A stretch of 37,093 nucleotides of DNA from an uncultured Methanosarcinales archaeon (GTDB lineage Archaea > Halobacteriota > Methanosarcinia > Methanotrichales > Methanotrichaceae). Below are positions 1 to 37,093 of this stretch, piece after piece. Location of the stretch: the NCBI GenBank assembly GCA_903871465.1, contig CAIQHB010000036.1, forward strand, positions 1 through 37,093, in the 5' to 3' direction. Under the pieces are notes generated by a model. The model was not told where the DNA came from and made no database searches. It worked only from the letters and a program-made list of their open reading frames with translations. Each line of letters begins with the position of its first letter. Positions within the stretch are counted from its first letter, which is position 1. The translations under genes were made by a program, and so were the position numbers.

Positions 1-185
1 GCGATTGATTTGGTGCTATTGTTATTGGTTTTGTAGCGGATTATGTATCTGATTTTTTTCGAAGTTAGCTTTACGATTTTGTTCTTCTTTCCCATGCACC
101 AGTGATGGGTATATAAAGTCAAGAGTTTCGGGACTACACACCTGAAAGATGGGGGATGCTTATTGGGACAATTTGCATGAGAAAA

Positions 186-737
186 TTACCTGGCTTTTAC
201 CAGATATCTCACTTTAGAGCTATGCTCGGCCATACTGGCTGCGGTGAACGCCTCGGTTAAGGTCATTCCTGAGGCAAATACGCCATGGCCGCGAGCTATG
301 CAGGCCTTGTGGCTCTGCAATGCCATGGATACAGCTTGGGCGAGGCGATCCGATCCGTAATGGCCTTCAACAATCGGCATGACTCCCAAGAAGAGGATAC
401 CCTCACTATCGAGAGGCTCAATTGAATCCTTTTCCAGCAAAGACAGTGCTACTGCGTATGGAGAATGAGTATGGATGACGGCCTTATTTGAGGTGCTCCG
501 GTATACCGCCCGGTGAACGCAGGTCTCACTGCTCGCTATTCTATCCTGGTCAGAGGCACAATTCAGATCAACCTCCACCACATTGGACTGATCCAGCTCG
601 TCCAGCATCGAGCCCGTGCAGGTAATGGATATCTTCTCCCCTTGAAGCCTGCTGATATTTCCGAACCGAGAGCTAGTAAGGCCGGAGGCAACCATTTTTC
701 TGCCGAACTTCGCAATCTCCGGCCAGGCTAGAGACAT
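186..737 (-). CDS. Class II aldolase/adducin family protein (fuculose-phosphate-aldolase-like)
   Basis: A 183-residue protein of the class II (zinc) aldolase/adducin family. Metal-site motifs are visible: HTHSPYA in the middle and ARGHGVF near the C-terminus, and SRFGNIS matches the family's N-terminal substrate loop. Length is slightly short for FucA/AraD (about 200-215). In methanogens, a relative (MJ1418 of Methanocaldococcus) is a fuculose-1-phosphate aldolase that supplies lactaldehyde for coenzyme F420; that role is possible here but unproven. The ATG is preceded by GAGG about 5 nt upstream. It starts 7 nt after the stop of the S8 protease gene, so it is probably the last gene of that operon. 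A cytoplasmic aldolase is an odd partner for four exported proteins. Confidence 0.8.
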   Translation of the reverse strand: MSLAWPEIAKFGRKMVASGLTSSRFGNISRLQGEKISITCTGSMLDELDQSNVVEVDLNCASDQDRIASSETCVHRAVYRSTSNKAVIHTHSPYAVALSLLEKDSIEPLDSEGILFLGVMPIVEGHYGSDRLAQAVSMALQSHKACIARGHGVFASGMTLTEAFTAASMAEHSSKVRYLVKAR

Positions 738-744
738 GACAGCC

Positions 745-2637
745 TCAAGTCTTTTTCCGCAAATGGAAAGGGACCGCCTTTGATTCCACCTCTCCGAATT
801 TTCCCACTAGATCTACAGCAACTTCGTAGTCGCCGGGCGTCCAGAAGCTCGTCTCCCAGCGGGCGGAGTAGATGCCGTTGCCGTCCAAATCATCCATGGG
901 AATCTCGAGCTTTCTGTCCGGTCCCATGATGTTTGTGCTTATAGTCTTGATATCTCCAGAGGCTTGCGCCTCGATCATGACCGGCTCACCTGCAGAGGCC
1001 TCCTCCCGGTTCAGCTTTATCCCCTCGAGATCTGGTGGCGATAGCCTCGCGGGAGAGGTCGCAATAGTAGCAAGAGCCCTTGTCAAATTAAGTGCTCCGT
1101 AGCCGTAAACATTATCTTGACCCTTCGGTCCCAGGTCGTCCGCGGTTTTGAGAAGTATCCTTTTCACATCGGCTGGCTTCAAATCAGGCCGGACTTCCAG
1201 CAGAATAGCAGAGGCGCCGGATACCTGTGGGACCGCCATCGAGGTGCCGCTCACTGAGCTCTGGCCGTTCTTCGATCCCGCCAGGGCCGAGACCACATTC
1301 ACACCCAGCGTGACCAGATCCGGCTTGGTCTCACCATTGGCGGTGGGGCCGCGTGAAGATAGGTCGAAGATAGAGCCGGAACCGTCTATCGCCCCTACCG
1401 TAATCACATTCTGGGCGTCGCCCGGAATGACAATGGACGAAGGGGATGGACCTGAGTTCCCGGCAGCGACGCACATGATAAGTCCCTTTTCCACCATCTT
1501 GTCACATGCTTCGTCCAACAGAGACGATCCATCAGAAGGGGTCTCACCACCGACGCTAAATGATACAACCTTTATTCCGTAGCGATCTTTATTCGCCAGG
1601 CACCAGTCCAGTGCTTTGAGTGCATCGGAAAGATAGCATGCCCCCTCCCTGTCCATGACCTTTATTACTACCAGCTTTGCTCCGGGTGCCACTCCCGTAC
1701 CCTCATCTCCTGCAATGAGGCTGGCACAATGAGTTCCATGACCATTGTCGTCATAGGCTACGGTTTGATTGTTCACGAAATCCTTGAAGGCTACAACCTT
1801 GTGGTTTATGCTCTCGTGATCTGTATCCGCACCGGTATCAATGAGTGCCACAGTCACCCCAGTCCCACTGGGGCCTTCGTTCTTTCTCGGATCATTGATG
1901 ATCGAAGATTCGGATGACGATTTGCTGGAACCGTCCCTTTGCAGTGCCATGACCTTCAACTTCTGGTCCTTGTAGATGCCTTTGACACCATTCGTCTTGG
2001 CTAACTTCTCCAGATTGTCTGAGGATACCGTTAACGCGCTCCCTGGCAGAATGCTGAAACTATCCGCTTTTGCTGATGCGACATTGCTCAGGTTGCCGTC
2101 ATGCAGGACGATTACTTTCAAATCCCTGGCGCCCTGCTTTTCCAGGCTATCCTCGATTCCATTGCCGTTGAGGTCATTGGGGTCGCGAATAGTGAGCTTT
2201 CTTGACTCGTCCTTTGCAGCATTTCCGCTCTTGTCGATAGCTACAATTGTCACATTGTATACCCCAGGAGGGAAATTGGACCCGCAGTATCCGGTAAATC
2301 TGTTATTTCGGTCCAGGTCCAGCATGAGGTTCATGCGATTGCCGACATCGGCATAAACCGTCTCAATTCCGCCTGTGTCATAGACCAAGGCGTTGATCTC
2401 ACACCGGGGTGCGCCGATCTTCAGGGCGGAGGGGCTTACGCTCACTCCATAAATGGTCGGAGGCGTGCTGTCGTCGATGTTTGGTTTGAAGTAGTTGTTA
2501 TACGCCTTCTGAAACCAGATGGTAGCCTTGTTATTATCGCGTGCATTTTGCATAGGAAATGCAACCGCACTGCTAACCAGACAGGCCGCCAGAATAAAAT
2601 AAAGCAATAAGCGGAAGTTCACACTTAACTCCAGCAT
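745..2637 (-). CDS. Secreted S8 (subtilisin-family) serine protease
   Basis: A 630-residue exported protease. It has an N-terminal signal peptide (about residues 1-27), then a beta-sandwich-like region, then a propeptide-like segment around 170-230 and the S8 catalytic domain around 255-525. The catalytic residues are visible: Asp267 in ALIDTGAD, His300 in DNGHGTH, oxyanion Asn394 in AAGNSGPS and Ser466 in SGTSMAVP. A C-terminal beta domain (about 530-630) follows. Two short Asp/Asn-rich loops (DLNGNGIED near 155 and DLDGNGIY near 590) look like calcium-binding loops. Cysteines are unusually frequent for a subtilisin. The start could instead be the GTG five codons in (2622), which has GGAG just upstream. 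It lies 31 nt after the second rhodanese-like gene, suggesting co-transcription. Substrate unknown; maturation of the neighbouring exported proteins is a guess. Confidence 0.93.
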   Translation of the reverse strand: MLELSVNFRLLLYFILAACLVSSAVAFPMQNARDNNKATIWFQKAYNNYFKPNIDDSTPPTIYGVSVSPSALKIGAPRCEINALVYDTGGIETVYADVGNRMNLMLDLDRNNRFTGYCGSNFPPGVYNVTIVAIDKSGNAAKDESRKLTIRDPNDLNGNGIEDSLEKQGARDLKVIVLHDGNLSNVASAKADSFSILPGSALTVSSDNLEKLAKTNGVKGIYKDQKLKVMALQRDGSSKSSSESSIINDPRKNEGPSGTGVTVALIDTGADTDHESINHKVVAFKDFVNNQTVAYDDNGHGTHCASLIAGDEGTGVAPGAKLVVIKVMDREGACYLSDALKALDWCLANKDRYGIKVVSFSVGGETPSDGSSLLDEACDKMVEKGLIMCVAAGNSGPSPSSIVIPGDAQNVITVGAIDGSGSIFDLSSRGPTANGETKPDLVTLGVNVVSALAGSKNGQSSVSGTSMAVPQVSGASAILLEVRPDLKPADVKRILLKTADDLGPKGQDNVYGYGALNLTRALATIATSPARLSPPDLEGIKLNREEASAGEPVMIEAQASGDIKTISTNIMGPDRKLEIPMDDLDGNGIYSARWETSFWTPGDYEVAVDLVGKFGEVESKAVPFHLRKKT

Positions 2638-2668
2638 TTATTTCTCAATGTTCTTATATTTACCGGTG

Positions 2669-4216
2669 TCAAACGACCTCGATCTCCAGTGCATCCGAAA
2701 ACGTCTTATTGATATTTTCCAAAGATGCCACAATGTCGACCTTATAGATTCCGGCAATGACATTTGCATTCCAAATTCCTGCAAACTCGTCTCCAGAGAT
2801 TCGCTTCACTATCACCTTGGACACCTGATCTCCTTTTGGGCTATTTACAATAGCCGCGACGGTGAATCCTTTGTTCGCAGCGGTTTTTTGGGCTTGGGAC
2901 GAGGAGCCTATCTTCACCACGCCACCGCTGCTGCTTAAATCAGCGTAACCCTGGGGCGAGCCGAATCCGCAGGTGGCACATCCTTTGATGGTCAAAACCG
3001 TCTCGTTGCCAGCCTCAACGGGTGCGCTGCTAGTGCTCTGGTTTTTGAATACAACCGTCATCTGGACAACATCTCCAATCTTCGCAGGATTGGGCGTAGC
3101 CTTCGCTTCCTGCAATTCGATGTTGAGCCTGGGCTGATGGGCCTCCCAATCCTGCCAGGAGTAAATCCTGGCATCATACCCCAGAAGCGTCAGCGCAAGC
3201 CAGGTCATGGAGGCCTTGACGCCGGTATTGGTGTAGACTACTATGGGCTTATCCAACTGCTGCGAGGAGAATAGCTTTTGCAGTGCTGCCTCGTCCTTGA
3301 TCCTCTTGCCGTCCAAGACGCTGTCATAGGGAATATTAACGGCATTTGGTATCGATCCGGCGCCAAACTCAATCGGAGTTCTGGCATCGATGATCAATGG
3401 CATATTGCTATGCATGTATTCAAAAGTGGCCAGGAGATCGGCTTTTATGGATGGAGTATAGCTCTTCTGGGGGAGGATCGCGGGCTTTGTCACTGTTGGC
3501 AGCTTTGCCGCCACCCAGTCGTCGATTCCTCCGTCCAGCAGTTTGACGTTCTCATGTCCCAGATACTTCATGATCCAGTAGACATAAGCTGCTGCCGACG
3601 GTCCGCCGCCGCAGGGCTGGCATTCGCCGTAAATTAGCACGGCATCGCTTTGGGATATCCCGGAGTCGCCTAGTGTTCGAGCCATCTCGGATACAGGCAA
3701 GAGAACTCCACTCGAATCAAGGAATTTTGTATAAGGGATGTTGATCGCGCCGGGGATATACTCAGTGGAGTTGGGACTGATATCCAGAACTATCCCGGAA
3801 TTATTGGCTCTTTCCAGAGGAACCAGAACAGATGCGAACTTCTGGCTTCTCTCTATGGCGGGCTTGATGTTGGTTGACTTCGCACCGGAATCGGCGATAT
3901 TCGTGGGGCTCGGATCTTGAGCCGGGCTGCTATCCAAACTCGGTTTATCCGATGCCGCACCATTGTTTCCCGTCTGAACGAGCTGATTATTCGCCCTGGA
4001 ATATTGAGGCGAGATCAGGCCATTGGAGCTGGACATCACATCTGTCGTCGCGTTCGCATTCCCCATGAATACTGCCCACTCGTTATTCAGTACGTCCTGT
4101 TGAGCGGTGGACGATCCGCCTTTGCAGGCGCTGCATTCTCCGTTGACGCCGGAGACCAATGCAGCGAGCATTGCAATCAGCAGCAGGGTATACCCAGCAG
4201 TTCTAATTCCGTTCAT
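2669..4216 (-). CDS. Exported tandem rhodanese-domain protein with C-terminal beta domain (paralogue B)
   Basis: From the ATG at 4216 (AGAGG about 9 nt upstream) the product is 515 residues. A TTG at 4240 is an alternative start. It has a signal peptide (about 1-26), then ECSACKG (Cys28, Cys31), a Ser/Asn/Gln-rich linker to about 115, and two rhodanese domains (about 125-245 and 255-365). The first domain's active-site loop reads YGECQPCGGGP with Cys199 and Cys202. The second domain's loop reads YTNTGVKAS and has no cysteine. Residues 365-515 form an extra domain, probably an Ig-like beta fold, with a CATC pair (413/416). Typical tandem sulfurtransferases keep the catalytic Cys in the second domain, so the arrangement is reversed. 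It follows its paralogue directly. A sulfur or persulfide transfer role outside the membrane is inferred; thiosulfate as donor is not shown. Confidence 0.88.
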   Translation of the reverse strand: MNGIRTAGYTLLLIAMLAALVSGVNGECSACKGGSSTAQQDVLNNEWAVFMGNANATTDVMSSSNGLISPQYSRANNQLVQTGNNGAASDKPSLDSSPAQDPSPTNIADSGAKSTNIKPAIERSQKFASVLVPLERANNSGIVLDISPNSTEYIPGAINIPYTKFLDSSGVLLPVSEMARTLGDSGISQSDAVLIYGECQPCGGGPSAAAYVYWIMKYLGHENVKLLDGGIDDWVAAKLPTVTKPAILPQKSYTPSIKADLLATFEYMHSNMPLIIDARTPIEFGAGSIPNAVNIPYDSVLDGKRIKDEAALQKLFSSQQLDKPIVVYTNTGVKASMTWLALTLLGYDARIYSWQDWEAHQPRLNIELQEAKATPNPAKIGDVVQMTVVFKNQSTSSAPVEAGNETVLTIKGCATCGFGSPQGYADLSSSGGVVKIGSSSQAQKTAANKGFTVAAIVNSPKGDQVSKVIVKRISGDEFAGIWNANVIAGIYKVDIVASLENINKTFSDALEIEVV

Positions 4217-4236
4217 GCCTTTGCCTCTTGCCGTTT

Positions 4237-5370
4237 TCAAGCTGTAGCCTTGCTTGCATTTCCCTGGCTTGTAGCTATCTGGTTGTTCTGATAATAGTCC
4301 GCATAGCTGTAGAGCTTGGCATCATAGCCAAGAAGCTTCAGCGCAAACCATTCCACAGATCCTTTGATGCCCGTATTAGTGTAGACTACCACCGGCTGGT
4401 TCTTATGGAGGTACGAGAAGACCCTGCCGAGTTTGGTTTCATCCTTGATTCTGCTATTGCCGGCGATGACGCTTTCGTATGGAATGTTGATTGATCCTGG
4501 TATGGAGCCGTTTCCGAACTCCTGCAATGTTCTTGCGTCTATGATCTGCGCGGACCCGCTTTTCACATAATCGTAGGAGGCAATCAGATCTGTTGTGAAC
4601 TGGGCTGTATAGTTCTTGGATGGCCTTATGGCCGTCTCGTTGGTGACTGGCTTTCCTGCTGCGGCCCAATCTTTCACAGTTCCGTCTAACACCCGGAGGT
4701 TCTCCTGGCCCATGGATTTCAGCATCCAGTAAACATAAGTCGCCGGAGCCGGCCCACCGCCGCAAGGCATGCATTCGCCATAGACGACCACGGGATCTGT
4801 GCGGGTTATTCCTGCATCTCCCAGCATCTTGGAGATCTCTGCCACAGACAGCAAGCTTCCATTATTCATAAATTCTGTATAGGGGATAGCAATTGATCCC
4901 TGGATGTGTTCCGGGGGTTTCTCGCTGATGTCCAGCAAGATATCGGTGGCAGAGACGTTCTCTATTGGGACGAGCATACTCCTGGCTCCGGTGCTCCGCA
5001 CGATAGCGGCATTATCCTCTACGGGTTTGCTTTGCACAACGGTTTTTGCGGCTTTATCTGTAACGGGCGCTTTATTGTCCGGAGCGGAGGCGGCCGTCTT
5101 CGTCGCATTGCCGTTGGTGAATCCGGAGAGGGGCTCTTTCCATATGCCCACCCTATTCTTTTGAGCCGTGCTCAGACCCGGCATGACTTCTGAAGCCGCT
5201 CCTGCGTTGGGGTTACCGATCTGATCAAGCGCTTTATCTCCCGACCAGCCGGAGTCGCCTTTGCATGCATCGCAATAGGCTTCGCCCCCATGTGCCACAT
5301 TTGCCAGCATCAATAACGCTATAACTGTGACTATTCCCACTCCTGCTAAACATGATCTAAATAGTGTCAT
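4237..5370 (-). CDS. Exported tandem rhodanese-domain protein (paralogue A)
   Basis: From the ATG at 5370 the product is 377 residues; AAAAGGGGAG lies immediately upstream, with short spacing. An ATG at 5394 would add eight residues but lacks a visible ribosome site. The signal peptide spans about 1-28, followed by YCDACKG (Cys33, Cys36), a low-complexity Ala/Lys/Asn linker to about 130, then two rhodanese domains (about 130-245 and 255-360). Domain 1 has the loop YGECMPCGGGP with Cys200 and Cys203. Domain 2 has YTNTGIKGS with Thr in place of the catalytic Cys. Clear paralogue of the next gene, which has an added C-terminal domain. It lies just after the NosD-like gene (36 nt, or 12 nt from the alternative start), so one transcript is likely. 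Membership of the rhodanese fold is firm; enzymatic activity is not. Confidence 0.88.
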   Translation of the reverse strand: MTLFRSCLAGVGIVTVIALLMLANVAHGGEAYCDACKGDSGWSGDKALDQIGNPNAGAASEVMPGLSTAQKNRVGIWKEPLSGFTNGNATKTAASAPDNKAPVTDKAAKTVVQSKPVEDNAAIVRSTGARSMLVPIENVSATDILLDISEKPPEHIQGSIAIPYTEFMNNGSLLSVAEISKMLGDAGITRTDPVVVYGECMPCGGGPAPATYVYWMLKSMGQENLRVLDGTVKDWAAAGKPVTNETAIRPSKNYTAQFTTDLIASYDYVKSGSAQIIDARTLQEFGNGSIPGSINIPYESVIAGNSRIKDETKLGRVFSYLHKNQPVVVYTNTGIKGSVEWFALKLLGYDAKLYSYADYYQNNQIATSQGNASKATA

Positions 5371-5406
5371 TATCTCCCCTTTTAATACATTCAATACTGT
5401 CAGTAA

Positions 5407-6930
5407 TCAGGAAAAGCCGCCCCTAGCGGTCACCGATACTGTGCCCAACGTTTCTCGCAGCTCAAACCCTCGCGCGTCTGTTACGCTCAGAACTATCTCG
5501 TATTTTCCCGGGTTCAGGAGAGCTGTAGAGAAGGAACCGAGATAGAAATCCCCGGACATAACCAGTCTGGAGTAGCCCTCTGCCTCCTTTCCCGATTGGA
5601 ATGCATGTGCTGTTACTTGCGAGAGCTCATACCTGGATTTCAGCTTTGCTTTTATGGTGATGCTGTCGCCCACACTCACCTTGGTAGGAGTCAGATCCTG
5701 GCTTACAAGGCTGATCTGTTTGACCTGGTTGCCCATAACAGGATATTCATCCGATGCCTTCTCGCTTATCTTGTAGGGCGTATCTCCAAATCCGTCCTTT
5801 CCGGGGACGTTCTGGCCGGGCCCCTGCATCTCGTCGCGGCCCTGGTAGTCGCTCCAGAGGTTCCCGCCCGCGGGATATCCGGCATTCCAGGTATTTATTC
5901 CCCTGTCTTCAGCCTGAATTACATTGTCCGCGATGCTGTTTCCGTAGATTTGGTTTTTGCTCGAATCCAGGAATATTCCTGTCTGGCTATCTGATATGTT
6001 GTTGTAGATGATCGTATTGCCGTCCGAGCTGCTCTGTATCTGCAATCCATAGCGCCCATTGCCCCTGATCAGGTTCCCTTTTATGGTATTTTGTCCCGAC
6101 TCCAGGAGCGACAGACCAGCAACGGTATTATCCACCATGCTATTGTTGAGGATGAGGTTGTCGGTGCAATTGAAGCGCAGGTCCAGACCCGAATTGGTGT
6201 TTCTGGACATGTCGTTGAATTCGATGATATTCTTGGCACAATTGGTGAACATGTAAAGCCCGTACATATTCCCCTGCAACACGTTGCCTCTTATGGTATT
6301 ATTGCTGCAGGACGGGAAGAGGTTTATGCCGTAAGCGCCATTTCCATAGGCTACATTGTTCGTAATTAGGTTGTCGTTAGAGTTGGAGAGATATATTCCG
6401 TACCAACCCTCTCCGCCCAGGCCGTTAAAGCTGGCATTATTTCCCGTGATGATATTGCTGTTGGAGAAGATAAGGGCAATGCCGGGCTGAGCACAATGGA
6501 TGACGGTATTGTTGGCAATAGTACAACCGACAACACTATTGAGCTTTATTCCATAAAATCCGTCCCGGACAATGAAGCCGGTTATGCGAACATTGTCGGC
6601 CTCTACATTTATGCACGCATCCCTATTTCCGGCCCGGATAACTGCACCAGGCCCCTCCAGGTTCAGGCTCTTTTGTATGGTTATTTTGTCGTAAGCTCCC
6701 GGCGCTACCTGAAGAGTATCGCCCGCGGAGGCAGCATCTATCGCGGCTTGCAGATTCGAGCTTACCTGTATCGTGGCACCATCCGCGACTGAAGCTATCA
6801 GCAAGGCGGCGCAGAAGATGCAAAAGACTATATTTCTCAAGCGACCACCGTGACCAAGAGCAGTGGTGAGGTTAATAAAGCTAACGTAGCGGATTTTTCC
6901 GCGCAGTTGGTTAAAGTGGTTCGTTTTCAT
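5407..6930 (-). CDS. NosD-like secreted right-handed beta-helix protein
   Basis: A 507-residue exported protein. An N-terminal hydrophobic segment near residues 33-50 acts as signal peptide or anchor, preceded by an unusually long polar, basic leader. Residues about 55-350 consist of repeated beta-helix coils with the NTI..N..N signature typical of NosD/CASH-domain proteins (for example GNNASFNG, TNNVAYGNG, NNSMVDN). The block ends in the GGNLWSDYQG..D..GDTPY pattern commonly found at the end of methanogen NosD-like domains. Residues about 395-507 form a beta-sandwich domain. The start has a strong site, AGGAGG at about 6938-6943, 8 nt before the ATG. It is the first gene of the exported-protein operon. 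NosD itself helps load copper into nitrous oxide reductase, but methanogen relatives are mostly surface proteins of unknown ligand, so copper binding should not be assumed. Confidence 0.87.
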   Translation of the reverse strand: MKTNHFNQLRGKIRYVSFINLTTALGHGGRLRNIVFCIFCAALLIASVADGATIQVSSNLQAAIDAASAGDTLQVAPGAYDKITIQKSLNLEGPGAVIRAGNRDACINVEADNVRITGFIVRDGFYGIKLNSVVGCTIANNTVIHCAQPGIALIFSNSNIITGNNASFNGLGGEGWYGIYLSNSNDNLITNNVAYGNGAYGINLFPSCSNNTIRGNVLQGNMYGLYMFTNCAKNIIEFNDMSRNTNSGLDLRFNCTDNLILNNSMVDNTVAGLSLLESGQNTIKGNLIRGNGRYGLQIQSSSDGNTIIYNNISDSQTGIFLDSSKNQIYGNSIADNVIQAEDRGINTWNAGYPAGGNLWSDYQGRDEMQGPGQNVPGKDGFGDTPYKISEKASDEYPVMGNQVKQISLVSQDLTPTKVSVGDSITIKAKLKSRYELSQVTAHAFQSGKEAEGYSRLVMSGDFYLGSFSTALLNPGKYEIVLSVTDARGFELRETLGTVSVTARGGFS

Positions 6931-7083
6931 GAATTGGCCTCCTGCATACTACTTGGTTTAGATAGAATACAGTGCATTTAGATTCATGGCTCATATGGAC
7001 CAAAAGGTCGCCTAACATAAGCTACATATGAAGGTAAGTCTTTTTATTTGTTTGATTATGATACACTAGCGGAGGAATTGAAT
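6931..7083. promoter_or_regulatory. Divergent intergenic region between nosD-like and DNRLRE-like genes
   Basis: A region of 153 bp separates two divergent exported-protein genes, so it must hold both promoters. Ribosome sites are clear on both sides: AGGAGG for the minus-strand gene near 6938-6943 and GGAGGA near 7071-7076 for the plus-strand gene. A T-rich stretch around 7038-7050 and AT-rich sequence around 6955-6985 could contain TATA boxes, but neither is unambiguous. No clear operator palindrome was seen. Confidence 0.4.
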
Positions 7084-7656
7084 TTGAGATATTTGTATGC
7101 ACTCATAAGCCTTTTCCTGCTGCTGGCAGCAAATGCCGCAGCGGGGAGCTTCACAGCAAACATGGATGTTAATACCTATGTAAATGCGAATAATGTCAAC
7201 CAGAGCTATGAAGGAAGCAGTCTCCTCTGGGTTACGTCCGTTAATGGATCACCCTTGAATGAGACGTATCTGAGTTTTGTCAACCTATTTGGATCGCAGA
7301 GCATCTTCAATTCTGGTCAGATCAAGTCTGCTACGCTCACTCTGAATGCTGCCAAGGTCAATAAGACCGGCATGGTTACAGCTTACTTCTTGCATGGAGC
7401 GACATTCGATAATGCAAACTGGAATGACAAAGGTGAATATAATACCAATGTCACATCCACTCCCGTCGCCATAGAAAAGGAGGGGAACTACGTTCTGGAT
7501 GTTACACCCCTAATCAGGAAGGCTGTCGAGACCTGCACGGAAGGGTGTCCTTACACCATAGTTCTCGTGGCGGAAGGCGAGGCATCAGTCGGATTCACCT
7601 CCAGCAGGGCCTCCAGTGAGAATAAGCCGGCCCTTGAGTACACCACGGAAGAGTGA
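7084..7656 (+). CDS. Secreted DNRLRE-domain-like protein
   Basis: The start chosen is the TTG at 7084, 8 nt after GGAGG. Upstream in-frame codons would put polar residues ahead of the signal peptide. The product is 190 residues with a signal peptide (about 1-20, ending ANAAAG). The mature part is a beta-rich domain like DNRLRE/disaggregatase-related modules of methanogen surface proteins: it opens with ANMDVNTYVNA, has SYLSF/ESS-type strands, contains LDVTPLIRKAVE, and ends GFTSSRASSENKPALEY, which matches the family's characteristic final strand. One cysteine pair (TCTEGC) lies near residue 156. Whether it partners the following thioredoxin/CcdA fusion is unknown; the 217-bp gap argues for a separate promoter there. 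Confidence 0.75.
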   Translation: MRYLYALISLFLLLAANAAAGSFTANMDVNTYVNANNVNQSYEGSSLLWVTSVNGSPLNETYLSFVNLFGSQSIFNSGQIKSATLTLNAAKVNKTGMVTAYFLHGATFDNANWNDKGEYNTNVTSTPVAIEKEGNYVLDVTPLIRKAVETCTEGCPYTIVLVAEGEASVGFTSSRASSENKPALEYTTEE

Positions 7657-7873
7657 AAACCACTGGAGGTGAAACCAAAGAAAAAATGCCCTGGGTTGCT
7701 CTGCGGAAATGGAGACAATTGCGGGACCCCGGGTTTGTCTAGAGGGACGAAGAAAATGTCCGGCAAATTGATTTGATTGGCAGGCGGGTGGTTCTTCGTC
7801 CACCCTCCACAGGCTCCAGGCCACTCTGATTGGCACCTTCTTTTTATATCTCATCGGTATCATAAGGTGGCTG

Positions 7874-9016
7874 ATGCTCTCTCTCAAGTCTCCCTTTGGA
7901 GTCATCTGTCTCATTCTGCTCGTCTGCATAGCTCTGGTCTTTTCGAATAGCATTGTCGTGACAGGCAAAGGGGCAACAGAGGTCATCATCATTAAGTCTC
8001 CGGGGTGCACAAAATGCGCTGCAGCAGACAGAACGCTTGGGAAGGTTGGCCAAACAGTGCCCCTGAATGTCACGGGATATTATTATTATACGGACGAGGG
8101 CCATCGAATCATAAAGCAATATAATGCCAAGGATGTTCCTGCCATTATCATTGGAACCCGGGTCATAAATTACAGAGACTATGATGGGAACAATTCCAAG
8201 CTGGAACAGCTTATTTTAGAGGCTCTGGCAAACCCGAGTTCTGTTGTCAAGCCTGCAATATCTTTGCCCAGCAATGAGAGCCAAACCTCCCGCGAGGGAA
8301 ACGGCACCGGAATGGTGAACGGGCAGGACTTGCAAAAGCTCTCCATTCTTGCCATCTTAGGCGTCCTCGGAACAGGCGTTTTGGTCGGCTTCAATCCCTG
8401 CGCTCTGGCCATTCTGGTCTTCCTGGCAGCGTCCATCCTCTCCACGGAAGGAAAGAGGCGTGAGCTTTTGACGATGGTGGCATTCTTCTCCTTTGGCATC
8501 TTCACCATGTACTTCCTCTTTGGCCTGGGCATGCAGAGACTGCTGCATTTCGAGGCGATGGCCACATCCTTCCGCTATGCTGTGACTGCCCTGCTCTTGG
8601 TGGCCGGCCTTTCTCAGGTTCTGGACGCAATGCGTCTGCAACAGGGAAAACCTTCACTCTTTCGCACAGACTGGGCACTCAAGTATTTCCAGGCCGGGGT
8701 TGAGACGCGCAGTATCAGCTCCTACTTCCTGATCGGCGCGCTCTTCTCCCTTGTAAAAGCCCCCTGTGTAGGTGGCGTCTATCTTGCGATACTGGATCGT
8801 ATCTCGGCCGGAAGCTACCTTGATGGTGCTACATATCTGTTCTTCTACAATCTGGGAGTAATTCTGCCCATCTTAGTTCTAGGCAGTTTCTTGGCCCTGG
8901 GGATGAGCCCTGAGCAGGTGGACAACTTCCGCAAAGATCACCGGGTGGGAATGAGGCTGTTCACCGGCCTGATGTTGCTGGCACTGGCGCCGCTCATTTA
9001 CTGGCAGCTGATTTGA
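7874..9016 (+). CDS. Thioredoxin-fold/CcdA fusion, membrane thiol-disulfide electron carrier
   Basis: A 380-residue membrane protein. An N-terminal hydrophobic segment (about 8-26) is followed by a small glutaredoxin/thioredoxin-like domain (about 35-118) with the CxxC motif GCTKC. A polar linker (about 120-155) leads to a CcdA/DsbD-beta-like domain with about six membrane segments (about 160-380). The two conserved transmembrane cysteines are present, in FNPCALAIL and KAPCVGG. CcdA proteins move reducing equivalents from cytoplasmic thioredoxin across the membrane to outside thiols. The topology here puts the CxxC domain outside, so the protein could hand electrons to exported partners. The ATG has AAGGTGG just upstream. 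The plausible clients in this window are the Cys-containing exported rhodaneses and the Cys-rich protease; that link is inference. Confidence 0.9.
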   Translation: MLSLKSPFGVICLILLVCIALVFSNSIVVTGKGATEVIIIKSPGCTKCAAADRTLGKVGQTVPLNVTGYYYYTDEGHRIIKQYNAKDVPAIIIGTRVINYRDYDGNNSKLEQLILEALANPSSVVKPAISLPSNESQTSREGNGTGMVNGQDLQKLSILAILGVLGTGVLVGFNPCALAILVFLAASILSTEGKRRELLTMVAFFSFGIFTMYFLFGLGMQRLLHFEAMATSFRYAVTALLLVAGLSQVLDAMRLQQGKPSLFRTDWALKYFQAGVETRSISSYFLIGALFSLVKAPCVGGVYLAILDRISAGSYLDGATYLFFYNLGVILPILVLGSFLALGMSPEQVDNFRKDHRVGMRLFTGLMLLALAPLIYWQLI

Positions 9017-9120
9017 TCATGAACGGCTTTGCGCGTCGTTTGGCCTCGAAGCCCGGCACCAAAGGCGGCAAAAGGATTAAAATAGAGAGATTGACCAAAC
9101 GGTCGGCGAGGTGAATCTTT

Positions 9121-10308
9121 TTGTTTTTGGTTGGAGAGGCTCTCCTAGGAAAGGAGCCTGAGATAGCTCATATCGATCTGATCATAGGAGATAAAGAGGG
9201 ACCCGTTGGAACTGCGTTTGCCTCGGGACTCACACAGCTTTCGGCGGGGCATACGCCGCTTTTGGGTGTTATTCGGCCCAATCTACCGCCCAAGCCTTCT
9301 ACTTTAATCGTTCCCAAAGTGACTGTGAAGAACATGGATCAAGTAGCCCAGATCTTCGGTCCGGCACAGATGGCAGTGGCCAAGGCTGTGGCGGACTCTG
9401 TTGCCGAGGGCATCATACCGCGGGAGAAGGCAGAGGATCTGCTGGTAATAGTATCCGTATTCATTCATCCGCTGGCCAAGGATTACGACGCCATCTATCG
9501 CTACAATTACGGGGCCACGAAGCTGGCTTTGCAGCGCGCCATGGCAGGATTCCCGGATATCGATAAAGTTCTTTACGAGAAGGACCGCTCCACGCATCCC
9601 ATCATGGGATTCCGCGTCACGCGCCTGTGGGACCCACCATACTTGCAGGTGGCCTTCGACCTGGTAGATGTTGCCGAGGTGCGCCGGGTGCTCACTGCCT
9701 TGCCTGAGAGCGATCACATATTGATAGAGGTAGGAACTCCACTGGTGAAGATGTTAGGCGTAAACGTGGTCAAGGAGATTCGCGCCATCCGGCCGGGTGC
9801 TTTTGTCATCCTGGACCTCAAGACTCTGGATACGGGCAATCTGGAAGTGCGTCTGGCTGCAGACTCCACTGCTGATGCCGTGGTGATCTCGGGCCTCGCG
9901 CCCAAGAAGACACTCGAGCTCTCTATCAATGAGGCCAGAAAGACGGGCATCTACTCTATAATCGATATGCTCAATGTGCCAGATCCGCTGGCGGTTCTGA
10001 AGGGCCTGGATGTCCTGCCGGATGTGGTCGAGTTGCACCGGGCCATTGATAATGAAAAGAGTGCTCACGCCTGGCAGAACATCGCTGAGATGCAGGCTCT
10101 GGCCAAGGACGGCCGCAGGCTTCTCGTAGCTGTGGCGGGCGGCATTCGCGTGGATACCGAGGGTGCAGCTCTGGCTGCCGGCGCGAACATTCTCGTTGTG
10201 GGCCGGGCTATAACCAGGTCCCGTGATATTCGCGACATGGCCGAGCAGTTCCTGACGGGCCTGAAGCAGACGGAGATCGACCAATACAGGATCATGACCG
10301 ATTTCTGA
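9121..10308 (+). CDS. fae-hps: Bifunctional formaldehyde-activating enzyme / 3-hexulose-6-phosphate synthase
   Basis: A 395-residue fusion. Residues 1 to about 165 are Fae, which condenses formaldehyde with tetrahydromethanopterin; the N-terminus carries the conserved His17 in EIAHIDL. Residues about 170-390 are Hps of the OMP-decarboxylase superfamily, which interconverts formaldehyde plus ribulose 5-phosphate with hexulose 6-phosphate; [11 protein letters not shown] and the C-terminal [11 protein letters not shown] are its phosphate and metal site motifs. Fusions of this order are typical of methanogenic archaea, where the reverse reaction makes ribulose 5-phosphate and Fae scavenges the formaldehyde released. 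The start is TTG, with GAGGTGA 5 nt upstream; an in-frame stop just upstream rules out a longer form. A phosphatase-like gene follows 14 nt later. Confidence 0.95.
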
Positions 10309-10322
10309 AGCGCTGAAATCGG

Positions 10323-11636
10323 ATGATCCGTTCTCTTCTTTTTTTGTTGCTATTACTGCTGCTGACGGGAAGCAACGCTGCCGACATTCAGGTGGGGCTA
10401 ACGGACGACTCTCCAGGCGGCGCTGTGATCGTAGTAGTGGACGGCTTGGGCGCGTCCTACGTCTATCCCGAGCACAGCGCCTATGCTCTGGATGGTACGC
10501 CCCTGCCGGGGACCGTGCTCTTCAACCTCACTGGCGGCGGGGCCCGCGCCGTGGATGTGACGGTTCCCGTCCCAGAGACGACGAAAAGCCATAGCGTTCT
10601 CATTTCGGGCAACTCAAAGGTCAATCCGGAGGCCATCGGCCCCACCATCTTCGACATGGCTCGCCAGAAGGGCTACCTCTGTCTGGCCGTTCTGGAGCGG
10701 GGCGACTCCATGCCGGTTCTGCAAAAGATGGATGCGGTTCTTTATTTGGGCGACAATGCTCTGCACGGGGCGGAGCCAACTCCTGGTTTCAGAGACAATG
10801 TTCCAGCGGGCATACGAGTTCTCTTCCAGGAATGGCGGGATAAATTTGCAGAGTACACCTCCCCGGCTGGCTTGCCCGGCTACGCAGGGAACAATGCGTG
10901 GGGCCTGGACGCGGCCGCGGACATAGTCGGGCACCTCCCCGGCCAGCCCTTCGTCATGCTGGTCAATGTGGGTGCGGTGGATAGCGCCGGGCAGAACCTG
11001 GGGGCGAATGGCTACCTTCAAACAGTGCAGGCCCTTGACTTGCCGCTAGGCCGGCTGAAAGAAGCTTGCCGCAAGAACAACGTGCTGCTGGTGATCACCG
11101 CCGACCACGGCATGGTCTTTCCTGACGCGAAGGGTAAGGGCGGCCACTCTGCTGAGAAGTATTCGGCAAAGCTGGAGGCACTGCGCGTTCCCCTCGTCTT
11201 CGTCGGACCGGGCGTGGAGGAGCTGAACCTGGGCGGCCGCTGGTCGGAGATGGACATCGCTCCTACAGTGCTCGGTCTGCTGAATATCTCCTTGAACCTC
11301 ACCGCAGAAGGCAACCCATTGCCCATTCGCGAGGGCTACAACCTGCGGGTATTGGGCGCGCCTGCGGGCGTGGAGCTCTGGCGCGGCGACGTGAAGGTCG
11401 CCAACGGCAACTCGGACGGGGATTACAGCTTCCGGGGGCTGGTGCGTGGGATTTACACACTCAAGGCAGGCGGGCAGTCCTGGCAGGTTCTGGTGAATGG
11501 GGACCAGACGATGGACCTGGCAGGGAAGACGCCATTCAGCGGCGACATGAAGAAGATGATAGGAATCATACTCATCCTGGCCATAAACCTGGTCGGAATT
11601 GCGCTCATCATTCGCATTTGGAAAAGAGGCGAGTGA
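10323..11636 (+). CDS. Membrane-anchored alkaline-phosphatase-superfamily hydrolase (sulfatase-like)
   Basis: A 437-residue exported protein. Signal peptide about 1-20; catalytic domain about 20-340; small beta domain about 340-405; C-terminal membrane anchor about 412-432 followed by basic residues. Superfamily metal-site motifs are visible: VVVDGLG near 38 (first metal Asp), TTKSHS near 89 (candidate nucleophile Thr/Ser), ITADHG near 260 and GGHS near 272, then WSEMDIAPTVLGLL. The relatives are sulfatases, phosphopentomutases and nucleotide pyrophosphatases; the substrate cannot be told from sequence. It follows fae-hps by 14 nt and so is probably co-transcribed, with no strong ribosome site visible. 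The last about 75 nt of the gene belong to a direct repeat whose second copy lies at 12361-12648. Confidence 0.82.
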   Translation: MIRSLLFLLLLLLLTGSNAADIQVGLTDDSPGGAVIVVVDGLGASYVYPEHSAYALDGTPLPGTVLFNLTGGGARAVDVTVPVPETTKSHSVLISGNSKVNPEAIGPTIFDMARQKGYLCLAVLERGDSMPVLQKMDAVLYLGDNALHGAEPTPGFRDNVPAGIRVLFQEWRDKFAEYTSPAGLPGYAGNNAWGLDAAADIVGHLPGQPFVMLVNVGAVDSAGQNLGANGYLQTVQALDLPLGRLKEACRKNNVLLVITADHGMVFPDAKGKGGHSAEKYSAKLEALRVPLVFVGPGVEELNLGGRWSEMDIAPTVLGLLNISLNLTAEGNPLPIREGYNLRVLGAPAGVELWRGDVKVANGNSDGDYSFRGLVRGIYTLKAGGQSWQVLVNGDQTMDLAGKTPFSGDMKKMIGIILILAINLVGIALIIRIWKRGE

Positions 11637-11850
11637 AATGCGCGCCCGAGGATGTGGTGCACAGGAAGAGCGGGAGGCGCGGCCGGGCAATGCCAGTGGG
11701 GATTAGGAGTGCTGATTCAGGGGCTGGAGCGGGTGAAGAGATAACTGAATCCAATTTTTGAAACCTAAGATCGAAGAGATCCTGGCAACCAGGGAAATAG
11801 ACAAATAGTCTTGCAGATACATATCAGAAAGAGCATGAAGCTAAAAATCA
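11562..11850 (+). repeat. Direct repeat, copy 1 (~287 bp)
   Basis: This copy covers the last about 24 codons and stop of the phosphatase-like gene, the whole intergenic spacer, and the first five codons of the acylphosphatase-like gene (ATGAAGCTAAAAATCA). It is about nine-tenths identical by eye to 12361-12648, offset by 798-799 bp. Differences cluster at 11674-11690 and just before the downstream ATG. A short perfect hairpin, CCTGG-CAA-CCAGG at 11781-11793, is kept in both copies. No terminal inverted repeats or transposase are seen. Confidence 0.93.
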
Positions 11851-12359
11851 CGATCGTCGGCCCAAAAGTGCACGATGTAGGCTATCGGCCCTGCCTCACG
11901 GAGTTAGCTATGCGTCTAGCTCTCAGAGGCTTTGAAGTCTATAACGATGATGAAGATGAGCACCAGATGGTCGTAGTCCTGGTTGAAGGCGATGAGCAGA
12001 GAATCACGAAGTTCTATAATTCAGCCATGAAGGAGCGGCCCCAGCTCGCAAGGGTGGATGATGTGAGATCTGAGGACTATCCCGACGATGTCATGCCCAT
12101 GTGGCAATTTGCATCGATAAACACGGCGTCTCAGATGAATAAGGCTATACCACTCCTAATGGCCGTGAAAGCAAACACTGACGCGATACCGCAGATAAAA
12201 GCAAACACCGATGCAATACCGCTGATGAAAGCAAACACTGACGCGATTCCTCTTGTCCTTGAAGAGATCAAAGGCCTGAGAGAAGATATCCAGCCAGGAT
12301 ATAACAGACAGGTGCAAAAAGACATCCGAGCCATAAAAGAACGGCTGGGAATGTCCTGA
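11835..12359 (+). CDS. Acylphosphatase-like domain protein with decapeptide-repeat tail
   Basis: From the ATG at 11835 the product is 174 residues; a TTG at 11811 is a less likely start. Residues 1 to about 85 resemble the acylphosphatase fold: KVHDVGYRPCL corresponds to the phosphate-binding VxGVGFR loop and keeps the Arg, and EVYNDDED offers the conserved Asn after the second helix region. Canonical acylphosphatases are about 90-100 residues, so the tail is extra. The tail has three 10-residue repeats (KANTDAIPxx, about residues 112-141), then a probable helix rich in Glu, Lys and Arg. True acylphosphatase activity is uncertain because the Gln/Gly of the loop is replaced. The stop codon abuts copy 2 of the flanking direct repeat. 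Confidence 0.68.
   Translation: MKLKITIVGPKVHDVGYRPCLTELAMRLALRGFEVYNDDEDEHQMVVVLVEGDEQRITKFYNSAMKERPQLARVDDVRSEDYPDDVMPMWQFASINTASQMNKAIPLLMAVKANTDAIPQIKANTDAIPLMKANTDAIPLVLEEIKGLREDIQPGYNRQVQKDIRAIKERLGMS
12168..12257 (+). repeat. Tandem 3 x 30-bp in-frame repeat
   Basis: Three consecutive 30-bp units, each opening AAAGCAAACAC and encoding K-A-N-T-D-A-I-P plus two variable residues. Units 1 and 3 share the codons for the first eight residues except at two third positions. A degenerate unit (NKAIPLLMAV) precedes them. The length is a multiple of three, so copy-number change would keep the frame. Confidence 0.93.
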
Positions 12360-12360
12360 G

Positions 12361-12648
12361 GGCATCATACTCATCCTGGCCATAAACCCGGTCGGAATTG
12401 CGCTCATCATTCGCATTTGGAAAAGAGGCGAGTGAAATGTGCGCCCGAGGATGTGGCGCTCTGGCGCGCGGGAGGCGCGGCCGGGCAATGCCAGTGGGGA
12501 TGAGGATTACTGATTCCGGGGCTGGAGCGGGTGAAGAGATAACTGAATCCAATTTTTAAAACCTAATATCGAAGAGATCCTGGCAACCAGGGAAATCGAC
12601 AAATAGTCTTGCGGAGACGTATCACGAAGAGCATGAAGCTAAAAATCA
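12361..12648 (+). repeat. Direct repeat, copy 2 (~287 bp), in gene-free DNA
   Basis: Second copy of the 11562-11850 unit. It still encodes the C-terminal membrane anchor and stop of the phosphatase-like protein in frame (one Leu to Pro change), the spacer with the CCTGG-CAA-CCAGG hairpin (12579-12591) and the first codons ATGAAGCTAAAAATCA. After these the sequence changes to unrelated AT-rich DNA. The gene it should start is therefore missing or reduced to about two dozen codons. This copy plus 12649-12801 make up a 442-bp stretch without a functional gene. The remainder is AT-rich, and no RNA gene was recognised in it. Confidence 0.92.
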
Positions 12649-12801
12649 ATAATAATATAATAGCATTTGTATTATATTTGGGGCAGGGTTTTCGGAATTC
12701 TCTCTTTTGACTGACGCCGACTACGCGAACTCTGAACGCCCATCCGCCATGGCGCAGAGCGCCGAATCAGGTTCAGTTTTTGTTTGGCGGACTCGGTTAT
12801 A

Positions 12802-13581
12802 TCACTTGGAAAAGTCCCACATAATCTCGAATCCTTGGTATGGAAGTATCTCCGCATTGAACTCGATGATGATTTCATTTGATTCCTCTAGCAGCTTCAT
12901 CTGATCAAGGATATCCTTTTCGCAATGATGATTGATTTTCACCTTGAATACGTTGTTCCGTCCTGTTTGGTTTCTAATTCTGATGAGGAAGTCTTCCGAG
13001 AGATCCTGAACGGTCCAGATCAGGCGGTCGGCTAGTCGATAGTAGTCTACCGAGCGAAACTCGAAGACGTTCTTATCGCCCGGCTGAAGATGATATGTCT
13101 TTCGAAAAACATGTTTTCCACTTTCTGAGATGACATAACTGTCCAACAGCGAGCCTTCTAGCTTGTTACCGTCGGGTTCGAGAACAAGAACGAAGCCGCT
13201 TCGATCTATATCCGTAGCAAGCGAAGTGTCAGTGAACATTGATATGCGGTGTGGACGAATATAGCGTCGCGTATTTCGCAAATGGTAGCGGTGCCGTTTT
13301 TCAAGTTTCACTCGATCGCCATGAAGTGTGAACGTTAGCTCCGCCTCTTGTTCCGTTCGCATGAACTCGGTTTTTTGCGCGAGAGCCTCTACGATGGAAC
13401 TGATCGGAATGTTTCCAAAATTGCGAGTAAGAATCCAATTGACGAGCGCGGTCGCAAGCACGGAGCCTCCGATGCCAGTTAATGGCGTGGCGATCAAGGG
13501 TTGGTTAAGAAGGAGGAGTCCAAAAAGCATGATAATCAGGCCAATACCGCCGAGGACGAGATTCAACGAGTTTGTATTCAT
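12802..13581 (-). CDS. Hypothetical protein with two N-terminal membrane helices
   Basis: I do not recognise this family. The ATG at 13581 has GGGGTGG 5 nt upstream; a GTG three codons earlier (13590) is possible. The product is 259 residues: two closely spaced hydrophobic segments (about 7-27 and 30-50) form a hairpin anchor, followed by about 205 residues of soluble, charged, probably beta-rich domain with many Arg and His (for example KRHRYHLRNTRR). There are only isolated cysteines and no obvious catalytic motif. Base and codon use look more AT-rich than in the adjacent amt genes. It is a single gene, convergent with the duplicated region and followed by its own spacer, so it looks like an accessory insertion. 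The layout of a 2TM hairpin with a cytoplasmic sensor-like domain recalls stand-alone membrane effectors, but nothing specific supports a defence role. Confidence 0.7.
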   Translation of the reverse strand: MNTNSLNLVLGGIGLIIMLFGLLLLNQPLIATPLTGIGGSVLATALVNWILTRNFGNIPISSIVEALAQKTEFMRTEQEAELTFTLHGDRVKLEKRHRYHLRNTRRYIRPHRISMFTDTSLATDIDRSGFVLVLEPDGNKLEGSLLDSYVISESGKHVFRKTYHLQPGDKNVFEFRSVDYYRLADRLIWTVQDLSEDFLIRIRNQTGRNNVFKVKINHHCEKDILDQMKLLEESNEIIIEFNAEILPYQGFEIMWDFSK

Positions 13582-13827
13582 GTTTTCCACCCCTGCCTGC
13601 TGGCTATGTAAGCGGTCAAATAGTTACGACTTGAAACTACTTCACTAATATATCTGTTATGCTGAATGGATTAATAAGTCATCTCCATTTTCAATTCTTC
13701 AGATCCACTATCCCATTAGATGCCGCCGTTTCCTAGCCGCTGAGTAAGGATCGTTATTCACGTAAAAAAGGGTCGGCTCCAGATGGAGATGGTGCAGGAG
13801 CCCGACGGCAAAAATATGAGAAGCGAG

Positions 13828-14166
13828 CTACAGTGCCTTTCCGTCAGTCTCGCCGGTCCTGATCCGGATGGTCTTTTCCACCGGCAGGACGAAGATCTTT
13901 CCGTCACCTATATTTCCGGTATAAGCTGCCTTTCGGATTATCTCTACAACCTCATCTTCTTTTTCATCAGGAACCACTACCTCCAACTTGACCTTGGGGA
14001 GCATGTCCAACACATACTCCTCGCCTCGCCAGATCTGTTTGATGCCTTTCTGGCGTCCTCTGCCCTTCACCTCTATGGTCGTCAGGCTGGTGTAGCCGGC
14101 ATCCTCCAGCGCTTTCTTGACCTCTTCCAGCTTGGAAGGCCTCAATACGGCCTGAATCATTTTCAT
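13828..14166 (-). CDS. glnK: PII nitrogen regulatory protein GlnK (copy 1)
   Basis: A 112-residue PII protein. The T-loop region [17 protein letters not shown] keeps Tyr51, the site that some bacteria uridylylate, although position 46 is Trp rather than the common Tyr. The B-loop reads TGNIGDGKIFV, and the C-loop IRIRTGE keeps both Arg101 and Arg103. These residues bind ATP/ADP and 2-oxoglutarate in PII trimers, which plug the Amt channel when nitrogen is plentiful. The gene overlaps the end of amt copy 1 by 4 nt (ATGA), so the two are translationally coupled and surely work together. Confidence 0.96.
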   Translation of the reverse strand: MKMIQAVLRPSKLEEVKKALEDAGYTSLTTIEVKGRGRQKGIKQIWRGEEYVLDMLPKVKLEVVVPDEKEDEVVEIIRKAAYTGNIGDGKIFVLPVEKTIRIRTGETDGKAL

Positions 14167-15725
14167 TGGCTCACCTCTCTATTTGGCATGCTGGGGCATT
14201 CTGGAATTGACTCCCCCACATATCCGTTGGTGCCCATCTCCGGGACATCCAGACCGCACAGCTCTACGTTTGCATCAACTCTCAAATGGGTGACAAGTCC
14301 AATCGCTTTATAGACCATCAGCGACAGCAGCCCTACTACAACTATGTTAGTCACGACGCCTATCACTTCCGCGGCGAACTGCCCGGCATCTCCATAGAAC
14401 AGCCCGGTTACAGTTCCAGGCACACCGTTCCAGCCTTCTCCGTAGGTGCCATCGGCGAATAAGCCCAGAGCCAGACAGCCCCAGGCACCATTTACCAGAT
14501 GCACGGATAGAGCACCCACTGGATCGTCGAGCTTCATCTTTCTCTCCCAGAAGTAGACCGATTCCACCACCAGTACACCGGAAACCAGACCTATGAGGGC
14601 GGCAGCCTGGGCGTTGACGAAGGCGCAGGGGGCGGTGATGGCCACCAGGCCGGCCAGCATTCCATTGGCCATCATGCTCGGGTCAGGTTTTTTGGTTCTC
14701 ACCGCCCACATCCAGGCGGTAGCGGCCAGGGCGCCAGTAGCCGAAGCGAGCATGGTGTTCACTGCGGCCACAGCGATGCGGTAATCAGTGCCCGCAAGGC
14801 TCGAGCCGGCATTGAAGCCGAACCATCCGAAGGCCAATATGAAGGTGCCGATCAGTGCCATGGGAATGCTGTGGCCGGGTATGGCGTTGACGCTGCCGTC
14901 TTTGTTGAATTTGCCGATGCGCGGGCCAATCAGCCAGGCCCCCACCAGGCCGCAGACGCCTCCTGTCATGTGCACTACCGAGGAGCCGGCGAAGTCCACA
15001 TGTCCGTGTCCCAGGCCGAAGTTCACGCCCAGTTGTGCCAGCCAGCCTCCGCCCCATACCCAGTTGCCGAAGACCGGATAGATCAGAGCGCCCACGAAGA
15101 AGCCGAAGAGGCAGAAGGAAGCGAACTTCCAGCGTTCCGCCAGGGCACCCGTGGGAATGGTGGCCGCCGTATCCATGAATACCATCTGGAACAGGAATAG
15201 GGCGAAGACCGCCACATCATAGACACCTACCAGGAAGAAGCCCTTGGTTCCAAAGAGCCCGAAGCTGTGGCCCATCAGATGGAGGGTGAACTCCTGGTTA
15301 AGCCCTGCGAAGCCGCCCATGGTACTGATGGGGCCAAAGCCTCCGAACATGATGGCAAACCCGGTAACGAAGAATCCCAGCATGCCCAGGGGATAGACCA
15401 GGAAGTTCATGGCCATGGTATGGGCCACGTTCTTGGCCCGGCACAGGCCCGTCTCAACCATGGCGAAGCCCGCCTGCATGAACATGACCAGGAATCCTGC
15501 GAGCAATGTCCACATCATATTTATGGCCACTTTATTATGACCTACGGCGTCAGCCACTTCCAGGGGGGTGGGCTGGCCGGGAGACAAAGCCGAGATATCA
15601 TTGACGTTTCCCGTATTTGTTCCACTCGCATCTGGTGCCCGTTCTTCGCCCGAACAGATAACCGAGACAGCCAGCAGCGCAACAATAAGACATAAACTGA
15701 CTCTCCATAATGTTCTAGGTAACAT
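14163..15725 (-). CDS. amt: Ammonium transporter Amt (copy 1, long form)
   Basis: The ATG at 15725 is chosen because AGGAAGGG precedes it and a signal-peptide-like segment follows at once; an ATG at 15791 lies close to the predicted start of transcription. The product is about 520 residues, longer than the two other Amt proteins here (423 and 402). It has an N-terminal cleavable-type leader, a Ser/Thr/Asn/Gly segment, then eleven membrane helices. Channel motifs are present: ALAERWKF, DFAGSSVVH with the first pore His, WFGFNAGSS with the Phe gate, and LSVHLVNGAWG with the second pore His. Amt proteins recruit NH4+ and conduct NH3 across the membrane as trimers. Transcribed divergently from amt copy 2; the shared spacer carries one regulatory element for each gene. 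Confidence 0.95.
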   Translation of the reverse strand: MLPRTLWRVSLCLIVALLAVSVICSGEERAPDASGTNTGNVNDISALSPGQPTPLEVADAVGHNKVAINMMWTLLAGFLVMFMQAGFAMVETGLCRAKNVAHTMAMNFLVYPLGMLGFFVTGFAIMFGGFGPISTMGGFAGLNQEFTLHLMGHSFGLFGTKGFFLVGVYDVAVFALFLFQMVFMDTAATIPTGALAERWKFASFCLFGFFVGALIYPVFGNWVWGGGWLAQLGVNFGLGHGHVDFAGSSVVHMTGGVCGLVGAWLIGPRIGKFNKDGSVNAIPGHSIPMALIGTFILAFGWFGFNAGSSLAGTDYRIAVAAVNTMLASATGALAATAWMWAVRTKKPDPSMMANGMLAGLVAITAPCAFVNAQAAALIGLVSGVLVVESVYFWERKMKLDDPVGALSVHLVNGAWGCLALGLFADGTYGEGWNGVPGTVTGLFYGDAGQFAAEVIGVVTNIVVVGLLSLMVYKAIGLVTHLRVDANVELCGLDVPEMGTNGYVGESIPECPSMPNREVSQ

Positions 15726-15755
15726 TTTCAATTCCCTTCCTGTGGATACACTGAT

Positions 15756-15778
15756 CTGTGCGATATTGATCTGCACAG
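15756..15778. repeat. Short inverted repeat in amt-1 leader
   Basis: CTGTGC and GCACAG flank 11 nt (15756-15761 and 15773-15778). It lies between the predicted TATA box near 15807-15815 and the amt-1 ATG at 15725, so it falls close to the start of transcription or in the leader. It could be a repressor site or a leader hairpin; no matching copy lies upstream of the other amt genes. Confidence 0.45.
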
Positions 15779-15803
15779 TAGTGATTCGCACTTCTTACTC
15801 AGA

Positions 15804-15815
15804 GTGTATATAAAT
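15804..15815 (-). promoter_or_regulatory. TATA box of amt copy 1
   Basis: On the minus strand this reads ATTTATATACAC, a good archaeal TATA box. A start of transcription about 25 nt downstream would fall near 15785 and give a leader of about 60 nt before the ATG at 15725. It lies about 14 bp downstream (in the sense of amt-1) of the conserved three-half-site element. Confidence 0.6.
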
Positions 15816-15829
15816 CTAGTTAAAATTTG

Positions 15830-15855
15830 TTCATAATTTTTATGAAATTTTCAGA
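15830..15855 (-). promoter_or_regulatory. Three-half-site regulatory element upstream of amt-1
   Basis: In the amt-1 sense this reads TCTGAA-AAT-TTCATA-AAAAT-TATGAA. The last two half-sites form a perfect palindrome on the plus strand (TTCATAATTTTTATGAA, 15830-15846), and the first half-site is one mismatch from TATGAA. The same order and spacing occur before amt-2 and amt-3. The whole 15726-16049 spacer (324 bp) is AT-rich and holds only promoter elements; no RNA gene is seen. The site lies upstream of the TATA box, a position that more often suits an activator than a repressor in archaea. Confidence 0.78.
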
Positions 15856-15967
15856 TTAGCTATGTATAGCAAATTGTTTCTTAATAATCTATTCAATATG
15901 CAGAAAGAGCTTGCATTCAATGGGTCACAAACAGTCCTGCTTAAAGGCAAATCGTTCGTTTAGCTGT

Positions 15968-15993
15968 TATGATCTTTTCATACTCTTTATGAA
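15968..15993 (+). promoter_or_regulatory. Three-half-site regulatory element upstream of amt-2
   Basis: Reads TATGAT-CTT-TTCATA-CTCTT-TATGAA. The second and third half-sites make a TTCATA-N5-TATGAA palindrome (15977-15993); the first has one mismatch. It ends 25 bp before a TATA-like box (ttataaaata, about 16019-16028) and 56 bp before the GTG start of amt-2. Same architecture as the elements of amt-1 and amt-3. Confidence 0.78.
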
Positions 15994-16018
15994 CTCTGCA
16001 TACATTTTCCTAAATATG

Positions 16019-16028
16019 CTTATAAAAT
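16019..16028 (+). promoter_or_regulatory. TATA box of amt copy 2 (leaderless promoter)
   Basis: TTATAAAATA lies about 25 nt upstream of the GTG at 16050, the distance expected between an archaeal TATA box and its start of transcription. No ribosome site is seen before the GTG. Together these suggest a leaderless transcript that starts at or near the first codon. Confidence 0.55.
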
Positions 16029-16049
16029 ATGCATTTGCCTTAACGCCTG

Positions 16050-17321
16050 GTGGTAACAACGCGTACATTCTGGTCATTACTATTACTAGCTCTGCTGATT
16101 GGCACAGCATCTGCAGATGAGGGAACGATAAATGCTGCGGATAATGCCTGGGTCCTGATCAGTGCTGCTCTGGTCTTAATCATGATTCCAGGGGTTGGAC
16201 TCTTCTACGGGGGCATGGTCAGGAAGAAGAATGCTATCTCCACGATAATATTCAGCTTTGCCGTCATGAGCATCATAAGCTTGCAGTGGATCCTGTATGG
16301 CTATACCCTGGCCTTTGGAAAGGACATATCCGGCCTCATAGGCGGCCTCGATTTCCTGGGCCTGAACGGTGTAGGCATGGGTGTGAAAGAGGGCCTGACC
16401 ATCCCCGCTCTCACCTTTATGATCTTTCAGGCCATGTTTGCCATCATCACTGTATCCCTGATCACGGGCAGCTATGTGGAGCGTATCAAGTTCAGCTCCT
16501 TCCTGGTCTTCTCTCTGGCCTGGGCCACTCTGGTCTATGATCCTGTAGCTCACTGGGTCTGGGGTGGAGGCTGGCTGCAACAGATGGGTGTCCTGGACTT
16601 CGCCGGAGGAATAGTGGTGCATATCACGGCTGGTGTCTCGGCCATGGCAGTAGCTATGGTCATCGGTGTTCGCAAGGGATTCGGAACCGACCCCATGGAG
16701 CCGCATAATATTCCTACGACCGTCATGGGCGCGGCTCTGCTCTGGTTTGGCTGGTTTGGTTTCAACGCCGGCTCAGCACTAGCGGCTAACGGCATTGCAG
16801 CCAATGCTTTTGTCACCACCAATACATCTGCCGCGGCAGCTGCAACGACCTGGATGCTTCTCTCCTGGAGGCAGAGAGCGCCTTCCGCCCTGGGAATCGT
16901 GACCGGTGCCGTGGCTGGCCTCGCTGCGATAACGCCTGCTGCGGGCTTCGTGACGCCCCTGGCGGCGATTCCAATAGGCATCGTGGCCGCCATTGCCGGA
17001 TACTACGCTATCATCCTGATCCGAGGCAGCAAAAAGGTAGATGACTCTCTGGATGTCCTGGCCTGCCACGGCATAGGTAGCACCTGGGGTGTCCTGGCTA
17101 CCGGCATCTTTGCCACCATCGGCGCCACGGGACTCCTGGCGGGCAACTCCCATCAGGTCGTGGTGCAGATTATAGCCATTGGAGTCACCTGGGGCTACTC
17201 CTTCCTGGTCACCTTCGGTCTCGCCAAGATCATTGATGCGGTCATGGGTCTGCGGGTCCGGGATGATGAAGAATCCGTGGGTCTGGACATCAGCCAGCAT
17301 GGTGAAGGCGCCTATATGTGA
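16050..17321 (+). CDS. amt: Ammonium transporter Amt (copy 2)
   Basis: A 423-residue ammonium channel. The GTG start is followed by a short signal-peptide-like helix (WSLLLLALLIGTASA), then eleven membrane helices beginning [24 protein letters not shown]. Key motifs: FQAMFAIIT with the outer Phe gate, DFAGGIVVH with the first pore His, WFGFNAGSA with the second Phe, and LACHGIGSTWG with the second pore His. The C-terminal tail [14 protein letters not shown] is the cytoplasmic region that contacts GlnK. glnK copy 2 starts 9 nt after the stop, so they form one operon. Very close to amt copy 3 in sequence, consistent with a tandem duplication of the amt-glnK unit. Confidence 0.97.
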   Translation: MVTTRTFWSLLLLALLIGTASADEGTINAADNAWVLISAALVLIMIPGVGLFYGGMVRKKNAISTIIFSFAVMSIISLQWILYGYTLAFGKDISGLIGGLDFLGLNGVGMGVKEGLTIPALTFMIFQAMFAIITVSLITGSYVERIKFSSFLVFSLAWATLVYDPVAHWVWGGGWLQQMGVLDFAGGIVVHITAGVSAMAVAMVIGVRKGFGTDPMEPHNIPTTVMGAALLWFGWFGFNAGSALAANGIAANAFVTTNTSAAAAATTWMLLSWRQRAPSALGIVTGAVAGLAAITPAAGFVTPLAAIPIGIVAAIAGYYAIILIRGSKKVDDSLDVLACHGIGSTWGVLATGIFATIGATGLLAGNSHQVVVQIIAIGVTWGYSFLVTFGLAKIIDAVMGLRVRDDEESVGLDISQHGEGAYM

Positions 17322-17669
<348 letters not shown>

Positions 17670-18059
17670 CTGCTCTGCGTCTTCCCCTAATCCAGGACTG
17701 CCCTCATCCATATTTTCAACGCAAATAGGTCTATCATATAATTATTAATACGATATTTCAGGTGCCCACATCTTTTCCCTAAATCATACATTCCCGGTCT
17801 AATTAAGCAAAAATGGGACATTACCTCAAAAAATTATTTAAATAATCAGCCCACCATAAGAGAACTGTAGATTATGCACATCTATGAACGGATATGAACT
17901 ATTCATAGCTTTTACGAATTTGTATCAAATACCCTTTTTAATCCCTCGGGCTAAGATTTGTTCAGCAAATGCCGGATCGAATCTACCGTGATGGTTCGGA
18001 CGGCTATACAAAAAATTGAATATCTTTCGCGTTCATATAATATTCAAGGGTGATGCAGT
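17670..18059 (+). other. 390-bp intergenic spacer with amt-3 promoter
   Basis: Contains an AT-rich perfect palindrome (ATTATTTAAATAAT, 17833-17846), a cluster of four TATGAA-type half-sites (17883-17918), T-rich TATA-like sequence near 17934-17943 and again at 18034-18041, and a weak two-part stem at 17971-18004 (GCCG/CGGC and CGAA/TTCG). A good ribosome site, GGGTGAT, lies at about 18049-18055. If the TATA near 17935 is used, amt-3 has a leader of about 95 nt. No coding or RNA gene is recognised. Confidence 0.5.
17893..17918 (+). promoter_or_regulatory. Three-half-site regulatory element upstream of amt-3
   Basis: Reads TATGAA-CTA-TTCATA-GCTTT-TACGAA, the same order and spacing as before amt-1 and amt-2. 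A fourth TATGAA at 17883-17888 lies exactly 10 bp upstream of the first, and the outer half-sites are 20 bp apart, so direct half-sites sit on one face of the helix. It ends 141 bp before the TTG start of amt-3 and about 16 bp before a TATA-like stretch. Confidence 0.78.
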
Positions 18060-19612
<1,553 letters not shown>

Positions 19613-19664
19613 TTCCTCTTTTCAACAAGACAAAAAGGTAAAATAGCTATATTTCAACTAGCCC

Positions 19665-20714
19665 ATGATGGCTGGCGAAATTAAGATTTTGGGTGCGGGC
19701 ATTGCCGGTCTGACCGCGTCAATTAATTTGGCCAACGGTGGATTTGATGTGACGATTTTTGAAAAGTCTCCCACGATCGGAAGTCGGTTCCACAATGATT
19801 TTCAGGGCCTGGAGAATTGGAGCGATGAGACGGATGTTTTGGAAATTTTGAAAAATTTGTCGCTCGAAACCAACTTCTGGTACAAAGGATTTAAAAAGGC
19901 TTCTTTCTATACCGACTTACAAAAAGAGTTCATAGCAGAAGATAAGGACAACCTTTTTTATCTGGTGCAAAGAGGTCCAGTTGATAGTTTGGACGAAAGT
20001 CTAAAGAATCAAGCTCTTGATGCCGGCGTGAAAATAAGATTCAATTCAAAAATGACCCTTGAAGAATGCGATATAGTCGCGACAGGTGTCTCCGGCAAAA
20101 AACCGGTCGGTGTGGTAAAAGGCATCGTTTTTGATACCAATGCCGAAGATTCGATAAATTTGATTCTAAATGATAAATGCGCCTCTAAAGGGTACTCATA
20201 TTTGCTGGTTGCAGACGGAAAAGCAACATTAGCATCAGTTGTAATGAAGGATTTATCTAAAACAAATCTCTGTTTCGAAAATAGCTTTGAAGCATTCTCA
20301 AGATTGAAACAATTTACGATCACGAACAGGAGATCCTTTGCAGGCTATGGAACTTTTGCCTTGAATGAGACCAATAAGCAGAACAAGAGACTGTTCGTGG
20401 GAGAAGCCGCCGGCTTCCAGGATCTTTTTTTGGGTTTTGGCATGAAGTATGCGCTCTTAAGCGGATATGCTGCAGCGAAAAGCATAATGGAAGAAGAAGA
20501 CTACGATATGGTCTGGAGAGACTTGGTTTTGGATAAACAAAAAGCATCTGCTGCAAATAGATTGATCTATGAAGTAACTGGCGTTTGGGGTTATAATTAT
20601 ATTGCAAATAAACTGAGCAATTCAAGAAGTCCGAAGTCCTGGTTGAATGGTCAGTATCGCTTTGGTTTGAGCAAGAGGCTCATCTATCCATTTACAAAAT
20701 TTGCTAAGAAATGA
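19665..20714 (+). CDS. FAD-dependent oxidoreductase, geranylgeranyl-reductase-like
   Basis: A 349-residue flavoprotein of the FAD/NAD(P)-binding Rossmann class. The N-terminus has the dinucleotide motif GAGIAGLTASINLA followed by an acidic end of strand 2 (VTIFEKS). NKRLFVGEAAGFQDLFLGFGMKYALLSGYAAAKSI is split here between residues about 244-278 and matches the second FAD contact, GEAAGxxxxxxGxGxxxAxxSG, of the geranylgeranyl reductase/PHR family. Archaeal members saturate isoprenoid chains of membrane lipids, but close relatives act on other substrates. The N-terminal GxGxxG is followed by an atypical TIGSRFHNDFQGLENW stretch instead of the usual RxxxG motif. Base composition is clearly more AT-rich than the amt genes upstream, which may indicate transfer. 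Either ATG at 19665 or 19668 may be used. Confidence 0.75.
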   Translation: MMAGEIKILGAGIAGLTASINLANGGFDVTIFEKSPTIGSRFHNDFQGLENWSDETDVLEILKNLSLETNFWYKGFKKASFYTDLQKEFIAEDKDNLFYLVQRGPVDSLDESLKNQALDAGVKIRFNSKMTLEECDIVATGVSGKKPVGVVKGIVFDTNAEDSINLILNDKCASKGYSYLLVADGKATLASVVMKDLSKTNLCFENSFEAFSRLKQFTITNRRSFAGYGTFALNETNKQNKRLFVGEAAGFQDLFLGFGMKYALLSGYAAAKSIMEEEDYDMVWRDLVLDKQKASAANRLIYEVTGVWGYNYIANKLSNSRSPKSWLNGQYRFGLSKRLIYPFTKFAKK

Positions 20715-20745
20715 TTCTAATAAAAGAGAAAATAGATATGGCTCG

Positions 20746-21222
20746 CTAGCCAAAGAATAGGCTATAGCCGAACTGGAGAACGCTAGTGCTCGATAGAACT
20801 GCATCCAGTTTGATCTTGGTCCAACCGTTCGCATCGAAGGTGATCTGGCCTTTGTCCCTCTCGTTCTGGAATGTAGTGATAGGATTCTTTGATCGTCTGG
20901 TGTCGTTTATAGCGTTCTCTGTGGCGGTTATTGTGATAGATGGATCATTCCAACCACCAACAACCGTTTTGTTTATCCTTCCTTCTTTCATCTCCAACCC
21001 CACGAGAAATACGCTGCCATCATTTTTGGGTATATCCAGATTGATCTTCTCATTGCCCATAATGCCCTTCAGAATGCCAGGGGCTTTATCGATATTCTTG
21101 TTATAGATATCTACATTTTTTTGCGTTTCAGCCATATCGATCGAAAAAGCATTGGCAAATGATACTATGAGCATCAGAAAAATTGCTGCGGACAGGATTC
21201 GCCTTATCATACGACTTATCAT
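20746..21222 (-). CDS. Small secreted protein, possibly SCP2-like
   Basis: A 158-residue protein with a signal peptide (about 5-25, ending SFANA). The mature part starts with an amphipathic helix (MAETQKNVDIYNKNID), followed by beta strands and the stretch GGWNDPSITITATENAI then PITTFQNERDKGQITFDANG. This order (strand, helix, short helix, strand) resembles the lipid-binding SCP2 fold (DPSITI..sed.....G....AF..GKI...G), but no diagnostic residues prove it. No cysteines. The spacing of the ribosome site (AGGAGAG about 11 nt upstream) is long. Convergent with the FAD enzyme gene. I cannot assign a function. Confidence 0.62.
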   Translation of the reverse strand: MISRMIRRILSAAIFLMLIVSFANAFSIDMAETQKNVDIYNKNIDKAPGILKGIMGNEKINLDIPKNDGSVFLVGLEMKEGRINKTVVGGWNDPSITITATENAINDTRRSKNPITTFQNERDKGQITFDANGWTKIKLDAVLSSTSVLQFGYSLFFG

Positions 21223-21472
21223 GCCATGAGGTCTCTCCTATTAAAATAAATATTTTGTGGCGGTTTTTATTGATTTTCCCGAGTTCGATGTTTCTAGGTG
21301 TCATGAGTACGATGAACATGTAGCATCAAGGGCGCAATTTTCTTTTGCAATAAAGACCGCCGATTTCCAAATTCATTTATCGGCGTTCATGGATTCCCGA
21401 TTGATGGTCTGAGGATGTATTTGCATTATCCCACAGAATCATTTAAGTACAATCTTTTCAAATAAGTATCCT
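21223..21472. promoter_or_regulatory. Divergent spacer with DUF373 promoter
   Basis: A 250-bp gene-free spacer. CATTTAAGTA at 21440-21449 is a good archaeal TATA box about 25 nt upstream of the DUF373 ATG at 21473, with no ribosome site between, so that transcript is probably leaderless. On the minus strand, AT-rich sequence around 21240-21250 could serve the small secreted protein. No RNA gene seen. Confidence 0.45.
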
Positions 21473-22576
21473 ATGGATGTCCTTGTGCTCTGCATTGACC
21501 GAGACGACGATTTGGGCCGCAAGGGCGGGGTCATAAGTCCTGTGGTAGGCAGGCAGGCCAATATCGATGCCGCCCTCAAGTTGGGTATGGCCGATCCGGA
21601 GGATTCGGATGTCAACACTATCTTTGGAGGCATAAAGGCGCTGGATGAGCTTGTCGCTTCTGGCAAGAACGCGGAGATTGCCTCCCTGGCAGGAGACCTG
21701 AAGGTCGGACTGATATCGGACAGCAAGCTCGCCGCCCAGCTGGAAGATCTGTTGGCGCGTTTCCATCCTGAGGGCGTGATTGTGGTCTCGGACGGTGCCG
21801 AGGATGAGGCTATCTTGCCCATCATCCAGTCTCGTGTCAAGGTCAACGGCGTGCGCCGGGTGCTGATCAAACAGAGCCCCAATCTCGAGAGCACCTACTA
21901 CCTTCTCAAGCAGGTTTTCACCGATCCCAAGATAAGTCATACCGTATTCATTCCGCCGGCTTTAGCCTTGCTCATGTTTGCCATCGCGGGTTTCTTGGGA
22001 AATCCCAACCTTGCTCTGGGGTTCATCACCGGAGCTGTGGGCCTTTATCTCCTCTTCCGGGGTCTGGGCTTGGACGACTCTATGGAGGAGGCCAAACAGA
22101 CATTGAGTAAATCCCTGTATGCCGGGAAGATCGCTTTCGTGACCTATATTCTGGCCGCCATGCTGGTGGTCATAGCGACAGTCAACGGGGTAGCCTATTT
22201 CTGGCAATACTATCATGAACCCATATCCCCTGGATACTTTCAGCTGGTCATGATCTATCTTTATGAGAGCATCTGGTGGTACGTGGCCGCAGCCCTCTGT
22301 GTGAATATGGGCAAGATCATGGATATGTATCTGGAGGGGGTTAGAGACGCTCGCACCATCTCCAGCCTTTTCTTCGTACTGGCAACCGGTCTCATCATCT
22401 GGTCTGCCAGCCGGGTTATATTGGCCAATGATCCCGGCCTGAATTTCGGCATAGGCATGGCAGAATCTGTCCAGTACCTGGCCATATCCGCCATAGTCGC
22501 TATCCTCATAACCGTTGTCGGTGTCAATATATCCAAGCGCATAGCTACAGAGAAATCTCTCCCGGCTGCCAAGTGA
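21473..22576 (+). CDS. DUF373 family membrane protein
   Basis: A 367-residue archaeal DUF373 protein. Residues 1 to about 155 are a soluble alpha/beta domain that opens MDVLVLCIDRDDDLG and contains GRQANIDAALKLGMADPEDSDVNT and VVSDGAEDEA, the family's conserved acidic stretches. Residues about 160-355 contain roughly six membrane helices. The family is almost confined to archaea and its function is unknown; the acidic pattern at the start looks like a metal or nucleotide site. It is followed after 6 nt by the GXGXG protein gene, an operon-like arrangement. The start fits a leaderless promoter. Confidence 0.9.
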   Translation: MDVLVLCIDRDDDLGRKGGVISPVVGRQANIDAALKLGMADPEDSDVNTIFGGIKALDELVASGKNAEIASLAGDLKVGLISDSKLAAQLEDLLARFHPEGVIVVSDGAEDEAILPIIQSRVKVNGVRRVLIKQSPNLESTYYLLKQVFTDPKISHTVFIPPALALLMFAIAGFLGNPNLALGFITGAVGLYLLFRGLGLDDSMEEAKQTLSKSLYAGKIAFVTYILAAMLVVIATVNGVAYFWQYYHEPISPGYFQLVMIYLYESIWWYVAAALCVNMGKIMDMYLEGVRDARTISSLFFVLATGLIIWSASRVILANDPGLNFGIGMAESVQYLAISAIVAILITVVGVNISKRIATEKSLPAAK

Positions 22577-22582
22577 TTCAGA

Positions 22583-23470
22583 ATGATCGAGATCCAAGCC
22601 TCGGGAGAGAAGTGCCTGGGCGATTTTACATTTGATTTTTACTGGCAGCATCTGGGTTCAAGGCTGGACAAGGATCAAACTGTAAGCGGCATCAGCTTTC
22701 GAAGAATGGTGGAGGCACTCTCCCAGGGCGAGACCGTACGGATTTCGGGCGACGTGGGCAGTCGTTTGGGTTCCAGCCTGGGCGTGGACCTGCTCCGGCT
22801 GGGTGGAAAGGGCGGGCCCATTGAGACGACGGGCAAGATTGTAATCGATGGTAATGTAGGCAGCCGCATGGGCATAAGCATGCTGCGTGGTATGATCTAT
22901 GTTACCGGCAGTGTCGAGTCTCCTCTGGGAAACGTGATCGAGGTTGAGAGCGATCTGACCGGATACAGAAAGTTCGTCTCGATAACAGAAGCTCTGGAAA
23001 AAGGAATCGGGGTCCTGGAGCCAAACATTCTGGACAAATGTGGTCTGATCATTCGTGATGGCGTATTGAGGGATACTCTTGGCGCAAGAAACTCCGCCGA
23101 TAAGGCAGTTCGCTCGCAAGGTGATGCGGGAATGAGCACGGGCATACTCATGCGATCCGGCCAAATCGTAGTGCTCGGAAATGCCGATCGCAACACGGGC
23201 GTGCTCAATCAAGGCGGAAGCATAGTGATACGGGGAAAGGCCGGCGACTTCACTGGAGCCGAGATGCGAGGTGGCGAAGTTTTCGTAGAAGGTGATGCCG
23301 GAAAATTCACCTGCGCCCGGATGAGGGGCGGTGCGGTCTACGCTAAAGAGGGCAAGCCTGTGCCGCCCGCCCGGGCACAGCTGCTCAGCTCTTCCGAGCA
23401 GATCCGTGTGGCAAAAGCACTGGAGCAGACTCCACTTTATGCTATGATGTATCGCAAGTTCAGCCTATGA
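22583..23470 (+). CDS. GXGXG-repeat protein (FwdC / glutamate synthase alpha C-terminal-like)
   Basis: A 295-residue protein whose middle and C-terminus form a right-handed parallel beta-helix of GXGXG type: repeated units such as GDVGSRLGSSL, GNVGSRMGISM, GDAGMSTGILM, GNADRNTGVL, GKAGDFTGAEMRGG and GDAGKFTCARMRGG. This fold occurs in formylmethanofuran dehydrogenase subunit C and the C-terminal domain of glutamate synthase. Fwd/Fmd C proteins are about 260-270 residues and normally sit in an fwd/fmd operon. None of the other subunits is here, so it is more likely a stand-alone relative. The N-terminal about 35 residues are distinct. It probably forms an operon with DUF373 upstream. Confidence 0.82.
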   Translation: MIEIQASGEKCLGDFTFDFYWQHLGSRLDKDQTVSGISFRRMVEALSQGETVRISGDVGSRLGSSLGVDLLRLGGKGGPIETTGKIVIDGNVGSRMGISMLRGMIYVTGSVESPLGNVIEVESDLTGYRKFVSITEALEKGIGVLEPNILDKCGLIIRDGVLRDTLGARNSADKAVRSQGDAGMSTGILMRSGQIVVLGNADRNTGVLNQGGSIVIRGKAGDFTGAEMRGGEVFVEGDAGKFTCARMRGGAVYAKEGKPVPPARAQLLSSSEQIRVAKALEQTPLYAMMYRKFSL

Positions 23471-23492
23471 AAATGGCACGGCAAAAATTGAT

Positions 23493-24602
23493 TCAGTAGA
23501 TCTCTTCCAGATCCTCTATGTGAGCGAAGGCATCGTCCAGTTGCTTTCTGGATCTCGACCTCTTTTCCTTCTCGTCTTGCATGCCTCGCGCGGCCTGGGC
23601 ATAGATGGATTCCAGCTCCGGTGCGCTGGCCATTGTGAAGACGGAGAGGACCTTTGGGTACCCTTTCTTGATGACAATTCCTTTGAAGACGTGACCTGCG
23701 CTCGCGGAGAGCTTCTCTACCTCTTTGGTGATCTGATCCACATCCAGGTGCTCTCTAGAGCCCTGAATAATAATCATTGCACGGGCGGCGTCTTCCGACA
23801 CATTCGCAGGATAAAGCAAGTTGCCTGGCTTCAAGCTATTCTCAATGGCATCCTTGACGGACGGATTCTTGCCGTCTGCCTGATAGAATCCCATGGTGCC
23901 TATGCGCAGGCCCCCATTCATGACGGTCTTGAAGTCTCCTAGATCAGTTACAGAGAGCATTTCGCTGTCCAGAGATTCGATGAGGAAAAGCAGGCGCTGG
24001 GCGATCATGTTATTGATCTTGTCATAGGCAGAGGCTATATCTCCGCTGTACCTCTTCATGTACTGGTTGTCCGCCAGAATTATGCCCTCAGCATCCACTT
24101 CCATCAACTCCCGCATGCTGAATGCTGCATTTTGAAGGTAGATGGAGCCCTCCTCTCGGAATGGCAGGACTGCAACCGTGATGACCGTGATTCTTGGATA
24201 CTGCCTCTTTAATTCGTTTATGAGCAAAGGTGAGAACGAGGAACCCGTCCCACCTGATGTGGAGGTGATCACAAAAGCCACATCGAAATCGCCTCTCTTC
24301 TCGATCTCGCCCATGATCATGTCGCGGTTATCCATAAAGGCTTGCTTGCCCACATTTCGATTTGCTCCCACGCCGTGCAGATTCGGGACATGCAATCTGT
24401 CTTTGGCTGTGGTGAACCTCAACTCCTTAAGATCATTTACGGCCGTATTGACAGCCAGGGTCTCCACTCGACTGGGGAACTTTGGTCGCATACAATATTT
24501 GGCAAGCCTTGAGGCTCCGCCGCCTCCAAAGGACTCCTTGTTTATTGCGTCCAATATTCGATTCCCGCACTGGCCTACGCCGAGCATGAGTACGTTAAGC
24601 AT
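23493..24602 (-). CDS. CetZ-like tubulin/FtsZ-superfamily GTPase
   Basis: A 369-residue tubulin-superfamily protein. The N-terminal GVGQCGNRI is the tubulin/CetZ form of the first nucleotide loop. The signature loop reads TSGGTGSSFSPLL (canonical GGTGSG; the last Gly is Ser). The co-catalytic loop is VTDLGDFKTVM, with acidic residues as in FtsZ T7. The C-terminal tail is highly charged (KEKRSRSRKQLDD...EDLEEIY). CetZ proteins polymerise with GTP and shape cells in haloarchaea; they also occur in some methanogens. This protein is closer to CetZ than to FtsZ because it has GQCGN rather than GxGGxGxN. Single gene, convergent with the GXGXG gene. GAGAG precedes the ATG. Confidence 0.87.
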   Translation of the reverse strand: MLNVLMLGVGQCGNRILDAINKESFGGGGASRLAKYCMRPKFPSRVETLAVNTAVNDLKELRFTTAKDRLHVPNLHGVGANRNVGKQAFMDNRDMIMGEIEKRGDFDVAFVITSTSGGTGSSFSPLLINELKRQYPRITVITVAVLPFREEGSIYLQNAAFSMRELMEVDAEGIILADNQYMKRYSGDIASAYDKINNMIAQRLLFLIESLDSEMLSVTDLGDFKTVMNGGLRIGTMGFYQADGKNPSVKDAIENSLKPGNLLYPANVSEDAARAMIIIQGSREHLDVDQITKEVEKLSASAGHVFKGIVIKKGYPKVLSVFTMASAPELESIYAQAARGMQDEKEKRSRSRKQLDDAFAHIEDLEEIY

Positions 24603-24692
24603 GATTTCAAATCTCTCATAACTTTGGAATTTTACTTAATCGTGATCGTGATTGAATGGAGCTATTCCTGTTAGGAGATATAGTCACTTTCT

Positions 24693-25964
24693 TCAATATT
24701 TATACTCTTTGTATCTCCTATACATCCACGCAATAATAACTATGATTGGGATAATGAGTAGTAAATATTGATATTTATACTCTTGTTCCAGGACGACCAC
24801 TTCCGTTGTCCCTTCTTGAATCATGGCCCCATCTCCGCCGTCAAAGCTGGCTTTGAGGCGTACTGTGTAGTTTCCTGGAGATTTGCCTGAAAGCACGGCT
24901 GAGTAATTCACCCGCTTTTCCGGCAGGATCTCAAAGAAGCTTCTGTCAAGTCCTGTGACCTCCAGTCCCTCTGGGGGCCTGATCTCTCCCGCCAATTCTA
25001 TCCTGGTGGCAGTAGCCGTTCCCATATTCGACAGGCTGACGTTCATTACGCCTTTGCCGCCCAACGGTATCGGTCCGGGACTAGTCAGCTCTATTGCCAG
25101 ATTCGCTTTGCTTTTTGGATTTATCAAGACATTAAAAGGCTCGGAGTTATTTGATCTGGCATTCTTCTTTGCGTCCGTATAGCTGACCTGTATGGCCGGA
25201 ACCCTTATGGATCCTTCTTTGACGGCACTCATCAAATATACCGCGGAATCGGATTCCCCGGGGTCTAATGTCTCTTTAATCTTTGGCGGATAGCCGGCGA
25301 TGTAGGAGAACTCGGGAAGCGGCGGTGTATCTTCGGCTTTTATGTCCAGGGCCTGTCCCGTGCCTATGTTCTTGACAGCGATCGTGACCTTAACCTCGTC
25401 TCCTACATTCATCTGGTTCCGATCGAAACTCTCTTGCACGGACAAAATGGGCTTATCAGGCGGCGCAACAGGCCTTTCTGAGGCATGCCTTCTGGGTGTG
25501 CCCAGGCCTTCTTGATATTCAATCCGGACTTTGGCAGACTGATCATCCGGGATATCGGTTACTGTGATGGTGATGCCATTATTTTCCGAGCCTCCCTCGA
25601 GATTATTGGCGTGATTCTCCAGGAAAGCTCTTTGTTCATCCAGGGCTCCTCCTACCTTGGATACCTGCATCAATGCTATCCCATCTTTTAGCGATTGTAT
25701 ATCGATAAGCTCCACCTGATAGTCGCCGATATCAATGCGGTCGCCTATGTTGAGGGTGAAATCTGTATAAGTCACCTGATTGTCATTGGTCTCTTTGGTC
25801 TCTTTGGCATAGACGGCACCAAAATAGAATGCTTGAATTAGCAGCACAAAGATCGTCAGATAGGTCAAACGCCGCAATCCGGACCACCGTCTTTTGCAAA
25901 TAACATCATCTTGTAGATCAGAGGGATTTATGGGTGTATTTTTCCCCAATTTGCTAGCTTGCAT
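24693..25964 (-). CDS. Membrane-anchored surface protein with COG1361/NEW3-type beta domains
   Basis: A 423-residue protein: a polar N-terminus with a first membrane segment about 34-51, a large extracellular part, a final membrane helix about 398-415 and a short basic tail. The extracellular part contains at least two Ig-like domains with the pattern of COG1361/CARDB proteins (MNVGDEVKVTIAVKNIGTGQA, GGKGVMNVSLSNMGTATAT, GNYTVRLKASFDG). Residues about 60-160 form a separate beta domain. It overlaps the end of nadC by 11 nt, so translation is coupled even though no functional link to NAD synthesis is apparent. Similar proteins are common on methanogen surfaces and their roles are mostly unknown. 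Confidence 0.78.
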   Translation of the reverse strand: MQASKLGKNTPINPSDLQDDVICKRRWSGLRRLTYLTIFVLLIQAFYFGAVYAKETKETNDNQVTYTDFTLNIGDRIDIGDYQVELIDIQSLKDGIALMQVSKVGGALDEQRAFLENHANNLEGGSENNGITITVTDIPDDQSAKVRIEYQEGLGTPRRHASERPVAPPDKPILSVQESFDRNQMNVGDEVKVTIAVKNIGTGQALDIKAEDTPPLPEFSYIAGYPPKIKETLDPGESDSAVYLMSAVKEGSIRVPAIQVSYTDAKKNARSNNSEPFNVLINPKSKANLAIELTSPGPIPLGGKGVMNVSLSNMGTATATRIELAGEIRPPEGLEVTGLDRSFFEILPEKRVNYSAVLSGKSPGNYTVRLKASFDGGDGAMIQEGTTEVVVLEQEYKYQYLLLIIPIIVIIAWMYRRYKEYKY

Positions 25965-26781
25965 CTTTCTCTATCTCCAGGCTTAAATCAATCCATCTCG
26001 CGTTTCTGGTGAGTGCACCAAGAGATATCACATCCACTCCGCATGCTGCGTATTCCTTGATATTGTCCCGGGTTATGCCTCCTGATGCTTCCAGGAGCAC
26101 TCGTGTTCGAAGACCATAGTTCTGGAGAAGCTCTATTCCGGCAGCAATCTCTGCCGGGGCCATGTTGTCAAACATGATAATATCTGCGCCACCGGTCGCA
26201 GCTTTGAGCATATCGCCCAGGCTTTCTACCTCCACCTCGATCTTCTTGGTGAAGCTGGCCCGATTCCGGGCTCTGCAAAGACACTCTTCCAAGCCCAGAA
26301 TCTTTATATGATTATCTTTTATGAGCACGGCGTCGGAGAGATTGAATCTATGGGTATCGCCACCTCCGAGGAAGACTGCCTTCTTCTCGAATCGTCTGAA
26401 TCCGGGGGTGGTCTTGCGAGTGGCGGCAATGCGCGCACGACCGCCGGCGCATAACACGCACTCCCGGGTGATGGTAGATATGCCGCTCATGCGCGCCATG
26501 AAGTTCAGGACAAGCCTCTCGGATTGCAGGATCTTTCTGGCGTTGCCGCATACGGTGATGACCGTACTCGCAGCAGGGACGAATTCGCCCTCGTCAAAAA
26601 GCCGCTCGGCCTCAAGACCGAAATAATCAAAGATCTCCTCTGCCTCCGCCAGTCCCGAGATGATGCAGTCTTCTTTGGCGATGATGACGGCTCGGGCCGG
26701 AATCTCAGGAACGAGGCTGCTGGAATCGTCCCACTCGCCCAAGTCCTCGCCCACAAATCGCTCCAGCTCTGACCTTAGCAT
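25954..26781 (-). CDS. nadC: Nicotinate-nucleotide pyrophosphorylase (carboxylating)
   Basis: From the ATG at 26781 the product is 275 residues, the usual NadC length; longer in-frame versions run into the opposite gene and lack homology. NadC converts quinolinate and PRPP to nicotinate mononucleotide, CO2 and pyrophosphate. Motifs: RLVLNFMARMSGI, AATRKTTPGFR (PRPP and quinolinate contacts), GGGDTHRFNLSDAVLIKDNH and VLLEASGGI with the C-terminal phosphate loop. It is divergent from nadX across only 40 bp, so precursor supply and this step are probably co-regulated. The downstream surface protein gene overlaps its 3' end. Confidence 0.96.
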   Translation of the reverse strand: MLRSELERFVGEDLGEWDDSSSLVPEIPARAVIIAKEDCIISGLAEAEEIFDYFGLEAERLFDEGEFVPAASTVITVCGNARKILQSERLVLNFMARMSGISTITRECVLCAGGRARIAATRKTTPGFRRFEKKAVFLGGGDTHRFNLSDAVLIKDNHIKILGLEECLCRARNRASFTKKIEVEVESLGDMLKAATGGADIIMFDNMAPAEIAAGIELLQNYGLRTRVLLEASGGITRDNIKEYAACGVDVISLGALTRNARWIDLSLEIEKDAS

Positions 26782-26821
26782 ACCGCAAGGATTTTGATGT
26801 CCAATTGATTTATAGCCTCCG

Positions 26822-27634
26822 ATGCCTCTCAAAGTCGGGCTTGTCGGGTGCGGTGCCATTGGGGCCGAGATCGCAAAAGCGATAGATACTGGCGTGATAG
26901 ATGCAGATCTGGTTGCGGTATGCGACCATAATCCGGCAACGGCCAAAGCTCTCATTGAAAGCTTGCAGCATAAGCCGGTCAAATCCAGACTGGAGGATCT
27001 TGTGACCCTTTCCGATGTGGTAGTGGAGGCGGCGTCTCAAAAGGCCGTCCCTGCCATTGCCAGGGCCGTGCTGGTGAAGGGAAAAAAGCTCATGATCATG
27101 AGCGTGGGCGCTCTGGCCAGCCCTGAACTCTTCCAAGAAGTGAAGAATCTGGCCAAAGAGCACGACTCTCGGGTCTACATTCCCTCCGGTGCGATATCGG
27201 GCCTGGATGCCCTCAAGTCCGCTAGCATTGGGACTATTCGAAAGGTGTCTCTTACTACCACCAAGAACCCGAGCGGTCTGAAGGGCGCGCCTTACATCCT
27301 GGAGAAAAAGATCGATCTCGATGCTTTGACCGGACCGACTTTGATCTTTGAGGGAAGTGCAGCAGAGGCGGTAAAAGCCTTCCCTGCTAATGTGAATGTT
27401 GCCGCAACGCTCTACCTCGCCGCGGGCGGGAGTGATGTGCGGGTTGTAGTTGTGGCAGATCCCAACATTCATGTTAACCGCCACGAGATCGTGGTGGAGG
27501 GCGACTTTGGAAGGATATCAACTCGAGTGGAGAATGTCCCTTCGCCTCGCAACCCCAGAACCAGCTATCTGGCGGCGCTTTCGGCCATCGCCACATTGAG
27601 GAGCATTATGGAGGCTGTGAAGATTGGAACCTAA
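26822..27634 (+). CDS. nadX: L-aspartate dehydrogenase
   Basis: A 270-residue protein of the aspartate dehydrogenase/homoserine dehydrogenase-like family. It oxidises L-aspartate to iminoaspartate with NAD(P), replacing NadB ahead of quinolinate synthase NadA. Visible features: Rossmann motif GCGAIGAEIA at the N-terminus, VVVEAASQKAV after it, SVGAL, PSGAISGLDAL, TTKNPSGLKGAP, and NVNVAATLYLAAGG with the C-terminal dimer/active-site region. The length is typical. nadA is not in this window. The start has no obvious ribosome site. The 3' end overlaps the convergent deacylase gene by 4 nt. Confidence 0.94.
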   Translation: MPLKVGLVGCGAIGAEIAKAIDTGVIDADLVAVCDHNPATAKALIESLQHKPVKSRLEDLVTLSDVVVEAASQKAVPAIARAVLVKGKKLMIMSVGALASPELFQEVKNLAKEHDSRVYIPSGAISGLDALKSASIGTIRKVSLTTTKNPSGLKGAPYILEKKIDLDALTGPTLIFEGSAAEAVKAFPANVNVAATLYLAAGGSDVRVVVVADPNIHVNRHEIVVEGDFGRISTRVENVPSPRNPRTSYLAALSAIATLRSIMEAVKIGT

Positions 27635-28752
27635 AAAACCCTGTGAATTTCATTGATCTTTTCTTTCAAGCCCTTCAGTGTTGCGGCCAGCTCTAATGTT
27701 ATCCTTTTCTGGGTCTCTTTGCCCACCTTCATCTCAATATCCGGAAGTGCAAGAGGCTCTCGGTCTGTCAGGTTCATAAAGAACTCTGCCCAATAGGGCG
27801 GCAGATATTCTGGCAATGCGTCGCCCCTCATGAGAGATAGAACGCTGGCCCAGGCCACAGGCACTACTTCCATATTGTATCCGCCCCCGCCAAGCGCGAG
27901 AAGACGGCCCTCTGAATGCAGGCCTGTAAGGTCGATGATGCGACGAACGAGATCTGTATAGCCGTTGAGCGTCATATTCAGGCTGGTAAGGGGGTCGGAG
28001 TAATGAGCATCCACTCCTAGCTGGGCTACCACAACCTGAGGCTTGAACCATTCAAAGAGCCTGGGAACGATCTCTGCAAAAGCCCGGGCATATTCGTCAT
28101 CTCCTGCATACATGGGCATGGGTATATTCACACTGTACCCCTTCCCAGGACCTATGCCGATCTCGTCAATAAAACCGGTGCCCGGAAATAGGTACAATCC
28201 TGATTCGTGCAGGGAGACCGTCAGAACGTGGGGGTCGTCGTAAAATATCTGTTGCACTCCATCTCCATGGTGACCATCGATGTCTATGTAGAGAATCCGA
28301 TCGAACCGCTCTCTCAAGACGGCGATGGCAAGAGCCGGATCGTCAAAAACACAAAACCCCGAGGCATTGGATGGCATGGCATGGTGCAGGCCGCCCCCTA
28401 TATTGAAGGCGCTGCAGTCTTCTCTGACTATACGGCGAGCGGCGTCGATGCTGGCTCCCGCGATAAGGCGCGAAGCGTCGTAAATTCCCGGGAAGACTGG
28501 AGTGTCATCGCTGCCGAGGCCGAAGGCAAGGTCCGGCTTCTCCAATTTCACGGCGGCCAGGTATTCTGCTGTATGCACACGCTGCAAATCAGCTTCAGAG
28601 GCTGGATTGGGCTCGACCATGCATGCGAGACCGTCTACGAGGCCCAACTCCTCCATGAGCCTGCAGGCGAGCATCAAACGAGTCGGGTTGAAGGGATGCT
28701 CCGGTCCGAAGTTGTAGTTCTGAAACTTGTCGCTGTAATATAGATAGATCAT
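27631..28752 (-). CDS. AcuC/histone-deacetylase-family deacylase
   Basis: A 373-residue arginase/HDAC-fold protein. Active-site elements: GGLHHAM (catalytic His pair), DIDGHHGDG (Asp and His zinc ligands), GVDAHYSDPL (second zinc Asp region) and GGGGYN (transition-state Tyr). AcuC of bacteria removes acetyl groups from acetyl-CoA synthetase; in an acetate-using methanogen a similar role is plausible, but polyamine or histone-like substrates are also possible. It starts within the end of the zinc-ribbon gene (4-nt overlap), so those two are translationally coupled. Convergent with nadX with a 4-nt overlap. Confidence 0.9.
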   Translation of the reverse strand: MIYLYYSDKFQNYNFGPEHPFNPTRLMLACRLMEELGLVDGLACMVEPNPASEADLQRVHTAEYLAAVKLEKPDLAFGLGSDDTPVFPGIYDASRLIAGASIDAARRIVREDCSAFNIGGGLHHAMPSNASGFCVFDDPALAIAVLRERFDRILYIDIDGHHGDGVQQIFYDDPHVLTVSLHESGLYLFPGTGFIDEIGIGPGKGYSVNIPMPMYAGDDEYARAFAEIVPRLFEWFKPQVVVAQLGVDAHYSDPLTSLNMTLNGYTDLVRRIIDLTGLHSEGRLLALGGGGYNMEVVPVAWASVLSLMRGDALPEYLPPYWAEFFMNLTDREPLALPDIEMKVGKETQKRITLELAATLKGLKEKINEIHRVF

Positions 28753-28946
28753 CTATAGCCTTTCTCAACCAGGCCATCGCTCCAGTAGTTATCGCAATCT
28801 TTGCAATAGAATATGGTTTCAATTATGATCTTCTTCCAGTTGTCAGCATCCAGGGCCCGCCTAAGCTCCTTATGCTCGCACTCATTGCCGCACTTGGGAC
28901 AGAAGGGTACGTAATGTTCCAGAACTGCCAGGTCCTCATCAGCCAT
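28749..28946 (-). CDS. Small zinc-ribbon protein
   Basis: A 65-residue protein with two CxxC knuckles, FCPKCGNE near 15-20 and YCKDCDN near 47-52, separated by a basic helix (KELRRALDADNWKKI). This is a classic zinc-ribbon pattern. The second knuckle is followed by YWSDGLVEKGYR. GAGGAAT lies 6 nt before the ATG. It sits between the presenilin-like protease gene (57 nt upstream) and the deacylase gene (4-nt overlap). A regulatory or adaptor role for the deacylase is inference from coupling. Confidence 0.83.
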   Translation of the reverse strand: MADEDLAVLEHYVPFCPKCGNECEHKELRRALDADNWKKIIIETIFYCKDCDNYWSDGLVEKGYR

Positions 28947-29003
28947 CGATTATTCCTCTTCCGGAGTTCCAAGGGCCGGATTGGGCCAAAAAGTTGTCGG
29001 TGA

Positions 29004-29876
29004 TCATATGGGTCGTACACCCGCGGCGAGGCATCCCACCAGGAATCCCAGAATTACTCCCGAATTGAGGAAAGGCAGTCCAGCCTGGGGCCGATCCCTT
29101 GAGGTCGTCATCAAGAGGAGAAAGCCAAGGTATGTGCCCAGCATTGCTCCCAGGACGGGCAAACTCAGTCCATAGAAGCCTCCGGCAGGAAGCGACCAAC
29201 CAGCTGATATTACCAAAATTGTAGGTATGATAGCGTCGCCCAGGCCCAGGAAATAGGCACCCCTCTTCCTGGTCTCATCGGACGAACTGGAAATCTCCTG
29301 ATCTATGCGGAAGCTATAGTCCCGGCTTTTAGGCACCACAAAGAGCATTGGGGCTTTTATTTTGATAGCGCCCTCCGCCAAGGAGATCATATGGCGGGTC
29401 TTGTAGACGGATATGGCATCGTAGACCGCCAGAACCACCAGTAGTAGCAGTGCAGGAAGAATGGTCATGCTCACACCAAAAAGCGAGCTGATGCCGGCAC
29501 ATACCAGAATTCCGAAGGCGTCTATGATATACCACTCCGGATAGAAGTGCAACAATAGCATTATTGCGAGAGTTGGCGCAATTGCCAGCAATGGCGACAT
29601 GAAGGCCACCATCACGTAATAAATGCTGACGGCAATGGAAAGCAGTATGAAGCCACTGATGATCCATCCCCTCTTCAATTTCATGGCCAGGAGAAGAAGG
29701 GCTGTAAATACAAGGATGAGGAGCATATAAGCAATGGGGTTGGCGATCGACGTGGGGTCCTCGAAGACCCTGTTGCCGCTGGCAGAGATCGCAGGAGTGA
29801 TGGCCAGAGCTAGAATCTGCACTACCATCACAAAGAACAACATGACCAGCACCGGAATCTTTGAACTTTCGGACAT
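29004..29876 (-). CDS. Presenilin-like A22-family intramembrane aspartyl protease
   Basis: A 290-residue polytopic membrane protein with about nine hydrophobic segments, the archaeal presenilin/signal-peptide-peptidase homologue (PSH) family. Catalytic motifs: YD at 152-153 in VLAVYDAISVYKT, GLGD at 211-214 in YFLGLGDAIIPT, and a PAL-like motif AGLPFLNSG near 265-273. The soluble loop between the two aspartates (about 170-205) is typical. These enzymes cleave membrane-spanning helices. The substrate is unknown. It probably heads an operon with the zinc-ribbon and deacylase genes. TATA-like AT-rich sequence follows the start codon region at 29885-29915. Confidence 0.9.
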   Translation of the reverse strand: MSESSKIPVLVMLFFVMVVQILALAITPAISASGNRVFEDPTSIANPIAYMLLILVFTALLLLAMKLKRGWIISGFILLSIAVSIYYVMVAFMSPLLAIAPTLAIMLLLHFYPEWYIIDAFGILVCAGISSLFGVSMTILPALLLLVVLAVYDAISVYKTRHMISLAEGAIKIKAPMLFVVPKSRDYSFRIDQEISSSSDETRKRGAYFLGLGDAIIPTILVISAGWSLPAGGFYGLSLPVLGAMLGTYLGFLLLMTTSRDRPQAGLPFLNSGVILGFLVGCLAAGVRPI

Positions 29877-29956
29877 ATAAGTAGTATTATAACTTTAATA
29901 TATTTTATATAATTATCAAGATGTGAATCCTTTGCAACAGTGTGTGCTACTGAGTA

Positions 29957-30502
29957 TTAATCTATTTGTGCATCTGTCCCATGACTCCTTTTTTTCTCTT
30001 CCAGCAATTCCAGATAGGAGCTGCGAATCGACCCGCCAAGGCCAAGCCCGGCCAACACACAGAGCACTTTCGTCCTCTGTATCTCCCAACCGATATCCCC
30101 CACTGCCTCTACCTCCAGAAAGGAGCCCAAACCCTCAACCTCGTCCAGTGCGATGACGATATCACCAAAGGAATACTTCGTCCGGCGCTTGCATACTTCT
30201 GCAGATAGTTCAAAACCTAAGACAAGAAGTATCTGCTCCATCTGCACCGGGTCGTCGATCTTTACCGTCCATTCCAGGCGTGACTTGGTTTCTTGGTCGA
30301 GCTTGGGTCCTTTATAGGTCAGACGTGCGCCCTCTTCTTTGATGCGAATACGCAGCGCCTCGTCACTCACTTTGAAGTCGCGCAAAGGCGAATTGAAATA
30401 GAGGTCATGGTGGTTCTCCACTTTCAACGGCTTTGCTCCCAGGGCCTTGATCTTCTCTTGCGTATCCTTTTTGGCGCGAGCCTTGACTTCGACTTCGATC
30501 AT
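29957..30502 (-). CDS. cyaB: CYTH-domain protein, class IV adenylate cyclase (CyaB)-like
   Basis: A 181-residue CYTH protein. The N-terminal signature ExExK is present as MIEVEVKARA, and the barrel continues with DLYFNSPLRDF, EALRIRIKEEGARLTYKGPK (basic triphosphate-binding residues) and IALDEVEGLGSFLEVE. CYTH proteins bind triphosphates and include thiamine triphosphatases, tripolyphosphatases and CyaB-type cyclases. In archaea CyaB is mostly an annotation label, and a triphosphatase activity is equally likely. It overlaps the end of valS by 4 nt, so it is translated from the valS transcript. Confidence 0.87.
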   Translation of the reverse strand: MIEVEVKARAKKDTQEKIKALGAKPLKVENHHDLYFNSPLRDFKVSDEALRIRIKEEGARLTYKGPKLDQETKSRLEWTVKIDDPVQMEQILLVLGFELSAEVCKRRTKYSFGDIVIALDEVEGLGSFLEVEAVGDIGWEIQRTKVLCVLAGLGLGGSIRSSYLELLEEKKRSHGTDAQID

Positions 30503-33075
30503 CTTCGAACCAGCACTGTGGCGACCCCCAAATTCAGGATATCCACTGCTTCTCCTGCGGAAAGTGTCTCGATCTCTACTGTCGCGGCCTCAGGTGGAAG
30601 CTCTATGACCTCGCCCTCCAGCTCGACTCGGATCTGCCCGGTGGTCTTCTGGCTGGCTACTAGATTCGGGTCCATGGCACGGAGGGCGTTTATGATCTTG
30701 TGGCTCTTATCCTTGAACCTGGGGCCAATGATCTTCATCTGCGGCTTGACGGCAACGGGCTTCATCTCAATCTTGGGGCAACCTGTCATGCTCTCGACCG
30801 GGGAGTTGGCCACGCCCACCAGATCGAAGGTCTCCAGGGTCATATCGGAATATACCATGATTCCTGTCAGAGGCGAATTTAGGGCCATCCCCTTTTCGGC
30901 CTTGTAGCGGCGAAGCGCTGCTGCAATCTCTTTTATGGCATGTCCCGCAGGATCGACTGCGATTCTTGTGGCTATGGGCCAGTTTGCTACATGCACGCTC
31001 TCTCCCGTCAGTGAATGATAAATCTCTTCAGATAAGAAGGGAGTGAATGGTGCCATAAGTTTCGCAATCGTCTCCAGGGCAGTGTAAAGGGTATTTTGAG
31101 CGGCTCTTTTCTGGGGTCCGTCCGGGCCATAAAGCCGGGCCTTGACCAGTTCGATATAGTTATCGGCCAGCACATCCCAGGCAAAGGCCCTTATGGCCTT
31201 CATGGTTTCATCGAACTGGAAACCGTCCATGGCTCTGGTTGCACTGACAACCAGCTGATCCAGCTCTCCCAGAAGCCAGCGGTCCACCTGTCCGGGATTC
31301 GCTTCCACCTTCTCGATTAAGGGCCGGGAGAAGCGAAAGATCGACCAGAGCTTCTGCTGGAATCTGCTGGCGGCAGTAATCTCCTTCCACTGGAATGGGA
31401 TATCGTTTCCAGGGCTGCCGCCAATGGCAGCCCACTGGCGAAGCGCATCTGCTCCATTGGTCTCGAAGACCTCTTCCGGGCGTATGAAATTGTTCAGGGA
31501 CTTGGACATCTTGTGCCCGTCTTCACCCAGAGCCATGCCATTGATGAGAATGGAGTCCCAGGGCTTGACCCCTTCCAGGGATTTTGTCCTCAATATGGTA
31601 TAGAATGACCAGGTGCGAATGATGTCATGGCCCTGCGGTCGAAGCTGGGTCGGCATGCGGAGGTCCTTCCTATTCGGCCAGCCCGCTACGGCGAGCGCTG
31701 AGATGGAGCTGTCCATCCAGGTGTCCAGGACATCTTGCTCGGGAATGAAATCGTCGGAGCCGCACTTGCATCTTACAGGAGGACTTGTCTGGTTGGGGTC
31801 CAAAGGAAGCCATTTCTCGTCGGCCACCAGGACTTCCTGGCAGTCACGGCAGTACCAGACGGGGATGGGTGTGGCAAATACCCTCTGCCGGGAGATGCAC
31901 CAATCCCATTCCATGGAGTCTGCCCAGTTATCAAGCCGGACCCGCATATGAGGTGGTATCCACTCGATCTCCGCTGCGGTCTTCTTGATCTCCTCGGCGC
32001 TTATCCGGACAAACCACTGCTGCTCAGAGAGAATCTCAATAGGCGTCTTGCATCGCCAGCAAAGCCCTACATTCTGTTGCAGAGGCTCTTGCTTGAAGAT
32101 TATTCCGAGACCTCGCAGATCCTCGGTTATCTTCTTCTTGGCCTCATCTACAGAGAGGCCTTTGTATGGCCCAGAGATGTCTGTGAGCCTGCCGCTGCGG
32201 TCTATGGCCTGGCGGAGCGGGAGGTGGTGCTCCATCCACCATCTAACATCCTGCTTATCGCCAAAGGTGCAGATCATGACGAATCCTGTGCCAAAATTTG
32301 GGTCCACAACCGGGTCTGAAATCACAGGAACATCGTAATCAAATATAGGAACCTTAACGGTCTTGCCGATGTATTTCTGATAGCGCTCGTCTTTTGGATT
32401 CACAGCTACTGCCACGCAGGCCGGCAGGAGCTCGGGGCGAGAGGTGGCAATCTCTATATGGCCGTCCTCTGCTAAAAATCGCATGTAGTTCAGAGTTGAG
32501 GTTCTGGAATCGTATTCCACTTCCGCGAGGGCTATGGCCGTACCGCAGCGAGGGCACCAGTTTACAGGATGCTCTTCTCGATAGATCAGGCCTTTCTCAT
32601 ACATGCGCACGAATGAGGTTTGCGTCTTGACGTAGTACTCCGGTTTCATGGTGGCGTACTCGTTGGACCAGTCTATTGACAGGCCCAATCTGCCCATCGA
32701 CTGATGGAAACGGACGATCGCCTCATCGGTCAGCTTTTCACAGAGCCTTCGAAACTCCTCTCTCGGGACCTGGTTTTTGGTGATGTGGTTCAATTGCTCC
32801 ACCTTCACCTCTGTGGGAAGTCCGTGGCAGTCCCAGCCCTGAGGGAACATGACATTGTAGCCTTGCATGCGCTTGTAACGGGCCACGAAATCGATGTAGC
32901 ACCAGTTGAGGGCGTTCCCGATGTGGAAGTTTCCCGTCGGATAAGGCGGTGGAGTGTCGATGATGTATTGCGGCTTCTCCGACTCCCAGTCAAAGTAATA
33001 GATTGAACTATCCCAGCTTTGCACCCATTTCTCTTCTACCTGTCTAAAGTTGTACTCCTTGGAGACCTCGCTCAT
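30499..33075 (-). CDS. valS: Valyl-tRNA synthetase
   Basis: An 858-residue class Ia synthetase that charges tRNA-Val. The ATP motif HIGH appears as FHIGNALNW, and KMSKS is present as GHKMSKSLNN. The editing domain is about residues 200-350 (ATSRPELLPACVAVAVNP). Zinc knuckles are visible at NWCPRCG, LCWRCK, WYCRDC and CKCGSDD, typical of archaeal ValS. The anticodon-binding domain covers about the last 250 residues. CAGGAG lies 6 nt before the ATG. Divergent from tsr3 across 76 bp. Confidence 0.97.
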   Translation of the reverse strand: MSEVSKEYNFRQVEEKWVQSWDSSIYYFDWESEKPQYIIDTPPPYPTGNFHIGNALNWCYIDFVARYKRMQGYNVMFPQGWDCHGLPTEVKVEQLNHITKNQVPREEFRRLCEKLTDEAIVRFHQSMGRLGLSIDWSNEYATMKPEYYVKTQTSFVRMYEKGLIYREEHPVNWCPRCGTAIALAEVEYDSRTSTLNYMRFLAEDGHIEIATSRPELLPACVAVAVNPKDERYQKYIGKTVKVPIFDYDVPVISDPVVDPNFGTGFVMICTFGDKQDVRWWMEHHLPLRQAIDRSGRLTDISGPYKGLSVDEAKKKITEDLRGLGIIFKQEPLQQNVGLCWRCKTPIEILSEQQWFVRISAEEIKKTAAEIEWIPPHMRVRLDNWADSMEWDWCISRQRVFATPIPVWYCRDCQEVLVADEKWLPLDPNQTSPPVRCKCGSDDFIPEQDVLDTWMDSSISALAVAGWPNRKDLRMPTQLRPQGHDIIRTWSFYTILRTKSLEGVKPWDSILINGMALGEDGHKMSKSLNNFIRPEEVFETNGADALRQWAAIGGSPGNDIPFQWKEITAASRFQQKLWSIFRFSRPLIEKVEANPGQVDRWLLGELDQLVVSATRAMDGFQFDETMKAIRAFAWDVLADNYIELVKARLYGPDGPQKRAAQNTLYTALETIAKLMAPFTPFLSEEIYHSLTGESVHVANWPIATRIAVDPAGHAIKEIAAALRRYKAEKGMALNSPLTGIMVYSDMTLETFDLVGVANSPVESMTGCPKIEMKPVAVKPQMKIIGPRFKDKSHKIINALRAMDPNLVASQKTTGQIRVELEGEVIELPPEAATVEIETLSAGEAVDILNLGVATVLVRR

Positions 33076-33151
33076 CTAAAACTCCTGGCTTCTTGGCTGC
33101 TAGGGGAGTTGAACACAATGTTAATAGGATTATCGGTAGACCATAGGCAAG

Positions 33152-33643
33152 ATGGAACTCATAATTTACCATGCCAATCAATGCGACCCCAAGAAGTGCT
33201 CTGGAAAGAAACTGGCCCGCTTCGAGCTCGTTCGTCTAACCCGGCATATAAACCAGCTCCGGCCTTTCCTGGTTCTCAGCCCCTTCTCAGAAAAGGCCCT
33301 CTCGCCAGCGGATAAAGGAATCAGAGGGCTTGCTGCACTGGATTGCAGCTGGGCGCATGCCGAGGAGGTCTTCTCGCATTTCCGGCTTCAGGAAAGGGCA
33401 CTTCCCTTTCTAGTGGCCGCGAATCCCGTAAACTTTGGAAAGCCGTTCAAGCTCTCAACCGTAGAAGCCCTGGCCGCGGGGCTGGTCATACTGGGCGAAA
33501 AAAACCAGGCTGAATCTATACTTTCCAAATTCAACTGGGGGCACGTATTCCTGGAGCTCAACCGGGAACCTCTTGCGGAGTATGCGGCTGCCAGGGACTC
33601 GGCAGAGGTGGTCCGCATTCAAATGGCATATCTCTCGGAATAA
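33152..33643 (+). CDS. tsr3: Tsr3 family (DUF367) rRNA aminocarboxypropyltransferase
   Basis: A 163-residue protein of the Tsr3/DUF367 family. In yeast and archaea the family transfers the aminocarboxypropyl group of S-adenosylmethionine to a modified uridine near the decoding site of the small-subunit rRNA. The start [21 protein letters not shown] is diagnostic (Asp, two Cys and Lys after the first strand). [15 protein letters not shown] and [28 protein letters not shown] form the SAM-binding knotted region. Divergent from valS. Its stop lies inside the hsp20 promoter region. Confidence 0.93.
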
Positions 33644-33670
33644 ATATAAGCTGCCCGCGCATATTATTCC
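33637..33670 (+). promoter_or_regulatory. hsp20 promoter with inverted repeat
   Basis: A TATA-like sequence AATAAATATAAG (about 33639-33650) overlaps the stop of tsr3. It is bracketed by an inverted repeat, GGAATAA at 33637-33643 and TTATTCC at 33664-33670. The downstream arm lies at the expected start of transcription, 13 nt before the hsp20 ATG. This would suit a heat-shock repressor that covers both TATA and start site. It does not match the CTAAC-N5-GTTAG site reported for the Archaeoglobus HSR1 regulator. Confidence 0.5.
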
Positions 33671-33682
33671 GTGGTGTTTTAG

Positions 33683-34183
33683 ATGACTGGATGGATTCCG
33701 GCGGATGAATTGAGAAAGCTGCAGAAGAGGATGAACAGGCTCATAGAAGAACTTGGTCTTGATGATATGGAGTCCAGGTATATTGAGGAGATGGAGCGCA
33801 TGCAAAAGCGTATGAGCGATCTCATGGAAGATGTGGAGAATAAAGAAGAGGAGTGGGGCGTGATAAAACCGCTGGCGGACGTCCACGAGACAGACGAGGA
33901 ATTAGTCGTAACCATGGATATGCCCGGGGTGGACAAAAAGGACATCGATATCACTGTATTGGACGATGAGTTGCATGTGGTAGCCGAGAGAAAGAGTGAG
34001 GCAGAGGTGGCTGAGAAGAACTACCACAGACGCGAACGCACCTACAAGAAGTTCGAGCGCAAGATATTGCTGCCTGTGGACGTCAAGATGGATGAGGCCA
34101 GGGCCCGCCTTGCGGAAGGTGTTTTGGAGGTCACCCTGCCGAAAGTTGTGATCGTCTCCCGCAAGCGCATAAGCATTGAATGA
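33683..34183 (+). CDS. Small heat shock protein Hsp20 (alpha-crystallin family)
   Basis: A 166-residue chaperone. The N-terminal about 55 residues form a charged, probably coiled helix (ELRKLQKRMNRLIEEL and MERMQKRMSDLMEDVEN). The alpha-crystallin domain covers about 60-160 (PLADVHETDEELVVTMDMPGV, ITVLDDELHVVAER, FERKILLPVDVKMDEARARLAEGVLEVTLPK). An IxI-type tail is present as RISIE. Hsp20 oligomers hold unfolding proteins. The gene has its own promoter and ends two bases before the convergent ribBA stop. Confidence 0.95.
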   Translation: MTGWIPADELRKLQKRMNRLIEELGLDDMESRYIEEMERMQKRMSDLMEDVENKEEEWGVIKPLADVHETDEELVVTMDMPGVDKKDIDITVLDDELHVVAERKSEAEVAEKNYHRRERTYKKFERKILLPVDVKMDEARARLAEGVLEVTLPKVVIVSRKRISIE

Positions 34184-34185
34184 TT

Positions 34186-35394
34186 TTAAGTCCCCTCATT
34201 TTGGAGAAGGAGATGGTGCATCTTGTCCCTCTTCGTCTCCAGATATCGTCTATTGACGCTATTGGGCTCTATTTCCAGGGGCACGCGCTCCACGATCTTG
34301 AGACCGTAACCTTCCAGACCGATTACTTTGCGCGGATTGTTGGTCAAGAGGCGAATCTCTTTTATGCCCAGATCGACCAGGATCTGGGCGCCGATGCCGT
34401 AGTCTCTGAGGTCTGCGGGATAGCCCAATTCGTTATTGGCTTCCACTGTGTCTGAGCCCGCATCCTGCAGAGCATAAGCACGAAGCTTATTGGCGAGGCC
34501 TATACCTCTGCCTTCCTGGCGCATGTAGAGAAGAACTCCATTTCCTCTCTCACTTATGAGCCGCATGGCTTGTCGAAGCTGTTCGCCACAGTCGCAGCGT
34601 TTTGATGAGAAGACGTCGCCCGTGAGGCACTCCGAATGAACGCGGACTAATGCATCGTCGCTTGCAGGGTCCCCTGCTACGAGGGCGACATGGCACTGTC
34701 CATCCAGAATGGACTCATAGCCGATGGCCTTGAAGTAGCCGTATTCAGTGGGCATGCTCACAACCGATACCCTGCGTATCAATTTCTCGCACTGCATGCG
34801 ATGGCGTATCAGTTTCTCAATGGTCACCATTCTGATGCCATGCTCCGATGCAAAGCATTCCAGCTCAGGCAGCCTGGCCATAGTGCCGTCATCATTCATG
34901 ATCTCGACAATGACACCTGCGGGCTCGAGTCCCGCCAGATGGGCCAGGTCGACGCAGGCCTCAGTGTGTCCTGTGCGCTGCAAGACTCCTCCTTCCTTTG
35001 CCTGAAGGGGAAAGAGATGACCGGGAGTGACAATATCGGTGCGCCTCGTCTCTGGGGCGATTAAAGTATGAACCGTTGTCGATCGATCAAAAGCAGAGAT
35101 GCCGGTGGTGGTATTGGCTCTGGCGTCCACGGATACCGTGAAGGCCGTGCCCATGGACTCCGTGTTCTGGCTGGTCATGAGCGGAAGACCTAGCTCGTGG
35201 AGGCGATTCGCAGTCATGGGCATGCAGATCAAGCCGCGACCAAAGCGCGCCATGAAGTTGATGGCCTCCGGAGTAACCAGCTCTGCCGCCATCATCAGGT
35301 CTCCCTCATTCTCCCGGTTTTCGTCATCCAATATTATTATGAAGCGACCCGATCGCACATCCTGGATCGCCTCTTCCACGCTGCAAAATGGCAT
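34186..35394 (-). CDS. ribBA: Bifunctional 3,4-dihydroxy-2-butanone-4-phosphate synthase / GTP cyclohydrolase II
   Basis: A 402-residue fusion. Residues 1 to about 200 are RibB, making dihydroxybutanone phosphate from ribulose 5-phosphate: [20 protein letters not shown] and [12 protein letters not shown] are visible. Residues about 205-400 are RibA, opening the GTP ring: [18 protein letters not shown] (zinc cysteines), [28 protein letters not shown] and LLTNNPRKV. Both halves look intact. Most archaea use separate RibB and the unrelated GTP cyclohydrolase III/ArfA, so a bacterial-type fusion is notable. No ribosome site is seen; TTAATATC on the minus strand around 35418-35425 could be a TATA box for a leaderless start. 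Confidence 0.95.
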
Positions 35395-35421
35395 AGAAGA
35401 CGAAATCGAACCTGTTAGATA

Positions 35422-36450
35422 TTAAGAGTTTTGTTGGGACCAGACACCCGGCAGAGCTGTGCCGCATTTGCCGCAACGTCCTTCCAGCAGGGAATTTTTC
35501 AGTATCATGTACCCCTGTCGTCGGATGAGGACTTCTCCGCAGTTAGAGCAACTGGTATTCTCGCTTTCCCCGGGAACGTTGCCAGCATAGACGTACTTCA
35601 AACCAGCCTTGCGACCTATCCTCAAGGCCAGACGAAGAGATTCGATTCCGGTAGCAGGCACATCCAACATCTTATGCCTGGGATAGAAGGCAGAGACGTG
35701 CCAGGGCATATCCGGGCTCACGCCTGCCAGAAATTCGGCAATATCCATAAGCGTCTGCTCAGAATCGTTATAACTGGGAATGATAAGCGTTGTAACCTCT
35801 ACCCAGACGCCATTTTTCCAGAACCGTTCAATGTTATTCTGAACCGGCTCAAGCTTTGCTCCGCAGACCTTGCGGTAGAATTGATCGTCCCCTTTCAAGT
35901 CGATGTTTATGCCGTCAAGAACCGGAATGATCTTTTGCGCGGCCTCCTCGCCTATGTAGCCGTTACTGACAAAGACATTCCGTAGGTCGCTCTCGCGGGC
36001 CATGCCGGCCACATCAAAGGCGTACTCGAAGAAGATGGTGGGTTCGGAGTACGTATAGGCGATGGACAGACAGCCTTCGGCTTTGGCCAACGCGACCACC
36101 TCTCCCGGAGGGACGAATTGCCCTGGTATCTGCCCCGTTTCCCGTGGTAGCTGGGAGATATCTGCATTCTGGCAGTGCAGGCAGGTGAAGTTGCAGCCCA
36201 CCGTGGCTATAGAGTAGGCAAGGCTTCCGGGCAGAAGATGAAAGAACGGCTTCTTCTCAATGGGATCAATATTAGCCGCTATGAGGTTTCCATAGACCAG
36301 AGTAATCAACTTTCCATCTTGGTTCTCTCGCACGGCGCATAATCCCCTCTTGCTGGGCCGAATGCGACACTGCTGATGGCAGAGGCTGCACCTAACAGCA
36401 CCCTTCTCATTTTCCCAGAATTGGGCCTCACGAGTGCTCTCTATGGACAT
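35422..36450 (-). CDS. amrS: AmrS-like radical SAM protein (AmmeMemoRadiSam system)
   Basis: A 342-residue radical SAM protein. The cluster motif CxxxCxxC is present as CNFTCLHCQN near residue 90. N-terminal cysteines CSLCHQQCRIRP...GLC (about 21-37) are typical of the PflA-like/AmrS family, and a C-terminal CSNCG...CGKCG zinc ribbon (about 303-330) closes the protein. Family features in between: IEKKPFFHLLPGS, AYTYSEPTIF, INIDLKG, WHVSAFYPRHKM. The usual partners (AMMECR1 and Memo) are not in this window. Substrate unknown for the family. GGTGAT lies just before the ATG, and a TATA-like GCATATAATA (minus strand, about 36483-36492) sits about 30 nt upstream. Confidence 0.9.
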   Translation of the reverse strand: MSIESTREAQFWENEKGAVRCSLCHQQCRIRPSKRGLCAVRENQDGKLITLVYGNLIAANIDPIEKKPFFHLLPGSLAYSIATVGCNFTCLHCQNADISQLPRETGQIPGQFVPPGEVVALAKAEGCLSIAYTYSEPTIFFEYAFDVAGMARESDLRNVFVSNGYIGEEAAQKIIPVLDGINIDLKGDDQFYRKVCGAKLEPVQNNIERFWKNGVWVEVTTLIIPSYNDSEQTLMDIAEFLAGVSPDMPWHVSAFYPRHKMLDVPATGIESLRLALRIGRKAGLKYVYAGNVPGESENTSCSNCGEVLIRRQGYMILKNSLLEGRCGKCGTALPGVWSQQNS

Positions 36451-36624
36451 GATATCACCGCCAAGAAATGGCTTATCTCTTGTATTATATGCGAGCTGCT
36501 AGATGTAATACTTTTGTAGACCTGCTCAGTGAGAGCTGATTCAAAGACTCTATTTCGCTTGGGTCAGCCCATAGACGAATTGCCAACTAAGGCCGAGATT
36601 ATCAAAGCACAAAGAATAGCTGGT

Positions 36625-36663
36625 ATAAAAAAGGGATAGTTCTGGAGAGCCGAAGCCCTCCAG
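36625..36663 (-). terminator. Hairpin plus T-run terminator of the S-layer-type gene
   Basis: The stem CTGGAGAGC / GCCCTCCAG with a CGAA-type loop occupies 36642-36663. On the minus strand it is followed by AACTATCCC and then TTTTTT (36632-36627). It starts 11 nt after the stop codon of the minus-strand S-layer-type gene. Archaeal termination mostly needs only the T-run; the hairpin may protect the 3' end of an abundant mRNA. Confidence 0.6.
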
Positions 36664-36673
36664 CTATTTTATC

Positions 36674-37093
36674 TTACTCTCTCCTGCTCAGTACCAGGTA
36701 GGCAACTGCCAGAAGGCCGGTCAGGGCAAAGACGCTCTCAAATCCGGGGGTTGTCTTCTTGGTGGCTGCGGTGGTATTGTTGCTGGCTGGAACGGTTGTT
36801 TTGGTTGTGGTTGTGGTTACGTTCTCAGCTGGAGCGGTTGTTTTGGTTGTGGTTGTGGTTACGTTCTCAGCGGGAACGGTTGTTGTGGTTACGTTCTCAG
36901 CTGGAGCGGTTGTTGTGGTTGTGGTTGTGGTTGTGGTTGTGGTTGCGTTCGTGCCCTCAATGGTTACTGGTTTGTATATGAAGAACCTGAGGGTGTCGTT
37001 ATCAGCGGTCTGGATGCTTACACCGGGCATAAGTACAACGTTCTTGTTCTTGCTGAGGGTTACTGCGTTGTCCTTGTTGTCCATGGTGATTGA
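36674..37093 (-). CDS. S-layer-type surface protein, C-terminal part (partial, runs off the window)
   Basis: The reading frame is open to the end of the window (codons before the first in-window Met read Ser-Ile-Thr), so this is a C-terminal fragment of at least 139 residues. It starts with the end of an S-layer-type beta domain (VTLSKNKNVVLMPGVSIQTADNDTLRFFIYKP, positions 36964-37063), like the S-layer-related duplication domain of methanogens. A Thr-rich linker with PAENVTTTT repeats follows. The tail TPGFESVFALTGLLAVAYLVLSRRE, split as PGF motif, hydrophobic helix and RRE end, is a PGF-CTERM sorting signal, which archaeosortase removes in related organisms. The Asn-Val-Thr and Thr-rich sequence is suited to glycosylation. 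Confidence 0.85.
   Translation of the reverse strand, partial: SITMDNKDNAVTLSKNKNVVLMPGVSIQTADNDTLRFFIYKPVTIEGTNATTTTTTTTTTTTAPAENVTTTTVPAENVTTTTTKTTAPAENVTTTTTKTTVPASNNTTAATKKTTPGFESVFALTGLLAVAYLVLSRRE
36778..36947 (-). repeat. Thr-rich imperfect tandem repeats in S-layer-type gene
   Basis: Repeated GGTTGTGGTTGTGGTTACG and GTTCTCAGC[TG]GGA[AG]CGGT blocks (plus-strand reading) encode Thr runs separated by [AV]PAENV. Three to four units of unequal length are visible, plus a run of twelve Thr codons around 36907-36942. The low complexity makes copy number prone to change and to assembly error. Confidence 0.85.

Follow-up and report, generated by a model that had tools for sequence, protein, structure and literature searches.

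The closest described systems are the tandem TST/MST sulfurtransferases, such as SseA, CysA2/3 and bovine rhodanese. These enzymes carry two rhodanese domains (PF00581) in each chain, and the canonical cysteine directly follows a strand of domain 2, in a CRxGxR loop. Other proteins of the rhodanese fold, the phosphatases and arsenate reductases of the Cdc25/Acr2 type, have a lengthened active loop of the form HCx5R. Proteins of the CcmG/TlpA/ResA type are extracytoplasmic thiol-disulfide proteins that are fed by CcdA and have a thioredoxin fold. Finally, TsoB (NF045694) is a rhodanese/DsbD fusion-like selenoprotein of the Tso operon (PMC13188914), and it provides a precedent for a rhodanese coupled to a DsbD-like thiol system.

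The window, a stretch of 37,093 nucleotides from an uncultured, Methanothrix-like Methanosarcinales archaeon, encodes two predicted exported proteins, here called A and B, that can be compared with each of these systems. Like the tandem sulfurtransferases, A and B have two rhodanese domains in one chain. However, they lack the cysteine, the CRxGxR loop and the GW motif of domain 2, and they have an inserted CxPCGGGP loop in domain 1, predicted export and additional CxxC pairs. A conserved CxxC (in 105 of 113 family members) and genetic linkage to a CcdA/DsbD conduit are shared with CcmG, TlpA and ResA, and A and B would be exported as these are, but the fold is that of rhodanese rather than thioredoxin, and it is gene linkage that points to reduction by CcdA. 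The fold with a lengthened active loop recalls Cdc25 and Acr2, although HCx5R is not found in the A/B family, where the loop reads GECxPCGGGP. Unlike TsoB, the rhodanese and CcdA are here encoded by separate genes, and the pair consists of cysteine rather than selenocysteine.

Judged by their sequences, A and B fit none of the curated families. They score 63 and 69 bits with the MST model NF008557, for which the cut-off is 250, and 19.4 bits with the TsoB model, for which it is 805. The NCBIfam names include TsoR as well, for an ArsR-type regulator. Coupling of a rhodanese to DsbD in general thus has a precedent already; the new part of the finding is the CcdA and small-thioredoxin context in two conserved operons. 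In full-text literature searches, no description of the family was found beyond the use of Mthe_1071 as a qPCR target.

The preferred reading, given a probability of about 0.45, is that A and B are extracytoplasmic dithiol proteins built on a dead sulfurtransferase scaffold and re-reduced through CcdA, the CxPC having been gained and the domain-2 cysteine then lost.

Architecture and conservation of the paired cysteines

Gene A (positions 4237 to 5370, minus strand) encodes 377 amino acids from its ATG, and gene B (2669 to 4216, minus strand) encodes 515. The original prediction assigned two rhodanese domains to both proteins, and Pfam indeed finds two Rhodanese stretches in each (E = 6e-19 and 6e-23). 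Both consist of a hydrophobic N-terminal segment, a linker and the two rhodanese domains, to which B adds a beta-rich, Ig-like C-terminal domain.

The domain-1 loop of A is YGECMPCGGGP, with Cys200 and Cys203 (codons of GECMPCGGGP at 4750 to 4779, minus strand). That of B is YGECQPCGGGP, with Cys199 and Cys202 (codons of GECQPCGGGP at 3599 to 3628, minus strand), and it is invariant in the 13 aligned B sequences. The corresponding domain-2 loops, YTNTGIK in A (4363 to 4383, minus strand) and YTNTGVK in B (3215 to 3235, minus strand), have no cysteine; alignment places a threonine at the canonical position in both. Two cysteines in loop 1 and none in loop 2 are what had been predicted.

Further CxxC pairs had been overlooked. 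In A, the pair CDAC (within YCDACK, 5263 to 5274, minus strand) lies right after the hydrophobic export segment, and its Cys33 and Cys36 are nearly invariant. B has CSAC at the same place (within ECSACK, 4124 to 4135, minus strand) and another pair in its C-terminal domain (GCATCGFG, 2969 to 2980, minus strand). Every cysteine of mature A and B belongs to a CxxC pair, at the N-terminus, in loop 1 or, in B, also in the C-terminal domain. Across the family, 469 of the 577 cysteines downstream of the hydrophobic N-terminus sit in such pairs.

Homologues were found in all 50 Methanotrichales genomes searched, usually in 2 to 10 copies. An alignment of 28 sequences, comprising both paralogues from the window and from related genome contigs, has GEC..CGGGP in every row; YTNTG is conserved to at least 90%. 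Of the two loops proposed as possibly invariant, the first is so within this alignment and the second nearly so. In the wider set of 113 Methanotrichales members, the loop-1 CxxC is kept in 105 and both of its cysteines are missing in 8. (The canonical-type sequences L008 and L062:4344 were left out of this set as distant homologues.) This conservation across the order rules out the chance degeneration of one gene pair, and the original description of the loops as no random defect stands.

Loop 1 contains two cysteines in 104 of the 113 members, three in one and none in 8; a single cysteine was found in none. Such both-or-neither conservation fits a disulfide or metal pair, as had been suggested, better than a single persulfide cysteine. 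The residues between the two cysteines are mostly LP, QP or MP. The thioredoxin motif, CGPC, likewise has an xP between its cysteines. The canonical domain-2 cysteine is found in none of the 113 members, which have threonine, serine, alanine or another residue in its place, and the C-x-x-G-x-[RT] loop with a cysteine directly after the domain-2 strand does not occur among them. The DG(S/G)W motif is missing from domain 2 in the Methanotrichales members inspected, whereas domain 1 usually keeps its LDGG...W motif.

A strongly hydrophobic N-terminal segment, as judged by hydrophobicity, is present in 110 of the 113 members. The loop pair is independent of the N-terminal CxxC, since it is present in 13 members that lack any N-terminal cysteine. 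A metal site that needs both pairs of the same chain is thereby ruled out. Paralogues in which both loops are free of cysteine occur at L005, L006, L071:5130-6218, L159:6743-7828 and L132, and several of them adjoin ArsR-type regulators.

An AlphaFold2 model of A has a mean pLDDT of 74, with values mostly above 90 in the rhodanese domains and 77 in the loop block. The model of B has a mean of 67.6 and a beta-rich C-terminal region. The best Foldseek matches of A are tandem sulfurtransferases, such as 3hwi (TMt 0.75-0.76), followed by EanB; the best sequence matches in the PDB are 3aax and 3hwi. In the model of A, loop residues 198-207 fall between a strand (194-197) and a helix (208-219), which is the position of the rhodanese catalytic loop. 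In the alignment to solved tandem sulfurtransferases, the domain-1 loop is longer by about five residues, and the CxPC sits in this insertion. The two cysteines lie 3 and 6 residues after the tyrosine at the strand end, and thus off the canonical position.

One explanation of this arrangement is that the domain-1 loop is still a sulfurtransferase site, moved from domain 2, in which one cysteine carries a persulfide and the other tunes it. The modelled placement of the loop, at the N-terminus of a helix, would suit such a site, as would the LDGG...W of domain 1, and one family locus of M. thermoacetophila adjoins both a metallo-beta-lactamase/rhodanese gene and a canonical tandem rhodanese. However, neither cysteine directly follows the strand, since both are in the insertion; the loop reads GGGP and has no conserved anion pocket of the CRxGx[RT] type; and the cysteines are never lost singly in Methanotrichales. 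A moved sulfurtransferase site is thus improbable.

Probable order of gain and loss

In a search of 393 genomes across the phylum, strong homologues outside Methanotrichales were limited to family f9 and a single genome, G289, of family f8. The McrA of f9 has its best match in 3SQG, aligned over 579 of 579 residues. This entry is presumably the ANME-1 MCR structure, and for this reason f9 is taken to be ANME-1. For G289, no McrA match was found. In the ANME-1 class, 7 of 58 genomes match the family, one of them (G275, family f34) weakly. In three ANME-1 genomes (loci L144, L145 and L150), the mcr genes have one paralogue a few kb upstream of them.

These outgroup proteins carry the canonical domain-2 cysteine, as in YCRSGARSS, YCWSGASSS and YCKSGLRSS. 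Five of the ten sequences also have a CxxC in domain 1 (YSDTCKPCGG, YSDTCQTCGG, YSDSCKECGG), and the others have one cysteine or rearranged cysteines there. The C-terminal-domain pair of B is likewise present in ANME-1 homologues, as CAGC, CADC or CAYC. Most ANME-1 and haloarchaeal relatives also keep the DG(S/G)W motif that the Methanotrichales proteins lack.

The original prediction had described the active sites as reversed between the domains and had named homologues with the standard loop order as evidence to the contrary. Such homologues exist in part, since the domain-2 cysteine is present in the outgroup (YC[RKWEQ]SG) and half of the sequences combine it with the domain-1 pair. The idea of a reversal has to be given up. 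ANME-1 and one other lineage possess the canonical cysteine, and the position of the pair also speaks against it, because the canonical cysteine directly follows the strand and the pair does not.

A maximum-likelihood tree was built with a quick search and SH-aLRT support; it has long branches and some unresolved inner forks. On this tree, a supported split (98) separates the ANME-1/f8 and Methanotrichales groups from the canonical haloarchaeal enzymes, and the domain-2 cysteine changes once. Together with the ANME-1 and G289 homologues, the tree rules out a true swap of active sites between the domains. Because the outgroup has the domain-2 cysteine and half of it also the domain-1 CxxC, the sequences suggest that the pair came first. 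The most likely history is that a CxxC pair was added to a normal tandem sulfurtransferase and that the canonical cysteine was lost later, once, in the ancestor of Methanotrichales.

Two conserved operons and the CcdA conduit

In the window, A and B belong to an inferred operon on the minus strand. It begins with a gene for a NosD-like beta-helix secreted protein (5407 to 6930; PF05048/PF13229) and continues with A and B, an S8 subtilase gene directly downstream of B (745 to 2637; PF00082, E = 4e-57) and a class II aldolase-family gene at its end (186 to 737; PF00596). The five genes are arranged head to tail, with gaps of 36, 20, 31 and 7 bases. This gene order recurs across Methanotrichaceae, and the subtilase and aldolase-family genes are conserved neighbours. 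No ArsR or permease gene was found in the operon.

Divergent from the operon is a gene on the plus strand for a secreted CBM96/DNRLRE protein (7048 to 7656; PF24517, NF033679), which adjoins the CcdA gene in both operon types. It is followed by the gene (7874 to 9016, plus strand; PF02683/PF13386) for a membrane thiol conduit of the CcdA/DsbD type to which a thioredoxin-like domain (SPGCTKC) is fused; the cysteine motifs, including GFNPC and KAPCVG, are conserved. Next are a gene for Fae and HUMPS/OMP-decarboxylase-family domains (9121-10308; Pfam) and one of the alkaline phosphatase superfamily. Farther along the window, at 13828-19612, there are three consecutive pairs of ammonium transporter and PII (GlnK) genes.

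A second operon, for which no published description as a unit was found, consists of genes for ArsR, an ArsP_1 permease, in some cases CBM96, CcdA, Trx_3, DGC and one or more CxPC rhodaneses, in an order that varies locally. It occurs in the same genome (L053:5471-10996, contig C80) and at L057, L066, L072, L139, L142, L158, L160 and L162.

CcdA homologues are present in all 50 Methanotrichales genomes, mostly one to three in each. They keep GFNPC, nearly all have a second PC motif, and most have the N-terminal thioredoxin-like domain with SPGC[TS]KC. Three copies have lost this domain and kept both membrane PC motifs (L053:6973-7917, L141:4601-5452, L158:8468-9391). Each of them adjoins Trx_3 and rhodanese genes, so that these neighbours are left as candidate partners. 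The Trx_3 proteins beside these copies have no obvious export signal. Trx_3 is thus more likely to be a cytoplasmic donor there, and another extracytoplasmic carrier could exist.

The linkage can be counted at loci longer than 5 kb, which hold 81 members with the CxxC. A CcdA or small thioredoxin (Trx_3) gene lies within 4 kb of 55 of these, and 75 are found in one or the other conserved context, leaving 6 in neither. By genome, at least 34 of 50 have a CcdA homologue within about 5 kb of a family member, as found by comparing two listings by eye. CcdA linkage cannot be called peculiar to the cysteine-bearing members: the difference from the cysteine-less ones (55/81 against 2/6) is in the right direction and not significant (p = 0.18). 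Members from the genus of M. thermoacetophila do not adjoin CcdA, and no CcdA neighbour was seen for the ANME-1 homologues.

The ars-like character of the second operon keeps another explanation alive, namely that the CxPC loop and the other CxxC pairs bind a thiophilic metal or metalloid, such as As(III), methylarsenite, Cu or Zn, and that the proteins are extracytoplasmic buffers. The ArsR/SmtB-type regulator carries a CVC motif, an ArsP_1 permease is encoded beside it, and Trx_3 scores above the NCBIfam cut-off for MTH895/ArsE (102 bits against 62). Several short-spaced cysteine pairs in each protein would suit metal binding, and the NosD-type beta-helix gene of the window operon could be read in the same way. 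Against this, the permease and CcdA score far under the cut-offs for named metal(loid) exporters (110 of 300 bits and 97 of 325, and 27 of 200 for ArsG), the window operon has neither regulator nor permease, the N-terminal pair is dispensable, and the loop has no conserved third or fourth ligand. Metal(loid) buffering is on balance unlikely, if a serious candidate.

Yet another explanation makes the cysteines structural, with the dead enzyme fold serving as the scaffold of surface or sheath components that are held together by disulfides. The members are predicted to be exported and often have extra Ig-like domains and CxxC pairs. At an M. thermoacetophila-like locus, L063:4522-8678, a CxPC rhodanese matching Mthe_1071 directly follows mspA and Mthe_1070; the match to Mthe_1069-1071 was made by gene order and protein size, with the loci named as in PMC10470525. 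In a congener (L137:6377-9140), a CxPC rhodanese is followed by secreted N/Q-rich repeat ORFs (QSN...), amyloid-type-like and without a Pfam match. Disulfides are believed to link the sheath hoops, and sheath proteins are encoded by all Methanotrichales and by 40% of Alkanophagales (ANME-1) (PMC11576556); sheath disulfides are also treated in PMC10593813. The mspA linkage and this literature keep a surface or sheath role under consideration. However, the mspA linkage is found at a single locus and is ruled out as a general rule, and MspA has been doubted as the main sheath protein (PMC11576556). Moreover, a C-x-P-C in a loop beside a helix is a more typical arrangement for exchange than for cross-linking, and linkage to CcdA predicts reduction. 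A purely cross-linking role is thus quite improbable.

A proposed dithiol function and what it would mean

A and B probably work in redox reactions or in sulfur handling, and not as ordinary sulfurtransferases. Several features favour an extracytoplasmic dithiol function: the cysteines behave as a pair, the motif is CxPC, the canonical site is dead, export is predicted, and the genes are linked to CcdA and thioredoxin. It builds on features that are observed: the rhodanese fold, the cysteine pair, of which both members are kept or both are missing, the one loss of the canonical cysteine, and gene linkage to CcdA and to a small thioredoxin.

The proposed reaction would start with the domain-1 cysteine pair, which is predicted to attack a disulfide, a protein persulfide or a polysulfide, or to capture a thiophilic metalloid. 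The attacking pair would end up as an intramolecular disulfide. Electrons passing through the CcdA-type conduit from the other side of the membrane would then reduce this disulfide again, by way of the conduit's thioredoxin-like domain where one is present. The role of CcdA as reductant is suggested by gene linkage; the direction of electron flow, the substrate and the location of the mature proteins at the surface are predicted. Secreted surface proteins would be the clients in the case of the window operon, and a metal(loid) or sulfur species that reacts with thiols would be the trigger in that of the second operon. The neighbouring genes may instead be regulated together without taking part in a common reaction.

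Methanothrix is one of the major methanogens that use acetate. Every genome sampled from its order encodes several proteins of the family together with a CcdA conduit. A broader proposal, speculative and rather unlikely as it stands, is that a rhodanese fold has become the terminal CxxC reductase of the CcdA membrane thiol pathway, controlling the disulfides or persulfides at the surface of Methanotrichales, whose genomes encode an amyloid-like sheath, and that these proteins would form a new class of sheath-assembly or maintenance factors.

Should the dithiol reading hold, CxxC exchange would have one more scaffold in the rhodanese fold. A sulfurtransferase would have arrived there by first gaining a pair and then losing its former active site, and ANME-1 would still show the intermediates. 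No sheath-assembly proteins could previously be assigned from genomic context (PMC11576556), and the family would supply named candidates for the disulfide-handling factors of archaeal sheaths.
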